Assembly: GCA_903843965.1 (NCBI GenBank)
Contig: CAIMRY010000029.1
Coordinates: forward strand, 124,001-188,000
Direction: 5' to 3'
From: an uncultured delta proteobacterium
Lineage (GTDB): Bacteria; Desulfobacterota; Desulfovibrionia; Desulfovibrionales; Desulfovibrionaceae
DNA length: 64,000 bases
Under the pieces are notes generated by a model. The model was not told the origin of the DNA and searched no databases. It saw nothing but the letters and a program-made list of their open reading frames with translations. This document shows, one piece after another, positions 1 to 64,000 of this stretch. Within the stretch, counting starts at the first letter, position 1, and each line of letters starts with the position of its first letter. The translations under genes and the position numbers were made by a program.

Positions 1-315
1 CGCGGCCTGCCGCTCACTGCGGCCATGGCCGCGCTCAAACGCCTGGCCGCAGCCGAAGGCGACGCCGTGAACAGGAAGAAGGCCCTGTTCTACCAGGAAT
101 TCATGCGCAATGTGGAGCAGAACGGGCGCATTCAGGAGATGGGCTTCATGTGCAGCTACTTTTTGGCCATGCACAACCCCATGCTGCCCCTGGAATACAC
201 GCCGCTGGGCCTGAAGCTCCTGGGCAAGGGCAAGCTGCACCTGGGCGGAGGCGCCCAGCGCGGCAGGCTGGGCCCGCTCTTCGCCAAGGTCCGCAGCATG
301 GAGGAAAGGCCATGA
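1..315 (+). CDS. Heterodisulfide reductase subunit C-like protein (5' end missing)
   Basis: The reading frame is open to the left edge, so only the last 104 residues are seen. The visible part has the typical HdrC C-terminus: a helical stretch ending in GFMCSYFLAMHNPMLPLEY and then a basic tail. The ferredoxin-type cysteine motifs that carry the two [4Fe-4S] clusters in this family would lie to the left of the window. HdrC normally passes electrons between an HdrA flavoprotein or membrane partner and the HdrB catalytic subunit. The stop overlaps the start of the HdrB-like gene as ATGA, so the two are translationally coupled. The partner (HdrA or a FloxABCD-type module) cannot be seen. Confidence 0.8.
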   Translation, partial: RGLPLTAAMAALKRLAAAEGDAVNRKKALFYQEFMRNVEQNGRIQEMGFMCSYFLAMHNPMLPLEYTPLGLKLLGKGKLHLGGGAQRGRLGPLFAKVRSMEERP

Positions 316-1214
316 AGTACGCCTACTACCCCGGATGTTCTCTTGGAACCAGCGCCGAGGAGTACGACGTCTCCACCCGCGAGGTGCTGCGGCGGCTCGA
401 CGTGGAGCTGGCGGACATCCCGGACTGGACCTGCTGCGGGGCCAGCGCAGCCGAACCTGTGAGCCGCCTGCTGACCCTGGCCCTGCCCGCCCGCAACCTG
501 GCCCTGGCCGAGCGCGAGGCGGCAGGGCTGGACATGCTCGTGCCGTGCAGCGCCTGCTACCTGAACCACCTGCGGGTGGGGCGCGAGTGCGCGGCGGACC
601 GCGCCCTGCCCGGCCGGATCAACGAGGCCCTGGGGGCCGAGGGGCTGCACTACGCGGGCAAGGTCCGCGTGCGGCACCTGCTGGATGTCCTGGCCGCCGA
701 CATAGGGCCCGAGGCCCTGGCCGCCCACGCCAGCCGCCGCCTGGAAGGGCTGACCGTGGCCCCGTACTACGGCTGCCAGGTCCTGCGGCCCTATGCCCTG
801 TTCGACGACGCCGAGCACCCCCGGTCCATGACTCCGCTCATCAGCGCCCTGGGCGCGCAGGTTTTGGACTGGAGCATGGGCGGCCGCTGCTGCGGGGCCT
901 CGCTCATGGCCACCCGGCGCGACGTGGCCCTGGCCTCCGTGGCCGCCATCCTCGAAGCCGCAGCCGGGGCCGACGTCATCGTCACGGTCTGCCCCATGTG
1001 CCAGATGAACCTGGAGGCCTACCAGAGCCAGGCGCACCACGCGGACACGATCTCGGTCCTGTACCTGCCCCAGCTTCTGGGGCTGGCCTTCGGGCTTTCA
1101 GACGATCAAGTGCTTTTGGGCAAGAACCTGGCGGTCACGGACGCGCTCAAGGGCAAGCTCCACGCCTGCCCGACCGCCGGACCAGAGCGGCAAACAACCC
1201 CAACAGGAGGGTAA
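312..1214 (+). CDS. Heterodisulfide reductase subunit B-like protein (two CCG domains)
   Basis: The protein has 300 residues. The ATG at 312 is chosen because it overlaps the previous stop and puts the diagnostic YYPGCSL motif at the N-terminus. It has two complete cysteine-rich CCG domains: C9, C41-C42, C79, C82 and C155, C193-C194, C227, C230. In characterised HdrB these ligate two noncubane [4Fe-4S] clusters that split a disulfide. In sulfate reducers such subunits move electrons between NADH or ferredoxin and a thiol carrier such as DsrC; the actual substrate here is inferred only. It forms an operon with the HdrC-like gene and probably with the downstream stress-protein and regulator genes, because the gaps are only 4 bases. 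Confidence 0.9.
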   Translation: MKYAYYPGCSLGTSAEEYDVSTREVLRRLDVELADIPDWTCCGASAAEPVSRLLTLALPARNLALAEREAAGLDMLVPCSACYLNHLRVGRECAADRALPGRINEALGAEGLHYAGKVRVRHLLDVLAADIGPEALAAHASRRLEGLTVAPYYGCQVLRPYALFDDAEHPRSMTPLISALGAQVLDWSMGGRCCGASLMATRRDVALASVAAILEAAAGADVIVTVCPMCQMNLEAYQSQAHHADTISVLYLPQLLGLAFGLSDDQVLLGKNLAVTDALKGKLHACPTAGPERQTTPTGG

Positions 1215-1218
1215 GCAC

Positions 1219-2181
1219 ATGTTCAAGGACATCCTCTTGGCCATCACTCCGTCTGAGCTGTGCGACTGCGCGGCGGACGCGGCCTTTCACTTCGCGCAGC
1301 GCTTCGAGTCCCGCCTGGTCATCGTGCACGTCTGCGGCATGGCCCAGGGCTGGGGCGACATGGAGTTCCTGGAGTCCTCCGGCGAGGTGGCCAAGATCAA
1401 GGCCTCGGTGGAGGAGTATTACAGCGAAAAGCTGCGCGGCGTGCCCGACTTCGAGATCAAGGTGGTGCCCGGCGTGCCCCATGTGGAGATTCTGCGCATC
1501 GCCCGCAAGATGAACGCGGACCTCGTGGTCATGGGGCCCCACACCAAGGAGTACGCCGAGCAGCGCTCGCGCATGTGGGGCATGACCGGCAGCACGCTGG
1601 AGCAGGTCAGCCAGAAGGCCGCCTGTCCGGTGATGATCGTGGCCAAGTCCACCCCGTACGGCGAGCACAACTTCCTGAACATCGTGGCGGCCACGGACTT
1701 CTCCGACCAGTCCGACTGCGCCGTGCACTACGGCGGGCAGATCGCCCGGCACTACAAGGCCGGGCTCACCGTGTTCCATTGCGTGGACTTGAGCGGCGAA
1801 ACCGGCCGCGTGTCCCTGGGGCATGATACGGTCAAGCGCGCCATCACCGAAAGCAGGGCCCGGCTGGAGGAGCGCTACGGCGACAAGCTGCGCGGCATCA
1901 CGAACAGCGCCTTCGAGTCCTGGGAAGGCATGCCGGCCATGGAGATCCTCAAGCTCGCGCGCATGCGCGAGGCCAACCTGATCCTCATGGCCCACCACAC
2001 CCGGGAGCGCGATCCGGAAAAGGCCTTCCTGGGCTCCACCGTGATCCAGGTGGCGCTGAACTCCCCGTGCCCGACCATCAGCGTGAACCGGCACTTCGAC
2101 CTGCGCTGCGGCCTGATGTACGACCAGACGGGCGCGGCAGTGGACACCTCGCACAAGGCAGCCGCCGACGCCGGAGGGTGA
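1219..2181 (+). CDS. Tandem universal stress protein (UspA family)
   Basis: This 320-residue cytoplasmic protein holds two UspA folds, roughly residues 1-150 and 155-300. The first starts MFKDILLAI and keeps the nucleotide-binding-like stretch GMTGSTLEQVSQKAACPVMI. The second has a shorter version ending LGSTVIQVALNSPCP. The family usually binds ATP or acts as a stress-linked regulator; no enzymatic role can be read from the sequence. An AGGAGGG ribosome site sits just before the start. It lies 4 bases after the HdrB-like gene and 4 before a response regulator. Stress proteins paired with response regulators also occur next to the Tmc electron-transfer complex in Desulfovibrio (known from related genomes), suggesting redox-linked control. 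Confidence 0.85.
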   Translation: MFKDILLAITPSELCDCAADAAFHFAQRFESRLVIVHVCGMAQGWGDMEFLESSGEVAKIKASVEEYYSEKLRGVPDFEIKVVPGVPHVEILRIARKMNADLVVMGPHTKEYAEQRSRMWGMTGSTLEQVSQKAACPVMIVAKSTPYGEHNFLNIVAATDFSDQSDCAVHYGGQIARHYKAGLTVFHCVDLSGETGRVSLGHDTVKRAITESRARLEERYGDKLRGITNSAFESWEGMPAMEILKLARMREANLILMAHHTRERDPEKAFLGSTVIQVALNSPCPTISVNRHFDLRCGLMYDQTGAAVDTSHKAAADAGG

Positions 2182-2185
2182 CATC

Positions 2186-2578
2186 ATGTCCGAGCCGACC
2201 AAGGTGCTTGTGGTGGACGACGAAAAGCGCTTTGCCGACAACATGGCCAGGCTGCTTGAGGTCAACGGCCTTCAGGCCGGAAAGGTCTACAGCGGGGAGG
2301 AGGCCCTGGCGGAGCTCGGCAGGAGCGCCTACGATGTCGTGCTCCTGGACATGCGCCTGCCGGGCCTTACCGGCAAGGGCACCCTGGAGCGCCTGCGGCA
2401 GGCCGGGGTGAGCGCCAAGGTCATCGTGGTCACCGGGCACGCCTCGGCCGACGACGCTGCGGAGCTCATCCGGCTCGGGGCCTTCGACTACATCCTCAAG
2501 CCGTGCAAGACCGAAAAGATCCTGGACCTGATCGACAGGGCCCGCAGGAAGAAGCAGGAGGAGGAGCGCGCCGGCTAG
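2186..2578 (+). CDS. Single-domain response regulator (receiver only)
   Basis: The 130 residues form one receiver domain with no output domain. The acidic pair D11-D12, phospho-acceptor D55 (in VVLLDMRLPG), T83 and K105 (in ILKPCKTEK) are all present, so it should be phosphorylatable. The C-terminus is a short charged tail (RRKKQEEE). Stand-alone receivers act by protein-protein contact or as phosphorelay intermediates. The cognate kinase is not in view. The gene is coupled to the Usp gene upstream and lies 37 bases before an Fe-S electron-transfer protein, an arrangement that resembles the rrf/hmc or tmc neighbourhoods of Desulfovibrio. Confidence 0.88.
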   Translation: MSEPTKVLVVDDEKRFADNMARLLEVNGLQAGKVYSGEEALAELGRSAYDVVLLDMRLPGLTGKGTLERLRQAGVSAKVIVVTGHASADDAAELIRLGAFDYILKPCKTEKILDLIDRARRKKQEEERAG

Positions 2579-2615
2579 AAAGTGGGCCGACGCGCCTTCC
2601 GAGGGGGGAAACGCC

Positions 2616-3962
2616 ATGGAGATCGTGAGCGTGCACAGCAGGGCGGAGACCGTGATCCCCGCCAGCCTGACGGAAGAGATCCGCCAGCATCTGGCCAAGT
2701 TCGACTTCAGCGCCTGCGTGGCCTGCGGGGCGTGCAGCAGCGGCTGCCCCACCACCAACGCCCCGGACAACGAGGGCTGGAACGTCCGCAAGGTCATACG
2801 CATGCTGGCCTACGGCCTGGTGGACGAGGTGGTGGCCTCCAACTTCCCCTGGCTGTGCACCGGCTGCGGCCGCTGCGCATACGCCTGCCCCATGGGTGTC
2901 GACATCGTGCCGGTGATGCTGCACATGAAGCACCTGCGCCCGCGCGACAAGGTGCCCGGCGTGCTGCAAAAGGGCACCACCAACAACCTGGAAAGCGGCA
3001 ACAACATGGCCATTCCCCGGGACGACTACCTCCAGGGCATGGCCGAGCTTGGGCAGCAGCTCTCCGACGAGGACTGTCCCGGCTTCTACGTGCCCGTGGA
3101 CCGCATGGGAGCGGACATCCTCTTCTTCCCCAACTCCAAGGAGGTCTACGGCGACTTCGAGGACCAGTTCTGGTGGTGGAAGATCTTCTACGCCGCGCAC
3201 GAGAACTGGACCGTGCCCTCCGAGGGCTGGGAGGCTGTGGACTGGGCCCTGTTCACCGGCAACTACGAGGGCATCCGCGCCCTGGCCGAACGCAAGATCA
3301 GCTACATCAAGCGCCAGGGCATCAAGCGCATGATCATGCCGGACTGCGGCGGCGGGTCCTACGGCTGCCGCACGGGCATGAAGTCCTGCGTGGAGTTGAA
3401 CGAGGAGAACCGGGTCAACTTCATCTACCTGTACGAGTACCTGCAGGAGCTCATCCAGCAGGGCCGCATCCGGCTGGACAAGAGCGTGCATGCGGGCAGG
3501 CGCTTCACCTGGCACGACTCCTGTAAGCATGGCCGCGAGCTCTTGAAGCACTACGGCCAGGCCTTCTTCGACGAGCCGCGCTTCATCCTCTCCCAGTGCG
3601 TGGACGACTTTGTGGAGATGACGCCCAACCGCGAGGCCAACTATTGCTGCGGCGCTGGCGGCGGCAACTGGCCCGGGCCCTTTGAGAAGCAGTCGGCCTT
3701 CCACGGCCGCTACAAGGCGGACCAGATACGGCGCACAGGCGCGGACGTGGTGGTGGTGGGCTGCTCCAACTGCCGCGACCAGATCATGAAGCGGCTGCCC
3801 AAGTACTACAAGGATCTCAAGTATGAGGTGAAGTATCTGTGGCAGGTGGTGGCCGAGGCGCTGGTCATAGAGCCCTGGGCCGAGGAAGAGGCCGCGCGGG
3901 CTGCGGAGCTGGCCAGCGCCCAGTGGGCGGCCTTCGGCATCGACCCGGAGCAGGGGCTGTAG
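2616..3962 (+). CDS. HdrD/HmcF/TmcB-like iron-sulfur protein
   Basis: This 448-residue protein combines an HdrC-like N-terminus with a CCG-type C-terminus. Two ferredoxin motifs are complete: C34, C37, C40, C44 and C81, C84, C87, C91. Farther on, C344-C345 (YCCGAGGGNWPG) and C383-C386 (GCSNC) make a CCG cluster site. The family (HdrD, DsrK, HmcF, TmcB) sits on the cytoplasmic face of membrane redox complexes and passes electrons to a disulfide-type acceptor. No membrane or cytochrome subunit lies downstream here, so its membrane partner must be the upstream Hdr pair or be encoded elsewhere. It is preceded by a GAGGGGGGAAA ribosome site. The choice between HmcF-like and TmcB-like needs a tree. 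Confidence 0.8.
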   Translation: MEIVSVHSRAETVIPASLTEEIRQHLAKFDFSACVACGACSSGCPTTNAPDNEGWNVRKVIRMLAYGLVDEVVASNFPWLCTGCGRCAYACPMGVDIVPVMLHMKHLRPRDKVPGVLQKGTTNNLESGNNMAIPRDDYLQGMAELGQQLSDEDCPGFYVPVDRMGADILFFPNSKEVYGDFEDQFWWWKIFYAAHENWTVPSEGWEAVDWALFTGNYEGIRALAERKISYIKRQGIKRMIMPDCGGGSYGCRTGMKSCVELNEENRVNFIYLYEYLQELIQQGRIRLDKSVHAGRRFTWHDSCKHGRELLKHYGQAFFDEPRFILSQCVDDFVEMTPNREANYCCGAGGGNWPGPFEKQSAFHGRYKADQIRRTGADVVVVGCSNCRDQIMKRLPKYYKDLKYEVKYLWQVVAEALVIEPWAEEEAARAAELASAQWAAFGIDPEQGL

Positions 3963-4373
3963 GCCGGGCGTCCGCGCCGCCGTCCACCGAGCGGCCCTGC
4001 CCTGCATGGTGGGGCCGTGGAGACCGGCGGCGGCGTGGACCACGCCCCTGATCGGGCGGCAGGAGCGCTTCTGTCTGTTCTGTGCGGCCCCGCGTGTGAA
4101 GACCATTCAGCCCCTGCGCGCGCCACCCCGCAAGGCGCCCACACAGGGCGAACGGCCCCCAAAGGCCGCCTTGCGCAGCGCCTGCCCAGAACTGGCGCAG
4201 TCTTCCTGAATGCCCTTCAAGAGACCGGGGGACAATTCCCTTCAGCTCCCGCCGGGCAAATCACGCCGGGCAAATCACACCGGTAATACCACGGGCCGCC
4301 CGCGCAGGATGGCCCTTTTCGCCGCCTGCCGAAGCGCACGCAAAAGACATGGCGATCTTTGCCACCAATTTTC
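3963..4373. other. Gene-free interval before tRNA-Ala
   Basis: No credible gene is seen in this stretch of about 410 bases. The open frames lack family-like sequence and plausible ribosome sites. Its notable content is the partial tRNA-Ala copy listed separately. Two short direct repeats (GCCGGGCAAATCACGCCGGGCAAATC) follow that fragment at about 4251-4276. Confidence 0.6.
4208..4253 (+). pseudogene. Decayed 3' half of a tRNA-Ala gene
   Basis: This stretch aligns with the anticodon-arm-to-acceptor half of the intact tRNA-Ala about 240 bases downstream, in the same orientation. Shared blocks include TTCAAGAG, CAATTCCCT and CAGCTCC, with about eight mismatches and a one-base deletion by eye. 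The 5' half is not convincingly present, and the anticodon region reads CCC instead of GGC. It cannot fold into a full tRNA. It may be the relic of a tandem tRNA duplication, or an attachment-site copy left by an integrated element that used tRNA-Ala. Confidence 0.6.
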
Positions 4374-4403
4374 TTGACACTTCCCCCTGCCTCCAGCTAG
4401 ACA
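4374..4403 (+). promoter_or_regulatory. Sigma-70-type promoter of tRNA-Ala
   Basis: A perfect -35 box TTGACA at 4374-4379 is followed after 18 bases by TAGACA at 4398-4403. The tRNA starts 18 bases after the -10 box, a usual distance for a stable RNA promoter. Confidence 0.6.
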
Positions 4404-4420
4404 TACCTTCCCAACGCCGT

Positions 4421-4496
<76 letters not shown>

Positions 4497-4505
4497 GAAA
4501 GATCA

Positions 4506-4541
4506 AGGGCTTGCGATTATGTTCGCAGGCCCTTTTTCTTT
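4506..4541 (+). terminator. Rho-independent terminator after tRNA-Ala
   Basis: A 10-bp stem pairs AGGGCTTGCG (4506-4515) with CGCAGGCCCT (4524-4533), with one G-T pair and an 8-base loop. It is followed directly by TTTTCTTT. Confidence 0.9.
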
Positions 4542-5249
4542 GGCGCACTACATCTTTGCACTACATTTTTCGCGCGGCCTTAACCGGCTTGACCAGCCGC
4601 AGGGGTGCTCCCATCGCCGTCCCGAGCTTCGGCAGCAGTAAACGCGCGCGCGATTCGGCACTGATCGGCGCGCGCGTTTATTCGTGCAGGCACGCGGCAG
4701 CCGTCTCTGCAAGCGCGCAACCAAAATGAGAATCCGGTTCACTCAATTTGAGAATGCGGGCCGGGGGTTGCGAGGCCTCGGGCCCGCTCTTTGCTGCGCG
4801 TGCGCGCACGTGGTTCACCCGTCTGTCTCCGGCTTCAGATAGGGCCGCACGGGCAGACGCAGGCGGGCCCGCCGTTAGCGTCCACGGACGTGGTGGAAAT
4901 TCCAAGGCGCCCGAGGGGACAGGGATATCCCCCTGGGCGAATCGGCGGAGGTGGTCATCGGGCCATCTGGTTGCATGGTGGAGTTACGAAGCAACACCAA
5001 CAGCGGCTTGAGCAGCACCCAGGCGACCCATTGGAATCAAACATGACATCAAAATGGCCACTACGGCGGGAATGATTTCCCCCGACCCCCCATTTGCTTG
5101 CTGCGATCATCTCCGGCGGTCCCCGCCAAGGATGAGCGCAGCCAATCGGGGATTCCAAAGGGCCTCAGGCCCTTTGGCCGCCGGAGGCCCTCTTCTCCCT
5201 GCGGGGTCCAGGGGCAGCGCCCCTGGCCTGCGGAGCATCTTCCTCCCGC
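4542..5249. other. Gene-free, possibly decayed mobile DNA
   Basis: About 700 bases contain no believable gene. The region holds a 12-bp inverted repeat (listed separately), two nearby TGAGAAT boxes at about 4725-4755 that resemble insertion-sequence end repeats, and a stretch at about 4980-5090 whose base pattern differs from its neighbours. With the tRNA fragment upstream, this looks like a scar of past integration. No transposase reading frame can be reconstructed, so this is only a suggestion. Confidence 0.35.
4639..4680. repeat. 12-bp inverted repeat (long hairpin)
   Basis: TAAACGCGCGCG (4639-4650) and CGCGCGCGTTTA (4669-4680) are exact reverse complements separated by 18 bases. No T-run follows on either strand, so it does not look like a terminator. 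Alternating CG could also favour unusual DNA structure. Its function is unknown. Confidence 0.7.
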
Positions 5250-5876
5250 CTACAGCATGTCGTGCATGAAGAACGGGTTGTGCGTGCGTTCGGAGTCCAC
5301 GGTGGTCTCCAGCCCGTGGCCGGAATAGAGCACGGTGTCGCCCGGCAGAGTGAAGATCTGCTGCTCCACCGACTGTTTCAGCCTGGCCGTGCTGCCGCCG
5401 GGGAAGTCCGTGCGGCCCACGGAGCGGTAGAAGATGAGGTCGCCCACAAAGGCCGCGCCCGCCTGGGGGAAATAGTAGGTCAGGCTGCCGGGCGAGTGGC
5501 CAGGCGTGGCCAGGCACTGGCACTCCAGCCCGGCGAAGGTCGCCTGGCCCAGAGGCGCTGGGCTGCTGGCAAAGGGCTCCACCCGGGGCAGGCCGAACAT
5601 CCCGCCCGCGCCCAGCTCGGTCTGCATCAGCTCCGCGTCGCCCGGGGGCGAAAGCACGGCCGCGCCCGTGGTCCGGTTGAGCGCCGCGCAGCCGTAGATG
5701 TGGTCGAAGTGCAGGTGCGTGACCAGGATGTGCGTGAGGGTGAGTTTGTTGTCGCGCAGGTGCGTGAGCACCTCGGCGGGGTCGCCGCCGGGGTCCACGA
5801 CCACGGCCAGACCCGCGTGGGAGAGCACATGGCAGTTGGTTTCCAGCGGGCCGAGGTTGAACGATTCAATGTGCAT
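5250..5876 (-). CDS. Metallo-beta-lactamase-fold hydrolase (glyoxalase II-like)
   Basis: The protein has 208 residues. The ATG at 5876 is chosen because the fold begins MHIESFNLGPLETNCHV; longer in-frame extension gives non-family sequence. The dinuclear metal site is clear: H54, H56, D58 and H59 in THLHFDHIYG, with a later GHSPGS motif and the C-terminal SGHG. Such small YcbL-type members hydrolyse thioesters such as S-lactoylglutathione-like compounds, but the substrate cannot be told. It is a cytoplasmic stand-alone gene, divergent from the molybdoenzyme gene at 6010. Confidence 0.88.
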   Translation of the reverse strand: MHIESFNLGPLETNCHVLSHAGLAVVVDPGGDPAEVLTHLRDNKLTLTHILVTHLHFDHIYGCAALNRTTGAAVLSPPGDAELMQTELGAGGMFGLPRVEPFASSPAPLGQATFAGLECQCLATPGHSPGSLTYYFPQAGAAFVGDLIFYRSVGRTDFPGGSTARLKQSVEQQIFTLPGDTVLYSGHGLETTVDSERTHNPFFMHDML

Positions 5877-6009
5877 GGGAAGGGCCTCCGCGGGCAGTCG
5901 GGCGTTGTTGCCGGGGCAGAGTAGCCGGGCCGGGTCCGCTTGGCAAGCTGGCCCTTCCCAAGCCGGCCCGGCGGTCTTATCTCTTGCGGAGCAACCAAAG
6001 GAGCAGCAC

Positions 6010-6786
6010 ATGCCAAATGCCCCAAGGCCGCCCGAGGGCGCGCCCACGATCCACCCGACGATCCACCTTTCGCGCCGTGGCTTTTTCGGCGTGCTGGCCG
6101 TGCTGGCCGCCTCTGCCGGGGCCTATGCCTGGGGACTTTTGCCCGTGCGCGCCCGCGCGGCCTTTGAAAAACGCTTCCCCACGCGCACGGTGGAGCGGCC
6201 GGAGTTCCGCTTCGACCCCGCGAGCGGCGAGATCATCTGGCGCGATGGCCGCCGCGAACCCTATGCCCTGACCCTGGACGGACTGGTGCAGGCCCCGGCG
6301 GCCTTGAGCTACCGCGAGCTGCGCGCCCTGCCCCAGGTGCGGCGCACGCTGGATTTCCATTGCGTGGAGGGCTGGAGCGTGGCCGACGCGCCCTGGGGCG
6401 GCGTGGAGTTCCGCGAACTCTTCGCCCGGGTCGCGATCCTGCCCCAGGCCAGGCACGCCGTGTTCCACTCCCTGGGCAGCACCGAGGACGCAGGCGGGCT
6501 GACGCACTACGTGGAGTCCCTGCCCCTGGCCGACCTGCTGAACCCGGCCCTGCAGGCCCTGCTGGCCCTGGACCTGGAGGGCGCGCCCCTGCCGGACCAG
6601 CGCGGCGCCCCGGCCCGCGTGGTCAGCCCCTTTGACCTGGCGTACAAGAGCATCAAGTTCGTGCACCGCGTGGAGTTCACCGAGGCCGCTGTGCCGGGCT
6701 GGTGGACCAGGGCCAACCCCGTCTACCCCGTGGAGGCCCCGGTGGAAAAGAACCGCCTGCGCACCCCGGACCCCCGCCACGGCTGA
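6010..6786 (+). CDS. Tat-exported molybdopterin-dependent oxidoreductase (SUOX/MsrP-like fold)
   Basis: The protein has 258 residues. The start at 6010 follows an AAAGGAG site by 8 bases. The N-terminus carries a twin-arginine signal (SRRGFFG) and one hydrophobic segment, so the folded enzyme is exported or membrane-anchored. The core is the oxidoreductase molybdopterin-binding domain; C118 in LDFHCVEGWS matches the conserved cysteine that ligates molybdenum in sulfite oxidase and MsrP. The length is shorter than typical MsrP. Substrates of this subfamily are mostly unknown. Tat dependence links it to the tatBC gene at 21036, and molybdate or tungstate supply to the tup operon at 57263. Confidence 0.85.
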   Translation: MPNAPRPPEGAPTIHPTIHLSRRGFFGVLAVLAASAGAYAWGLLPVRARAAFEKRFPTRTVERPEFRFDPASGEIIWRDGRREPYALTLDGLVQAPAALSYRELRALPQVRRTLDFHCVEGWSVADAPWGGVEFRELFARVAILPQARHAVFHSLGSTEDAGGLTHYVESLPLADLLNPALQALLALDLEGAPLPDQRGAPARVVSPFDLAYKSIKFVHRVEFTEAAVPGWWTRANPVYPVEAPVEKNRLRTPDPRHG

Positions 6787-6852
6787 CCGCTAGCCGTGCA
6801 GCAGCGCTCCCCGGAGCCTACGTATCATCATCACTGATCTCATATTTCCACT

Positions 6853-6881
6853 TTGCATGTTGCGCCCTATTTGATTAGAAT
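6853..6881 (+). promoter_or_regulatory. Sigma-70-type promoter for the GGDEF-EAL gene
   Basis: TTGCAT (6853-6858) and TAGAAT (6876-6881) are separated by exactly 17 bases, in a locally AT-richer stretch about 60 bases before the start codon. Confidence 0.6.
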
Positions 6882-6940
6882 GCCAGACGGCAGCACTTCT
6901 CCGGCAACCAACGGGGTCAAACCGCTGCCCACGAGGCCGC

Positions 6941-9900
6941 ATGACACTGCGCAAGGCGACACTTCTCCTGACAGGCCTTGGCACACTGGCGCTGCTGGCG
7001 GTGTTGCTCCTGTCCACCCGCGCCATCATCGACACCAGCTTTCTGGTCCTGGAGCAGGCCCAGACGCGCAAGAACGTGGAGCGCGCCAAAAACGCCGTGG
7101 GCGATGAGCTGACGAAGCTGGACGAGACCCTGATGGACTGGGCCGTGTGGGACGACACCGCGCGGTTCATGCAGGACGGGAACAAGGGCTTCGTCCGCTC
7201 CAACCTGAACGAGCGCACCCTGGCCTCGCTGCGGCTTTCGGCCATCGTCTTCCTGGATGCCCGGGGGCGCGTGGTGCTTGGCCTGGGCATGGACCCGGCC
7301 AAGGGTGTGCAGACCCCCCTGCCCGAGGGGCTGCTGGACCACCTGCAGCCGGGCTCCCCGCTCCTGGCCGGAACCCAGGCCGAGGACCGCATCAAGGGCC
7401 TGGCGCTGCTGCCCGGCGGCGTTTTCCTCGTGTCGGCCAGCCCCATCCTGACCAGCGAGGCCGTCGGCCCCTCCTTGGGCACGCTGGTGATGGTGCGCGC
7501 CCTGGGCAGCCAGGAGGCCGCCGCCATTTCCGAGCGCATCCGCCTGCCGCTGACCCTGGAGCGCGCCGACGGCCAGCTGCCCCGCGACCTGGAGAGCACG
7601 GCCTTTTCCCCCACGGGCCAGATCCGCGTGCAGCTCCTGAACCAGGACCTCGTGGCCGGAACCACCGTGCTGACGGACATCTGGGGCCAGCCTGCCCTGC
7701 GGCTCATCGTGCGCGAGCAGCGATCCATCGTCCGCCAGGGCAACCATGCCCTGGTGCAGAGCCAGATCTGGCTGTCCGCGTGCGTGCTCCTGTTCCTGGG
7801 CGGCATGTGCGCCTTTCTGGAGCGCCGGGTGTTCCTGCGGCTGACCCGCCTGCGCGGGCAGGTGGAGGCCGTCGGCACCGGCGGAACGCAGCTGGGCCAG
7901 GTGGACATGCCCGGCACGGATGAACTCTCCGCCCTGGCCAGGGGCATCAACGCCACCCTGGCCGAACTGCACCGCTCCCGCCACGGCCTGGCCACCCAAT
8001 GCGCAGCCACGGAGGCCCAGGAGCAGTTCCTTCAGCACATCCTGAACTCCATCCAGGCCGGGGTCATGCTGGTGGACCCGCAGACCCGCCGCATCGAGGA
8101 GATCAACGCCTTTGCCACGGCCCTGGCCGGCCGCACGCGCGAGGAGATCCTCGGCCAGGTCTGCCATGGCTTTGTCTGCCCCAACGCCCAGGACCAGTGC
8201 CCCGTCCTCGACGAAGGCATAAGCGGCGAACAGTCCGTGCGCACGCTCTTGCGGGCCGACGGCAGCACCCGCGCCATCCTGAAGAGCATCGCGTGCATCA
8301 AGCGCGGGGGCAAGCCCATCCTGCTGGAGACCTTCATCGACGTGGACGACCTGCTCAAGGCCCAGGACGCGCTGGAGCGCTCGGAGGAGACCTACCGCAC
8401 CCTGTTCATGAACACCGGGACGGCCACCGTGCTTGTTGAAGAGGACACCACCATCTCCCACGCCAACCAGGAGTTCGTGAACTTAAGCGGCCTTGCGCGC
8501 GAGCAGGTCGAGGGGCGCATGAGCTGGACCGAGTTCTTCTCGCCCGAGAGCGTGGAGCTCATGCTGCGCCACCACGTGAAGCGCCGCGTGTCTCCGGAGC
8601 TGGCCCCGCGCAACTACGAAGCAAATTTCATCAACACCGCCGGAGAACAGCGCATTGTGCGGCTCACCGTGGCCATGCTGCCGGGCACCAGCACCAGCGT
8701 ATGCGCCCTGGAGGACGTGACCGAGCAGAAACGCGCCGAGGAGCAACTGCGCCACCAGGCCTTCCACGACGCCCTCACCGGCCTGCCCAACCGCCTGCTG
8801 CTGCACGACCGCCTGGAGCGCTCCGTGGAGTCCGCCCGGCGTGACGGGCTGGAAATCGCCGTGCTGCTCATGGACCTGGACCGCTTCAAGGACATCAACG
8901 ATTCCATGGGCCACTCCATGGGCGACAGGCTGCTGCAGATGGTTGCCGTGCGCCTGAACGGCGCGGTGCGCCGCCGCGACACCGTGGCCCGCCTGGGCGG
9001 CGACGAATTCGTGGTGGTCATGGACGGCCCCACCAGCGCAGAGGCCGTGGCCAGGGTGGCCGGGCACATCCTGGACCTGTTCGCCGAGCCCTTTGTGCTC
9101 GACGGGAACAGCCTGCACGTGGGCCTGTCCATCGGCCTGGCCATGTTCCCGGCCCACGGCGAAACGCCCGAGGACCTGCTGAAAAACGCCGATCTGGCCA
9201 TGTACCGGGCCAAGGAGCGCGGCCGAAACGTCTTTGACTTCTTCACCACCGAGCGGAACGACCAGGTGGTGCGCAGGCTCATGGTGGCCACCGGCCTGCG
9301 CCGCGCCTTGGCTGCGGGCGACATCGAGGTGTACTACCAGCCCAAGGTGCTGGCCCCGGGCAACCGCATCACCGGGGCCGAGGCGCTGGTCCGCTGGCGG
9401 CGCGAAGACGGCACCCTGGTCCAGCCCGACGAGTTCATCCCCGTGGCCGAGGACACCGGGCTGATCATGCCCCTGTCGGACATCGTGCTGCGCCATGCCT
9501 GCAGCCAGGCCCTGGCCTGGCGCAGGGCCGGGCATGAGCGCTTCACCATGGCCGTGAACCTCTCCCCGCGCCAGTTCCTGAACCCGGGCCTGGGCGCGCG
9601 CATCCGGGCCATTGTCGAGGACTCCGGGTTGCCCGCCAGCGCGCTCGAGTTCGAGATCACCGAAACCACCCTCATGAGCAACCTGCCGGAGACCCTGGAG
9701 GCGCTGGAGGAGTTGACGCGCATGGGCGCAGCCATCGTGCTCGACGACTTCGGCAAGGAATACTCGTCGCTGGGCTACATCAAGAAGATGCCCATCGAGG
9801 CCATCAAGATCGACCGCTCCTTTGTCAGCGACCTGCCCGACGACGAGGACGACGCGGCCATCGTCCAGACCATCCTGACCATGGCCAGGAACATGGAGCT

Positions 9901-10075
9901 GCGCGTGGTCGCGGAAGGTGTGGAAACCAGCCAGCAACTGTGGTTCCTGACCAACCTGGGCTGCCGGGAGTTCCAGGGCTACTACTTCAGCCGCCCGCTG
10001 CCCGCAGACGAGATGACCGCCCTGCTGGAGTCCCCGGAGCCCTTCGCCAGGCTTGACGCAACCCTCCTGGCGTGA
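6941..10075 (+). CDS. CHASE4-HAMP-PAS-PAS-GGDEF-EAL cyclic-di-GMP protein
   Basis: This 1044-residue membrane protein starts with a transmembrane helix (about 9-29). A periplasmic CHASE4-like sensor follows with the hallmark DWAVWDD near residue 66, then a second helix (about 270-292), a HAMP segment, two PAS domains (about 360-460 and 480-590), a GGDEF domain and an EAL domain. GGDEF is intact at 686-690 with an RxxD inhibitory site just before it. EAL is intact at 814-816, and the EAL domain ends GYYFSRPL. Both synthesis and hydrolysis of c-di-GMP are therefore possible. The first PAS domain carries C408, C413 and C420 in a CHGFVCPNAQDQCP pattern, which could bind a metal or sense redox state. 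Confidence 0.93.
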   Translation: MTLRKATLLLTGLGTLALLAVLLLSTRAIIDTSFLVLEQAQTRKNVERAKNAVGDELTKLDETLMDWAVWDDTARFMQDGNKGFVRSNLNERTLASLRLSAIVFLDARGRVVLGLGMDPAKGVQTPLPEGLLDHLQPGSPLLAGTQAEDRIKGLALLPGGVFLVSASPILTSEAVGPSLGTLVMVRALGSQEAAAISERIRLPLTLERADGQLPRDLESTAFSPTGQIRVQLLNQDLVAGTTVLTDIWGQPALRLIVREQRSIVRQGNHALVQSQIWLSACVLLFLGGMCAFLERRVFLRLTRLRGQVEAVGTGGTQLGQVDMPGTDELSALARGINATLAELHRSRHGLATQCAATEAQEQFLQHILNSIQAGVMLVDPQTRRIEEINAFATALAGRTREEILGQVCHGFVCPNAQDQCPVLDEGISGEQSVRTLLRADGSTRAILKSIACIKRGGKPILLETFIDVDDLLKAQDALERSEETYRTLFMNTGTATVLVEEDTTISHANQEFVNLSGLAREQVEGRMSWTEFFSPESVELMLRHHVKRRVSPELAPRNYEANFINTAGEQRIVRLTVAMLPGTSTSVCALEDVTEQKRAEEQLRHQAFHDALTGLPNRLLLHDRLERSVESARRDGLEIAVLLMDLDRFKDINDSMGHSMGDRLLQMVAVRLNGAVRRRDTVARLGGDEFVVVMDGPTSAEAVARVAGHILDLFAEPFVLDGNSLHVGLSIGLAMFPAHGETPEDLLKNADLAMYRAKERGRNVFDFFTTERNDQVVRRLMVATGLRRALAAGDIEVYYQPKVLAPGNRITGAEALVRWRREDGTLVQPDEFIPVAEDTGLIMPLSDIVLRHACSQALAWRRAGHERFTMAVNLSPRQFLNPGLGARIRAIVEDSGLPASALEFEITETTLMSNLPETLEALEELTRMGAAIVLDDFGKEYSSLGYIKKMPIEAIKIDRSFVSDLPDDEDDAAIVQTILTMARNMELRVVAEGVETSQQLWFLTNLGCREFQGYYFSRPLPADEMTALLESPEPFARLDATLLA

Positions 10076-10087
10076 TTCACCACGGGC

Positions 10088-11290
10088 ATGCACACCCCAG
10101 CCGAACAACACACCGCCGACATTCGCACCGCCGACCAACGCACCATCCTCGTCACCTGCCCCAAGGCCCTGCCCCCCTTCCTGAGCGCCGAGCTTGCGGC
10201 CCTGGGCCTGCCCACGCGCGAGCTCACCGCCGGGGTGGAGACAAAGGGCGACATGCACACCGCCATGCGCCTGAACCTGTGCCTGCGCACCGGGCACCGC
10301 GTACTGCTGGAGCTGGCCCGCTTCCGCGCCGAGGACCCCACGGCCCTGGGCCGGGAGCTGTTCCGGCTGCCCTGGGAGGACATCATCCCGGTGGACGGAT
10401 ATTTGACCGTGGACTCCTCGGTGCAGAACGACTTTGTCAACGATGGCCGCTTCGCCAACCAGAAGGCCAAGGACGCCATCGTGGACCGCATCCTGGAGCA
10501 GGAGGGCAGAAGGCCCAACTCCGGCCCGGAGGCCACGGGCGCGTGCGTGTTTCTGCACTGGCGCGGGCCGGAGGTCACCGTGTACCTGGACACCACGGGC
10601 GCGCCCCTGCCCCGCCGGGGCTACCGCAAGATGCCGCACAAGGCCCCCTTGCAGGAGTCCCTGGCCGCAGGCATCGTTTTGGCCACGCGCTTTGACGCCC
10701 AAGCCGAGCATTTCCTCTCGCCCATGTGCGGCAGCGGCACCCTGGCCATCGAGGCCGCGCTGCTGGGCCTGGGCCGCGCCCCGGGCCTGCTGCGGTCGGA
10801 CTTCGCCTTCCGGCACGTGATCGGCTTTGACGAGGAGGGCTACGAGGCCCTGCGCCGCGAGCTGCACGGCCAGGCCCAAAAGATCCTGCGCGTGCGCATC
10901 CTGGCCAGCGACATCGATCCCGAGGCCGTGGAGGCCGCACGCCAGAACGCCCGCACCGCTGGGGTCGAGGAGCACATCGAGTTCTCCGTGGCCGACTTCC
11001 GCGAAACCGATGTTCCCGAGGGACCCGGCGTCTGCGTCCTGAACCCGGAGTATGGCGAACGCATGGGCGAGGCCGACCAGCTGGCCGAGACCTACGCGGC
11101 CATCGGCGACTTCTTCAAACAGCGCCTGCCCGGCTGGCGCGGCTATGTCTTCACCGGCAACAGCGAGCTGGCCAAGCGCGTGGGGCTCAAGCCCAGACGG
11201 CGCACCCCCTTCTACAACGCGAAGATCGAGTGCCGCCTGCTGGAGTTTGAACTCTACCAGGGCACCAGGCGCCAGCCCAGGGAGTCCTGA
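10088..11290 (+). CDS. THUMP-domain class I RNA methyltransferase (RlmL N-terminal-half type)
   Basis: This 400-residue cytoplasmic protein has a THUMP RNA-binding domain (about 60-165) and a Rossmann methyltransferase domain. The SAM-binding motif appears as LSPMCGSGTLAIEAALLG. The family makes N2-methylguanosine in 23S rRNA (G2445 in Escherichia coli RlmL). The usual catalytic NPPYGER motif reads NPEYGER here (319-325), so the second proline is a glutamate; the aromatic tyrosine is kept. It lacks the C-terminal RlmK half of the E. coli fusion. It starts 12 bases after the GGDEF-EAL stop and may be co-transcribed with it. Confidence 0.87.
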   Translation: MHTPAEQHTADIRTADQRTILVTCPKALPPFLSAELAALGLPTRELTAGVETKGDMHTAMRLNLCLRTGHRVLLELARFRAEDPTALGRELFRLPWEDIIPVDGYLTVDSSVQNDFVNDGRFANQKAKDAIVDRILEQEGRRPNSGPEATGACVFLHWRGPEVTVYLDTTGAPLPRRGYRKMPHKAPLQESLAAGIVLATRFDAQAEHFLSPMCGSGTLAIEAALLGLGRAPGLLRSDFAFRHVIGFDEEGYEALRRELHGQAQKILRVRILASDIDPEAVEAARQNARTAGVEEHIEFSVADFRETDVPEGPGVCVLNPEYGERMGEADQLAETYAAIGDFFKQRLPGWRGYVFTGNSELAKRVGLKPRRRTPFYNAKIECRLLEFELYQGTRRQPRES

Positions 11291-11323
11291 ATCGAAAAGA
11301 GTGCTTGCCCGCCAGGTGGTTAG

Positions 11324-11352
11324 TTGACAGCGTACATTGTCAGGAGTACCGT
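11324..11352 (+). promoter_or_regulatory. Putative promoter of cstA
   Basis: TTGACA (11324-11329), a 17-base spacer and TACCGT (11347-11352) lie in the 198-base gap before cstA. A small hairpin GACGGT/ACCGTC at 11426-11443 lies in the resulting leader, followed by only three T residues. Confidence 0.5.
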
Positions 11353-11488
11353 TTAACCAGTAAATTCACGAGAATCAGCGAAGCACGGCCCAGAGGCCCG
11401 GCCAAGACACAGGATATGGCTCCACGACGGTCCCGGAACCGTCTTTGCGATAGAGTGCCCTTGGATTCCAACCGATGGAGGATCGTGT

Positions 11489-13300
11489 ATGAATGCGCTC
11501 ACACTCGTCTTCGTCTCACTCTGCGTCTTCGCCATCGCCTACCGCTTCTACGGCCTGTTTTGGGCCAACAAAGTGCTGGAGCTGAAGAGCGAACGCATCA
11601 CCCCGGCCATCAAGTTCGCTGACGGACGGGACTACGTCAAGACCAACAAGTTTGTGCTCTTCGGGCACCACTTCGCCGCCATCGCTGCAGCCGGACCGCT
11701 GCTCGGGCCGGTGCTGGCGGCCCAGTTCGGCTACCTGCCGGGCGCGTTGTGGATCATCATCGGCTGTGTCATGGCCGGGGCCGTGCACGACATGGTGGTG
11801 CTCTTCGCCTCCGTGCGGCACAAGGGCCACAGCCTGGGCAAGATCGCCGAGAGCGAGATCGGCAAGGCCGTGGGCCACGTGGCCTCCTGGGCCGTGCTGT
11901 TCATCCTGGTGCTCACCCTGGCCGGCCTGTCCATCGCCGTGGTCAACGCCATGGCCGAAAGCGCCTGGGGCACCTTCACCGTGTTCGCCACCATCCCCAT
12001 CGCGCTGTTGATGGGCGTGTACCTGCACATCTGGCGCGAGGGCGACGTGAAGGGCGCCAGCATCATCGGCGTGGTGCTGCTGTTCCTGGCCGTCATCGCC
12101 GGACCTTACGTGGTGGCCGACCCGACCCTGGGGCCGCTGTTCACCATGAGCAAGAAGACCATCTCCATCACCATCCCCATCTACGGCTTCGTGGCCTCGG
12201 TGCTGCCGGTGTGGCTGCTCCTGTGCCCGCGCGACTACCTGTCCACCTACCTCAAGATCGGAACCATCGCCATGCTGGCGGCGGGCATCGTCTTCGTGCA
12301 CCCGGATCTGCAGATGGAGGCGATCAGCAAGTTCGTCGGCGGCGGCGGCCCGGTCATCCCCGGCCCGGTGTTCCCGTTCATCTTCATCACCATCGCCTGC
12401 GGGGCCATCTCCGGGTTCCACGCCATCATCGGCACGGGCACCACGCCCAAGATGATCGGCAACGAGCGCGACGTGCTCTTCGTGGGCTACGGGGCCATGC
12501 TGGTGGAAGGCTTTGTGGCCATCATGGCCCTCATCGCCGCTTGCGTGCTGGTGCCCGCAGACTACTTCGCCATCAACTCCGCCCCGGCCGTGTTCGACAA
12601 ACTGGGCATGGCCGTGGTCAACCTGCCCGACCTGGCCGCCCAGGTGCAGGAGAAGATCCAGGGCCGTCCTGGCGGCGCGGTGTCGCTCGCCGTGGGCATG
12701 GCCTACATCTTCTCCGCCGTGCCCTTCATGAAGGGCCTGATGGGCTACTGGTACCACTTCGCCATCATGTTCGAGGCCGTGTTCATCCTGACCGCAGTCG
12801 ACACCGGCACCCGCGTGGGCCGCTTCTTCCTGCAGGAGATGATCGGGGCGTTCATTCCCAAGTTCGACGACAAGCGCTGGTGGCCCGGCGTCATCATCAC
12901 CAGCGCCATCTTCACTGGCTGCTGGGGCTATCTGGTCTACACCGGAGACATCTCCACCATCTGGCCCCTGTTCGGCATGAGCAACCAGCTGCTGGCCGCA
13001 AGCGGCCTGATCATCGGCACCACCATGCTCATCCGCATGAACAAGGCCCAATACGCCTGGCTGACCGCCGTGCCCGGAATCATCCTGGGCATCATCACCA
13101 TGTATGCGGGCTACCTGAACATCTTCGACAACTACCTGCCCAAGGGCAAGTACCTGCTGACCTTCCTGGGCGCCCTGGTCATGCTGCTCATGGTCATCGT
13201 CTTCGTGGGCGCGTTCATGCGCTGGCGCGAACTCCTGGCCATCAAGACCACACAGAAGGACGAGTACGGCGAGACCGTGATCGCCCTGGCCGAAGAATAA
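11489..13300 (+). CDS. cstA: Carbon starvation protein A family transporter
   Basis: This 603-residue inner-membrane protein has about 16 hydrophobic segments and matches CstA throughout (early GHHFAAIAAAGPLLGPVLAA; IIGCVMAGAVHDM; GFHAIIGTGTTPKMI; WPLFGMSNQLLA). Characterised members import pyruvate or peptides. In a lactate/pyruvate-using sulfate reducer, pyruvate or a related acid is the likeliest substrate (inference). It is about 100 residues shorter than E. coli CstA, the common length of the shorter subfamily. A GGAGGA ribosome site precedes the start, and a strong terminator follows, so it is transcribed alone. Confidence 0.93.
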   Translation: MNALTLVFVSLCVFAIAYRFYGLFWANKVLELKSERITPAIKFADGRDYVKTNKFVLFGHHFAAIAAAGPLLGPVLAAQFGYLPGALWIIIGCVMAGAVHDMVVLFASVRHKGHSLGKIAESEIGKAVGHVASWAVLFILVLTLAGLSIAVVNAMAESAWGTFTVFATIPIALLMGVYLHIWREGDVKGASIIGVVLLFLAVIAGPYVVADPTLGPLFTMSKKTISITIPIYGFVASVLPVWLLLCPRDYLSTYLKIGTIAMLAAGIVFVHPDLQMEAISKFVGGGGPVIPGPVFPFIFITIACGAISGFHAIIGTGTTPKMIGNERDVLFVGYGAMLVEGFVAIMALIAACVLVPADYFAINSAPAVFDKLGMAVVNLPDLAAQVQEKIQGRPGGAVSLAVGMAYIFSAVPFMKGLMGYWYHFAIMFEAVFILTAVDTGTRVGRFFLQEMIGAFIPKFDDKRWWPGVIITSAIFTGCWGYLVYTGDISTIWPLFGMSNQLLAASGLIIGTTMLIRMNKAQYAWLTAVPGIILGIITMYAGYLNIFDNYLPKGKYLLTFLGALVMLLMVIVFVGAFMRWRELLAIKTTQKDEYGETVIALAEE

Positions 13301-13320
13301 CTGAAGCAACCTTCCATGCG

Positions 13321-13351
13321 GCCCCCGGATTCCGGTCCGGGGGCTTTTTTT
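13321..13351 (+). terminator. Rho-independent terminator after cstA
   Basis: The stem GCCCCCGGA (13321-13329) pairs with TCCGGGGGC (13336-13344), with a 6-base loop and a run of seven T residues. Confidence 0.95.
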
Positions 13352-13414
13352 GCGCTGCGCACCTTTGACCAGCGCGGGGCAAACAGGTACAAGACCAAAC
13401 AACGGAGGATCGCC

Positions 13415-13699
13415 ATGACCAACGCCATTGTGCTGTTGCACGTATTGCCCGACGCCATCAATGTGGTGGCCCAGAAGCTCGTCGAGATCAGAGGCATCAG
13501 CGAAGTCCACTCCGTGGGCGGACGCTTCGACCTGGTGGCCATCATCCGCGCGCGCGACAACGACGACCTGGCCACCATCGTGACCGAAAAGATGCTGAAG
13601 ATCCTGGGCATCACCAGCTCGGAGACGCTCATCTCCTATCGGGTCATCTCCAGCTACGACATGGAGAGCACCTTCTCCCTGGGCGCGGAAGGGGCCTAG
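13415..13699 (+). CDS. Stand-alone Lrp/AsnC ligand-binding domain protein
   Basis: This 94-residue protein is an AsnC-type effector-binding (RAM) domain with the usual beta-alpha-beta pattern (IVLLHVLPDAINVVAQKLVEI and VHSVGGRFDLVAIIRA). The helix-turn-helix of full Lrp proteins is absent. The ATG at 13415 follows CGGAGGAT. Stand-alone RAM proteins form ring oligomers and bind amino acids; some modulate full-length Lrp partners. It is followed 8 bases later by the GH3 lipoprotein gene, though a functional link is unclear. Confidence 0.85.
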   Translation: MTNAIVLLHVLPDAINVVAQKLVEIRGISEVHSVGGRFDLVAIIRARDNDDLATIVTEKMLKILGITSSETLISYRVISSYDMESTFSLGAEGA

Positions 13700-13707
13700 C
13701 GGACACG

Positions 13708-15054
13708 ATGCCCGGCCCCACGCGCACCCGGCGCAAACCCCCTGCCCCGGCCTGGCCGCTGGCGGCGTGCCTGCTTGCGGCCTGCGTGTCGACCCTGGGC
13801 GGCTGCGCGCTCTTGCGCCCGGAGCAGCCCACGCCGGAGCTGCGCCGCCAGGCCGGGCAGATGCTCCTGGTGGGCTTTCGCGGGGCCGAGCCCGTTGCCA
13901 GCCCGTTTGACTCACTGCCCGGCTCACTGCCCGACGCCAGCCAACCTGACTCCCTTTCCGGTCCCTTGCACGACGACCTGCCTGTCCCCCTGCCCATCCT
14001 GGGCCAGATCGCCGGGCTGAACCTGGGCGGGGTCATCCTGTTCGACCGCGACGCGGCCCTCAAAAGCCCACAGCGCAACATCCAGAGCCCGGAGCAGCTG
14101 CGGCGGCTCACCAGCGCGCTCCAGGCCGCAGCCGCAGCCGCCGGTTCACCGCCGCTGTTCATCGCCGTGGACCAGGAGGGCGGGCGCGTGCAGCGCCTCA
14201 AGGCCGAACGCGGCTTTACGGAAACGCCCCCGGCGGCGGACCTCTGCCCCGCGCCGGACCCTGCCGGATCGGAAACGACGACCCCCTCGCCAGCCCTGGC
14301 CGCAGGCAAGGCCGTGGGCGCAGCCCTGGCCGCCGTGGGCGTGAACCTGGACTTCGCGCCCGTGGCCGATGTCAACGTGAACCCGCAGAACCCGGTCATC
14401 GGCGCGCTGGGGCGCAGCTTCTCTGATGATCCGCTGCGGGTGGCCGCCTGCGCCGGGGACTTCGCCCGGGGGCTGCACAGCCAGGGCGTGCTCACAGCTG
14501 CCAAGCATTTCCCCGGCCACGGCTCAAGCACCACGGACAGCCACCTGGGCCTCACCGACATCACCGCCACCTGGACCGAGGCCGAACTCGTCCCCTTCCG
14601 CCAGCTGGTGCGCCAGAACCTGGCGGACATGGTCATGACCGCGCACGTGTTCAACGCGCGCCTGGACCCGGCGCACCCGGCCACCCTGTCGCGGCCGGTC
14701 ATCGACGGCCTGCTGCGCACCCGGCTGGGCTACGTCGGCGTGGTCGTGACCGACGATCTGCAGATGCGCGCCGTGGCCGCCCACTACGAGTTCAAGGAAG
14801 TGCTGCGGCTGGCCGTGGAGGCCGGGGCCGACGTGCTGCTCATCGGCAACAATCTGGACTATGACCCGGACATCGCGCAAAAAGCCCTGGACGCGCTCAT
14901 GGCCCTGGTGGCCGAGGGCCGACTGAGCCCGGAGCGCCTGCGCCAGTCCTGCGCGCGCATCCAGAAGCTGAAGGAAAAACTGCCAGCGCCGCCGCGCAGC
15001 CCCGCCGCAGCCCCGCAGGCCAACAAGGAGACCCCATGTACCTCGTGCTCGTGA
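13708..15054 (+). CDS. Glycoside hydrolase family 3 lipoprotein (NagZ-like beta-N-acetylhexosaminidase)
   Basis: The protein has 448 residues. An N-terminal lipoprotein signal ends at LGGC, with C33 as the lipidated residue, so it is outside the cytoplasm, unlike cytosolic NagZ. The GH3 barrel shows FIAVDQEGGRVQRLK, AAKHFPGHGSSTTDSH and VVVTDDLQMRA; D349 is the expected nucleophile and the histidine of the FPGHG loop the expected acid/base. It would remove N-acetylglucosamine from peptidoglycan fragments. A proline/serine/aspartate-rich insert (about residues 68-92), absent from most relatives, lies between the first strands. Its 3' end overlaps the YciI-like gene by 19 bases. Confidence 0.88.
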   Translation: MPGPTRTRRKPPAPAWPLAACLLAACVSTLGGCALLRPEQPTPELRRQAGQMLLVGFRGAEPVASPFDSLPGSLPDASQPDSLSGPLHDDLPVPLPILGQIAGLNLGGVILFDRDAALKSPQRNIQSPEQLRRLTSALQAAAAAAGSPPLFIAVDQEGGRVQRLKAERGFTETPPAADLCPAPDPAGSETTTPSPALAAGKAVGAALAAVGVNLDFAPVADVNVNPQNPVIGALGRSFSDDPLRVAACAGDFARGLHSQGVLTAAKHFPGHGSSTTDSHLGLTDITATWTEAELVPFRQLVRQNLADMVMTAHVFNARLDPAHPATLSRPVIDGLLRTRLGYVGVVVTDDLQMRAVAAHYEFKEVLRLAVEAGADVLLIGNNLDYDPDIAQKALDALMALVAEGRLSPERLRQSCARIQKLKEKLPAPPRSPAAAPQANKETPCTSCS

Positions 15055-15332
15055 ACTATGTGAAGCCTCTTGCCGTCATCGACGAACTGCTGCCCGCCCA
15101 CCGGGAGTTCCTGGAGGCCAACTACCGCGCCGGGATATTCATGGTCTCCGGCCCACGCGAGCCGCGCGACGGCGGCATCATCCTGGCCCGGGCCGGCAGC
15201 CGCGAGGAGCTGGCCGCTATTCTGGCGCAGGACCCCTTTGTCACCCAGGGCGCGGCCACCTGCGAGATCATCGAATTCAAGGCCACGCGCGCGGGCAAGG
15301 CCCTGGCCATCCTGCTCGACGGCGAGTGCTGA
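15036..15332 (+). CDS. YciI-like protein
   Basis: This 98-residue protein has the dimeric ferredoxin-like YciI/YCII fold: MYLVLVNYVKPL, HREFLEANYRAGIFMVSGP and DPFVTQGAATCEIIEF. The conserved histidine and aspartate of the family (H29 and D74 regions) are present. Some YciI members are dehydratases or dehydrochlorinases; most have no known function. It overlaps the GH3 gene, so it is co-transcribed with it. An AAGGAG site inside the upstream gene serves this start. Confidence 0.88.
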   Translation: MYLVLVNYVKPLAVIDELLPAHREFLEANYRAGIFMVSGPREPRDGGIILARAGSREELAAILAQDPFVTQGAATCEIIEFKATRAGKALAILLDGEC

Positions 15333-15484
15333 GAATACCGGCCAAGACTCCGGGAGAGTGAACGCCGACAGGCCCGGCTGCTGGCCCTGCGCAACGGAAA
15401 CGAGCGTTGTTCCACAAGCGCTTGCAACCGGAGCCGCAGAACGCCTGAAAACGGCTTCCCGTCATCCCACATCATTCTTTCAAC

Positions 15485-15511
15485 AAAAAAGGGGGGGGCC
15501 ATTGCCCCCCT
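15485..15511 (-). terminator. Rho-independent terminator of the SulP gene
   Basis: Read on the minus strand, GGGGGGC, a short loop and GCCCCCCC are followed by TTTTTT. It lies about 30 bases after the SulP stop codon. On the plus strand it could also end the GH3-YciI transcript. Confidence 0.85.
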
Positions 15512-15540
15512 TCTCTTTCGCGTCCTGCGCGCCGTCCCGT

Positions 15541-17295
15541 CTACGTCGCCGGTGGCCCCAGCGGCGTTGGGCCGGAAGCTGGCCCCTTGGGTTCCGCTCC
15601 CTCCACCTTGCAGGCGCACACGGTGTGGTACTCCTCCACGCGGGAGATGATGTTCGCGGGGCCGACCATGGCCAGGATGCCAGCCTTCTCGAACTTCTCG
15701 TACACATAGGGCTGCAGGTTGCACAGGATGACGCGCTTGCCGTGGCTCTCCATGCGCTTGATGATGTTGCGGAACACATCGATCCCCGTGGCGTCCACGA
15801 AGGGCACATGGCGGAAGCGCAGCAGCACCGTGGTGAAGTCCACGTTGATGGACGAGATGATGCTCTCGATGCGCTCCGCCGCGCCGAAGAAGAACGGCCC
15901 GCTGATGGTGTAGACCACGACGTCCGTGTTGCAGCACTTGTCGAACTCGTCGATTTCCTCGGGGGTGTGGGTATAGCTCGGGGACTGCTGTTCCGGGCAG
16001 TCCTCCCTGGAGCGGTAAAGGATGCGCGTGGCGCGGTCATCCTCCACCACGCGGACGGAACCCGCCATGCGGCCCATGAAGATGAGCGAGGCGAGGCCCA
16101 CGCCGATGTTCACCGCCACCACAAGGTCCGCGAACACGGTGAGCAGAAAGGTCATGAGCAGGATGGCGATGTCGGACTTGGGCGCGGTGCGCACCAGATC
16201 CATAAAATGCCGGGCCTCGCACATATTGTAGGCAACCACGAACAGGATGGCCGCCATGGAGCACAGCGGGATGTTGGAGGCCAGGGGCGCCAGCAGGACG
16301 ATGGTCAGCACCACCACAAGGCCGTGCACCACGCCGGAGAGCGGGCTGGTGGCGCCGTTCTTGATGTTCGTGGCGGTGCGGGCGATGGCCCCGGTGGCCG
16401 CAAAGCCGCCGAAGAACGGGCACACAATGTTGGCGATGCCCTGCCCGATGAGTTCCTGGTTGGAGTTGTGCCGGGTGCCGGTCATGCCGTCGGCCACCAC
16501 GGCCGAGAGCAGGGATTCGATGGAGCCCAGGAAGGCGATGGTGAAGGCCGGGCCGATGAGCGGCAAAAGCGTGTTCCAGTGCACCTCGGGCAGGCTGGGC
16601 ATGGGCAGGGTGCTGGGGATGCCGCCAAAGGCCGTACCAATGGTGGCCACGCCCGGAAAATGAAAGAGGCTCTGCACCACCGTCACCACCACCATGGAAA
16701 CCAAGGGCGAGGGGATGCGCTTGAACACCTTTGGGCTCAGGATCAGGACGGCCAGGGCCAGGACCGAGAGCAGGGTCGTGGCGAGGTGCAACTGGCCGAA
16801 GGACCCGGCCAACGCCAGAAATTTCTCGTGGAAGTGCTCGCCCGTGGCTGGGGGCAGGCCGAAGAAGTCCCGCCACTGGCCCACCCAGATGATGATCGCG
16901 ATGCCGCTGGTGAAGCCCACGGTGACGGGCCGGGGGATGAACTTGATTACCCCGCCCAGCTTGGCCACGCCAAAGCCCACCAGGATGACTCCGGCCATGA
17001 GCGTGGCGATCTGCAAGCCGCTGATGCCGAACTTTGCGGTGATGGCCGCCAGGATGACGATGAAGGCGCCGGTGGGTCCGGCGACCTGCAGGCGGCAACC
17101 GCCGAAGAGGGAGACGATGATGCCGGCGACGATGGTGGTGTAGAGGCCCTGCTCCGGCTTGGCCCCGGATGCGATGGCGAAGGCCATGGCCAGGGGGATG
17201 GCCACCACCCCGACCACGAAGCCGGAGAGGATATTGTTGGTGACGTTCTTTTTGTTGATAAGTCCGGCCCTTTGGGCCTCAATCCAGGCAATCAT
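15541..17295 (-). CDS. SulP-family anion permease with STAS domain
   Basis: This 584-residue inner-membrane protein starts at MIAWIEAQRAG, chosen because a CAGGGGAG ribosome site lies before the ATG at 17295. The sulfate-transporter core has about 11-12 membrane segments (GLYTTIVAGIIVSLFGGC and the SulP signature GGFAATGAIARTATN). A C-terminal STAS domain follows (about 440-560). SulP carriers move sulfate, bicarbonate or other anions; sulfate uptake would fit a sulfate reducer but is not proven. It is divergent from the DUF4160-like gene and ends at its own terminator. Confidence 0.92.
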   Translation of the reverse strand: MIAWIEAQRAGLINKKNVTNNILSGFVVGVVAIPLAMAFAIASGAKPEQGLYTTIVAGIIVSLFGGCRLQVAGPTGAFIVILAAITAKFGISGLQIATLMAGVILVGFGVAKLGGVIKFIPRPVTVGFTSGIAIIIWVGQWRDFFGLPPATGEHFHEKFLALAGSFGQLHLATTLLSVLALAVLILSPKVFKRIPSPLVSMVVVTVVQSLFHFPGVATIGTAFGGIPSTLPMPSLPEVHWNTLLPLIGPAFTIAFLGSIESLLSAVVADGMTGTRHNSNQELIGQGIANIVCPFFGGFAATGAIARTATNIKNGATSPLSGVVHGLVVVLTIVLLAPLASNIPLCSMAAILFVVAYNMCEARHFMDLVRTAPKSDIAILLMTFLLTVFADLVVAVNIGVGLASLIFMGRMAGSVRVVEDDRATRILYRSREDCPEQQSPSYTHTPEEIDEFDKCCNTDVVVYTISGPFFFGAAERIESIISSINVDFTTVLLRFRHVPFVDATGIDVFRNIIKRMESHGKRVILCNLQPYVYEKFEKAGILAMVGPANIISRVEEYHTVCACKVEGAEPKGPASGPTPLGPPAT

Positions 17296-17536
17296 AGGCG
17301 AAACTCCCCTGCCCGGGCGAAAGCCCGCCCCGGCGAATTCGGTGTCATGCGGTAGGGTTTTCCCCACCGGGTGCGCATGTTGTCCACAGCAGGGGGGTGT
17401 GTCAAGGGACAATTACCGGGTGTGGAGAAACAAGTCGTGTGGGCAGTCAGCAACGTCTTGGCCTCTTTGCATGCGTATTCTTTCCTGCTAGGCTTGCGTC
17501 CAGACGCAGACCAGACGCAAGGCGGTGCCTGAAGCC

Positions 17537-17776
17537 ATGTCGCCCACAGTGATGCGAGCAGGACCGTACAGGTTCTTCTTCAACAACCGGGAAGAAGTCC
17601 GGCGGCATGTCCATGTCGCTGCGCCCAGCGGAACGGCCAAATTCTGGCTGGAGCCCCTTGTCGCCCTGGCCAGCCAGCACAATGTGCCGGACAAGGAGCT
17701 TCGCGCCATGGAAACCTTAGTTAAGGAGCATGAACATGCCTTCATCGACGCCTGGAACGAACACTTCGGGCAATGA
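17537..17776 (+). CDS. DUF4160 domain protein (toxin-antitoxin-like pair, first gene)
   Basis: The ATG at 17537 gives 79 residues beginning MSPTVMRAGPYRFFF, the usual family start; a GTG at 17525 would add four residues. The domain features are an aromatic-rich RFFFNNREEVRRHVHV, then KFWLEPLVALA and a C-terminal LVKEHEHAFIDAWNEHFG. The gene overlaps a DUF2442-like gene by 41 bases. Such pairs are common in bacterial accessory DNA and have been suggested to be toxin-antitoxin modules, but activity is unproven. A weak promoter-like TTGCAT ... TAGGCT lies at about 17477-17504. Confidence 0.8.
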   Translation: MSPTVMRAGPYRFFFNNREEVRRHVHVAAPSGTAKFWLEPLVALASQHNVPDKELRAMETLVKEHEHAFIDAWNEHFGQ

Positions 17777-17996
17777 GGTCACAGCCATAGAAGCCACCGG
17801 CTTCTGGGTGCTTCTGGAGGACCGGGAGTTCTTCATCCCCTTTGCGGACTACCCCGTGTTCCAAAGCGCCCCGGTGCGCCATGTCTTCAATGTGCGCCAG
17901 CTCTCGCCCACCCAGCTCCACTGGCCAGACCTCGACGCGGATGTGGAGACCGACGCACTGGCCCAGCCGGAGCGGTTTCCGCTGGGCTGGAAATAG
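17736..17996 (+). CDS. DUF2442 domain protein (toxin-antitoxin-like pair, second gene)
   Basis: The protein has 86 residues. The ATG at 17736 is preferred to 17730 because AAGGAG at 17723-17728 is then 7 bases away. It shows the DUF2442 pattern: WVLLEDREFFIPFADYPVF, then a central VRQLSPTQLHWPDLDADVETDAL. It is translated from inside the 3' end of the DUF4160 gene, so the two products are made together. In related loci the DUF2442 partner is often suggested to be the antitoxin or a DNA-binding cofactor (inference). Confidence 0.8.
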   Translation: MPSSTPGTNTSGNEVTAIEATGFWVLLEDREFFIPFADYPVFQSAPVRHVFNVRQLSPTQLHWPDLDADVETDALAQPERFPLGWK

Positions 17997-18141
17997 CCCC
18001 AGGCTGCGCGGAGCGTGCCGCAGACCTCAGGCAGCCGTCCGTGAATAGGCGCAGGACGAGGGCTTTTTGTGCGGGTGGAGGAGGATGTGCGACCTCTGGA
18101 GCGCGCAGGGAGCTGAACTAGGTCTGGTTGAACCGCAAAAC

Positions 18142-18166
18142 AGGGGCCTTGCGGCCCCCTTTTTCT
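18142..18166 (+). terminator. Rho-independent terminator downstream of the DUF4160/DUF2442 pair
   Basis: AGGGGCC (18142-18148) pairs with GGCCCCCT (18153-18160) across a 4-base loop and is followed by TTTTTC. It lies about 145 bases after the DUF2442 stop. Confidence 0.85.
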
Positions 18167-18225
18167 TGCCCTATCCGCAGACAGCAATTACAACATATCA
18201 ATAAATATACTGATGGGAGTACGAC

Positions 18226-18780
18226 ATGAAATTCGAACGTTTTCTCGATTACATGAAAAGTTCAGCCGAAAGCTGGGCCAACAATCCTAACCTCCAGTCT
18301 TTCCATGAACAGTACAGAGGATTCATTTACACTATAGAAATGTTTAGGTCAGATGCAAAACGCAGAGATGAAGCAGTAAACGTTATACACGAATTACTTC
18401 TGGAATTTGCTAAAGGAAGTCTTCGTATCCTTGCGCTAATCAATGCTGGCGGTATATTTGTAATAATGACAGTTCTTTCATCGTTAATCTCCAAAGAAGG
18501 AAAGTTTTATTACCTTATCCCAAAAGTCGCAGCACAAGCTAAATATTTTGTTACAGGTCTTTCACTTGCCGCTGTAACAATTCTTTTTTCATACCTTGCT
18601 CAATGGTTTTACAATTCATTTAACAAAGACAAGTATGGACTTACAATAAATATAATAGCGATGATTACAGGATTTGTCTCACTTCTAATGTTCATCTATG
18701 GTGCAACAGAGCTCATCACCATATTTTCATATGAGAGTATTAAACCCATTCTAGACCAACTATCCAACTCCACCAACTGA
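18226..18780 (+). CDS. AT-rich membrane protein of unknown function
   Basis: This 184-residue protein has a charged N-terminal half (about 1-65) and three hydrophobic segments (about 68-90, 105-130 and 140-165), so it is an inner-membrane protein. No family is recognised. Its base composition is far from its neighbours: sampled lines are near 38% G+C, with codons such as ATA, TTA and AAA that are otherwise rare here. It starts 12 bases after a GGGAG site and is enclosed by terminators at both ends. Recent horizontal transfer is likely. Some phage-defence and mobile-element effectors are small proteins with such helices, but nothing here proves that role. Confidence 0.85.
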   Translation: MKFERFLDYMKSSAESWANNPNLQSFHEQYRGFIYTIEMFRSDAKRRDEAVNVIHELLLEFAKGSLRILALINAGGIFVIMTVLSSLISKEGKFYYLIPKVAAQAKYFVTGLSLAAVTILFSYLAQWFYNSFNKDKYGLTINIIAMITGFVSLLMFIYGATELITIFSYESIKPILDQLSNSTN

Positions 18781-18790
18781 ACAGACGGCA

Positions 18791-18814
18791 AAGGGGCCAT
18801 AAGGCCCCTTTACA
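18791..18814. terminator. Bidirectional terminator
   Basis: AAGGGGCC (18791-18798) and GGCCCCTT (18803-18810) form a perfect 8-bp stem, with a T-run on one side and an A-run on the other. It can serve both the AT-rich gene on the plus strand and hisA on the minus strand. Confidence 0.88.
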
Positions 18815-18834
18815 TTTCCCCGTGCGCTAAGGGC

Positions 18835-19572
18835 TTACGCCGCGCGCAGCTCTTTGGTGTAGGCCAGACCGTTGAGAAAGTTCAGCGTGCCCGCGTAGAT
18901 GGCCCGGCCCGTGATGGCCCCCTGGAGGCCCAGGGCGCAGAGCGGGGCCAGCCTCTTCAGGTCGCCTAAGTTGGTCACGCCGCCAGCCGCCACAACGGGC
19001 AGCGAGGTCGCCTCGCACAGCGCCGTGAGCGCCGGGATGTTCACCCCGCTCTGCATGCCGTCGCGGTTGATGTCCGTGTAGATGATGAAGGCCGCGCCAG
19101 CAGCCTCGATGCGCGGCAGCACGTCGGCCACGCAGAGGCCCGCGTCGGCAACCCAGCCCCGGCTCTTGAGCCGCCCGTCCACGGCGTCCAGGCTCACGCC
19201 AACCTTTCCCGGCAGCGCGGCGCAGAGCTCGGCGAAGAGCTCCGGCTGCTCCAGGGCGATGGTGCCGATGATCAGCCTGGTCACCCCGGCCTCGATGTAG
19301 GCCGTGGCCGTGGCCAGGTCGCGCACGCCGCCGCCCAACTGCACCGGGATCTTGGTCTCGGCGCAGATGCGTCGCACCAGTTCGAAGTTGCGCGGCAGCC
19401 CGCTGAAGGCCCCGTCCAGGTCCACGATGTGCAGCCACTCCGCGCCCAGGGCCACCCAGTGCATGGCGCTGGCCGCCGGGTCATCGCCGAACACCGTGAC
19501 GGCGTCGGCGCGGCCCTGCTCCAGGCGCACGCAGCATCCGTCCTTGATGTCGACAGCGGGAAACAGAATCAC
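18835..19572 (-). CDS. hisA: 1-(5-phosphoribosyl)-5-[(5-phosphoribosylamino)methylideneamino]imidazole-4-carboxamide isomerase
   Basis: HisA catalyses the Amadori isomerisation of ProFAR, the fourth step of histidine synthesis. The 245-residue barrel starts with a GTG at 19572 (AAGGAG 8 bases upstream), giving MILFPAVDIKDG with the catalytic D8. The second catalytic aspartate lies in IYTDINRDGM. Phosphate-binding loops LGGGVRD and AAGGV are present. The length matches the family. The GTGA overlap with the upstream lipoprotein gene shows coupling within hisB-lipoprotein-hisA. Confidence 0.95.
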   Translation of the reverse strand: MILFPAVDIKDGCCVRLEQGRADAVTVFGDDPAASAMHWVALGAEWLHIVDLDGAFSGLPRNFELVRRICAETKIPVQLGGGVRDLATATAYIEAGVTRLIIGTIALEQPELFAELCAALPGKVGVSLDAVDGRLKSRGWVADAGLCVADVLPRIEAAGAAFIIYTDINRDGMQSGVNIPALTALCEATSLPVVAAGGVTNLGDLKRLAPLCALGLQGAITGRAIYAGTLNFLNGLAYTKELRAA

Positions 19573-20213
19573 AAACCCATCTCCTTCAACCCCGCCTCGA
19601 TGCCTTCCTTGGCCAGCACATCGGCGCTGACCCACTCGCCGCCCCGGCGCACGAACTTGCCCATGTCGAGCAGGTTGTCCGAAAGCGCCTTCTGGGTCTC
19701 GTCATAATGGTAGCGGTTGACCACGCGCTCGGCCTTCACGTCGAGCAGGAACAGATCCATGACCACCGAGGCCGGGTTGCCGCCGCCCTCAAGCTCCTTC
19801 CAGCCCAGCACCTGGGGCACCAGGATGAAGTCCGAAGGCAGGCATTTGCCCACGCTCAGCCAATAGGCCCAGGCCGACTCGCGGGACTTGCCCGCGCGCT
19901 CGAAGACCACGATCTCCTGGCACTGGCGTGTGGCTGCTGGCGTGGAGGCGACCCTGACCCCGTGGCTGCGCAGAGTCTGGTCCAGGGCGGCGTCCAGCCG
20001 GGCCAATATCTCCGGCTTCACGACCTTGCCCTCCTCGGGCAGGTACCCGGCCAAAAGCTCCCAGTTATACTTGGGAGCGGTGAAGGCGGCCACGGCGATG
20101 TTCCCCAGCGGCCTGGGCTGCGGCGCGATGGGTTTGGGCGCGCAGCCCGCCATGGACGCAAGCGCCAGGACGCAGAAGATCGCCAATACTTTCAGGACGG
20201 TGCGCTGTTGCAT
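19569..20213 (-). CDS. Lipoprotein embedded between hisB and hisA
   Basis: This 214-residue protein has a lipoprotein signal ending SMAGC (C24 lipidated). The mature part has a mixed alpha/beta pattern that resembles periplasmic lipoproteins predicted to build outer-membrane complexes (IAVAAFTAPKYNW, a DFILVPQVLGW strand, then MDLFLLDVKAERVV). No enzyme motif is seen. It overlaps hisB by one base (TGATG) and hisA by four, so it is firmly inside the histidine operon although it is an envelope protein. A family name cannot be given with confidence. Confidence 0.85.
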   Translation of the reverse strand: MQQRTVLKVLAIFCVLALASMAGCAPKPIAPQPRPLGNIAVAAFTAPKYNWELLAGYLPEEGKVVKPEILARLDAALDQTLRSHGVRVASTPAATRQCQEIVVFERAGKSRESAWAYWLSVGKCLPSDFILVPQVLGWKELEGGGNPASVVMDLFLLDVKAERVVNRYHYDETQKALSDNLLDMGKFVRRGGEWVSADVLAKEGIEAGLKEMGL

Positions 20214-20800
20214 CAGTCTACGCTCCCCTTGGTGCTGGGCGCGCCCGTCCGGCAAACCTGGACAGCCTGGCGCAACGCCAGTCCCAGGGCCTTGAAGGCG
20301 GCCTCCAGCAGATGGTGGCCATTTTTCCCGTATTCATAGCGGATGTGCAGATTCATCCCGGCCCGCTGCGCCAGGGACTTGAAGAATTCGCGCCAGACGT
20401 CCTTTTCCTCGCCCGCGATGAGCGCAGGCAGCAGGTCGTCGGCGTAGACCAGGTAGGGCCGCCCGGAGAGGTCCAGCACCACCGAGGCCAGGGCCTCGTC
20501 CATGGGCACGCTCGCGCTGGCCACCCGCGCAATGCCCGCCTTGTCGCCCAGGGCCTCGGCCAAGGCCTGGCCCAAGGAAAGCCCGATGTCCTCCAGGCTG
20601 TGGTGGGCGTCGATGTGCAGGTCCCCTTTGCAGGACACGGACAGGTCGAACCCGGCCCAGAAGCCCAGCAGGGTCAGCATGTGGTCGGCAAAGCCGATGC
20701 CGGTGCGGATGTCGCACGCGCCTGTTCCATCCAGGGCGATGGCCACCCGGATGTCGGTTTCCTTGGTCGTCCGCGAGAGGCTGGACGCGCGTTGTGCCAC
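20213..20800 (-). CDS. hisB: Imidazoleglycerol-phosphate dehydratase
   Basis: The enzyme dehydrates imidazoleglycerol phosphate to imidazole-acetol phosphate. The GTG at 20800 is chosen because AAAGGAG lies 8 bases before it and the resulting 195 residues match the usual length. The manganese-binding histidine motifs are present: [27 protein letters not shown], and the C-terminal [18 protein letters not shown]. It is the monofunctional bacterial type without the HisN-like phosphatase half of the E. coli enzyme. Confidence 0.95.
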
Positions 20801-21035
20801 GGATGCATCTCCTTTGCGCCGCAAATATCCGCCATGCAAGTCAAAAGGCGGTGGCGCTCCTCCATCCATGATCAGAGGCGGCGGGCGTTGTCAAGACGCG
20901 GCCCGCAATTCCTCCGCCGCCCTGTGCCCTGCGGCGGCTCCCAGGCAGTTCTGGAGCGCCCGGCCTGGGCGGGGTCAGGGCCGTCTTTCGCCCGGCTCAA
21001 TGGCCCGGCTGGGCGGCTCTGACCCCTTGCCCCGG

Positions 21036-22451
21036 CTAGGCAGCCTCGCCAGAGGGCGGCGCGGACTCGGCAGCCGGGTCCTGCTTCTTCTTTTTGCCGA
21101 AGAAGTACGCGCCCCAGATGCCCACCTCGTACAGGATGCACAAAGGCACGGCCATCATGGTCTGGCTGATGGCGTCCGGCGGGGTGAGCGCCGCAGCAAC
21201 GATGAAGGACCCGAGAATGGCGTACTTGCGCTTCTTGCGCAGGCCCACGTGGCTGACGATGCCCAGCCGCGCCAGGAAGAACATGAACAGCGGCAGCTCG
21301 AACACGATGCCGAAGGCGAACAGCAGCTTGAGCACGAAGCCCAGGTACTCGTCGAGCTTGGGCGTGAAGAACAGGATGTCGCTGGCGTAGCTGGCGAAAA
21401 ACTCGAACCCGAAGGGGAAGACCACGAAGTAGCCGAACAGCGCGCCAAAGGTGAAGAACAAGGCCGAGCAGAGGGCGATGGGCAGGATCCAGCGCCGCTC
21501 GTGCGAGTACAGCCCCGGCGCCACAAAACCCCAGATCTGGTAGAAGATGTACGGGCTGGCCAGGAACATGCCGGCCACAAAGGCGATCCACATCTCGGCG
21601 AAGAAGGCCTCGGTGGGCAGGGTGTAGATGAAGTGGCTCTGCTTGAGCGCCGCGAGCATGGGCTGCATGAGGATCTTCAGCATCTGCCCGGCAAAGGCGT
21701 AGCAGACCAGAAAGCCCACCAGCACGGCCACCAGGGAGCGCGTGACGCCCTTGCGCAGGTCCTGCAAATGCCCGATGAGGGTCATGCGTCCGCTCTGGCC
21801 CTCGCCCACGGCCTCATCGCCCACTGGCGGCGGTGGGGGCGGCGGAGGAGGAGGCGCAGCCTCGGCCGGGGCCTCCGCAGGCTCAAAGGCTGCGGGCGCC
21901 TGGGCCCCGGTCGCCTGCGCGGGCAGGGGCGCGGGCTCGGAAACAGCAGGCGCGGCAGCGGCGACAGCTGCGGCGGCAACTGCTGCGGCGGCAACGGTCT
22001 CGGCAACTGGTTCCGCCACCGGCTCTGTCACCGGTTCTGTCACGGGCGCGGCAACGGCTTCGGCGACAGGCTCGGCAACGTGCGCGGCAACCGGCTCGGC
22101 CAGGGTCTCAGCGAATGGCGCGGCCTCGGCGGGCGCGGCGACAGGTTCGGCAACGGTCTCGGCCAGGGTTTCATCCACAGACGCCTGCGCAGGCTCCATG
22201 GTCTCGATGGGCGACTCGGCCTCGGCCCCTGCGGCCTTCTCGCCGTACAGGGTTTCGTGGGCCTCGGCTTTTCGCTTCTCGAAGTCGGCCATTTCGGTTT
22301 CGCGCTCAAAGGTGCGCTTTACATCGCCGCTCATCTGCTTGAACTCGCTGATGGCCCTGCCCAGGCCCTTCATCAGGTCCGGCAACTTCTTGGGGTCCAC
22401 AACAATGAGCCCCACAATGGCGATGACAAGCAATTCCGTGGTTCCGAGCAT
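21036..22451 (-). CDS. tatC: Fused TatB-TatC twin-arginine translocase protein
   Basis: This single frame of 471 residues joins two Tat subunits. Residues 1-55 are TatB/TatA-like: a short helix MLGTTELLVIAIVGLIV with a conserved glutamate at position 6, a DPKKLP hinge and an amphipathic helix LMKGLGRAISEFK. Residues from about 60 to 222 are a low-complexity linker of alanine, valine, glutamate and proline (PVAEPVAETVAA-type repeats) ending in ten prolines. Residues 223-471 are a complete six-helix TatC (MTLIGHLQDLRKG; SPYIFYQIWGFVAPGLY). TatB and TatC are normally separate subunits of the receptor. The linker spans about 160 residues. A stand-alone TatA is not visible in the window. Confidence 0.93.
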   Translation of the reverse strand: MLGTTELLVIAIVGLIVVDPKKLPDLMKGLGRAISEFKQMSGDVKRTFERETEMADFEKRKAEAHETLYGEKAAGAEAESPIETMEPAQASVDETLAETVAEPVAAPAEAAPFAETLAEPVAAHVAEPVAEAVAAPVTEPVTEPVAEPVAETVAAAAVAAAAVAAAAPAVSEPAPLPAQATGAQAPAAFEPAEAPAEAAPPPPPPPPPPVGDEAVGEGQSGRMTLIGHLQDLRKGVTRSLVAVLVGFLVCYAFAGQMLKILMQPMLAALKQSHFIYTLPTEAFFAEMWIAFVAGMFLASPYIFYQIWGFVAPGLYSHERRWILPIALCSALFFTFGALFGYFVVFPFGFEFFASYASDILFFTPKLDEYLGFVLKLLFAFGIVFELPLFMFFLARLGIVSHVGLRKKRKYAILGSFIVAAALTPPDAISQTMMAVPLCILYEVGIWGAYFFGKKKKQDPAAESAPPSGEAA

Positions 22452-22495
22452 ACCTTTCAGTTCCTTTTATGAGCGCGCACGCGGCGGCACTGCAG

Positions 22496-24043
22496 CTATT
22501 CCCACTCAATAGTGCTGGGCGGCTTGCTGGAGATGTCCAGCACCACGCGGTTGACGCCCTTGACCTCGTTGATGATGCGATTGCTCATGCGCGCCAGGAT
22601 CTCCGTCGGCAGGCGCGACCAGTCCGCCGTCATGGCGTCCAGGCTGTCCACGATGCGCAGGGCGATGACGTGCTCGTACGTGCGGTCGTCGCCCATGACG
22701 CCCACGGTCTTGAGCGGCAAAAGCACGGCGAAGCCCTGCCAGACCTTGCGGTACCAGCCCGTGGCCACCAGCTCGTGCTGCACGATCTTATCGGCCTGGC
22801 GCAAGATCTCCAGCCGCTCCGGGGTGATCTCCCCGATGACGCGGATGGCCAAGCCCGGGCCGGGGAAGGGCTGGCGCCAGATGATGTGCTCGGGCATGCC
22901 GAGCTCTGCGGCGACCTTGCGCACCTCGTCCTTGAACAGCTCGCGCAGGGGCTCCACGAGCTTCAGGTTCATTTTTTCGGGCAGGCCGCCCACGTTGTGG
23001 TGGCTCTTGATGACGGCGCTGGGCCCCTTGAAGGACACGGACTCGATGACGTCCGGGTAGAGCGTGCCCTGGGCCAAGAACTCCACGCCTTCGATTGCTT
23101 TTGCTTCGCGGTCGAACACGTCGATGAAGGTGTAGCCGATGATCTTGCGCTTTTGCTCCGGGTCCTCGACCCCTTTGAGCTTGTCCAGGAACTCGTTCTG
23201 CGCGTCGACGCACTTCACGTTCAGGTCGAAGTGCTCCTCCAGGAAGCCGATGACCTCCTCGCGCTCGCCCATGCGCAACAGGCCGTTGTCCACGAAGATG
23301 CAGTACAGCCGCTTGCCAATGGCCCGGTTGAGCAGCACGGCGGCCACGGTCGAATCAATGCCGCCGGACAGGCCGAGCACCACCTTGCCCTGGCCCACCT
23401 GGTCGCTCATGATCTTGATGCTCGACTCCACAAAGGAGGCCATGGTCCAGCCGGGCTTGCAGCCCGCCACCTTGAACAGGAAGTTGGACAGGATGCGCTC
23501 GCCCTGGTCGGTGTGGGCCACCTCGGGGTGGAACTGCACGGCGTAGATCTTGCGCACGGGGTCGCACATGGCGGCATTGTCCAGGCTGCCGGTCTTGCCC
23601 ATGCAGATGAAGCCCGTGGGCAGCGTGCCCACGTGGTCGCCGTGGCTCATCCACACGGTCAGGTTGTCCTTGCCCGCCACGCCGTCGAACAGCGGGCAGT
23701 CGCCCACGGCCTCGAACTGCGCGCGGCCGTACTCGCGGTCCTTTGAGCGGGTCACCTCGCCGTCCAGGGTGTGGGCCATGATCTGCATGCCGTAGCAGAT
23801 CCCTAAGATGGGCAGGCCCCAGTCGAGGTACTCTTTCGGCAGGGGCGGCGCGCCCACGTCGTGCACGCTTGAAGGCCCGCCCGAGAGCACCAGGGCCTTG
23901 GGGTTCAGGGCCTTGATGACGGCGGGGTCGCTGGTGCAGGGGTGGATCTCGGAATACACCCCGGCCTCGCGGATTCTTCTCGCGATGAGCTGGGTGACCT
24001 GGGACCCGAAGTCGAGGATGATGACTTTTTCGTCGTGCTGCAT
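22496..24043 (-). CDS. guaA: GMP synthase (glutamine-hydrolysing)
   Basis: The 515-residue enzyme converts XMP to GMP with ATP and glutamine. The class I amidotransferase domain holds the nucleophile C83 in LGICYGMQ and the HPE triad part in [13 protein letters not shown]. The ATP-pyrophosphatase domain has the P-loop [11 protein letters not shown], and the C-terminal dimerisation domain ends PSTIEWE. The start [15 protein letters not shown] at 24043 is the standard N-terminus. It lies 26 bases after guaB, so the two steps from IMP to GMP are co-expressed. Confidence 0.97.
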
Positions 24044-24069
24044 GTTCGCTTGCCTGCTCCGCGCGCTTT

Positions 24070-25527
24070 CTAGGATTCCACGCGGTAGTTGGGAGATTCC
24101 TTGGTGATGATGACGTCGTGGACGTGGCTCTCGCGCAGGCCTGCGGAGGATATTTGCATGAACCGGGCCTTGACCTTGAGCTCCTCGATGGTGGCGCAGC
24201 CGAGATAGCCCATGCCGGAGCGCAGGCCGCCCACCAATTGGTGGATGCTCTCGGTCACCTGGCCCCGGAAGGGCACGCGGCCCACGATGCCCTCGGGCAC
24301 AAGCTTCTTGCTCTTGTCCTGGAAGTAGCGGTCGGAGCTGCCCGCGTTCATGGCGTCGATGCTGCCCATGCCCCGGTAGATCTTGTAGGTGCGGCCCTGG
24401 TACAAAATGGTCTCGCCCGGGCTTTCCTCGGTTCCGGCGAAGAGGCTGCCCATCATGCAGGTGTCGGCCCCGGCGGCCAGGGCCTTGACCACATCGCCGG
24501 AGAACTTGATGCCGCCGTCGGCGATGATGCACTTGCCCGCCTCGCGGCAGGCTTTTCCCGCCTCCAGGATGGCCGTGATCTGCGGCACGCCCACCCCGGC
24601 CACGATGCGCGTGGTGCAGATGGAGCCCGGCCCGATGCCGACCTTGACCGTGTCCACCCCGGCCTCGATGAGGGCCTTGGCGCCTTCATACGTGGCCACG
24701 TTGCCGCCGATGAGCTGGGCCTCGGGGAAGGTCTCGCGCAGGACGCGCACGGCGTCCAGGATGTTCTTGGAATGCCCGTGGGCCGAGTCGAGCACGATGA
24801 AGTCGCACCCGGCGCGCAGGAGCGCCTCGGCCCTGGACACGCCGTCCTGGCCCACGCCCACGGCCGCGCCCACGCGCAGGCGGCCCTTGTCGTCCTTGCA
24901 GGCGTTGGGGTACTTCTTGACCTTCTCGATGTCCTTGATGGTGATCAGGCCCATGAGCTTGTCGTCGTCGTCCACCACCAGAAGCTTCTCGATGCGGTTC
25001 TGGTGCAGCTGGCGCTTGGCCTCCTCGTCGCTGATGCCCTCGGGCACGGTGATGAGGTTGCGGCTGGTCATGACCTCGGACACCGGGGTCGCGGGCTCGG
25101 TGACGAAGCGCACGTCGCGGTTGGTGACGATGCCCACCAGCTTGTCGCCGCGGACCACGGGCAGGCCCGAGATGCGGTACTCGCTCATGAGGGCCAGCAC
25201 CTTGCCCACGTTGTCGTCCGGGTGCACGGTCACGGGGTCGTGGATCATGCCGGACTCGCTCTTCTTGACCTTGTCCACCTCGCGCACCTGGTCGCGGATG
25301 CTCATGTTCTTGTGGATGACGCCCACCCCGCCGTGCCTGGCCATGCTGATGGCCATGCGCGCCTCGGTCACGGTGTCCATGGCGGCGGACAAAAGCGGAA
25401 TGTTCAACCTGATGCCCGGCGTGAGCATGGTGCCCACGTCGACCGAGTCCGGCAGGACCTCCGAGTAGTCCGGCAGGAGCAGCACGTCGTCGAAGGTGAG
25501 CGCTTTGCCGATGATCTTGTCCTGCAT
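24070..25527 (-). CDS. guaB: Inosine-5'-monophosphate dehydrogenase
   Basis: The 485-residue enzyme oxidises IMP to XMP with NAD+. It starts [19 protein letters not shown]. The barrel is interrupted by two CBS domains (about 95-205). The catalytic cysteine is in [15 protein letters not shown], and the flap region contains RGMGSIDAM and the RVPFRG motif. A TGAGAACGAC stretch with an AGAGAACG site precedes the start. It is 60 bases from livF and may be read from the liv promoter as well as from its own. Confidence 0.97.
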
Positions 25528-25587
25528 GGTCGTTCTCTCCCGTTTCTCCCGGCGTTGCTCCGGGTTTCGAGTGCGGCTGAATGTCGT

Positions 25588-26295
25588 TTAGAGCCCCAGA
25601 TATGCCTTCTTGACCTCGTCATTGGCAAGGAGCTTGTCGCAGGAATCTTCGAGCGTTATGCGCCCGTTTTCCATGACATAGCCCCTGTGCGCCGCCTTGA
25701 GCGCCTGATTGGCGTTCTGCTCCACCAAAAAAATCGTGGTGTTGGACTCGCTGTTGATCTGCTTGATGATGGCGAAGATCTGCCGGATGATCAGCGGGGC
25801 CAGGCCAAGGCTCGGCTCGTCGAGCAAAAGCAGCTTGGGCCGGGCCATGAGCGCGCGGCTGATGGCCAGCATCTGCTGCTCCCCGCCGGAGAGCGTGCCG
25901 CCCAGCTGCCCGCGCCGCTCCAGCAAAATGGGAAACAGGCCGAAGACCTGGTCCAGGTCGGTCTTGATGCCCGCCTTGTCGATGCGCAGAAACGCGCCCA
26001 TGTCCAGGTTCTCCTGCACGGTCAGGTCCGGGAAGATGAGCCGACCCTCCGGCACCTGGCAGATGCCGCGCGCCACGACCTTGTCCGGGGACACGCCGCT
26101 TAGGCTTTGGCCCTGGAACAGCACCTGGCCGTTTCTGGGCGGCACAAGGCCGCAGATGGTCATGAGCGTGGTGGTCTTGCCCGCGCCGTTGGCCCCGATG
26201 AGGGTGATGATCTCGCCCTCGCCGACCTTGATGTTCACGTCGCGCAGGGCCTGGATGTTGCCGTAGAAGGCGTCGATGTGTTTGAGCTCAAGCAT
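25588..26295 (-). CDS. livF: Branched-chain amino acid ABC transporter ATP-binding protein LivF
   Basis: The protein has 235 residues. The ATG at 26295 (MLELKHIDAFYGNIQAL) overlaps the end of livG by 8 bases. Walker A is GANGAGKTT, the signature is LSGGEQQML and Walker B is LLLLDEPSLGLAP. The LivF-type PEGRLIFPDLTVQENL is present. It is the last gene of the livKHMGF unit. Confidence 0.95.
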   Translation of the reverse strand: MLELKHIDAFYGNIQALRDVNIKVGEGEIITLIGANGAGKTTTLMTICGLVPPRNGQVLFQGQSLSGVSPDKVVARGICQVPEGRLIFPDLTVQENLDMGAFLRIDKAGIKTDLDQVFGLFPILLERRGQLGGTLSGGEQQMLAISRALMARPKLLLLDEPSLGLAPLIIRQIFAIIKQINSESNTTIFLVEQNANQALKAAHRGYVMENGRITLEDSCDKLLANDEVKKAYLGL

Positions 26296-27130
26296 CGCTG
26301 TCCTCGCCCAAATAGGCCCGGATGACCTGCGGGTCCTCGCTGACCTCTTTCGGGGTGCCGGTTGAGATGATGCGGCCATATTCCATGACATAGATGCGGT
26401 CGGACAGGCTCATGACCATCTTCATGTCGTGTTCGATCAAGAGCACGGAGACCTTGAACTCCTCGCGGATGCGGATGACCATCTGCTTGAGCTCCTCGGT
26501 CTCCTGCGGGTTCATGCCTGCGGCGGGCTCGTCGAGAAGCAGCAGAAAGGGCTCGGTGGCCAGGGCGCGGGCTATCTCCAGCCTGCGCTGCGCGCCGTAG
26601 GGCAGGTTGCGCGCGTACTCGTTGGCCAGCTTCTCCAGGCCGACCTTGGTCAGCATCTCAAAGCTCTTGTCCACCACCTCCTGCTCCTCGCGCCGGGTGC
26701 CCGGCCCGCGCAGAACCGCGCCGAGGATGCCCGTGCTGGTGCGGCAATGCCGCCCGATCATGACGTTCTCCAGCGCCGTCATGGACGGGAAGAGCCGGAT
26801 GTTCTGGAAGGTGCGGGCCATGCCCAGCTCGCACACCAGGTTGGTGCGCATGCCGTTGATTCGAATACCATCAGCTCGTTTCGGCTTGCCGCTTTTCGGG
26901 TAGGCCGTGATCTCGCCCTCGCTCGGGGTGTAGATGCCGGTGATGCAGTTGAAGAAGGTGGTCTTGCCCGCGCCGTTGGGGCCGATGAGCGCCACCACCT
27001 CGCCTTGGCGCACGTCCACGTCCACCTCGGAAAGCGCGCGCAGGCCGCCGAAGTTCATGCTCACGTTGCGCACGGAGAGCACAGCCTGGCCCGCGTTCTG
27101 GCCGTTCATGCCGGTTGGGTTCTGCGCCAT
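26288..27130 (-). CDS. livG: Branched-chain amino acid ABC transporter ATP-binding protein LivG
   Basis: The protein has 280 residues. Walker A is GPNGAGKTT, the signature region reads LPYGAQRRLEIARALA and Walker B is LLLLDEPAAGMN. The C-terminal BCA_ABC_TP_C extension (DPQVIRAYLG) is typical of LivG. A short lysine-rich insertion (YPKSGKPKR) lies after the first strands. It pairs with LivF to drive import. Confidence 0.95.
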   Translation of the reverse strand: MAQNPTGMNGQNAGQAVLSVRNVSMNFGGLRALSEVDVDVRQGEVVALIGPNGAGKTTFFNCITGIYTPSEGEITAYPKSGKPKRADGIRINGMRTNLVCELGMARTFQNIRLFPSMTALENVMIGRHCRTSTGILGAVLRGPGTRREEQEVVDKSFEMLTKVGLEKLANEYARNLPYGAQRRLEIARALATEPFLLLLDEPAAGMNPQETEELKQMVIRIREEFKVSVLLIEHDMKMVMSLSDRIYVMEYGRIISTGTPKEVSEDPQVIRAYLGEDSDA

Positions 27131-27133
27131 GCC

Positions 27134-28405
27134 CTAGCCCGCCGCTTCCACATTGATTGTGTAGACCTTGCGCTTGGCGCGCACCAGCCCCTCGGGCCGG
27201 AAGACCATGATCAGCACCATGGTGGCCCCGAAGATGAGCATGCGGTACTCGGAGAAGGCGCGCAGATACTCGGGCAGGAGCATGAGCAAAAACGCGCCCA
27301 GGATCACGCCCAGGACCGAGCCCATGCCGCCCAGCACCACGATGGCCAGGATCATGGCCGACTCCATGAAGGTGAAGCTGGCCGGGTTGATGAAGGTCGT
27401 CTTGGCCGCGAAGACCACGCCCATGAGCGCGGCCAGGGTGGCGCCCAGGGAAAAGGCCATGAGCTTGGCCCTGGTGTTGTCGATGCCCATGGCCTGACAG
27501 GCGATCTCGTCCTCGCGCAGGGCCAGCCAGGCCCGCCCGATGCGCGAGTCTTTCAGCCGGGCCGTGACGAAGATGGTCAACAGCACGAGCGCCAGCATGA
27601 TGTAGTACATGTAGGTGGTGGCCTGCTCAACAGAGTAGCTGATGCCGAACAGACCGGGCCGGTCGATGTTGGAGATGCCGCTGGGGCCGTACGAGAAGGC
27701 GCTCCAGTTCTCCAGCACCAGGCGGATGATCTGCCCGAAGCCCAGGGTCACGATGGCCAGATAGTCGCCGCGCAGGCGCAGCACCGGGAACCCGAGCAGG
27801 ATGCCGAAGAACGCGCCCATGACCGCGCCCAGGGGCAAAACGGCCCAGAAGCCCAGGTGGAAGTGGTGGTTCAAAAGCGCGTAGGTGTATGCGCCCACGG
27901 CGTAGAAGGCCACGTACCCGAGGTCCAGCAGGCCCGCCAGGCCCACGGTGATGTTCAGCCCCAGGCCCAGCACCACGTAAATCAGCGCGCTGACCAGGAT
28001 GTTCGTCTGGTAGAGCGAGAAGAACCAGGGGAAGGCCACGGCCACCAGCAGGCCAAAGGCCATAAGCGGGCGGGTGATGCGCGGGTCGGCCAGCATCCCG
28101 GCCAGGGCCGAGACGCGCTCCACGGTCTCCAGCTCCTTCTTGGCCTGGCTTTTGTTCCGGCGCTCCATCATGGCGTACCAGGCCAGGGCCAGCACAAAGC
28201 TGCCCACGGCCATGTAGGCCAGGTGCATCCAGCGCCAGGTCACGGTCTTCTCCACCGTGTCCACGCGGATGACCATGATCGGCAGGGTGAGGAAAGAGAG
28301 CCACACGGCGGCCACCAGGGCCTGCTTCACATGCCGGACAACATGCCGGACGACGTTCTGGATGGGGTTCTGGATGGGGTTCTGGATGATGTTCGCTCGC
28401 TCCAT
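27134..28405 (-). CDS. livM: Branched-chain amino acid ABC transporter permease LivM
   Basis: This 423-residue inner-membrane permease is longer than the common 300-350. An N-terminal extension of about 110 residues holds two extra hydrophobic segments, as in E. coli LivM. The family core is clear: GLLDLGYVAFYAVGAYTYAL and RAWLALREDEIACQAMGI, the coupling loop that contacts the ATPases. The first residues contain a short repeat (IQNPIQNPIQN) encoded by GTTCTGGATGGG units at 28350-28385. Confidence 0.93.
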   Translation of the reverse strand: MERANIIQNPIQNPIQNVVRHVVRHVKQALVAAVWLSFLTLPIMVIRVDTVEKTVTWRWMHLAYMAVGSFVLALAWYAMMERRNKSQAKKELETVERVSALAGMLADPRITRPLMAFGLLVAVAFPWFFSLYQTNILVSALIYVVLGLGLNITVGLAGLLDLGYVAFYAVGAYTYALLNHHFHLGFWAVLPLGAVMGAFFGILLGFPVLRLRGDYLAIVTLGFGQIIRLVLENWSAFSYGPSGISNIDRPGLFGISYSVEQATTYMYYIMLALVLLTIFVTARLKDSRIGRAWLALREDEIACQAMGIDNTRAKLMAFSLGATLAALMGVVFAAKTTFINPASFTFMESAMILAIVVLGGMGSVLGVILGAFLLMLLPEYLRAFSEYRMLIFGATMVLIMVFRPEGLVRAKRKVYTINVEAAG

Positions 28406-28409
28406 GACG

Positions 28410-29312
28410 CTACACCTTTTGCGCCCGCTGCTTGCCCAAGAGGCCTGCGGGCCGGAAGATCAGGATGACCACGAGCAGGAGAAAGGCGAAGACGTCCTCG
28501 TAGTCGCTGGAGATATAGCCCGTGGCGAAGCTCTCGGCCCAGCCCAGCACCAGCCCGCCCAGCACGGCGCCGGGGATGCTGCCGATGCCGCCCAGCACCG
28601 CCGCAGTGAAGGCCTTGATGCCCGCCAGAAAGCCGATGGCGAAATTGATCTGCCCGACGTGGGCCGCGATGAGCACGCCGCCCACGGCCGCCAGACTCGA
28701 ACCGATGATGAAGGTGACGCTGATGACCTGGTCCACGTTGACCCCGACGAGCATGGCCATTTTCCTGTTCTGCGCGGTGGCGCGCATGGCCTTGCCCATG
28801 CGCGTGAACTTGATGAAGAAGGTCAGCGCGATCATGACCACGAGCGAGGTGGCGATGATGAACAGGTCCGAGGTGCCCAGGTAGTTGCTCACGGCGTCCA
28901 TGAAGGCCAGTTCCGGGATGAGGCGGGGAAAGGGCAGAAAATCCGGGGTCTGGGCCAGCATGATGTAGTTCTGGAGCAGGATCGACATGCCGATGGCCGA
29001 GATGAGCGGGGCCAGGCGCGGCGCGCTGCGCAGCGGCTTGTAGGCGATCTTCTCCACCGTGTAGCCGTAGGCGGCGGAATACAGCACCGAAACAACCAGG
29101 GCGATGGCCAGGATGGACAGCACGGGCCAGCCAAGGGTGGTCAGCACCCCGGCCACGATGAGGCCCATGAAGGCGCCGATCATGTAGATCTCGCCGTGGG
29201 CGAAATTGATGAGTTCGATGATGCCGTAGACCATGGTGTAGCCGAGCGCGATGAGGGCATACACGCTGCCCCGGCTCAAGCCGCCGAAAAAGAGCTGCAG
29301 AAAATATTCCAT
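28410..29312 (-). CDS. livH: Branched-chain amino acid ABC transporter permease LivH
   Basis: The 300-residue inner-membrane permease is taken from the ATG at 29312 (MEYFLQLFFGGLSRGSVYAL), which has a GGTGG site nearby; a GTG at 29324 would add four residues. The family signatures ALGYTMVYGIIELINFAHGE and the coupling loop FTRMGKAMRATAQN are present. It forms the channel with LivM. Confidence 0.94.
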   Translation of the reverse strand: MEYFLQLFFGGLSRGSVYALIALGYTMVYGIIELINFAHGEIYMIGAFMGLIVAGVLTTLGWPVLSILAIALVVSVLYSAAYGYTVEKIAYKPLRSAPRLAPLISAIGMSILLQNYIMLAQTPDFLPFPRLIPELAFMDAVSNYLGTSDLFIIATSLVVMIALTFFIKFTRMGKAMRATAQNRKMAMLVGVNVDQVISVTFIIGSSLAAVGGVLIAAHVGQINFAIGFLAGIKAFTAAVLGGIGSIPGAVLGGLVLGWAESFATGYISSDYEDVFAFLLLVVILIFRPAGLLGKQRAQKV

Positions 29313-29356
29313 TGAGAAAACCACCTGGCCGCCCGGACAGGATCCAGGAGCGGCCT

Positions 29357-29400
29357 TACAAAACCAGGGGACGGGCGCATCTGACGCCCCCGCCCCCTGG
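29357..29400 (-). terminator. Attenuating hairpin between livK and livH
   Basis: On the minus strand CCAGGGG pairs with CCCCTGG, with an inner GGGCG/CGCCC stem, followed by TTTTG. It sits in the 124-base gap after the binding-protein gene. Such hairpins let the binding protein be made in excess over the membrane genes. Confidence 0.8.
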
Positions 29401-29436
29401 CAGATTTTCGCGCGCCCGAACGCCGGGCGGCAAAGG

Positions 29437-30603
29437 CTACTTCACCAGTACGTACTTGCCGTCCTTCACCTGGTAGACGGAGAAGCTCACGCCCTCGGCG
29501 TCGCCCTTGGCGTCGAACTTGATCTTGCCCACCGGGGTCTCGACATATTCGCTGTGCAGGGCGGCCACGACCTTGTCGTAGTCGGTGCTTCCGGCCTTGG
29601 CCACGGCGTTCAGCAGAGCCTGGGCTGCGGCGTAGGCCTGGGAGTAGAAGGCGCCCGGCTCGGAGCCGAATTCCTTCTGGTGGTCGGCCAGGGCCTTCTT
29701 GAAGACCGCATTGTCGGCCAGGATCTGGGGGCCGGTGGCGTACACGCCCTCGGCGTCCACACCGGCGGTCTTGATGAAGGTGTCGTCCTTCACGCCGTCA
29801 TCAGACACGAAGGCGATCTTGAGGTTCTTCTTGTGCATCTGGGTGACGATCTTGGAGGCCTCGGGGTGGTAGCCGCCGAAGAGCACGCAGTCCGCGCCAG
29901 CGGCCTTGATCTTCTGGATCACGGCGGAGTAGTCCACGCCGCCGGGGGTGATGCCCTCGAACATCACGACCTTGGCGGCCTTGCCGTCCTCGATGGCCTT
30001 CTTGGCGCTCTCGGCAAAGCCCTTGCCGTAGTCGCCCTTGTCATGGATCACGGCGATCTTCTTCAGCTTCAGCTCGGCCGTGGCGAAGTTGGCGGCGGCG
30101 TTGCCCTGGATCAGGTCATAGGAGATGGTGCGGAAGAAGTTGGGGTAGTCGCCGCTCTGGGTCAGCTCGGTGCTGGTGGCCGAGGGGCTCATGACCACGA
30201 CCTTGGCGTCCTTGTAAATTGGCAGGGCGGCCTTGGTGGCGCCGGAGCAGATGTGGCCGATGACGATGGCGACCTTCTCGCTCACGAGCTTGGTGGCCGC
30301 GTTGGTGGCCAGCTCAGGCTTGCACTGGTCGTCCATGGGCAGCACTTCGACCTGCATGCCGTTTACGCCGCCCTTGGCGTTCCATTCCTTGGCCACCAGC
30401 TTGGCGGCGTTGACAGAAGGCAGGCCGTACGAGGCCAGGTCGCCCGACTGGGCGCCGGCCACGCCGAGCACCAGCTTCTTGGCCGCAGCGGCCTCCTGCT
30501 TGGGCGCCTCGGCCTTTTTCTCGTCTTTTTTCTCGCCGCAACCAACGGCAAGGATGCCCGCCAGGGCCACGCCCAGAACCGTCACGATCCATTTCGACTT
30601 CAT
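29437..30603 (-). CDS. livK: Branched-chain amino acid ABC transporter substrate-binding lipoprotein
   Basis: This 388-residue protein has a lipoprotein signal ending AVGC (C22), a charged linker (EKKDEKKAEAPKQEAAAAKK) and a type I periplasmic-binding fold. The LivK-type elements AGAQSGDLASYGLPSVNAAKLV and AIVIGHICSGATKAALPIYKDA are visible. It captures leucine, isoleucine, valine or related amino acids for LivHMGF; the precise ligand cannot be told. It is the first gene of the operon. Confidence 0.94.
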   Translation of the reverse strand: MKSKWIVTVLGVALAGILAVGCGEKKDEKKAEAPKQEAAAAKKLVLGVAGAQSGDLASYGLPSVNAAKLVAKEWNAKGGVNGMQVEVLPMDDQCKPELATNAATKLVSEKVAIVIGHICSGATKAALPIYKDAKVVVMSPSATSTELTQSGDYPNFFRTISYDLIQGNAAANFATAELKLKKIAVIHDKGDYGKGFAESAKKAIEDGKAAKVVMFEGITPGGVDYSAVIQKIKAAGADCVLFGGYHPEASKIVTQMHKKNLKIAFVSDDGVKDDTFIKTAGVDAEGVYATGPQILADNAVFKKALADHQKEFGSEPGAFYSQAYAAAQALLNAVAKAGSTDYDKVVAALHSEYVETPVGKIKFDAKGDAEGVSFSVYQVKDGKYVLVK

Positions 30604-30701
30604 GCGAGTCCCTCCAGATGAGTTCTGTCAACAACATTCGCCACATATAACCCAGGCGCAGAACCAGTCAGCCCACCACCACGTTGCCCTTGAAGCCGGG
30701 T

Positions 30702-30729
30702 ATTTTAAAGAGATATCCGGCCATGTCAA
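30702..30729 (-). promoter_or_regulatory. Sigma-70-type promoter of the liv operon
   Basis: On the minus strand TTGACA (30729-30724) is followed after 16 bases by TAAAAT (30707-30702), about 100 bases before livK. Confidence 0.65.
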
Positions 30730-30755
30730 GGCGCGTTGCCCGGCTTCTGGACTGC

Positions 30756-31424
30756 CTAGGGCTTGCCGCCGTGCGCCAGCTCCTCCTCGGCGCTCTTGAG
30801 GATCTCCGGATCGTCGGAGCCCAGCTGGACCACCTTGCGGAACTCGGCGTCGCCCTCGGCGGGCTTCTTCAGGTAGTGCTTGAGCAGGATGCCCATGTTG
30901 TAGTGGGCCAGCACGTCGCCGGGCTCCTTCTTGAGCACCAGGTCAAAGGACTTGCGGGCCAGGGGGTACTCCTTGCGCTCGAAGCGCACCATGCCGAGCG
31001 CCCGGTGCACCTGGACGTCGCCGGGGGTCAGCTTTTCGGCCTTGTCCAAAAACTCCAGGGCCTTGTCCCAGGCCTGCATCATCATGAAGGTGTTGCCCAG
31101 CTCCAGGAGCACCTTGGGGTCGTTGGGGTTCTTCTCCATGGTGCCCATGAGTTCGCGCAGGCGCTCGGTGTCGATGCCGGCCATTGCTCCACCCATCGGC
31201 CCGCCCATGGGACCGCCCATCGGTCCGCCTGGGCCGCCCCGGCCCGCGCCCATGCCGCCGCGCTCCGGCTTGACCTCCACGATAAGGCCCGCGCCCTGCA
31301 GGCGGTAGGCGAAGGAGCCCGCGAACATGGCCAGCAGGGCCGCCAGCAGGGCCGCCAGCACCACCTTCTGGGCCCGGCTCAGGGCCGGGGTGGCCGGAGC
31401 AGAAGAAACGGAAGTATCAGTCAT
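30756..31424 (-). CDS. TPR protein at the end of the ccm operon (CcmI/NrfG-like)
   Basis: This 222-residue protein has one N-terminal membrane helix (about 19-40), then a glycine/proline/methionine-rich linker with GGPMGGPMGGPMGG repeats, then three to four TPR helical repeats (about 100-210). The start at 31424 overlaps ccmD by 8 bases. CcmI-type TPR proteins hold apocytochrome c for haem ligation. The location after ccmD supports that role, but the match is to generic TPR sequence, so this assignment is inferred. Confidence 0.8.
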   Translation of the reverse strand: MTDTSVSSAPATPALSRAQKVVLAALLAALLAMFAGSFAYRLQGAGLIVEVKPERGGMGAGRGGPGGPMGGPMGGPMGGAMAGIDTERLRELMGTMEKNPNDPKVLLELGNTFMMMQAWDKALEFLDKAEKLTPGDVQVHRALGMVRFERKEYPLARKSFDLVLKKEPGDVLAHYNMGILLKHYLKKPAEGDAEFRKVVQLGSDDPEILKSAEEELAHGGKP

Positions 31425-31554
31425 TGCGCTCACGCAGCATCTCCAGATGTTTGAGGCGTCTGTCCACGGCCCGGACGCGCAGCACCAGCCAGGTGCCGTA
31501 CGCCGCCAGGGCAAGCCACACAGCGGCATTGGCCGCCACAAGATATCCGTTCAT
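31417..31554 (-). CDS. ccmD: Haem exporter small subunit CcmD
   Basis: This 45-residue peptide has one membrane helix (YLVAANAAVWLALAAYGTWL) followed by a basic segment RVRAVDRRLKHLE, the standard CcmD layout. It overlaps the ccmC stop as ATGA and overlaps the TPR gene. CcmD helps release holo-CcmE from the CcmABC complex. Confidence 0.88.
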   Translation of the reverse strand: MNGYLVAANAAVWLALAAYGTWLVLRVRAVDRRLKHLEMLRERND

Positions 31555-32324
31555 ATCGAGCCCTCCCGGCCCAGCAGCAGGGCCTGGGCGCGCTCCTCGG
31601 CCCGGCCCAGGCGGTAGCGCAACACAAGCAGCAGCAGCCACAGGAGGCCAAAGGCCAGCAGATTCACCAGCACTGTGTGCCACATCTCCGGCTCCAGGCC
31701 GCCGCCCTGGCTGGCCAGCACCGCCGGGTGCACGCTGCGCCAGATGCGCGCGGAATAGAACACCAGCGGCACGTCGAGAAAGGCCACCACACCCAGCACC
31801 GCGCAGACCATGGCCCGGCGTTCGCCGCCCATATCCGCCCCCCGCAGCACAAGATAGCCTGCGTAGACGAACCACATGATCAGCGTGGTGGTCAGCCTCG
31901 GGTCCCAGGTCCACCAGACGTTCCAGGCGGCCCGGCCCCAGATGGACCCGGAGATGAGCGCCAGGCCGGAGAGCAGCACGCCCAGCTCCGCCGCCGCACC
32001 CGCAAGGATGTCCGAACCGTGGCTGCGGGTCAGGATGTGGCGGATGCTGGCGCAGAAGACCACGAAAAAGCTCACCAGCGACCACCAGGCCAGCGGCATG
32101 TGGATGTAGAAAACCTTCTGCACCAGGCCCATGGTCTCCTCAATGGGCGCATAGGCCCAGATGAACCACTGGCCCACGGCCAGGGCCACAAGGGCGGCCA
32201 GGGCCAGGGGCGCCAGGGAGCATTGCCTCGGCTGCGTCATATTCGGCGTTGTCATATTCGGCGTTGTCATATTCGGCGTTGTCATATTCGGCATCTTCGC
32301 ATTCGGCGTCGTCACATTCGACAT
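31551..32324 (-). CDS. ccmC: Haem transfer protein CcmC
   Basis: This 257-residue six-helix membrane protein has the tryptophan-rich haem-handling motif WGRAAWNVWWTWDPRLT and flanking conserved histidines. The ATG at 32324 is chosen because GGAG lies 7 bases before it. This gives an unusual N-terminal tail of MTTPN pentapeptide repeats before the first helix. Several further in-frame ATG codons inside the repeats are possible starts. CcmC loads haem onto CcmE. Confidence 0.92.
   Translation of the reverse strand: MSNVTTPNAKMPNMTTPNMTTPNMTTPNMTQPRQCSLAPLALAALVALAVGQWFIWAYAPIEETMGLVQKVFYIHMPLAWWSLVSFFVVFCASIRHILTRSHGSDILAGAAAELGVLLSGLALISGSIWGRAAWNVWWTWDPRLTTTLIMWFVYAGYLVLRGADMGGERRAMVCAVLGVVAFLDVPLVFYSARIWRSVHPAVLASQGGGLEPEMWHTVLVNLLAFGLLWLLLLVLRYRLGRAEERAQALLLGREGSI
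32235..32301. repeat. Tandem 15-bp repeat inside the ccmC 5' end
   Basis: The unit GTCATATTCGGCGTT occurs four times in a row (the first copy and the last degenerate at the edges), followed by degenerate copies up to about 32330. On the coding strand it yields MTTPN repeats, each with its own ATG. Confidence 0.88.
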
Positions 32325-32352
32325 GGTCACACTCCACGCGGCCTGCTGGCCG

Positions 32353-33030
32353 CTACTCTTCACCCGTGTACAGGAAAGGAAACAGAAATGCGCCAGCGGC
32401 GGTGAACACGGCGTCGAAGGCCACGATGACCCCGGTCCACAGGCCCTGGTCCGAGGCGACCTCGCCCGTGAAGACCCCGGCGAAGATGCGGATGCCGCCA
32501 AGGAGCACCGGCAAAAGCAGCGGGAACAGGATCACCGAAAACAACGACTCGCGCGAGCCCTGGCCCTGAGCCAGCGCGCCCAGAAGCGCACCCAGCGCGG
32601 CCAGGCCCCAGTCCACGCCGATGAGCGCCAGCAGCAGCAGGCCCCACGAACCCTTCACGTCCTGGCCCAGGAACACCGCCGCAGCGGGCAGGAACACGGC
32701 CTGGGACAGCAGCAGCAGCGAAAACCCGGCCAGGCCCTTGCCCAGCCACACAGAATGCTCCGGCAAGGGCGAGGACAACAGCCCCAGGCGGCAGCCCTGC
32801 CCCTCCTCCAGACTGAACAGGTCGTTGAACACCAAGACCAGCCCGAAGGCCGAGGCCAGCCAGAAGATGGCCGCCGCAGCCTGGCCCGAGACCAGCTCGC
32901 CCGTGGGCCGGGACAGCGAAAAGAGGAAGATCAGCAGCAGGCCGAGCAGCATGGCCTGCACCAGCCCCTGGCCGCCGCCTGCGGAGAGCCGCAGATCCTT
33001 GGCCGCGATGTGCCCGGCGCGCCTCAGCAC
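32353..33030 (-). CDS. ccmB: Haem exporter permease CcmB
   Basis: The protein has 225 residues. A GTG start at 33030 overlaps the end of ccmA (GTGCTGA), which gives the family start MLRRAGHIAAKDLRL; the longer upstream frame is not CcmB-like. Six hydrophobic segments are present, with the conserved FNDLFSLEEGQGCRLGLLSSP region. With CcmA and CcmC it forms the ABC-type complex that drives release of haem-loaded CcmE. Confidence 0.9.
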   Translation of the reverse strand: MLRRAGHIAAKDLRLSAGGGQGLVQAMLLGLLLIFLFSLSRPTGELVSGQAAAAIFWLASAFGLVLVFNDLFSLEEGQGCRLGLLSSPLPEHSVWLGKGLAGFSLLLLSQAVFLPAAAVFLGQDVKGSWGLLLLALIGVDWGLAALGALLGALAQGQGSRESLFSVILFPLLLPVLLGGIRIFAGVFTGEVASDQGLWTGVIVAFDAVFTAAGAFLFPFLYTGEE

Positions 33031-33755
33031 GCAAGCCCCACTCCGCCGGATGCGGGGTCGAACCCCGAGGCCGGGCCGAAATAGGCCGCGCCGGAGTCCT
33101 TCAAAAAGAGCACGCTCTCGGCGCTGGGCAGGTCCGCCGCCAGATGGTGGCTGACCCAGACCACGCCCGCGCCAGAGGCTTTCAGGGCACCAATTTCGCG
33201 CCGCAAAAGCTCCTGAGAGGCCGGGTCCAGGCCGGTGCCCGGCTCGTCCAGAAACACCAGTTTTGGCTGGATCAGGAACACCCGGGCCAGGTTCAGGCGC
33301 TGGGCCATCCCGCGCGAGAAGGTTCCTGCGGGCTCGTCGATGACATGGGTGAGCCCCACGCGGTCGAGCACGGCGGCTATTTCCGCGCGCGTGGGCGTGC
33401 GCCCGTACATGCGGCCCCAGAAGGTCAGGTTGGCGCTGGCGGACAGGCGCGGGTACAAGAACGTGGCGTGCCCCAGGTAGGCGCAGTCCTCGGGCTGAAC
33501 GCGCAGCTCGACCTCGCCCGCCGTGGGACGGCACAGGCCCGCCATGATCTTGAGCAGGGTGGTCTTGCCCGCGCCGTTGCCGCCGACCACCAGCAGGGCC
33601 TGCCCGGCGCAGACCTGGGCCGAAACATCGCGCAGCACCAGCTTGGAGCCGAAGAACTTGCCCACGCGGCGTATATCGGCGCGGATTTCGGCGCGGACTT
33701 CGCCCTGGCTTTCGGTCCCTGGGGGCGGGCCTTGGGTGCTGGCGCTCCCGCTCAC
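33024..33755 (-). CDS. ccmA: Haem exporter ATP-binding protein CcmA
   Basis: The protein has 243 residues, taken from a GTG at 33755 with AAGGAG nearby, 4 bases after ccmF. It contains Walker A GGNGAGKTT, a signature region reading FSRGMAQRLNLARV (SRGM in place of the common LSGGQ, as usual for CcmA) and Walker B LVFLDEPGTGLD. It has about 30 residues before the ABC fold. It overlaps ccmB by 7 bases. Confidence 0.92.
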   Translation of the reverse strand: MSGSASTQGPPPGTESQGEVRAEIRADIRRVGKFFGSKLVLRDVSAQVCAGQALLVVGGNGAGKTTLLKIMAGLCRPTAGEVELRVQPEDCAYLGHATFLYPRLSASANLTFWGRMYGRTPTRAEIAAVLDRVGLTHVIDEPAGTFSRGMAQRLNLARVFLIQPKLVFLDEPGTGLDPASQELLRREIGALKASGAGVVWVSHHLAADLPSAESVLFLKDSGAAYFGPASGFDPASGGVGLAC

Positions 33756-33759
33756 GCTC

Positions 33760-35655
<1,896 letters not shown>

Positions 35656-35719
35656 GGCGCGATGCTCCGGTATAAGGACGCTTGGCGACGGGCCGGGAGC
35701 CTGCTCCCCGCCTGTGGGC

Positions 35720-36133
35720 CTAGCCCCTGTTCTGCTTCTGGTACTTGGAGGGGCACTTGGTGATGAGTGTGCTGGCCTGGAACACGCCGGTGGCCGCGTC
35801 CATGCCGCCCTCGACGATGACCTCGGACCCGGCCTTGAAGGTGTCGGGCACCGCGCCGCGATAGCGCACGCGCAGGGTCTTGTCCGGGGCCGTCTTGTCC
35901 AGCAGCGTGAAGCTGACGCCAGGGCCGGGCTGCATGGGCTCGATGCCGGCCGCCGCGACATTGCCGAACAGGCGGGCCTGCTTGAGCTGGCTTGCGTCCG
36001 TGGCCAGGGCCTCGCCCACATTGAGGAAATAGACGCTGTCCTTGGTCACGCCGGAGGCCACGAGGTAGCCCACCCCGGCCAGAAACAGCACCAGGGCTGC
36101 GACGTAGATGCCTTTTCCACCTTTGGTGGCCAT
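35720..36133 (-). CDS. ccmE: Haem chaperone CcmE, CxxxY variant
   Basis: This 137-residue protein has one N-terminal membrane helix (about 9-28) and a periplasmic OB-fold. The usual haem-attachment motif HxxxY is replaced by C127-P-S-K-Y131. This CxxxY form is known from a published variant of system I, found in Desulfovibrio and archaea, that also lacks CcmH. The ATG at 36133 follows GGGAAGGAT. It is the first ccm gene in the direction of transcription and precedes ccmF by 64 bases. Confidence 0.93.
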   Translation of the reverse strand: MATKGGKGIYVAALVLFLAGVGYLVASGVTKDSVYFLNVGEALATDASQLKQARLFGNVAAAGIEPMQPGPGVSFTLLDKTAPDKTLRVRYRGAVPDTFKAGSEVIVEGGMDAATGVFQASTLITKCPSKYQKQNRG

Positions 36134-36199
36134 ATCCTTCCCGTTTCTCTTGCGTTGTTGGCTCTTCACTTCCGTACAACGTGCTGAGCGTCTTACGTG

Positions 36200-37285
36200 T
36201 TACGCCTGCGCTTGTCCACCCGGGCCGCCCGGGCCGCCAGCCTGCCCGGCGCGCGCCTCGGGCACCAGCTCGCTGCGGCGCAGCCGCGCCAGTTCGCGCA
36301 TGTCCACCACCTGGTCGGTCTCGTCCACGATCTCGCTGCCGAGCATCTCCTCCAGCACGTCCTCCAGGCTCACCACCCCGGCCATGCCGCCGTATTCATC
36401 AAGCACCACGAAGAGGTGCATGCGGCTTTCCAGAAACTTGCGCAGCAGGCGGTCGAGCGTCAGGTTCTCCAGCACGAAGCGCACCGTCCGCATGAGGTCG
36501 GACAGGGGCGTGTCCAGGTGGTCGTTGGCTGCGGCCTCGTAGACCTGCCTGCGGTAGACCACGCCCACGATCTCCTCGGCGTCCTCGCCCTCATAGACCG
36601 GGATGCGCGTGTGCGGCCAGGTCTTGTTGACCTCCATGGCCTCGCCCACGGTCATCTCTGCGGGCAGCGAGAAGACCACCGTGCGCGGGGTCATGATGTC
36701 CTCCACGCGCTTGTCGTCCAGGGCCAGGATGTTGCGGATGGCCGACTCCTCGTAGGGCTTGAGGGTGCCCTGGCGGCGGGTCAGGGTCACCAGGGCGCGG
36801 ATGTCGTCCTCGTCGGCCTCGGGCTCGGTCTGGCGGCTGCGGATGAGCCGCACCAGCCGCCCGAAGAGCCAGATCACCGGCAGGCAGACCCAGACCATGA
36901 CCAGAAGCGGCTTGGCCAGGGCCGGGGCCAGCCGCCGGGCGTAGGCCACGCCCGTGGTCTTGGGCACGATCTCGCCCACGAGCAGGATGAGCAGGGTGAA
37001 GCCCGCCGTGAACAGGACCAGATACTGGTCGCCGAAGACGCGCACGGCGGCGGCGCCCGCCACGGCCGCGCCAGCGGTGGCGGCCACGGTGTTCAGGGTC
37101 AGGATGGCGGTGATGGGCTTTTCCACGTCCATGCGCAGGGCGTACAGAATCTCGCCGGCCTTCTTGCCCTCCTTGCGCATCCGCTCGATGCGGCTCAAGG
37201 GGAAGGAATAGAAGGCGGCCTCGGTGATGGAGCACAGGAAGGACACTGCCGTGGCCAGCGCAACCGCAAGGATGAGTTCGAACAT
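36200..37285 (-). CDS. CNNM/HlyC-CorC family protein (DUF21 plus CBS pair)
   Basis: This 361-residue protein starts at MFELILAVALAT (37285). The DUF21 transmembrane domain (about 1-180) includes LVGEIVPKTTGVAYARR. Two CBS domains follow (about 205-325) with IMTPRTVVFSLPAE and VLDEYGGMAGVVSLEDVLEEM. The protein stops soon after the second CBS with a glycine-rich tail, so the C-terminal CorC domain of longer relatives is missing. The family is linked to magnesium or cobalt efflux and membrane homeostasis. It lies upstream of ccmE in the same direction. Confidence 0.88.
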   Translation of the reverse strand: MFELILAVALATAVSFLCSITEAAFYSFPLSRIERMRKEGKKAGEILYALRMDVEKPITAILTLNTVAATAGAAVAGAAAVRVFGDQYLVLFTAGFTLLILLVGEIVPKTTGVAYARRLAPALAKPLLVMVWVCLPVIWLFGRLVRLIRSRQTEPEADEDDIRALVTLTRRQGTLKPYEESAIRNILALDDKRVEDIMTPRTVVFSLPAEMTVGEAMEVNKTWPHTRIPVYEGEDAEEIVGVVYRRQVYEAAANDHLDTPLSDLMRTVRFVLENLTLDRLLRKFLESRMHLFVVLDEYGGMAGVVSLEDVLEEMLGSEIVDETDQVVDMRELARLRRSELVPEARAGQAGGPGGPGGQAQA

Positions 37286-37455
37286 AGTTTTATGACCGCT
37301 GGAGGCAAATATGCCTGACGCCGCCTGGCAATTTCCTACCAGCTTCCCCGCCCCAGCGCAACAGCCATAATCCTTGACTTGGCGGACATTCGCAGCCATT
37401 GTTTGCGATCAGGGGCGCTTTGCCCCAACCTCGGTTTCGCCTGGAGTCTTCAGCA

Positions 37456-38496
37456 ATGGTCAGGGATTTTCCGGACAGATGGGTAGTGTTCCGCGCCAGC
37501 GCCCTGGGCGATGTGATCCTGACCACGGGCGTGCTGGACTGGTGGCGCCGCACCCAGGGCCTGCGCTTCACCTTCATCACCCGCAGCTCCCTGGCCCCGC
37601 TGCTTATGGGGCACCCCGCCGTGGACGAGGTCATCCCCGTGGCCCTGGACGAGATCGACGGCCGCGACTGGTGGCGCAAGTCCCGGCGCATCGCGGCGGA
37701 CTGCTCGGGCATGGGCTTCATCGACCTGCACCGCTCCCTGCGCTCCCTGGCACTGACCCTGCACTGGGACGGGCCGTCCAGGGACTATCCCAAGTTCGGC
37801 CTGTCCCGGCGCCTGTACCGCCGCTTCCCCCTTGATTTCCTGGAGCGCCGCCTGAGCGCCCTCAACGTGCCCCAGCGCTACGCCCTGGCCCTGGACGCCA
37901 CCCCGCCCCCGGTGGAGGAGCTCCGGCCCGTGATCCGCCTGTCCGAGGCCGAGGTTCTGGCAGCCCGGGCCTATCTTTCGCACATCGGCCTCTCCCGGCC
38001 CTTTGTGGCCCTGCATCCCTTCGCCACGCACCCGGACAAGGCCTGGCCCATGGGCTACTGGCTCTCGCTCATTCCGCTCATCGAGCGCGCCGGGCTGGAC
38101 TGGATCATCGTGGGCAAGAACCCGGACCACCTGGAGGCCCTGGACGACCCGCGCAACCTCACGGGCCGCACGTCCCTGCGCGAAACCTGCGCGCTTTTGG
38201 CCCAGGCCAAGGCCCTGGTCACGGCGGACTCCGGCCCCATGCACCTGGCCACGGCCGTGGGCACCCCGGTGGTGGCGCTGTTCGGCCCCACGGCGCGGGT
38301 TTGGGGCTTTTACCCCAGCGGGCAGTACGACACGGTGCTGGAGCAGACCCTGTCCTGCCGCCCCTGCTCCCTGCATGGCAGCACCACCTGCCAGCGCGGC
38401 CGGGAGTGCCTCACCTCCATTGAGCCCGACGAGGTGGCGGCCCGGCTCTTCCACACCCTGGAGCGCTCCGCCGGGCCGGTCCCTGTCGCGCCTTAG
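37456..38496 (+). CDS. Glycosyltransferase family 9 (heptosyltransferase-like)
   Basis: The protein has 346 residues. The ATG at 37456 lies 9 bases after GGAG. The GT9 layout is clear: N-terminal FRASALGDVILTTGVLDWWR, central ALHPFATHPDKAWPMGYWL for sugar-nucleotide binding, and C-terminal VTADSGPMHLATAVGTPVVALFGPT. It likely adds a heptose or related sugar to the lipopolysaccharide core in the cytoplasm. A conserved Cys-rich stretch (LSCRPCSLHGSTTCQRGRE) near the C-terminus is common in this family. Confidence 0.92.
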   Translation: MVRDFPDRWVVFRASALGDVILTTGVLDWWRRTQGLRFTFITRSSLAPLLMGHPAVDEVIPVALDEIDGRDWWRKSRRIAADCSGMGFIDLHRSLRSLALTLHWDGPSRDYPKFGLSRRLYRRFPLDFLERRLSALNVPQRYALALDATPPPVEELRPVIRLSEAEVLAARAYLSHIGLSRPFVALHPFATHPDKAWPMGYWLSLIPLIERAGLDWIIVGKNPDHLEALDDPRNLTGRTSLRETCALLAQAKALVTADSGPMHLATAVGTPVVALFGPTARVWGFYPSGQYDTVLEQTLSCRPCSLHGSTTCQRGRECLTSIEPDEVAARLFHTLERSAGPVPVAP

Positions 38497-38531
38497 CCCC
38501 GGCTGGGCCTGCGGCTCCCCCTTCCCCGCCC

Positions 38532-38652
38532 CATCGTCCTTCGCCCATCGCCCTTCACACTTCGCCCTTCGCCCATAGTCCAACGCCCTTCGTCCAACGC
38601 CCTTCGCCCAACGCCCTTCGCCCTTCGCCCTTCGCCCTTCGCCCATAGTCCC
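38532..38652. repeat. Tandem repeat of CGCCCTT-type units
   Basis: Imperfect copies of a 7-base unit (CGCCCTT) fill this stretch, interspersed with CATAGTCC and CAACG variants. The block TCGCCCTTCGCCCATAGTCC occurs twice about 70 bases apart. No gene is seen between 38497 and 39062 other than this repeat and the transposase relic. Confidence 0.85.
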
Positions 38653-38744
38653 GGCCCACGCCGACGCCTTTGCGGCCTCCCGGCCTGGCCCCAGCCGGTC
38701 CGCGCCCTGCGCCGCCAATGAAGATGCGCCCTGCCTTGTCGGCA

Positions 38745-39052
38745 TTTCCTGAACGACGTGTGCGGAGCCGGATCACGGACGATGCTCGCGCTGGCCGCGC
38801 CCCGGTTTCCAGCCGCATGCGCGGGCCGCTGCCACGGTTGCGCGACGGCACACGCCGCACACCAACGGCAAGGCCGAACGGTTCATCCAGGCGGCGCTTC
38901 GCAAGTGGGCTCACGCCACCTGTTCCCAGCCAAACGAAAAGCCAGCGGGTTGCCCTGCTGGCTCCATGAATACAATGTTTACAGGAATCACCAATCGCTA
39001 CAGCGGACTCCGCCCATGGGCCGAACCGGCGGCGCTGTGAACAACTGCGCGC
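38745..39052 (+). pseudogene. Frameshifted IS481-family transposase remnant
   Basis: Only the C-terminal part of an IS481 transposase survives, and it lies in at least two frames. From 38852 one frame reads TPHTNGKAERFIQAALRKW, the hallmark around the last catalytic glutamate. From about 38959 a different frame reads WLHEYNVYRNHQSLQRTPP and ends near AVNN, the family C-terminus. Upstream (about 38745-38850) similarity to the preceding part is faint. No intact ends or target duplication were found, so the element is dead. Confidence 0.8.
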
Positions 39053-39062
39053 AACGCCGCAG

Positions 39063-41708
39063 CTAGCCCTTGGCCTTGGCCGCCTGCTCCGTGAGCGGGC
39101 AGGAGCCGTCGAGGACATAGCGCCCGGACAGGAAACAGTCGGCCATGGCGCGCACGCTCTTTTCGTCCACCATGAGCATGTCCGTCTGGCGAGTGAACTG
39201 CAGCAGCTTGCCCATGAGCCAGAGCTTCTCCAGGGTCTCCTCGGTGTCGCGCTTGTGCAGGCGGCCCACCACGCGGTCGCCCGTCACCTCCACGGAAAAA
39301 TGAAGCCCCTCCAGGATCAGCCCGATGGCCCGGGCCCGGCGGGCGCGCTTGTGGTCGGCGGCGGCGCCGCCCTTGAACGAGAAGGTGATGTAGTTCTTGC
39401 TCTCGGTGCGGCCGCAGTAGCAGTCCAGCACGCCATAGTGGTAGCCCACGCGTGAGCTGAAGTTCAGGTACTTGTCGGAGATGATGGCGTAGCTGCGCTC
39501 GCCGAAGCGCTGGCCACCGGAGGCGGGGTTGCTGACCATCTGCTGGCCCATGACCGAGAGCAGGCCGCCCATCTGCACCGGCCTGGGCGTGGAGAGCTGC
39601 TCCTGGTCCAGCACCAGCCCGCCCAGCAGCGCGGCAAAGGGCCTGGAGACGACATCCTCGGGCCGCAGCACGCGGTGCTTCAGCGCTTCCGGGTCCACCC
39701 CGCCGCCCAGGTCGATGACGTACAGGTCGAGCCCGGTCTGGGCGCGCAGGCGCATGGCCACACCGGACTCGCCCGAGGCCATGTCGCTCAAGGTGAACAT
39801 CTCGCCGTAGGAGCGCTCGTGCAGCAGACGCATGATGTCGTGCAGGCTGGCGCAGTCGCGCGCGCGGAAGTCCGGGGCCTTGGGGTCGGTGAGGCGCAGG
39901 GGCACGATGTGCCGGGCCACGCGGGTAAGCACATCAAACACGGGCGTTCCGGTCATGAGGGTCGTCTTCTCGGCCTTGAAGGCCAGCAGCTCCTCCACCA
40001 CCCCGGCGTAGACCTTGCCGGTGTAGGCGTCCACCGTGACCACCTGTCCAGAAGGAATGTCGCGCATGGCGCTGCCCAGCCCCAAAATCGTGGGCACGCC
40101 GAACTCGCGCGAGAGCGAGGCCATGTGCCCGGTGATGCTGCCCGAATCGGCCAGGATGGCCTGGGCCTTCTGCATGACCACCATGAACTTGGGCGAGGAG
40201 TGCGCCGCCACCAGCACCCCGCCCTCGGGAAAGCCGCCCAGGTCGTCGTCGTTGCGCACCAGGAAGGCCGGGCCGGAGCCCACGCCAGGCCGGGCCACCT
40301 CGCCGCCCTGGACCAGGACGGTGCGGCCCTCGACCACCGGCATGCCCGCCGGAATGCCCTGGCTGCCGGGCACCAGCCCCAGCGGACGCGACTGCAACAC
40401 CAGCAGCTCGCCCGAGGCCGGCAGCGCCCACTCGATGTCCTGGGCCACGCCGTAGTGCTTCTCCAGGCGCAGGGCATACCCGGCCAGGGTGCGCACCTGG
40501 TCCGGGGTCAGGCAGGGCTGGCCCTGCTGCTCCTGCGGCACGGGCTCCTCCACCAGGGTTCCGCCGGGCGCGCAGACCAGCCGCACCGGCTTTTCCGCCA
40601 CGCGCAGGTCCATGACGGCCAGGTCCTGCCGCGCCACGGACAGGCTGTCCGGGGTCACCACCCCGTCCACGGCGTAGGGGCCCAGGCCCCAGACCGCGTT
40701 GATGAGGATGCGGTCGTCGCCCGCGTGGAAGGGGTGGCGCGTGTACATGATGCCGCTGGCCACGGAGTCGATCATCTCCAGGCAGGCCACGCTCATGGCC
40801 ATGTCCTCGTCCACGATGCCCTTGAGCAGGCGATAGGAGATGGCGCGCGGTGTGTACAGACTGGCCAGCACGTAGCGGTAGTTGGTCAGCAGGCGCTGGC
40901 GCGGCACGTTGAGCACCGAAAGGTACTGCCCGGCAAAGGAGAGTTCGCTGTCCTCGCCGAGTGCGCTGGAGCGCAGGGCCACGCGCAGGGCGTCGGGCGT
41001 CTGCCCGCACTCGTGCGCCAGCCTGGCGTGGGCCGCGACGATCTCCTGCTCCAGGTCGGCGGGCAGCGGCGCGGTCAGGATGGCCCGCTGGATGTCCTCG
41101 CTGGCCTCGTCCAGGGAGGCGGGATCGTCGGGGACGATGGCCAGCTTGATGCGCTTGATCTCGTCCCACAGCCCGGCCTGCCCGAAGAAGTGGCGGAAGG
41201 CGCTGGTGGTGATGGCGAAGCCGCGCGGGACCGGCAGCCCGACGCGGTTTCTGACCTCGCCCAGGTTGGCGCTCTTGCCGCCCACGGCGTCCACCATCTC
41301 CCTGGTGACCCGGGAGTATTCCAGGATGCGCTCCTGGTCCAGGGTGTCCTTGCGCGATTCCAACTCGGCCTTGATGCGCTCGGAGATCTCCTCGACCTTG
41401 GCGCGCAGGTTGGGGTTGGGCTTGCCAGAGAGGCTTTCGAAGCTTCCGGCCAGGCGCAGGGCGTGGAACACGGCCCGCGTGGCCTGGGTGCGCACATAGG
41501 ACATGCCGAAGAGCTGGTGGCCCTGGAGCTTTATCTCCATGTCCGAGACGATCTTCAACAGCTCCGCATTGGACTCCAGAAGCTCCTGAAAGTGCTTGTA
41601 CTTCTTCCTGAAATGTTCTTGCATCGCGAGGTCGTCCGCACTGGCCGGGGCCTTGGCGAACAGAAAACGGAACAGCTTGCCCAGGCTTTCCAGAATCTCA
41701 CTTCCCAT
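39063..41708 (-). CDS. PEP-synthase/PPDK-like protein with a novel C-terminal domain
   Basis: The protein has 881 residues. The ATG at 41708 has GAGGGAG upstream. Residues about 1-140 are helical. From about 145 to 480 an ATP-grasp domain of the pyruvate-phosphate-dikinase type is seen (REMVDAVGGKSANLGEV; LRVALRSSALGEDSELSFAGQ; DIEWALPASGELLVLQSRP). The swivelling phosphohistidine domain holds H528 in SGSITGHMASLSREFGVPTI. The last 300 residues are not the PEP/pyruvate barrel of true PpsA or PPDK and match nothing I recognise. It therefore can phosphorylate its histidine, but the acceptor is unknown. It lies downstream of the sigma-54 activator gene on the same strand. Confidence 0.85.
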   Translation of the reverse strand: MGSEILESLGKLFRFLFAKAPASADDLAMQEHFRKKYKHFQELLESNAELLKIVSDMEIKLQGHQLFGMSYVRTQATRAVFHALRLAGSFESLSGKPNPNLRAKVEEISERIKAELESRKDTLDQERILEYSRVTREMVDAVGGKSANLGEVRNRVGLPVPRGFAITTSAFRHFFGQAGLWDEIKRIKLAIVPDDPASLDEASEDIQRAILTAPLPADLEQEIVAAHARLAHECGQTPDALRVALRSSALGEDSELSFAGQYLSVLNVPRQRLLTNYRYVLASLYTPRAISYRLLKGIVDEDMAMSVACLEMIDSVASGIMYTRHPFHAGDDRILINAVWGLGPYAVDGVVTPDSLSVARQDLAVMDLRVAEKPVRLVCAPGGTLVEEPVPQEQQGQPCLTPDQVRTLAGYALRLEKHYGVAQDIEWALPASGELLVLQSRPLGLVPGSQGIPAGMPVVEGRTVLVQGGEVARPGVGSGPAFLVRNDDDLGGFPEGGVLVAAHSSPKFMVVMQKAQAILADSGSITGHMASLSREFGVPTILGLGSAMRDIPSGQVVTVDAYTGKVYAGVVEELLAFKAEKTTLMTGTPVFDVLTRVARHIVPLRLTDPKAPDFRARDCASLHDIMRLLHERSYGEMFTLSDMASGESGVAMRLRAQTGLDLYVIDLGGGVDPEALKHRVLRPEDVVSRPFAALLGGLVLDQEQLSTPRPVQMGGLLSVMGQQMVSNPASGGQRFGERSYAIISDKYLNFSSRVGYHYGVLDCYCGRTESKNYITFSFKGGAAADHKRARRARAIGLILEGLHFSVEVTGDRVVGRLHKRDTEETLEKLWLMGKLLQFTRQTDMLMVDEKSVRAMADCFLSGRYVLDGSCPLTEQAAKAKG

Positions 41709-41727
41709 GGCGCACTCCCTCTGAGAT

Positions 41728-41814
41728 TGTCGCGCAGTCATCCTTGTCCATGGTTCGCGCAACACGCAATTGCGCGAATTTCGCGCAATCAGTTCGCGCA
41801 ACCGGCTCGCGCAG
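41728..41814. promoter_or_regulatory. Cluster of TTCGCGCAA elements upstream of the PEP-synthase-like gene
   Basis: Three exact direct copies of TTCGCGCAA (41754-41762, 41780-41788, 41793-41801) and one inverted copy (41770-41778) lie in the 108-base gap, with near copies at 41728-41736 and 41806-41814. The same element recurs upstream of the divergent sigma-54 promoter. The arrangement looks like an upstream activator-binding region. Confidence 0.65.
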
Positions 41815-41816
41815 GG

Positions 41817-44378
41817 TCAGGTTCGGCCACCCAATGCATCCGCCAAGGAATACTGTGTCGCCGGGCCCTTGCCTGTCTTGCGCAGCACCCCGGCCTTGAC
41901 CAGGGCGTGCAGGTCGTACTGCGCCGTGCGCTGGGAGACCTCCGCCCCCAGGGCGTTCTGGTAGTCCAGCCGGGTGAAGCTGCCGCCTGCGCGGGCCAGG
42001 CTCATGGCCAGGTCGTGACGGGGGTTGCCGCTCTTTTCCTGTGGCTGGGCGCTGGGCGCTGGGCGCTCCGGCGGCCTTTTCGCGTTGTCCTGGGGCACGC
42101 TGTCCTGGGGCGGCATCTCCTGCGCCCTTTGCATGTAGGCCGTGGCGTCGGCCCCATCCCAGTTGAGCTGCGGGGAGAGCATGGCGTCGTCGAAAACCAG
42201 ATCCTCGGCATAGAGCACGTCGCCCTCGGCAAAGGCCATGGCCCGCGTGAGGCAGTTCTTGAGTTCGCGCACGTTGCCGGGCCAGTCGTGGGCCATGAGC
42301 TTCTCCAGGGCCCCGCGCGAGAGCCCGACCTCGCCCCGACGGGCCTGCAGCCCGGATTCGCGGAGGAAATGACTGGCCAAAAGCGGAATGTCCTCCTTGC
42401 GCTGGCGCAGGGCCGGTGTCTGGATGCTGATGACCTTGAGGCGGTAGTAAAGGTCCTCCCGGAATTCGCCGCGCTGCACCAGCTCCATCAGGTCCACGTT
42501 GGTGGCCGCGATGACGCGCAGATTAAACTCCACCTCCTGGTCGCTGCCCAGAGGGCGGATGCGCCGCACGGACAGGGCCCGCAGAAGCGCCTTCTGGACC
42601 TTGTTCGAGGCCGTGCCGATCTCGTCCAGGAAGAGCGTGCCTTCGTTGGCGGCCAGAAACGCGCCCTTGCGGTCGGCGTTGGCTGCGGTGAAGGCGCCCT
42701 TGATGTGCCCAAACAGGGCGTCGAGCAGCAGGTTCTCGTCCAGCCCGCCGCAATTGATGGAGATGAACGGCTTGCTGGCGCGGCTGCTGAACTTGTGGAT
42801 GCCCTCGGCCGTCAGCTCCTTTCCGGTGCCGGTCTCGCCCACCACGAGAACATCGGCCTCGGACCCGGCGGCCTTGCGGATCATGCTCTGGAGCGTGACC
42901 ATGACCTGGCTCTGGCCGATGAGGTCGGGTATCTCGCCCACCAGCTTCCAGCCCAGGTTGGCCGGAAGCTCGCTGTCAAAGGACACCTTCTGGCGCTGGG
43001 AGACCATCTGGATGTGCTCGTCGCGCTGCCTGATCTGCTCCTGCTTGTCCTGGATGGACAGGATCATCTTGTTCAGGGCGTCCTTCAGGACCACGGATTC
43101 GCGGTCGTAGCTGCCCAGGCGCACCGGGCGCAGGGTCTTCTCCTCGAAGATGGCGCTGATCTCTGCGGCCAGGGTCAGCACGGGCCGCGTGATGAGCCGG
43201 CTGATGAAGATGACCAAGAGCGCGATGAGCGCCATGACCACTACGGTGATCACGGCCATGACGTCCATGTGCCGGAACTCTGCGGCATCGGCCAGGCGGC
43301 TGCGGTCCACGTAGGCCAGGCCGCCGATGATCTCGGCGTCTTTGTCCGGCTGGGCGTGGAAGTGAACCGGGGCAAAGACGATGAAGTGCTGGTCGCTCAA
43401 AATGCCCGCCGCTGTCGGCAGGTCCTCGGCGTCCATGAGCCCCTGCTGCCCGGCCTGCATCTCGACGATCATGCGCCAGTACGATTCGTGCCTGGTAGAG
43501 GGCCGGAAGGACTTGTTGTACTCCGGCATGCCGTAGTCGCCGGTCATGCCCAGGCGGGCTATCTCCACCGAGAGGCCCTTGTCGGGCTCCTCCAGGTTCT
43601 CGGACTGGAAGAGCATCCAGCCCTGGTCGTCGAAGAAGAAGCTGAAGCGGTTCTCGCTGGTGCGGGCAAAGGAGAACAGAGGCGATTTCGGCGAGTTGTA
43701 CAATGACAGGATGTTGCGGAAGGCCGTGGAGTCGAGCGAGACGATGAGCTGCCCGCGCAGGCGCGACAGGGCGTCGAAAACCGGGGTGAGGATGCGGAAC
43801 ACGGTCAGGGTGCGGGCCCGGGGCGCGTCCGGGAAGGCCGAAGGCGGATAGGACACCTCCGTCAGCCCCGACAGGTGCGCGGCGCCCGGGTGCAGCTCCC
43901 GGACCTTCTGGGCCAGGGCGATGGGGCTGTTCTTGATGTACTGGTACTGGTCCTGGCTGATCTCGGCCATGTGGCTGTTCACGGGCACCAGCAGCATCGT
44001 GTCCGATGCGTTCAGGCCGACAAAGGCCAGCTCTGCAACCACGCCCGGGTGGAACACGTTCCACTGTCGGCAGGCGGCGGCCAGGGCCTCGCGGTCCACC
44101 TGGCCCGACTGCGCCACCACCACCAGACCCTTGCGGAAGAACTCCAGCAGCCCCTCAAAATCCCGCGCCTGGGCCAGGTTCTGGGTCTGCGCCGTGCGGT
44201 GCAGCGACTGGTTCAGGTACTTGGTGGAGTACCAGTTGGTGGCATAGCCGGTGAAGGCCAGGATCAGGGCGATGGACGGGATGAGGGAAACCAGGAGCTT
44301 CTTCTGCACGCTCCAGGTGGCGAAGAAATGCTCCCCGGCCTCGTTCTCAACCCTCGCACGATAGGGACTCCATGCCAT
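41817..44378 (-). CDS. Membrane sensor-sigma-54 activator with winged-helix C-terminus
   Basis: The protein has 853 residues. The ATG at 44378 has GGGAGGGTGGGGGA before it. It has two membrane helices (about 25-45 and 385-410) around a large periplasmic sensor, then a HAMP-like segment and an AAA+ domain (about 485-710). Walker A GETGTGKE is at 514-521 and Walker B GTLFLDEIG follows. The sigma-54 contact loop reads GAFTAA (561-566) instead of GAFTGA. The end is not a Fis-type helix-turn-helix but a winged-helix-like domain (ARAGGSFTRLDYQNAL; TAQYDLHALVKAGVLRKTGKG). It probably senses an external signal and drives the divergent operon at 44660. Confidence 0.9.
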   Translation of the reverse strand: MAWSPYRARVENEAGEHFFATWSVQKKLLVSLIPSIALILAFTGYATNWYSTKYLNQSLHRTAQTQNLAQARDFEGLLEFFRKGLVVVAQSGQVDREALAAACRQWNVFHPGVVAELAFVGLNASDTMLLVPVNSHMAEISQDQYQYIKNSPIALAQKVRELHPGAAHLSGLTEVSYPPSAFPDAPRARTLTVFRILTPVFDALSRLRGQLIVSLDSTAFRNILSLYNSPKSPLFSFARTSENRFSFFFDDQGWMLFQSENLEEPDKGLSVEIARLGMTGDYGMPEYNKSFRPSTRHESYWRMIVEMQAGQQGLMDAEDLPTAAGILSDQHFIVFAPVHFHAQPDKDAEIIGGLAYVDRSRLADAAEFRHMDVMAVITVVVMALIALLVIFISRLITRPVLTLAAEISAIFEEKTLRPVRLGSYDRESVVLKDALNKMILSIQDKQEQIRQRDEHIQMVSQRQKVSFDSELPANLGWKLVGEIPDLIGQSQVMVTLQSMIRKAAGSEADVLVVGETGTGKELTAEGIHKFSSRASKPFISINCGGLDENLLLDALFGHIKGAFTAANADRKGAFLAANEGTLFLDEIGTASNKVQKALLRALSVRRIRPLGSDQEVEFNLRVIAATNVDLMELVQRGEFREDLYYRLKVISIQTPALRQRKEDIPLLASHFLRESGLQARRGEVGLSRGALEKLMAHDWPGNVRELKNCLTRAMAFAEGDVLYAEDLVFDDAMLSPQLNWDGADATAYMQRAQEMPPQDSVPQDNAKRPPERPAPSAQPQEKSGNPRHDLAMSLARAGGSFTRLDYQNALGAEVSQRTAQYDLHALVKAGVLRKTGKGPATQYSLADALGGRT

Positions 44379-44409
44379 TCCCCCACCCTCCCGGACAGAC
44401 AGATGCTCA

Positions 44410-44463
44410 TTCGCGCAAAACCACCCAAGCAGCCCCTGAAACACCTTGCGCAATACGCGCAAT
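44410..44463. promoter_or_regulatory. TTCGCGCAA-type elements upstream of the sigma-54 promoter
   Basis: TTCGCGCAA occurs at 44410-44418, the palindrome TTGCGCAA at 44446-44453 and TACGCGCAA at 44454-44462. They lie 60-115 bases upstream of the sigma-54 promoter, the normal range for enhancer sites. The same motif is clustered before the PEP-synthase-like gene. Confidence 0.65.
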
Positions 44464-44524
44464 CACGCAGAGCGTTGTTTGCACGACTACGATATCTTCA
44501 ATGATTCCGTCAAGCTTTTTCCAA

Positions 44525-44540
44525 TGGCATAAGCCTTGCT
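44525..44540 (+). promoter_or_regulatory. Sigma-54 promoter of the TauE/SafE operon
   Basis: The sequence TGGCATAAGCCTTGCT has the -24 TGGCA and -12 TTGCT elements at the exact consensus spacing. It lies about 120 bases before the first gene of the operon and next to a sigma-54 activator gene. Confidence 0.85.
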
Positions 44541-44659
44541 ATAAGGAAAATCACGAAAGACGGATCAAGCCGGTCGCGTGGGCATATGGTGGCGCCACGG
44601 TAGCCGGAAGAGTGGCAGGGGTCAATTTGGAGAGTTTATGTTTGAGAGGGAGGAACCCA

Positions 44660-44959
44660 ATGAAAGCTCGTTTCATCAAGCTGTTCACCTGGTGCACGCT
44701 CCTGTGCCTCGCGTTGCCAGAGTTCGTGCTGGCCGGCGGCGGAGGAAAGATCGACAACATCGTCATCGTGGCCGACACGCGCAAGTTCACTGGCTGGGAG
44801 GCCTGGTGGACCAACCTGTACAATGAGAGCCATCTGTACTTCACACTGCTCACAATCGTCCTCATCCCGACCATCGGCGTGATCTTCGGCGTGATCGCAG
44901 ACCTGCTGATGGGCTTGATCGGCATCGACCTGAAGTCCCGCGAGCTTGCGGAACACTAA
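44660..44959 (+). CDS. Small membrane protein preceding the TauE/SafE gene
   Basis: This 99-residue protein has a GAGGGAGGA site before the ATG. It has a cleavable-looking signal (LFTWCTLLCLALPEFVLA), a short glycine-rich outer segment, a tryptophan-rich stretch (FTGWEAWWTNLYNES) and one later membrane helix (FTLLTIVLIPTIGVIFGVIADLLMGLI). No enzymatic motif is seen. It is the first gene after the sigma-54 promoter and lies 29 bases before the exporter, so it is a likely accessory subunit of it. Confidence 0.82.
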   Translation: MKARFIKLFTWCTLLCLALPEFVLAGGGGKIDNIVIVADTRKFTGWEAWWTNLYNESHLYFTLLTIVLIPTIGVIFGVIADLLMGLIGIDLKSRELAEH

Positions 44960-44988
44960 ACCAATCCAACTCAAGAGGAGAGTGCGAT

Positions 44989-46038
44989 ATGGAATGGTTG
45001 TACGTCCTCATGCCCATCGCGGGCGTGAAAATATTCTGGCCTGGCCTGATCATCCTTGGCGTGGGCGTTGGCATCATCGGCGGATTCTTCGGCATGGGCG
45101 GCGCGTGGATGGTGACCCCCGGCCTGAACATCCTGGGCTTCCCCATGGCTTTCGCCATCGGCACGGACATCGCCCACATGGCTGGCAAGAGCCTCATCTC
45201 CACCATGCGCCACGGCAAGTTCGGGAACGTGGACTACAAGCTGGGCATGATCATGCTCATAGGAACAGTGGTGGGCTTTGAAATCGGGGCCCAAATGATC
45301 ATGTGGCTGGAACGAATGGGCAACGTTGAGAAGGTCGTGCGCTGGCTGTACATCGGCCTGCTCGCCTTCATTGCCTGGATGGTCTTCCACGACATCAATG
45401 TGCGCCGCAAGAAGGACAGTGCCGCGCGCGCCGCGGGCCAGGAAGTCGACAAGCTGTCCACCGGCATCGAGTGGCACAAGCACTTCCACGCCATCAAGAT
45501 CCCGCCCATGATGCACTTCAATGAAGCCGGCGTGTACTGCTCCATGTGGCTGCCCGTGTTTGTGAGCTTCCTCACCGGCTGGCTGGCTGGCATCCTGGGC
45601 ATCGGCGGCGGTCTCATCCGCATGCCCTCGCTGATCTACATCGTCGGCTGCCCGACCCACGTGGCCGTCGGCACCGACCTGTTCGAAGTCATGATCTCCG
45701 GCCTGTACGGCGCTGGCACCTATACGTATAAGGGCCGCACCGAACTCGTGGCCGCCGTGATCATGCTCATCGGCGCCTCCATGGGCGCTCAGGTGGGCGC
45801 TGTGGCCACCAAGTACATCAAGGGCTACGGCATCCGCATGGCCTTCGGCTTCGCGGTCCTCGGCTGCATGGTGTCCATCCTGCTCAAGCTCGCGGCCAAG
45901 GCCTGGAGCATCCCCATCCTGGACGACGTGGCCACAGCGGTCGTGCTGATCGTCGTGTCCGCGCTGTCGCTGTACATCTTCCTCAAGTTCCTCGCCGGCT
46001 GCAAGGCCGAGGTCGCGATGAAGGCGGCCAAGGGCTAG
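44989..46038 (+). CDS. TauE/SafE-family anion exporter
   Basis: This 349-residue inner-membrane protein has about eight or nine helices and the duplicated TauE pattern: GVGVGIIGGFFGMGGAWMVTPGLNILGFP in the first half and WLAGILGIGGGLIRMPSLIYIVG in the second. An insert of about 80 residues lies between the halves, with a charged segment (HDINVRRKKDSAARAAG). Family members export sulfite, sulfonates or organic acids such as sulfoacetate. For a sulfate reducer, sulfite or thiosulfate is a reasonable guess, but the substrate is not shown by sequence. An AAGAGGAG site precedes it. Confidence 0.9.
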   Translation: MEWLYVLMPIAGVKIFWPGLIILGVGVGIIGGFFGMGGAWMVTPGLNILGFPMAFAIGTDIAHMAGKSLISTMRHGKFGNVDYKLGMIMLIGTVVGFEIGAQMIMWLERMGNVEKVVRWLYIGLLAFIAWMVFHDINVRRKKDSAARAAGQEVDKLSTGIEWHKHFHAIKIPPMMHFNEAGVYCSMWLPVFVSFLTGWLAGILGIGGGLIRMPSLIYIVGCPTHVAVGTDLFEVMISGLYGAGTYTYKGRTELVAAVIMLIGASMGAQVGAVATKYIKGYGIRMAFGFAVLGCMVSILLKLAAKAWSIPILDDVATAVVLIVVSALSLYIFLKFLAGCKAEVAMKAAKG

Positions 46039-46098
46039 GCGCAACACGCTGCTGCGCTGGAAACACACCGCACTGAGCATAACCGAAGGAGATTGGAT

Positions 46099-46710
46099 AT
46101 GACCGGCAAAAGCATGTGGCGCACCCTCCTCGTGGCCCTGCCCCTGGTGCTGCTCCTGGGCTGCACCGACTACGGCAAGGTCGATCAGGGCCGGGTGATC
46201 AAATACGATCCCGAGACCAAGACCATGACCTTCATCCGGGACAAGGCGAATGACGCACAGAACCCGGACTACACCTTCCTGCCGCCCGTCTCGTACGTGC
46301 TGCCCGACAACCCGGCCGAGGCTGGCCCGCTGCCCAAGGCTGGCGGCCGCATGAAGATCGACAACAAGAAGAACCAGATCATCATCTTCGACCCGGCCAC
46401 GCAGAACTTCAAGACCATCGACTTTGTCATGATCGACTACAAGGAGAACATTGACAAGGAACACCCCCTTGTGTTCGACAAGGACGCTGGCAAGGCCAAG
46501 AAGTTCCCCGTGGTGGACAAGGACAAGAAGACCGTGACCATTTACTCCGGTCGCCAGAAGACCCTGTCCGTCATCCAGCTGCCGGAAGAATACTTCGCCA
46601 TGCCTGAAAGCACCTGGGACTCCGGCGACGAAGCCCGCGTGTACTACAAGGACGAGGGCAAGGCCCTGCGCTACATGAACGTCTCCAAGACCAACATCTT
46701 CAAGAAGTAG
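46099..46710 (+). CDS. Lipoprotein of the TauE/SafE operon
   Basis: This 203-residue protein uses the ATG at 46099, with AAGGAG 8 bases upstream, in preference to a TTG two codons earlier. The lipoprotein signal ends LLLGC (C22). The mature protein is lysine- and aspartate-rich and mostly beta strand by pattern (RVIKYDPETKTMTFIRDK and QNFKTIDFVMIDYKENI), with no recognised catalytic motif. It is probably anchored to the periplasmic membrane face and may bind the exported substrate or sense it (inference). Confidence 0.82.
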   Translation: MTGKSMWRTLLVALPLVLLLGCTDYGKVDQGRVIKYDPETKTMTFIRDKANDAQNPDYTFLPPVSYVLPDNPAEAGPLPKAGGRMKIDNKKNQIIIFDPATQNFKTIDFVMIDYKENIDKEHPLVFDKDAGKAKKFPVVDKDKKTVTIYSGRQKTLSVIQLPEEYFAMPESTWDSGDEARVYYKDEGKALRYMNVSKTNIFKK

Positions 46711-46777
46711 CCATTACCGCACAGGCGGGCCGGGGCTCTCCCGGCCCGCCCCACAAGAAGCAGAAAGGAGCCCGGCC

Positions 46778-47026
46778 ATGTTCTTCCGCGATGAGAACGA
46801 AACCCCCAGAATCAACATGAACGGACGCCAGAAGCTCTTCATCCTGGCGCTCGACTTCGTCATCATCGTCGAGCTGTGCATCGCCATGGCCAGCGCCACG
46901 GCCAACCCCGAGACATTCACCCCGTCCTTCATGCGCACCTTCTTCTCCCTGTTCGCGCCCACAGCCCTGGCCGGGTTCTTCGGCTACCGCAGGCTGCGCG
47001 ACCGCACGGAAAACGCCCCCTCATGA
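46778..47026 (+). CDS. Small two-helix membrane protein
   Basis: The protein has 82 residues with an AAAGGAG site. Two hydrophobic segments are seen (LFILALDFVIIVELCIAMASA and FFSLFAPTALAGFFGY), with a charged N-terminus facing the cytoplasm. No family is recognised. It overlaps the next gene as ATGA, so the two are coupled and probably interact. Confidence 0.78.
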   Translation: MFFRDENETPRINMNGRQKLFILALDFVIIVELCIAMASATANPETFTPSFMRTFFSLFAPTALAGFFGYRRLRDRTENAPS

Positions 47027-47832
47027 GCTTCGCCTCCCTGGCCGCGCAGCGCAGGCTCGCGGGCCTCGTCGGCTGCGGCGTCATGATCCTGATCGTGGCC
47101 GCCCTGGTGGACGGCATGATCGCCGGAGGCCTGAAAGACCCCTTCCACCTCGACCTTCTGCCGGGCCAGAGCGTGATGCTGAGCGAGCGCATGCCTGTCG
47201 GCGCGGAGCGGCTGGAGGACATCAGCCTGCGGGCGTCTGCCCCCGGAATCTCCCTCCGCCTCCAGGAGACCTTCTCCGGCTTCTGGCTGGGCGGCACCCT
47301 CTGGCGTGCAGAGGCTACGCTGTCCGCAAGCCTCCCGGTGGGCGACTACAGCGTGGCCACCTTCCACCACAACGGCAGCGCCGCCTCCCCGCCGCAGGTC
47401 TTCACCCTGCGCGTGCACAAGGACGTCCACGCCATCCAGGCCGCGTCGGGCTCGCTCTCCACCCGCAGCCTGGGCCTTTCGCCCTACCAGCTGGCCCTGT
47501 ACCTGCTGGGCCTGGCGCTGCTGCCCATGGCCGCCAGCTTCGTGCTCTCCCGCAAAATCAGCCGGGCGTTGCGCCAGGAACGCATGGCCGAGATCTTCCG
47601 CGCCAGGGCGGCGCAGCCCGGCGAAACAGAGGGCCAACGCATCTCCTTCTGCCCCGGTCCGGGCCACGGGCTGACCCCGGGCAGCCTGGTGGAGGTGCTG
47701 GACGAGCGCGCCAAGGGGCTGCTCGGCATGGCGGAAGTGATTGAGGTCACAGGCGAAAACATCGAGGCCAGCATGCACGGCGGGGTGCAGGTGCGTCCCG
47801 GCTCCCTGGTCCGGTTGCCCCGCCCGCGCTGA
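47023..47832 (+). CDS. Membrane-anchored protein with periplasmic and cytoplasmic domains
   Basis: This 269-residue protein has a first membrane helix (about 12-34), a periplasmic beta-rich domain (about 40-145: GQSVMLSERMPVGAERLEDISLR), a second helix (about 155-178) and a cytoplasmic part. The last 60 residues look like a small beta-barrel with NfeD-like flavour (PGSLVEVLDERAKGLLGMAEVIEV), but similarity is weak. It is the last gene of the sigma-54-linked operon. I do not recognise a family. Confidence 0.75.
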   Translation: MSFASLAAQRRLAGLVGCGVMILIVAALVDGMIAGGLKDPFHLDLLPGQSVMLSERMPVGAERLEDISLRASAPGISLRLQETFSGFWLGGTLWRAEATLSASLPVGDYSVATFHHNGSAASPPQVFTLRVHKDVHAIQAASGSLSTRSLGLSPYQLALYLLGLALLPMAASFVLSRKISRALRQERMAEIFRARAAQPGETEGQRISFCPGPGHGLTPGSLVEVLDERAKGLLGMAEVIEVTGENIEASMHGGVQVRPGSLVRLPRPR

Positions 47833-48042
47833 TTTCTCATTTGCCGCAATCTCCTGTATGGTCCGCTTGCGTGTCCGCGCCAGCACGGCTGCGTGCGTGA
47901 ACATGCGCGTGCTCTTTCCCGGTCCAAAAACTGCGCCCACGCGCTCAGGACCGGCACCTGATCCTGCATGCGCAAGCCCCGGCCAGGCCAATGGTCCTGA
48001 TTCCAGAAGGCGCTTCATGGAGTTGAGGGGAGGATGCAGCAC

Positions 48043-50064
48043 ATGCTTGACGCCTACATCGGCCTCTTGATCTTCTGGCCCATGGCCGCCGGGCTGGCCT
48101 GCCTAGGCCTGCGCCGCCCGGCCGCGCGGTCCGCGCTGGTCATGGCCAGCGCCGCCATTCTGGCCGCCGCCGCCCTGGGGCTGGCCAGCCAGACCCCACT
48201 CACGGCGAACCCGGCCTTTTTGTCCTCCAGCACGGCCCTTGCCGTGGCCCAGGCCCTGGGCTTCCTTTTTCCGGCCTATTTTCTGTACACTGGCCTGAGG
48301 GAAAAACACGCGCTCGTCATCGTCTTCGCCCTGTGCCAACTCGGCCTGGCCGCCTTTGGCGCCTTCGGCCTGCCCGCACCGGCCGAGGCCAAGGCCGCCG
48401 TGGTGGTCGACGGCCTGTCTTTGGCCCTGGTCCTGGTGGTTTCCCTGATTGGCCCGCTCATCAGCATCTTCGCCCTGCCGTACATGGCGCACCATGAACA
48501 GCACCTGGGCCCGAAGATCTCGCGCCAGCCGCAGTTCTTCCTGGTCCTGCTGGCCTTCCTGGGCTTTATGAACGGTCTGGCCCTGGCGGGCGGCCTGCAC
48601 GTCTTCGCCGCCTGCTACGAGGGCACCACGCTGTGCTCCTTCCTGCTCATCGGCCACGACAAAACGCCCGAGGCCCGGCAGAGCGCCCTGCGCGCCCTGT
48701 GGCTGAACAGCCTGGGCGGCGTGTTCCTGCACACGGGCATCCTGCTCATCCAGAAGCAGTTCGCCCTGGCCGACATCCAGGCCATCGCCACCCCGGCCCT
48801 GTGGACCGGGACTTCCTCACAAGCCCTGGGCCTGCTCCCCCTGGCCCTCTTGGCCGTGGCCGCCTGCGTCAAGTCCGCACAGCTGCCCTTCCAGTCCTGG
48901 CTGCTGGGGGCCATGGTCGCGCCCACGCCGGTTTCCGCGCTGCTGCACTCCAGCACCATGGTCAACGTGGGCGTGTTTGTGTGCCTGCGCCTGGCCCCGG
49001 TGCTCGCAGGCACTTCCACAGGCCGCCTGCTGACCCTGGCCGGGGCCTTCACCTTCCTGGCCGCCTCGGCCCTGGCCCTGGGCCAAAGCAACGCCAAGAA
49101 GATCCTGGCCTACTCCACCCTGGCCAACCTGGGCCTGATCATCGCCTGCGCGGGCATCGGCACGGCTGCGGCCATCGCCGTGGGCACGGTGCTGCTGGTC
49201 GTCCACGCCGCCACCAAGGGGCTGTTGTTCCTCTGCGTGGGCGACCTTGAGCAGGCCATCGGCAGCCGCGACCTGGAGAACCTGCGCGCGGCGGTCGCCA
49301 CATCCCCGCTGACGGCCCTGGCCGCCGCCGCCGGGTCCCTGGCCATGGTCCTGCCGCCGCTGGGCATGCTGGCGGGCAAGTGGGCCGTGCTGGAGGCCGC
49401 CACAGCCAGCCACGCGAGCCCGCTCGCGGCCACCGTGGTCATGCTGGCCGTGGTCATGCTGGCCGTGGGCAGCGCGCTGGCCGTGGTCTGCTGGGTGCGC
49501 TTCACCGGCACCCTCTTGAGCGGGGTTGCCGTGGGCCAAGTCACAGCTCCGCAGACCACACCGAAACCTGGGCAGACCTCAAGCCTTGCCAGCGGTTTTA
49601 CAACCAGCCCGTCCGCCAGCCCGTCCGCCAGCCTGTCCGCCAGCCTGTCCGCCAATCTGGCCGCCAATCTGACAACCGGCCCCATCCTGACCATGCTGGC
49701 CGGGGCCGTGGGCCTGGGCCTGGCCGCACCCTGGCTCAACGCCCTGCTGCTGCCCGCCGGACAGGGCGACCCCCTGGCCGGGGGCTGGTGGCTGCTGCCT
49801 GGGCTCTTCCTCGTGGCCCTGCCGACCTGGGCCCTGGGCCTGCGCGCGCGGGCCCGCCAGAGCGCGGTCAGCCCGGCCAGCCCGTATCTCGGCGGGCTGC
49901 CGTCGGTTGCGCCCGGCAGCTTTGTCGGCGCGCTGGGGCGCAGTTGGACCCTGACCGAGGGCAACGAGTACGCCCCGGAATTCTTTGGCGAGGCGCGGCT
50001 GACCAAGCTCGCCGGAGCGCTGGCTGCCGCGCTGCTGCTGGCCCTGGCCGGAGGCGCGCTGTGA
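48043..50064 (+). CDS. echA: Ech hydrogenase subunit A (NuoL-like proton-pumping subunit)
   Basis: The 673-residue membrane protein has about 16 helices and the antiporter-like core. The proton-channel region is visible: ACYEGTTLCSFLLIGHD; CVKSAQLPFQSWLLGAMVAPTPVSALLHSSTMVN; VHAATKGLLFLCVGDLE. The ATG at 48043 is preferred because GGAGG is then 9 bases away; 48034 is an alternative. A serine/alanine-rich insert made by a 12-bp tandem repeat interrupts a loop near residues 520-545. It couples ferredoxin-linked H2 turnover to ion transport. Confidence 0.92.
   Translation: MLDAYIGLLIFWPMAAGLACLGLRRPAARSALVMASAAILAAAALGLASQTPLTANPAFLSSSTALAVAQALGFLFPAYFLYTGLREKHALVIVFALCQLGLAAFGAFGLPAPAEAKAAVVVDGLSLALVLVVSLIGPLISIFALPYMAHHEQHLGPKISRQPQFFLVLLAFLGFMNGLALAGGLHVFAACYEGTTLCSFLLIGHDKTPEARQSALRALWLNSLGGVFLHTGILLIQKQFALADIQAIATPALWTGTSSQALGLLPLALLAVAACVKSAQLPFQSWLLGAMVAPTPVSALLHSSTMVNVGVFVCLRLAPVLAGTSTGRLLTLAGAFTFLAASALALGQSNAKKILAYSTLANLGLIIACAGIGTAAAIAVGTVLLVVHAATKGLLFLCVGDLEQAIGSRDLENLRAAVATSPLTALAAAAGSLAMVLPPLGMLAGKWAVLEAATASHASPLAATVVMLAVVMLAVGSALAVVCWVRFTGTLLSGVAVGQVTAPQTTPKPGQTSSLASGFTTSPSASPSASLSASLSANLAANLTTGPILTMLAGAVGLGLAAPWLNALLLPAGQGDPLAGGWWLLPGLFLVALPTWALGLRARARQSAVSPASPYLGGLPSVAPGSFVGALGRSWTLTEGNEYAPEFFGEARLTKLAGALAAALLLALAGGAL
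49605..49672 (+). repeat. In-frame 12-bp tandem repeat in echA
   Basis: The unit GTCCGCCAGCCT repeats about five times with small changes and encodes an SASPSASLSASL-type segment in a loop between helices. Confidence 0.85.
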
Positions 50065-50915
50065 CCCTGCGCACCGTCATGCTGGCCCTGGGCGGACTGG
50101 TGCTGGTTCCGCTGGCTGGCGGCCTGCTGGCCGGGCTGGACCGGATGCTCTCCGCGCGCCTGCAATCGCGCCTGGGCCCGCCCCTCTTCCAGCCCTTCTA
50201 TGACGTGGGCAAGCTCTGGTCCAAGGTCATCGCCCCGGCCAGCCAGTGGCAGGGCCTGTTCGTGCGCTGGGCGCTCGTGGCCTCCCTGGCCTCGGCCGTG
50301 CTCCTGGCCGCCGGGGCCGACCTGCTCCTGTGCTTCTTCGTCCAGGCCGCCAGCGCCAGCTTCGTGGCGCTCGGCGCGTTCTGCGGCAACTCGCCCTACG
50401 GCAAGCTCGGCGCACAGCGCGAGCTGTTCCAGCTTTTGGCCTACGAGCCAGTGCTCCTGGTCGGCATCCTCTGCCTGGCCAAGGCCGCGGGCGGCTTCGA
50501 CGCCGCAGGCATCATGGCCGCGCACGGCCCGCTGCTGTTCCGGCTGCCGCTTGTGGCGCCGGGCCTCATCTTCGCCCTGCTGGTCAAGCTGCGCAAGTCG
50601 CCCTTTGACCTGGCGGCCAGCCACCACATGCACCAGGAGCTGGTGCGCGGCGTGTACACGGACTACGCCGGGCGCGACTTCGCTCTGCTGGAGCTGGCCC
50701 ACTGGACGGACGTAGGCGTGACCCTGTGTATCTGCTCGCTCGTGTGGGCCACCGGCCCGCTTGCGATGGTCGCCACCGGCCTGGCGTTTCTGCTGGCGGT
50801 GGTGCTCATCGACAACGTCACCGCGCGGCTCACCTGGCGCGCCATGCTGGGCCGGGCTGCGCCCCTGGCCCTGGCCCTGGCCGCGGCCAACCTTGTCTGG
50901 CTGTACCTGGAGTAG
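50061..50915 (+). CDS. echB: Ech hydrogenase subunit B (NuoH-like)
   Basis: The 284-residue membrane subunit starts with a GTG overlapping the echA stop as GTGA. It shows the NuoH/EchB pattern (RLQSRLGPPLFQPFYDVGKLWSK and LRKSPFDLAASHHMHQELV) that forms the membrane anchor for the hydrogenase core. It has eight hydrophobic segments. Confidence 0.93.
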   Translation: MTLRTVMLALGGLVLVPLAGGLLAGLDRMLSARLQSRLGPPLFQPFYDVGKLWSKVIAPASQWQGLFVRWALVASLASAVLLAAGADLLLCFFVQAASASFVALGAFCGNSPYGKLGAQRELFQLLAYEPVLLVGILCLAKAAGGFDAAGIMAAHGPLLFRLPLVAPGLIFALLVKLRKSPFDLAASHHMHQELVRGVYTDYAGRDFALLELAHWTDVGVTLCICSLVWATGPLAMVATGLAFLLAVVLIDNVTARLTWRAMLGRAAPLALALAAANLVWLYLE

Positions 50916-50919
50916 GCCC

Positions 50920-51363
50920 ATGCTCAAACGCTTCCTCAAGACCGCCCAGGTCAGGTCGCCCTGGCTGCTGCACTTCGACTGCGGCTCGTGCAACGGCTGC
51001 GACATCGAGACCCTGGCCTGCCTGACCCCGGTGTACGACGTGGAGCGCTTCGGCATCATCAACGTGGGCAACCCGCGCCACGCCGACGTGCTCGTGGTCA
51101 CCGGCACGGTGAACCCCAGAAACGCGGTGGTCCTGAAAAACCTCTACGACCAGATGCCCACGCCGAAACTGGTCATCGCCATCGGGGCCTGCGGCTGCTC
51201 CGGCGGGGTCTTCCGCGAGGCCCCGAACGTCCTGGGCGGCATCGACACAATCATCCCGGTGGACGTGTACGTGCCGGGCTGCCCGGCCAAGCCCGAGGCC
51301 ATCATGGACGCCGTGGTCACCGGCCTGGCCAAGCTCAAGGGAATTCTGGAGGCCAGCGCATGA
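50920..51363 (+). CDS. echC: Ech hydrogenase subunit C (NuoB-like small subunit)
   Basis: The 147-residue subunit carries the proximal [4Fe-4S] cluster next to the Ni-Fe site. The cysteine pattern is complete: CGSCNGCDIE near the N-terminus, IGACGCSGG in the middle and VPGCPAKPEA near the C-terminus. It overlaps echD as ATGA. Confidence 0.95.
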   Translation: MLKRFLKTAQVRSPWLLHFDCGSCNGCDIETLACLTPVYDVERFGIINVGNPRHADVLVVTGTVNPRNAVVLKNLYDQMPTPKLVIAIGACGCSGGVFREAPNVLGGIDTIIPVDVYVPGCPAKPEAIMDAVVTGLAKLKGILEASA

Positions 51364-51932
51364 GCACCACGACGACCACCGATCCGGCAAACATGAACAC
51401 GGCAACCGTGACTGCGGCAACCATCGACCCGACGACAACCAATCCGTCAACAACCAATGCGACAGGCATCAACGCGGCAGGCATCAACGCAACAGGCATC
51501 AACGCGACGACCATGGCCCCGGCAGGGCTGTTGGCCGAGGCGGCCCGGCTCAAGGCCCTGGGCAACAGGCTGGTGACCCTGACCAGCGTGGAGCTGGACG
51601 AGACGCACATGGAGGTGCTGTACCACTTCGACAAGGGCCTGGCCCTGACCACCCTGCGCGTGCCCGTGGAAAAGGGCGGGACGCTGCCGAGCATCTCCGG
51701 CCTGTTCTTTGCCTCCTTCCTGGTGGAGAACGAGATCCGCGACCAGTTCGCCCTGACCTTTGACGGGCTGGTGCTGGACTATCAGGGCAGGCTGCTGAAC
51801 GAGACCGCGCACACGACCACGAGCTCGCCCTTCTGCCGGTACCAGGTCCGGCGGGTGGACCCGGAGCCAGTGCCCGGCCCTGGACCCGGACCTGAGACTG
51901 AACCCGCCCCCGACGAAACGGAGGCCCGCTGA
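51360..51932 (+). CDS. echD: Ech hydrogenase subunit D (NuoC-like) with a repeat-rich N-terminus
   Basis: The protein has 190 residues. The EchD core is about 55-165 (LVTLTSVELDETHMEVLYHFDKG; PSISGLFFASFLVENEIRDQF). The first 50 residues are a threonine/asparagine/alanine tail with NATGINAAGINATGINA repeats. The last 25 are proline/glutamate-rich. Both tails are absent from typical EchD. The subunit stabilises the peripheral arm. Confidence 0.9.
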   Translation: MSTTTTTDPANMNTATVTAATIDPTTTNPSTTNATGINAAGINATGINATTMAPAGLLAEAARLKALGNRLVTLTSVELDETHMEVLYHFDKGLALTTLRVPVEKGGTLPSISGLFFASFLVENEIRDQFALTFDGLVLDYQGRLLNETAHTTTSSPFCRYQVRRVDPEPVPGPGPGPETEPAPDETEAR

Positions 51933-53020
51933 TGGCCCGCACCGTGATCCCCTTTGGCCCGCAGCACCCGGTGCTGCCCGAGCCCATCCACCTGTCCCTG
52001 GTGCTGGAGGACGAGCGCGTGGTGGAGGCCCTGCCCACCCTGGGCTACGTGCACCGGGGCCTGGAGCTCTTGGCCGCCAAGCGCGACTGCACCCAGATGA
52101 TCCAGATCGTGGAGCGCGTCTGCGGCATCTGCTCCATGCTCCACGCCATGTGCTACTGCCAGGGCCTGGAGCAGATGCTGGGACTGGAGGCCCCGCGCCG
52201 CGCCCGCCTGCTGCGCGTGGTCTGGAGCGAGCTGCACCGCCTGCACTCCCACCTGTTGTGGCTGGGCCTGTTTGCCGACAGCATGGGCTTCGAGGCCCTG
52301 TTCATGCAGCTGTGGAAGATCCGCGAGCGCGTCATGGACGTGAACGAGGCCACCACCGGCAACCGCGTCATCGTCTCGGTGAACGTCATCGGCGGGGTGC
52401 GCGCGGACCTGGACCAGGGCCAGATCAATTGGATCAGGGAGACCCTGGTGGATGTCGAGGCGGGCATCAAGAACCTGCAGGCAACCATCATGCACGACCC
52501 CACCGTGGGCAGGCGCACCCGGGGCATCGGCGTGCTGGGCCGGGAGGCCGCCTATGAGCTGGGCGCAGCCGGGCCCACCCTGCGCGGCAGCGGCTGGGCC
52601 CAGGACATGCGCCAGCTGAAGTACGCCGCCTTCGACGAGCTGGACTTCGAGCCCGTGGTGGAAACCGCTGGCGACTGCTGGGCGCGGGGCAGCGTGCGCT
52701 TCCGCGAGAGTTTGCAGTCCATGGACCTGGTGCGCCAGGCCCTGGGCAAACTCGAAGGGCAGGGGGTCGGCGGCGAGCTGACCGTGAAGGCCAAGGCCAA
52801 GCCCGAGGGCGAGGTCCTCACCCGGGTGGAGCAGCCCAGGGGCGAGTGCCTGTACTACCTGAAGGGCAACGGGACGCTGTTTCTGGAGCGCGTGCGCATC
52901 CGCACCCCGACCTTCGCCAACATCCCGGCCTTGACCGCCATGCTGCCGGGGCTGGACTTCGCGGACGTGCCGGTGGTGGTGCTGTCCATCGACCCCTGCA
53001 TCAGCTGCACGGAGCGCTAG
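51932..53020 (+). CDS. echE: Ech hydrogenase large subunit (NiFe active site)
   Basis: The 362-residue catalytic subunit has both NiFe-binding cysteine pairs: C64 and C67 in RVCGIC, and C356 and C359 in DPCISC near the end. This shows it is a true hydrogenase rather than a NuoD homologue. The protein ends only three residues after the last cysteine, so no C-terminal extension needs cleavage, a known feature of EchE. It overlaps echD by one base. Confidence 0.96.
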   Translation: MARTVIPFGPQHPVLPEPIHLSLVLEDERVVEALPTLGYVHRGLELLAAKRDCTQMIQIVERVCGICSMLHAMCYCQGLEQMLGLEAPRRARLLRVVWSELHRLHSHLLWLGLFADSMGFEALFMQLWKIRERVMDVNEATTGNRVIVSVNVIGGVRADLDQGQINWIRETLVDVEAGIKNLQATIMHDPTVGRRTRGIGVLGREAAYELGAAGPTLRGSGWAQDMRQLKYAAFDELDFEPVVETAGDCWARGSVRFRESLQSMDLVRQALGKLEGQGVGGELTVKAKAKPEGEVLTRVEQPRGECLYYLKGNGTLFLERVRIRTPTFANIPALTAMLPGLDFADVPVVVLSIDPCISCTER

Positions 53021-53022
53021 CC

Positions 53023-53457
53023 ATGAAGCTGCTGCCAACGGTTCTGGCCAACCTGTTCTCCCGGCCCGCCACGCGGGACTACCCGTCGTATGTGCGCGAG
53101 CCCTTTGCGCGCACGCGCGGCGAACTCGTCAACGACATCAGCCGCTGCATCTTCTGCGGCACCTGCGCGCGCAAGTGCCCGTCCCAGTGCCTGGCCGTGG
53201 TCAAGGACAGCGCCAGGGCCGAGGGTTCGTGGAGCCTGGAGTTCTTCGCCTGCGTGGGCTGCGGGGTGTGCGTGGAGGCCTGCCCGGTGCACGCCCTGTC
53301 GCAGAAGACCACGCACCGGCCCGTGGCCGTGGCGCGCGCGGTCATCACCCTGCGCGCTGCCCTGCCCGCGCGCCCGGCCAAAAAGGACAAGCCCGCCGAC
53401 AACGCCGAACCCGCCGGAAAGGACGAGCCAACCGAAAAGGACGAGCCCGCCGGATAG
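53023..53457 (+). CDS. echF: Ech hydrogenase ferredoxin-like subunit F (NuoI-like)
   Basis: The 144-residue subunit has two [4Fe-4S] motifs: CIFCGTCARKCPSQC and CVGCGVCVEACP. It carries electrons between soluble ferredoxin and EchC. The C-terminal 35 residues are lysine/aspartate/proline-rich with short repeats (KDEPTEKDEPAG), longer than in most relatives. It ends the six-gene ech operon. Confidence 0.94.
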   Translation: MKLLPTVLANLFSRPATRDYPSYVREPFARTRGELVNDISRCIFCGTCARKCPSQCLAVVKDSARAEGSWSLEFFACVGCGVCVEACPVHALSQKTTHRPVAVARAVITLRAALPARPAKKDKPADNAEPAGKDEPTEKDEPAG

Positions 53458-53736
53458 CCGCCTGCCCCCGCTTGTCCTCGCCTGCCGCCGCCCGGCTCCA
53501 CGCCCTGGGAGCGCTGCGGCAGAGCCGTTTCCGCCCAGCCCAAGGCATGTATTTTGTCGAGGACGCGACGCCAGGCCCAGGCCCGGCAGACAACGCCAGA
53601 CCCAGCGCCTGGCGGCCAACGCCCATGCGGTTGCACGCTGGGCTGGGGCTGTGCATTGTTTGCGGCTGCGGGCCGGAAGCCCAGCACAGGGCTTGGCCGG
53701 GCCTGGCCGGGTCGGGCGGAAGCAAACGCTGTGGGA

Positions 53737-54018
53737 TTAATCGCAAGGGCCGAAGGGATCGCCGGGGCCGCAGGCATCGCAAGAATCGTCAGGTCTGAGC
53801 GCCGGTTCGCCGGGCTGCGCTTTGAGTACTCTGTCCACCACCTGGCGGACGGCAGGCAGGCATCAGCAGCCCGTGGGATTCTTGACGGCGCACTGGCTCT
53901 CGCCAGCCTTGAGCGTGGCCTTGATGCGCTCGATGAGCGTGGACCGGCCATGCGCGGCCAGATCCTGCTCGATGTCCCGGACGGTGTAGCCGAAGCAGTG
54001 GCACACAAGCTCATTCAT
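53737..54018 (-). CDS. CopZ/BFD-like [2Fe-2S] protein, predicted selenoprotein (TGA = Sec52)
   Basis: Reading from the ATG at 54018 (GAGGAG 8 bases upstream) gives a BFD-type cysteine motif VCHCFGYTVRDIE, then HGRSTLIERI and C43. At codon 52 (53865-53863) the frame meets TGA, in the sequence NPTGC-TGA-CLPAVRQVV. Relatives have NPxGxCCLG there, so TGA replaces a conserved cysteine. The frame continues 41 codons to a TAA, with family-like CLPAVRQVVDRVL and a Cys-rich tail (SCDACGPGDPFGPCD). A SECIS-like hairpin follows the TGA. If TGA is a stop, a 51-residue protein lacking the last two motif cysteines results. The family carries a [2Fe-2S] cluster and helps copper or redox handling. Confidence 0.75.
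53831..53855 (-). promoter_or_regulatory. Candidate bacterial SECIS element
   Basis: Beginning 8 bases after the in-frame TGA, the RNA can fold as CUG, a CCG bulge, a 6-bp upper stem UCCGCC/GGUGGA, an AGGU apical loop and a closing CAG. The loop guanines lie about 20 bases from the UGA, in the range known for bacterial SECIS. The fold was worked out by eye. Confidence 0.6.
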
Positions 54019-54164
54019 GCGGGTGTCTCCTCAGTTGATGCAATACCCGAGTTTGCGGCGCAGGCCAAGCCCCTGCGGGCAGGCACTCCCGCCTTGACGC
54101 CGGAGTGCGGGCTCCCTACAAGAGCCATGCGTCCGCATCACCACCGCCAACCAAGTGAGGCCCC

Positions 54165-54434
54165 ATGAAGCGTCTCTGCGCCGCACTGCTCGCCATTGCC
54201 CTGACCGGGGGCCTGGCCGGGGCCCTGACAGCGGCCCTGCCTGCCGTTGTTCTCGGCAGCGACCTGCACACCGTGCCGCTGGTGCCTTCCTCGCGCGACA
54301 ACTACCCCCGCTCCATGCAGAAAAGCACGACGACGGACGGCGTGCCGCTGAGCGTGAAACGCTTCAAGTCCACCAAGGACAGCACCGGGCGCAACCGCAA
54401 GGCCATGTCCAAAAATCCAGCCTCGCTGCAGTAG
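54165..54434 (+). CDS. Small secreted protein of unknown function
   Basis: This 89-residue protein has a signal peptide (ALLAIALTGGLAGALTAALPAVVLG) with a likely cleavage near residue 31. The remaining 58 residues are polar and basic (PRSMQKSTTTDG; KSTKDSTGRNRKAMSKN) with no cysteine pairs or recognised fold. A GAGG ribosome site lies before the ATG. It is 27 bases upstream of the YhcH-like gene; a shared operon is possible. Confidence 0.65.
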   Translation: MKRLCAALLAIALTGGLAGALTAALPAVVLGSDLHTVPLVPSSRDNYPRSMQKSTTTDGVPLSVKRFKSTKDSTGRNRKAMSKNPASLQ

Positions 54435-54461
54435 CGGCCTGGAACATTCAGGGAGCCCCGC

Positions 54462-54992
54462 ATGATCCTCGACGCCCTGGCCAACTGGCGGCTCTACTCT
54501 GACCGGCCAGCCTGGAAACAGGCCTTTGCCTGGCTGCAAACCATCACGCCGGACACGGCCCCGGGCGAGCACGCCATTGCCGGAGACGGCTCGGCTGGCG
54601 GCTCGGCTGCCGGTTCGGCTGGCGGTTCGGCTGGCGGCGCTGGCCGCGACCTCTACGCCATCGTCTTCGACTTTCAGACCAAGAACCTGCTCGACACCAC
54701 CCTGGAGGCCCACCGCGTCTATGCGGACCTCCACATTCCCCTCACCGGCCCGGAGGTCCAGGCCCGCTTCGCCCTGGAGGAGCTGGAGGAGAAGACCGCC
54801 TACGACGCGGCCACGGACGCGGCGCACTTCCACCACCCGGAGCGCTTCAACGCGCTGTTCACGCTGCACCCCGGCCAGTTTGCGCTGTACCTGCCGGGCG
54901 ACGCGCACTTAAGCCAGTGCAAGACCACCCCGGCCCCGGCATCCCTGCGCAAGGTGGTGGTCAAGATCCGCGCGGAGCTGCTGCTCCCGTGA
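54462..54992 (+). CDS. YhcH/YjgK/YiaL family protein
   Basis: This 176-residue protein has the cupin-like fold with TLEAHRVYADLHIPLTGPE, HFHHPERFNALF and HPGQFALYLPGDAHLSQC, whose histidines and glutamate form the metal site. Family members act on sugar acids, for example as sialic-acid anomerases. An inserted GSAGGSAAGSAGGSAGG segment (about 43-60) comes from a 15-bp type tandem repeat (54590-54645) between the first helix and the first strand. It overlaps the chrA start as GTGA. Confidence 0.87.
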   Translation: MILDALANWRLYSDRPAWKQAFAWLQTITPDTAPGEHAIAGDGSAGGSAAGSAGGSAGGAGRDLYAIVFDFQTKNLLDTTLEAHRVYADLHIPLTGPEVQARFALEELEEKTAYDAATDAAHFHHPERFNALFTLHPGQFALYLPGDAHLSQCKTTPAPASLRKVVVKIRAELLLP

Positions 54993-56266
54993 ACCAGCCC
55001 CCAGACGCTGACTCGCACGGCTCGCACGGCCCCGGCTCGCACGACCCAGGCCAGCACCACCCCGGCTCGCACGACCACGGCCAGCCCGGCCCGGCCCAGG
55101 CCAGCGCGCCCGTCAGCGCCTTCGTCAGTCCACGGCCAAGCCTGCTGGACATCTTCCGCTGCTTTCTGCGCGTGGGGGCCACGGCCTACGGCGGCCCGGC
55201 CATGATGCCGCTGATGCGCGAGCATATTCTCAAGCGCGGCTGGCTCACGGACGAGGGGTTCAAGGTCGGCCTTTCGGTGTGCCAGGCCGTGCCCGGCGGC
55301 ACGCTGATGCAGATGGCCGCCTACACCGGCCTGGTGCAACGCGGCCTGCCCGGCGCGCTGGCGGGGTTCCTGGGCTTCGCCGTGCCCGCCTGCCTGCTCA
55401 TCACCGCGCTCTCGGCCCTGTACCACGCCATGCAGGGCGTGGCCTTGACCACCTCGGCCATGGCCGGCCTGTCCAGCGTGGTGCTGGGCATCATCGCCCT
55501 GGCGGTGTACGACTTCTGGCAGAAGTATGCCCACGGCCCGCGCCGCGTGGTGGTGACCATGCTGGCCTGCGTGCTGTTTTTGTCCGGCGTCAGCCCGGCC
55601 TGGATCATCCTGGGCGCGGCCTGCCTGGGCCCGCTGGTCTTTTACGACGAGACCGCCCCGCCCGTGAGCCTGCCCACGGCCCCGGTGCCCCTGCGCGGGG
55701 TGCTGCTGCTGGCGGGCGTCGCCCTGGCCTGGCTCGGCCTGACCTTTTTCACGCGGCCCCTGCTCTTCAACCTGTCGCTGTCCATGGCCAAGGCCGACCT
55801 CATGGCCTTTGGCGGGTACGGCGTGTTCCCGGCCCTGTACCACGAGGCCGTGGACCTGCACGGCTGGATGAGCGCGGCCACGTTCATGGACGGCATGGCG
55901 CTGGCCCAGGTCACGCCCGGCCCGTTCATGCTCGGGGCCTGCTTCGTGGGCTACCACATCGCCGGGCTCATCGGCGCGCTCACCGCCGGGGTGTGGATCT
56001 TCACGCCGTCGTTCTTCATCCTCATGCTCACCGTGCCCAGCGCGGGCAGGCTGCTGGGCTGGCAGCCCTTCCGCCGGGCGCTCTCGGGCGTGCTCTCAAC
56101 CCTCGGCGGGCTGATCCTGGCCGTGGGCATCCAGCTGGGCCGCAGCATGGACTGGTCGTGGCTCAAGGCGGCCTTCTGCGTGGCGGCGACCATTGCCCTG
56201 TACAAGCGGGTGGACCCCATCTGGGTGGTGCTGTGCGGGGTGGCGCTGGGGTTGTGGCTGCTGTGA
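54989..56266 (+). CDS. chrA: Chromate transporter (two-domain CHR family)
   Basis: The protein has 425 residues. A GTG start at 54989 overlaps the previous stop. It has two CHR domains (about 50-215 and 240-420) with GATAYGGPAMMPLMREHIL and FGGYGVFPALYHEAV, each followed by an AVPGGT or QVTPGPF motif. It exports chromate or transports sulfate-like oxyanions. The first 45 residues are a histidine/glycine/aspartate-rich tail with SHDPGQHHPGSHDHG repeats, not seen in typical ChrA, which could bind metal. Confidence 0.92.
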   Translation: MNQPPDADSHGSHGPGSHDPGQHHPGSHDHGQPGPAQASAPVSAFVSPRPSLLDIFRCFLRVGATAYGGPAMMPLMREHILKRGWLTDEGFKVGLSVCQAVPGGTLMQMAAYTGLVQRGLPGALAGFLGFAVPACLLITALSALYHAMQGVALTTSAMAGLSSVVLGIIALAVYDFWQKYAHGPRRVVVTMLACVLFLSGVSPAWIILGAACLGPLVFYDETAPPVSLPTAPVPLRGVLLLAGVALAWLGLTFFTRPLLFNLSLSMAKADLMAFGGYGVFPALYHEAVDLHGWMSAATFMDGMALAQVTPGPFMLGACFVGYHIAGLIGALTAGVWIFTPSFFILMLTVPSAGRLLGWQPFRRALSGVLSTLGGLILAVGIQLGRSMDWSWLKAAFCVAATIALYKRVDPIWVVLCGVALGLWLL

Positions 56267-56417
56267 GGAGCCGCTTTCTTTTGAGGTCTTGACGCCAGCC
56301 CGCTGATGCTGTTTGAATCTCTCGCTGATACAGGCCGCCCTGTTCGGCTTCGCCCTGCGCAACCGCTTCCGACGCTAGCAGCCTGTTCCGGCGGCGCGCC
56401 GGGCCCCGCACCCGCGC

Positions 56418-56446
56418 TTGCATCCTTCGGCCGCCTGTTCTATATA
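56418..56446 (+). promoter_or_regulatory. Sigma-70-type promoter of the zinc-ribbon gene
   Basis: TTGCAT (56418-56423), a 17-base spacer and TATATA (56441-56446) lie about 55 bases before the start codon. Confidence 0.65.
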
Positions 56447-56500
56447 TCGGGAATGGGAAGTCCCGCCGGGCTCCCCGCACACCCGCCCGAGGAGGACGCC

Positions 56501-56689
56501 ATGGCCGACGCATCCAAGTGGACCTGTCCCAAGTGCAAGGCCGACAACGGCCCTGACTTCACGCATTGCCGCATGTGCGGCGAGCACAACCCCGCCGTGC
56601 CGGTGCTCAAGACCTGCGAAAAGTGCGGCTTCAAGACCGACAAGGACTGCTGCCCCAGCTGCAACAGCACGATGTTCCTGCAACTGTAG
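56501..56689 (+). CDS. Small double zinc-ribbon protein
   Basis: This 62-residue protein has four CxxC-type pairs: CPKC, CRMC, CEKC and CPSC, which form two zinc ribbons, with a further CC beside the last. A strong GAGGAGGA site precedes the ATG. It is probably cytoplasmic; such proteins bind nucleic acid or protein partners, and no specific role can be assigned. It has its own promoter. Confidence 0.85.
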   Translation: MADASKWTCPKCKADNGPDFTHCRMCGEHNPAVPVLKTCEKCGFKTDKDCCPSCNSTMFLQL

Positions 56690-56892
56690 CGCCTGCAAAG
56701 CGGACGGACCGGGCCAGCGGCCTAAAACCGGACAGGCCGACCAGATCGGACAGGCCGACCTGACCGGCCAATTATCGGACAGACCGGCCAGGCAAGCGCC
56801 AGGCCGATGAAAAGCCACGGTCAAAGCACGGCCCGGCTAGGCCGGAAATGAGCCGGTAAGCCGGAAACGAGTCAGAACGAGGGAGGACGCGC

Positions 56893-57255
56893 ATGGACAC
56901 GCCGCCGTATTCCATCGCCGGGCGCGAGGTCGTCGCCGAGACAGCTGACCTGCGCGTGGTGCTGATGACCCTGGCCCCGGGCGAGGCCACGCCCTGGCAC
57001 CAGCACACCGAGATCACGGACACCACCTTCGCCCTCACCGGGGCTGTGCGCGTGGAGATCGAGCTGGAGCCCGACGGCGCTGCGCAGGAAAATCCGGTGG
57101 AGCGGCGCGAGCTGTTTCCCGGCGCGCCCTGCCGCGTGCCGCCGGGAACAATGCACCGCGTGGTCAACGCGGGCTACGACCCGTGCTCGTTTTTGCTGGT
57201 GCAGGGCCTGGGCAAGTACGATTTCCTGAAGGCTGGCGAGTCCACGATTCCCTGA
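56893..57255 (+). CDS. Cupin-domain protein
   Basis: This 120-residue single-domain cupin keeps the first metal motif (TPWHQHTEITDTTFALTG) and the second (PCRVPPGTMHRVVNAG). The histidines and glutamate could bind a metal. Its substrate is unknown. It is preceded by GAGGGAGGACGC and converges with tupC; the 8-base gap between the two stops holds no terminator. Confidence 0.85.
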   Translation: MDTPPYSIAGREVVAETADLRVVLMTLAPGEATPWHQHTEITDTTFALTGAVRVEIELEPDGAAQENPVERRELFPGAPCRVPPGTMHRVVNAGYDPCSFLLVQGLGKYDFLKAGESTIP

Positions 57256-57262
57256 AGGCGGA

Positions 57263-57946
57263 TTACAGAACGCCGGTGATGCGGCCCTCGTCCATGAGCA
57301 GCACCTGGTCGGCGCAGGACTTGAGCCAGTCCACGTCGTGGCTGGCGATGACCAGCGTGGCCCCGCGCGTTTCCCGTGCGGCCAGCACGGCCTGCTGCAC
57401 ATGGCCCACGCTGGCGCGGTCCAGGCCGGTGGTGGGCTCGTCCAGAAGCAGGGCCTCCGGTTGCAGCACCAGCCGCGCAGCCAGGGCCACGCGCCGGGCC
57501 TCGCCGCCGGAAAGCTCGCGCCAGGAGCGCGCCCCGAACTCCGCGAAATCAAGCCCCACCAGGCCCAAGGCCCCGGCAAGGATCTCCTGCGGGGCGGCCT
57601 CCTGTGTGTAGGGCTGGCCGCGCAAACGTAGACCGTAAGCCACGTTGGCCGCCACCGAGCGCTTGAGCAGGCAGGTGTCCTGACCCAGGAGCACGGCCCG
57701 GCGGCGCAGCACATGCCCGGCGCGCAGGGCCGCTGCGTCCACCAGACGCCCGTCGAAGAACAGTTCGCCCGCACGCGGCGCGAGCAGAAAGCCGAGCAGC
57801 TTCAGCAGGGTGCTCTTGCCGCTGCCGTTATGGCCGACCAGCCCCAGGATGCTCCCGCGCGCGATGGACAGCTCCGGCACGATAAGCGCGGAGGCCTCGC
57901 CATAGCCCACCTCCAGGCCGCGCAGATGATACAGCGGCGCGCTCAT
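57263..57946 (-). CDS. tupC: Tungstate ABC transporter ATP-binding protein
   Basis: The 227-residue ATPase starts MSAPLYHLRGLEV (57946), overlapping tupB as ATGA. Walker A is GHNGSGKST, the signature is LSGGEARRVALA and Walker B is ALLLDEPTTGLD. The context with TupB and TupA assigns it to the tungstate/molybdate branch. Confidence 0.9.
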   Translation of the reverse strand: MSAPLYHLRGLEVGYGEASALIVPELSIARGSILGLVGHNGSGKSTLLKLLGFLLAPRAGELFFDGRLVDAAALRAGHVLRRRAVLLGQDTCLLKRSVAANVAYGLRLRGQPYTQEAAPQEILAGALGLVGLDFAEFGARSWRELSGGEARRVALAARLVLQPEALLLDEPTTGLDRASVGHVQQAVLAARETRGATLVIASHDVDWLKSCADQVLLMDEGRITGVL

Positions 57947-58668
57947 GCCCCACCCCCGCCGGACACGCCGCCCGTACCATTCGACCGGCCGCGCAGCAGC
58001 CCCACCAGCAGGTTCACCACCAGGGCCACGAGCATCAAAACGATGCCCAGGGCAATGCCCGTGGCGAACTCGCCCTTGCCGGTCTCCAGCGCGATGGCCG
58101 TGGTGATGGTGCGCGTGTGCCACTTGATGTTGCCGCCGACCATCATGGCGATGCCGATCTCGGACACGATGCGGCCAAAGGCCGTGGCTGCGGCCAGGGC
58201 CATGGCGAAGCGCGCCTCAATGAGCGTCGCCAGGAGCAGCTGCCAGCGGTCCGCGCCAAGGGAGAGCAGGGTCTGGGTCAGGCGCGTGTCCGTGGACTCC
58301 ACAGCCGTGGCGGTCATGGAGACGACGATGGGCAGGCCGAGCAGCGTGAGGCCGAAAGCCATGCCCGGCACGCTGAACAAGAGGCCCCACTCGCCCAGCG
58401 GGCCGCGCGAGGTCAACAGCGCGTAGACGATGAGCCCGATGACCACCGTAGGCAGGGAGAGCATCCAGTCCACGAACAGGCGCGCGCCCCGGCGGCCGGG
58501 AAAGCGGAAATGCCCCAGGGCGAATCCCAGGGGCAGTCCCATGACAAGGCTGGCGATGAGCGCCAGGGCCGTGACGATTGCAGTGGTCCAGACCGCCGAA
58601 AAGGTCTCGGGATCCAGAGCCAGCAGAAGCGCCACGGCCTGGGTCAGGCCTTCACTGAAGTAATCCAT
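57943..58668 (-). CDS. tupB: Tungstate ABC transporter permease
   Basis: The 241-residue permease has about six helices and a coupling loop with ESTDTRLTQTLLSLGADRWQLL and GRIVSEIGIAMMVGGNI, as in TupB/WtpB. The C-terminus is glycine-rich. It starts 27 bases after tupA. Confidence 0.91.
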   Translation of the reverse strand: MDYFSEGLTQAVALLLALDPETFSAVWTTAIVTALALIASLVMGLPLGFALGHFRFPGRRGARLFVDWMLSLPTVVIGLIVYALLTSRGPLGEWGLLFSVPGMAFGLTLLGLPIVVSMTATAVESTDTRLTQTLLSLGADRWQLLLATLIEARFAMALAAATAFGRIVSEIGIAMMVGGNIKWHTRTITTAIALETGKGEFATGIALGIVLMLVALVVNLLVGLLRGRSNGTGGVSGGGGA

Positions 58669-58695
58669 GGTCCTCCGCCTGCGGGCGGCCTGCCG

Positions 58696-59538
58696 CTATT
58701 TGGCGGCGTTGGGGAAGAACAGCTGCTTGCCCTCAAGCTTGAAGCCCGCGATTTCCTTCTGCCCCACGGCGGAGAGGAACCAGGCCTCCAGCTTCTTGGC
58801 CGCCGCGTGCTTGATATTGCTGCACTTGGGCGCCAGCTGGATGATGCTGTACTGGTTGAGCAGGACCTTGTCACCCTCGGACAGGATCACCAGGCCGGAC
58901 TTGCCCTGGTCCTTGGCCTCGTACTTGATCCAGGTGCCGCGGTCGGTCAGGGTGTAGGCCCCGCGCTCGGCGGCGATGCGCAGGGTGGCCAGCATGCCCT
59001 GGCCCACTCCGATGTACCAGGACTCCTTGTCCGGCAGGGGCATGGCGGCAACCTTCCAGAGGCCCTGCTCCATCTTGTGCGTGCCGGAGTCGTCGCCACG
59101 GCTGGCAAAGGGGGCCTTGGTCACGGCGATGGCCTTGAGCGAGTCGGCCACGCCCTTGCCCTTGATCCTGGCCGGGTCCTTGGCCGGTCCCACCAGCACG
59201 AAGTCGTTGTACATGAACTCCGCGCGGCTCACGCCGTTGCCTTCCTCGATGAATTTCTTCTCCGCGCCGGGCGCGTGGACCATGAGGATGTCCACGTCGC
59301 AGTTCTTGCCGTGCTCCAGGGCCTTGCCCGTGCCCACGGCGATCCAGCGCATCTCAAGGCCGGTATCCTTCAGAATTTTCGGAACCAGATAGTCCAGCAG
59401 ACCGGTGTCTGCGGTGCTGGTGGTGGTGCCCACCAGGATGGGCTCTGCGGCCAGGGCTGCGCCGGCAAAGGCCAGGGTCAACGCCATGGTCAACGACAGG
59501 GCCAGGGTCAGGGTCAGGATGACGGAAAGCTTGCGCAT
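58696..59538 (-). CDS. tupA: Tungstate-binding protein
   Basis: The 280-residue periplasmic protein has a signal peptide of repeated LTLALSLTMALTL units. The oxyanion-binding loop TTTSTADTGLLDYL (TTTS at 38-41) and SRGDDSGTHKME are the family hallmarks for tungstate. The ATG at 59538 follows GAGAGGAGAAG. Tungstate is needed for formate dehydrogenases and aldehyde oxidoreductases in these bacteria. Confidence 0.93.
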   Translation of the reverse strand: MRKLSVILTLTLALSLTMALTLAFAGAALAAEPILVGTTTSTADTGLLDYLVPKILKDTGLEMRWIAVGTGKALEHGKNCDVDILMVHAPGAEKKFIEEGNGVSRAEFMYNDFVLVGPAKDPARIKGKGVADSLKAIAVTKAPFASRGDDSGTHKMEQGLWKVAAMPLPDKESWYIGVGQGMLATLRIAAERGAYTLTDRGTWIKYEAKDQGKSGLVILSEGDKVLLNQYSIIQLAPKCSNIKHAAAKKLEAWFLSAVGQKEIAGFKLEGKQLFFPNAAK

Positions 59539-59584
59539 GGTCTTCTCCTCTCGCTTGATGTGTCGGGAACGGATTCGTGCGTGT

Positions 59585-60448
59585 CTACTCGTACTGCCTG
59601 GCGTAGGCCGCGTCATTGTAAAGCGGCGCGCCGTGCTCCGCCTTGCCGAAGCTGCGGATGAGCTTCTGGCCTGCGGGCGAGCCCACGAAGGCGATGAACT
59701 TGGCGGCCATGGCCGCACCCGGAGTCACGCCCTCGGGCTGGCACAGGGTGTGGTAGGTGTTGATCAGAAACTTGTCGCCGCGAAACAAAATCTTCAGGCC
59801 CTTGACGTCCTTCTTCACTGCGGCCCAGGTGCTGCTGTCGGTCATGAAGTAGCCCTTCTCGGCGTCGGCGCGCAGCAGGGTGTCCTTCATGAAGCCCTTG
59901 GAGATGATGTACCAGTCGCCCGCCGGGGTGATTTCCGCATTTCTCCAGATGGCCAGCTCCTTCTTGTTGGTGCCGGAGTTGTCGCCGCGGGAGAAGAACC
60001 TGGCCTGGGCCGTGGCGATCATGGCGTAGGCCTCGGCGGCGGTCTTGGCCTTGGCGATCTTGGCGGGGTCCTTCCTCGGGCCCACGATGTAGAACTCGTT
60101 GGAGCCGATGAGCGAGTGGTTCACGGCCCAGCCCTCGTCAAGCGCGGCCTTTTCGGCCTTGGGCGCGTGGACCATGATCATGTCCACGGACTTCTCCTTG
60201 AGCAGATCCAGCGACTCGCCCGAACCGGCTTTGACCCAGTTGAGTTTGGCCTTCTCCTTTTTGCCGAAGGCCTCGCCCAGGACCTTGAGCAGGCCCAGCT
60301 CGCCGGGGCTGCCCGTAGCCAGGGAGAACTCACTGGGGCCGGGGCCGTATGATTCGCTGATTTTCTGGGCGGCCAGCGCGCCCGCAGGGAAGACGGCGGC
60401 GCAGGCGATCACGGCCAGCAGGACAGTCAGGGAGATGAATTTAGGCAT
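59585..60448 (-). CDS. Second TupA-like substrate-binding protein
   Basis: The 287-residue secreted protein is a paralogue of TupA: SRGDNSGTNKKELAIWRN aligns with the ligand loop of tupA, and MIMVHAPKAEKAAL with its DILMVHAPGAEKKF. The N-terminal binding loop reads SLATGSPGELGLLK instead of TTTSTADTGLL, so its specificity may differ (molybdate, or a higher-affinity role). It is the first gene of the operon, preceded by a GGAGGAG site and a 26-base palindrome. Confidence 0.88.
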   Translation of the reverse strand: MPKFISLTVLLAVIACAAVFPAGALAAQKISESYGPGPSEFSLATGSPGELGLLKVLGEAFGKKEKAKLNWVKAGSGESLDLLKEKSVDMIMVHAPKAEKAALDEGWAVNHSLIGSNEFYIVGPRKDPAKIAKAKTAAEAYAMIATAQARFFSRGDNSGTNKKELAIWRNAEITPAGDWYIISKGFMKDTLLRADAEKGYFMTDSSTWAAVKKDVKGLKILFRGDKFLINTYHTLCQPEGVTPGAAMAAKFIAFVGSPAGQKLIRSFGKAEHGAPLYNDAAYARQYE

Positions 60449-60475
60449 GCAGGCTCCTCCGGGTTGGTCAAATCT

Positions 60476-60501
60476 GACATATGCTTAATAAAGCACATGT
60501 C
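60476..60501. promoter_or_regulatory. Near-perfect palindrome upstream of the tup operon
   Basis: GACATATGCTT and AAGCACATGTC are inverted with one mismatch around a 4-base AATA centre. It ends 28 bases before the start of the first tup gene. The position fits an operator for a metal- or oxyanion-responsive repressor; an overlapping TGTCGCAAATGACA adds a second smaller palindrome. Confidence 0.65.
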
Positions 60502-60841
60502 GCAAATGACACAACACGGCGCAAAATGTAAAGCGCTGGATGAAAGCATGAAGCTGTGGCACCACATTGCCGCGTTCAGCGGACAGACGGCAGCAAGGCA
60601 GGAGCAGCCCAAACCGCGCGTGGGGCGCGGCTGCGCGCGGGCGCGGCCAGGGGCCTATGAGATATGAGACGGGATGCGACGGGATGGACGGGATGAGGCG
60701 GGATGTGACGGGATGAAAAGGGATGAAATCGGGCGCGCGCAGCGCAACGGAGCAGGCCAGCCCCCCAGAACTGGCACAACCGCCCAGGCCGCAGCTGCGC
60801 CCTGCCCCCCGGGCCCCCTGCGGGCCGCTGTCCGCAGGGGC
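60502..60841. other. Gene-free interval containing tandem repeats
   Basis: No gene is supported between the tup promoter region and the hydroxyacid dehydrogenase stop codon. At 60664-60727 the unit GACGGGATG repeats about six times with changes (GACGGGATGCGACGGGATG). The remainder is plain GC-rich sequence. Confidence 0.7.
60664..60727. repeat. Degenerate CGGGATG tandem repeat
   Basis: Six to seven copies of a 9-11-base unit centred on CGGGATG run from 60664 to 60727, between the tup and dehydrogenase genes. Confidence 0.8.
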
Positions 60842-61828
60842 CTACAGCGGCCCGCTCACCACGCCATTGACCACGTTCTGCGGGCTGCCCTCCAGAAAGG
60901 CGCGCAGGTTGGCCGCCACCCCGTCCATGAGCCGGGTGCGCGCCTCCAGCGAGGCCCAGGCCACGTGCGGGGTGATGATGCAGCCCGGCGCGTGGAGCAG
61001 CGGATTGTCCGGCTGGATGGGCTCCACGCGGACCACGTCCAGCGCGGCCCCGGCCAGGCGGCCAGCGGTGAGGGCGGCGGCCAGGGCGGCCTCGTCCACC
61101 AGCGGCCCACGCGCGGTGTTCACCAGCCGCGCCGTGGGCTTCATGAGCTTGAGCAGGCGCGCGTCGACCAGGTTCTCGTTGTCGGCGGTCAGCGGGCAGT
61201 GCAGGCTGACCACGTCGGACTGGGCGAAAAGCTCTTCCAGCCCGGCAAAGGCGAAGGGCTCGTATCCGGGCGCGGGCTTGGGCCGGGGCACGTGGGCCAG
61301 CACCCGCATGTCGAAGGCGTGGGCCAGCTCGGCCACGCGCTGGCCAATGGCCCCGAAGCCCACCACGCCGAAGGTCTTGCCCGCCAGCTCCACCACGGGC
61401 GCGTCCCAGAAGCAGAAGTCCGGACTTGCGCTCCAGCGGCCCTCGGCCACGGCCCGGGCGTGGCGCGCGGTGTGGCTGAACATCTCCAGCACGACGGAGA
61501 AGACATGCTGCGCCACCGCAGGCGGCGAGTAGCCCGGCACGTTGCACACGGGGATGCCGCGCCCTGCTGCGGCGGCGATGTCCACCACGTTGTAGCCCGT
61601 GGCCAGCACCAGGATGCACGCAAGGTCCGGCAGGGCGTTGATGACGGCGGCGTCGAGCACGGTCTTGTTGGTCAGGAGCACCTGCGCGCCCTGGCAGCGC
61701 TCCAGCACCTGCTCCGCCGGGGTGCGGTCGTAAACGGTCAGCGGGCCGAGGTCGGCCAGGGCCTGCCAGGAGAGGTCCTGGCCCATGGTGTAGCCGTCGA
61801 GCACCACCAGGTGCGGTCTTGCGGTCAT
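60842..61828 (-). CDS. D-2-hydroxyacid dehydrogenase (glycerate/hydroxypyruvate-type)
   Basis: The 328-residue NAD-dependent dehydrogenase has the dinucleotide fold GVVGFGAIGQRVAELA. The catalytic arginine lies in LVNTARGPLVDE, the glutamate in VVRVEPIQPDNPLL and the histidine in CIITPHVAWASLEAR. It most likely interconverts glycerate and hydroxypyruvate, though lactate or other 2-hydroxyacids are possible. An AAGGAGGAG site precedes the ATG. Confidence 0.92.
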   Translation of the reverse strand: MTARPHLVVLDGYTMGQDLSWQALADLGPLTVYDRTPAEQVLERCQGAQVLLTNKTVLDAAVINALPDLACILVLATGYNVVDIAAAAGRGIPVCNVPGYSPPAVAQHVFSVVLEMFSHTARHARAVAEGRWSASPDFCFWDAPVVELAGKTFGVVGFGAIGQRVAELAHAFDMRVLAHVPRPKPAPGYEPFAFAGLEELFAQSDVVSLHCPLTADNENLVDARLLKLMKPTARLVNTARGPLVDEAALAAALTAGRLAGAALDVVRVEPIQPDNPLLHAPGCIITPHVAWASLEARTRLMDGVAANLRAFLEGSPQNVVNGVVSGPL

Positions 61829-61981
61829 GTTGCTCCTCCTTGAGCGCAGTGCGCCAGCTGATTTCTATCCTGCCGGGGCAGGGCTGGCAAGGGCCTGGCA
61901 GCGTTCATGCGCCAGCCTGACAGCCCCAGAACAACTCCACAACAGCGCGGGGGCGGCGTGCCCGCGCCGGGCCAAACCCCC

Positions 61982-62010
61982 TTGACATTTCCCGGCAATC
62001 CGGTGAAATA
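61982..62010 (+). promoter_or_regulatory. Sigma-70-type promoter of the 47-residue peptide gene
   Basis: TTGACA (61982-61987), a 17-base spacer and GAAATA (62005-62010) lie about 55 bases before the start codon. Confidence 0.6.
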
Positions 62011-62063
62011 GGGCCGCCTCGGCGCATCCGGCCAGGCTAAGAATCCACGGAGGACACAAACAC

Positions 62064-62207
62064 ATGCTCGGCGAACTCTTGAAAGACATGGCCCACAGCA
62101 CCACCCAGGGCACCGTCGGTGTTTCCCTGATCTTCATCTACATGGCCTGGATCATCATCGTGGCCCTGATCCGCATCAAACAGGGCAAGGCCGAAGGCCA
62201 CCACTAG
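62064..62207 (+). CDS. 47-residue single-pass membrane peptide
   Basis: The small frame codes for one hydrophobic segment (GVSLIFIYMAWIIIVALI) flanked by a polar N-terminus (MLGELLKDMAHSTTQ) and a basic C-terminus (RIKQGKAEGHH). It has GGAGGA about 10 bases upstream, a strong promoter and a strong terminator, so it is a real expressed unit in spite of its size. No function can be assigned. Confidence 0.8.
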   Translation: MLGELLKDMAHSTTQGTVGVSLIFIYMAWIIIVALIRIKQGKAEGHH

Positions 62208-62283
62208 GCCGACACCAGGCCACAGCTCGGCCACCAGGTGGCCTTGCGCCGGGAGACTCTCCCGGCCTGACGAGAGACCATTG

Positions 62284-62329
62284 AAAAGGCTGTCCGGGCC
62301 CCTGCGCGGGGTCTGGTCAGCCTTTTTTC
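62284..62329 (+). terminator. Rho-independent terminator after the 47-residue peptide
   Basis: AAGGCTG (62286-62292) pairs with CAGCCTT with an inner GGCCCC/GGGGTC stem, then six T residues. A second hairpin, GCCGGGAG/CTCCCGGC, lies upstream at 62248-62266. Confidence 0.92.
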
Positions 62330-62410
62330 GTCTGCAAAAATTCCTGAAAAACGCAGCCACGAACCACCGTTCTGCGGAAATGCAGTCTCCTTGCCAACGT
62401 ACTTGCCGCG

Positions 62411-63001
62411 CTACCTGTCGGCCCACTCCGCTTCAAGCGCCGCCAGCTCCTCGGGCGAGAAGGCCGGGGTGTCGAGCATCCCCGCGCGCCTGCGCTGGGA
62501 AAAGGCCTCGTACAGGATCACCGCGGCAGCCACGGAAACGTTCAGGCTCTGCACCATGCCCTGCATGGGGATGTACAGCTCGCTCGCCACGCCCGCCACC
62601 AGCTCGGGCGAGGCGCCCCGGTGCTCGTTGGACAGGATCACCGCCGTGGGTTTGGTGAAGTCGAAGTCGTAGAGCGGCCGCGCGCTGTCCGAAAAGCCCG
62701 TGCGGATGACCTGGACCCCGGCCTGCGCAAACTGCGCCAGCATCTCGGGCCCGTCTGTGTGGCCCGCGCGCTCCACCCATTTCTTGGCCGAGGCTGAGGA
62801 CTTTTTGCCCAGTTCCGGCCACTTCTCCGTGGTGTAGTAAAGATGCACGCGAAAAAGGCCGAAAGCGTCACAGCTGCGTAAAATGGCCGAGACATTGTGT
62901 GGGTCCCAGATGTTGTCCATGACCAGGGTGAAGTCGCGCTGGCGCTTGGCCAGCACGCTTTTGATGCGCCCGGCGCGTTCAGGGGTGATGAATCCTCGCA
63001 T
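62411..63001 (-). CDS. trmH: tRNA (guanosine-2'-O)-methyltransferase
   Basis: The 196-residue SPOUT enzyme starts MRGFITPERAGRIKSVL (63001). Motif 1 is NIWDPHNVSAILRSCDAFG, motif 2 VILSNEHRGASPEL and motif 3 IPMQGMVQSLNVSVAAAV; the deep trefoil knot is expected from these. It methylates G18 in the D-loop of tRNAs. It is slightly shorter than the E. coli enzyme because the C-terminal tail is reduced. Confidence 0.92.
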   Translation of the reverse strand: MRGFITPERAGRIKSVLAKRQRDFTLVMDNIWDPHNVSAILRSCDAFGLFRVHLYYTTEKWPELGKKSSASAKKWVERAGHTDGPEMLAQFAQAGVQVIRTGFSDSARPLYDFDFTKPTAVILSNEHRGASPELVAGVASELYIPMQGMVQSLNVSVAAAVILYEAFSQRRRAGMLDTPAFSPEELAALEAEWADR

Positions 63002-63063
63002 GGGCGGGCTTCTAACCAGATCGGGCCGCCAGCGCAAGTAGACACCTTAATGGAAAGTTCCTG

Positions 63064-63093
63064 TTGACTTGCACTGGAAATATGAGATTATAC
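63064..63093 (+). promoter_or_regulatory. Sigma-70-type promoter for the response-regulator gene
   Basis: TTGACT (63064-63069) and TTATAC (63088-63093) are 18 bases apart in an AT-rich stretch, about 40 bases before the start codon. Confidence 0.65.
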
Positions 63094-63134
63094 GCATTAT
63101 TAAGAACAGTTGCTTTTGCGGGGGAGGAAAATCG

Positions 63135-63530
<396 letters not shown>

Positions 63531-63548
63531 CCCCCACCCGGAGTCCTC

Positions 63549-64000
63549 GTGAGCGATGCCCTGACCGAGGAATTCTTTGCCGAAGTCAACGACAAGTACT
63601 ATCCCCAGGTCCTGGAAGGCCTGGAGCGTCTTGGCGCGGGCGACGTGCCCGGCGGCATCGAGATCCTGTCCCGGCCTCTGCACACCATCAAGGGCGTCAC
63701 CGGGTTCATGCCCGGCTTCGCAGCCGCCAGCTCCTTCACCCACCAGGTGGAGAGCTTTCTCAAGAAGCTCCAGGCGGGCAGCCTGCCCCACAGCGCGGAC
63801 AACATCTCCCTGGCCGCCCACGGCGTGAACTCCATCTTCGCGGTCATCGAGCAGATCCGCGATCTCGGCGCGCCCGACCAGGCCGAGATGGACGCCGTCA
63901 CCGAGGTGCTGGCCCAGGCCAGCGGCGCGGGTTCGCACGCCGCCTGTCCGGCGGGCGCAACCTGCTGCACCATCGAGCAGGAGCAGGACCGGGCCGTGCT
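63549..64000 (+). CDS. Hpt-domain phosphotransfer protein (3' end outside the window)
   Basis: The open frame from a GTG at 63549 runs off the right edge without a stop. It starts with a histidine phosphotransfer helix bundle, with H45 in RPLHTIKGVTGF as the phospho-acceptor, and reaches a Cys-rich segment (ACPAGATCC). The full protein could be a CheA-like kinase or a longer Hpt relay. Coupling to the upstream receiver suggests they exchange phosphate. Confidence 0.8.
   Translation, partial: MSDALTEEFFAEVNDKYYPQVLEGLERLGAGDVPGGIEILSRPLHTIKGVTGFMPGFAAASSFTHQVESFLKKLQAGSLPHSADNISLAAHGVNSIFAVIEQIRDLGAPDQAEMDAVTEVLAQASGAGSHAACPAGATCCTIEQEQDRAV

Follow-up and report, generated by a model that had tools for sequence, protein, structure and literature searches.

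A short reading frame in a Humidesulfovibrio-like sulfate reducer contains an in-frame TGA, which raises the question of whether this codon ends translation or encodes selenocysteine (Sec), and of what a protein made by reading through it would do. The frame lies in the window, by which we mean the whole 64,000-nucleotide stretch of DNA analysed. The preliminary description had given the extent of the gene as we find it (Table 1) but had left out the strand: the gene is on the minus strand, and the plus-strand translation of 53737-54018 is unrelated to a BFD-like protein. It had also placed the TGA at the first Cys of an NPxGxCC motif, and a Sec residue at this place is strongly backed by conservation, by a SECIS hairpin and by the sel genes of the genome. 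With the TGA read as Sec, the Cys/Sec layout of the window protein is C6-x-C8 ... C43-AVKNPTGC-U52-C53, followed by a tail with three Cys.

Table 1. Positions of the selenoprotein gene, its signals and its neighbours in the window
Feature	Positions	Strand	Remarks
BFD-like selenoprotein CDS, 93 aa	53737..54018	minus	ATG at 54018, TAA at 53739-53737; TGA codon 52 read as Sec
UGA codon (Sec52)	53863..53865	minus	in frame, codon 52
SECIS hairpin GUCCGCC-AGGU-GGUGGAC, 7 bp, 4-nt loop	53833..53850	minus	from fold and comparison
Shine-Dalgarno-like GAGGAG, 8 nt before ATG	54027..54032	minus	read from sequence
YhcH/YjgK/YiaL (DUF386) gene	54462..54992	plus	genus-conserved neighbour on the opposite strand, 6 loci; context only
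Chromate efflux transporter	54917..56266	plus	TIGR00937, 219.8 bits, cut-off 171.7; positions are those of the ORF as listed, the true start probably lying inside; context only

One or several Cys occur in the tail (window 53740-53784, minus strand; also L026-L030) of the Humidesulfovibrio-like group; judged by eye, this Cys tail is absent from most members outside that group. Humidesulfovibrio-like members with the Cys tail also lack the Cys two residues before C43. Convergent with the selenoprotein gene is an apparent energy-converting hydrogenase-like cluster (48034-53457, plus strand; named from sequence), whose last subunit is ferredoxin-like. Two ORFs at 58696-60448 (minus strand) resemble, by eye, periplasmic substrate-binding proteins of a tungstate- or molybdate-type ABC transporter.

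The UGA codon, the Sec machinery and the downstream hairpin

We searched 59 genomes, the window's own and 58 relatives, and obtained 20 matches at E 0.001. The TGA stood at the Sec position in the window's own genome and in 18 of the 58 relatives; the 20th match (L044) was NifU-like by sequence, had no TGA and was left out of the counts. When a profile of these 19 TGA-bearing sequences was run against 395 phylum genomes, 59 matches were strong (E ≤ 2.7e-17); 57 of these had the TGA, which directly precedes the last Cys in all 57 genes. The two strong matches without a TGA were in G147 and G113, and most of the weaker matches listed (E above 2.7e-17) had no internal stop. Among the 57, one gene (G413) has a TAA shortly past the domain, and another (L224, in G390), possibly a decayed copy, no longer has the second Cys of CxC.

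A scan of GTDB species genomes extended the distribution of the codon. Of 80 named loci, 79 carried the TGA, and past it their frames remain family-like, as had been said of the window frame; these 80 are the best of 119 relatives, several are the same records as in the 59- and 395-genome sets, and the counts are not independent, because the loci are related and the most similar of the 119, and some come from one genome. The residue after the UGA was Cys in all 79. Hosts include Desulfovibrio, Desulfosarcina widdelii (L136), Nitratidesulfovibrio, Olavius symbionts and Nitrospirae, together with a Synergistaceae MAG and the gammaproteobacterium Ectothiorhodospira shaposhnikovii. The sole Cys form among the best 80 of 119 was that of an Armatimonadetes MAG (L103), with NPKGICC. 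When homologues were aligned with the TGA translated as U, U52 faced Cys in this short form and in four long forms (L181, L182, L196 and L197). In a set of 65 sequences, made up of that of the window and those of 64 named loci among the 80, the only invariant Cys/Sec residues were C6, C8, C43, U52 and C53. Past the UGA, as before it, substitutions were commoner at third codon positions than at the other two (0.354 vs 0.192 and 0.196; six sequences). Two matches were left out of the counts, one with two TGAs that looks decayed or frameshifted (L193) and one that matches the main family partially (L192).

The window's own genome carries tRNA-Sec with anticodon UCA, selA (567.9 bits, cut-off 267.9), selB (388.8 bits, cut-off 242) and selD, which itself has one TGA in the gene. 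It also has three formate dehydrogenase alpha genes over cut-off, two of them with one TGA each. All 57 TGA-bearing genomes of the phylum have selB at E below 1e-100, against a background of 353 of 395 genomes over cut-off (Fisher p 0.001); because so many genomes carry it, selB is a weak discriminating marker within the phylum. Among the genomes behind chosen named loci, selB was over cut-off in 12 of 13, and the Myxococcales MAG of L100 had no selB over cut-off (best 164 bits). In a Desulfonauticus-like genome (L036 and L056), a protein that is SelB-like by its first residues is encoded three genes downstream, about 2.5 kb away.

The hairpin with an AGGU loop that had been placed about 20 bases past the TGA is present, with a loop that starts 19 nt after the UGA. 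A single fold of 56 nt was unremarkable (z -1.27, 20 of 200 shuffles equally good), so that the case for the hairpin rests on comparison. The 79 named Sec genes form on average 6.48 of the 7 stem pairs, compared to 4.54 (sd 0.11, maximum 4.85, 1000 trials) when the peptide was kept and synonymous codons were drawn randomly in the six stem codons; these trials understate the true spread, since the 79 genes are related. At least six of seven pairs form in 74 of the 79 genes, where 13.6 were expected and the shuffles reached at most 26, and the other five genes form five pairs. Bacterial SECIS elements have a G in the apical loop, and a G stands at loop position 1 or 2 in all 79 loops.

The stem was also compared in an alignment of 47 sequences. 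Stem cells were paired in 92.4% of cases; the share was 90.1% for shuffles and between 30 and 64% with the partner slid. Changes on both sides, from CG to UA, were seen in seven cells at two stem pairs; shuffles gave seven doubly changed cells in 0 of 500 trials and two doubly changed pairs in 26 of 500. The covariation score of the stem exceeded that of every shuffle, and further pair types in the stem showed no excess over shuffles in these 47 sequences (379 of 500). The loop-closing pair was missing in 15 sequences and the outermost pair in 9. An Rfam scan returned no SECIS match, and its only hit was a chance match elsewhere. The comparison with synonymous shuffles indicates that the hairpin is under selection at the RNA level. 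The Cys form L103 retains five of the seven pairs, which places it at the bottom of the range of the Sec genes; its stem is not clearly apart from theirs, because 5 of the 79 likewise form five. Its genome carries selB, and its Cys may be a recent change from Sec.

Two readings of the codon compete with Sec. If the UGA were an ordinary stop, the product would be a truncated or decayed protein of 51 aa; this agrees with translation table 11, which reads TGA as stop, and with the unexceptional lone fold of the region. It is at odds with a frame that stays family-like past the UGA and continues with Cys in those 79 of the 80 named loci, with the excess of third-position substitutions past the codon and with the selection on the hairpin at the synonymous level. 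Conservation of the UGA in the named loci and the synonymous-shuffle test thus led us to rule out a plain stop or a pseudogene, which we regard as highly improbable. The stem codons encode conserved residues, and the five pairs kept by L103 and by five Sec genes would also be expected if the hairpin merely reflected the conserved peptide V-R-Q-V-V-D and the UGA were read through with another amino acid. When synonymous codons are shuffled with this peptide kept, however, about two of the seven pairs disappear on average, and the presence of selB in every TGA-bearing genome of the phylum search argues against insertion of another amino acid, so that we give this reading hardly any weight. We conclude from the sequence comparisons that UGA 52 almost certainly encodes Sec.

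Family assignment and relation to predicted CopZ-family selenoproteins

The CopZ/BFD-like assignment made in the preliminary description holds in both sequence comparisons that bear on it. The window protein narrowly passes the gathering score of Pfam PF04324 (Fer2_BFD; 26.8 bits, cut-off 26), and in a profile search of the PDB the only credible match was 2hu9, the N-terminal domain of A. fulgidus CopZ (CopZ-NT; E 7e-4). A phmmer search of the PDB with the single protein gave only chance matches to RNF25. In the profile alignment, C75, C77, C109, C118 and C119 of CopZ-NT face C6, C8, C43, U52 and C53 of the window protein; Sec thus replaces Cys118, and the zinc-binding N-terminal half of CopZ-NT is absent. 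The ligands of the CopZ-NT cluster, reportedly described by Sazinsky in 2007, are taken here to be Cys75, Cys77, Cys109 and Cys119, and on that assignment Sec52 would not be a ligand itself but would adjoin one.

The AlphaFold model of the window protein is of middling quality (pLDDT 74, pTM 0.54). A Foldseek search with this model found no match at E 0.001, the best being Bfd at E 2.1. On realignment, the closest structures were Bfd (4e6k, Z 5.8) and then 2hu9 (Z 3.3), where Z under 8 counts as weak; as far as a model of this kind can tell, these weak values agree with the family assignment from sequence. The likeness to Bfd (4e6k, 6e6r) is this match of the modelled fold. Bfd holds its ligands in a CxC plus CxxC spacing; the second pair of the window protein is 10 residues apart instead of forming CxxC, so this spacing is not found in it. 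A BFD-like cluster domain is very probable, and we infer from its sequence that the window protein is a [2Fe-2S] cluster protein.

Three NCBIfam models describe relatives. The window protein resembles CopZ_Nterm_CC (NF047645) over profile positions 85-137, including the NPxGxCC motif, but scores 41.6 bits against a cut-off of 100, has nothing for the first 84 positions and carries Sec for the first Cys of CC. Likewise, it shares a related C-terminal [2Fe-2S] stretch with CopZ_Nterm_CU (NF045877, the Csac_0668 family, form 2; profile 99-161, 29.9 bits), but falls far under the cut-off of 190 and lacks the first 98 positions, and its order is U-C where the form 2 motif is CU. The window gene fails both CopZ_Nterm models because it lacks their N-terminal half; the long Cys form L181 passes CopZ_Nterm_CC (134.8 vs 100). 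The third model, MerT_CopZ_Se (NF045683), is named as a MerT/CopZ fusion-like heavy metal transport selenoprotein, a name that couples a CopZ-like part with mercury transport. This model is not matched by the window protein and is matched weakly by the plasmid protein L196, through the MerT part. NF045683 is already part of NCBIfam, so the connection of CopZ-like selenoproteins with mercury transport is in itself not novel.

The suggestion in the preliminary description that the protein may be a new selenoprotein does not stand. In the text available to us, Table 1 of PMC13188914 lists a predicted selenoprotein called '(2Fe-2S)-binding protein (copper chaperone CopZ family) form 1', with motif GxUC and representative WP_245779778.1, and a predicted form 2 with motif CU, represented by Csac_0668; both forms also appear, without a motif, in the available part of PMC9312934. 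Section 7 of PMC13188914, in that text, is silent on the function of both forms, and several other predicted selenoproteins are implicated there in mercury or arsenic resistance. The main text of PMC2398784, the source of the 2026 review for both forms, does not mention CopZ, copper chaperone, 2Fe-2S or BFD in the portion available, and the accessible portions of PMC5029168, PMC5322559, PMC12013277 and PMC4510573 add nothing further on form 1. The window protein shares with form 1, as described in the accessible text of PMC13188914, the CopZ-like BFD domain and Sec in G-x-U-C, which reads G50-C51-U52-C53 within its Fer2_BFD domain. This likeness is one of motif and domain, WP_245779778.1 having been compared by description only. 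The window gene thus probably belongs to an already predicted family of CopZ-like selenoproteins, set beside form 1 by description, and is not of a new kind.

A second set of sequences could also bear the name. Seven weaker matches (L185-L191, from G259, G160, G332, G339, G146, G353 and G445) are short and BFD-like and have a TGA at the same place, in a motif ...P-R-(G/R)-R-U-C that contains GxUC in five of the seven. Hairpins can be folded after their UGAs, a fold made without a control. Sec in this lineage was either gained separately or inherited, and form 1 of the reviews may be either the short family of the window gene or this lineage.

Gene neighbourhoods, fusions and possible role

We examined the surroundings of 94 loci, of which 92 are distinct (L054/L167 and L056/L156 are duplicates, none of the four with a counted neighbour); neighbours were called by conservation-weighted ORFs and tblastn to scanned representatives. 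ArsC and ArsM-like are names given in this analysis, the first to an LMWPc-family protein and the second to a methyltransferase. At least one Mer, Ars, TauE, thioredoxin, methyltransferase or FmdE gene was found within about 2.5 kb in 30 of the 92 loci, compared to 3 for the same set in flanks 5 to 7.5 kb away (295 kb of far flanks vs 452 kb of near flanks); this count is a description and not a test, because the set was picked post hoc from the near neighbours. The other 62 loci, including the window, show none of these metal or thiol neighbours, though some of them have truncated flanks; both near flanks are whole in 52 of the 80 named loci.

Several arrangements recur. MerR-MerT-MerA is found in L063 and L097, MerT-MerA in L169, MerR-MerA in L100 and MerR-thioredoxin-MerT in L110 and L136. 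An ArsR-ArsC-ArsP-TauE-thioredoxin arrangement, whole or in part, occurs in L119, L131-L133, L140, L146 and L157, several of which are close relatives. A chromate transporter gene lies directly upstream in L117, L123, L147, L151, L155 and L170; six Humidesulfovibrio-like loci, one of them that of the window, have it on the opposite strand. Within 2.5 kb of the window gene there is no Mer or Ars gene; the genes next to it are those for YhcH and the chromate transporter, and no match in the window's own genome is over the MerA cut-off (best 343 vs 454 bits).

Related domains are also joined to Mer proteins. In L100 (1806-3473, plus strand), the Sec domain reads without a stop into MerA (TIGR02053, 568 bits, cut-off 454, residues 95-555) with the end SCCAA; MerA could start internally, so that the frame may represent either one fused gene or two separate ones. 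In L182 (1333-3459, minus strand), a Cys long form of CopZ_Nterm_CC (105.7 bits, cut-off 100) precedes MerA (568 bits) in a single fused protein. Sixteen plasmid records contain relatives, two of which were inspected. One (L196, 3689-4921, plus strand) encodes a CopZ_Nterm_CC-MerT-HMA fusion with a Cys pair; its merA annotation as a mercuric reductase does not fit these domains, and the public name looks wrong. The other (L197), also with a Cys pair, adjoins merF and a metal-responsive regulator.

We favour, with a probability of roughly 0.8 for the explanation as a whole, a small BFD-like [2Fe-2S] selenoprotein with a role in handling soft metal(loid)s; judged from sequence and gene context, this is the likeliest role, at about even odds. 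The cluster would be held by C6, C8, C43 and C53, and Sec52, beside the last ligand, would be a free selenolate at the cluster edge. Less certainly, soft metal(loid) ions (Hg, As and possibly others) might be bound through Sec52 and neighbouring Cys, the cluster might act as an electron relay, and the ion might be passed to a MerA-like reductase or to an exporter such as ArsP or a TauE-like protein. The protein could instead have a general redox or electron transfer role, as a Bfd-like ferredoxin or in iron or copper handling, with Mer and Ars neighbourhoods that are incidental. The nearest solved folds, Bfd and CopZ-NT, fit such a role, CopZ-NT presumably binding and possibly reducing copper, as does the large share of loci, the window included, without metal or thiol neighbours. 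By contrast, Mer and Ars genes recur as neighbours in separate lineages, and this, together with the in-frame MerA of L100, the MerA fusion of L182 and the MerT-HMA fusion of L196, speaks against it; we regard a general redox role as a serious but lesser prospect.

Extended to the family, a soft metal(loid) role suggests, tentatively, a widespread set of selenium-dependent [2Fe-2S] modules for handling toxic metal(loid)s, in which the selenolate beside the cluster would capture Hg(II) or As(III) and the module would hand the ion to a mercuric reductase or be fused in front of it. MerA often has an N-terminal metal-binding domain, whose place the Sec module would then take. A link of selenium to Hg and As is made less novel by the existing NF045683 and by the ties of other selenoproteins to mercury and arsenic resistance in the available text of PMC13188914.

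For the organism, a Humidesulfovibrio-like sulfate reducer, these results mean that a small gene with an internal stop codon very likely encodes a selenoprotein, and that this gene falls far under the cut-offs of both NCBIfam CopZ_Nterm models. For the family, an entry in the tables of reviews gains a testable function: the Mer and Ars neighbours and the Mer fusions suggest that selenium takes part in metal detoxification by anaerobes.
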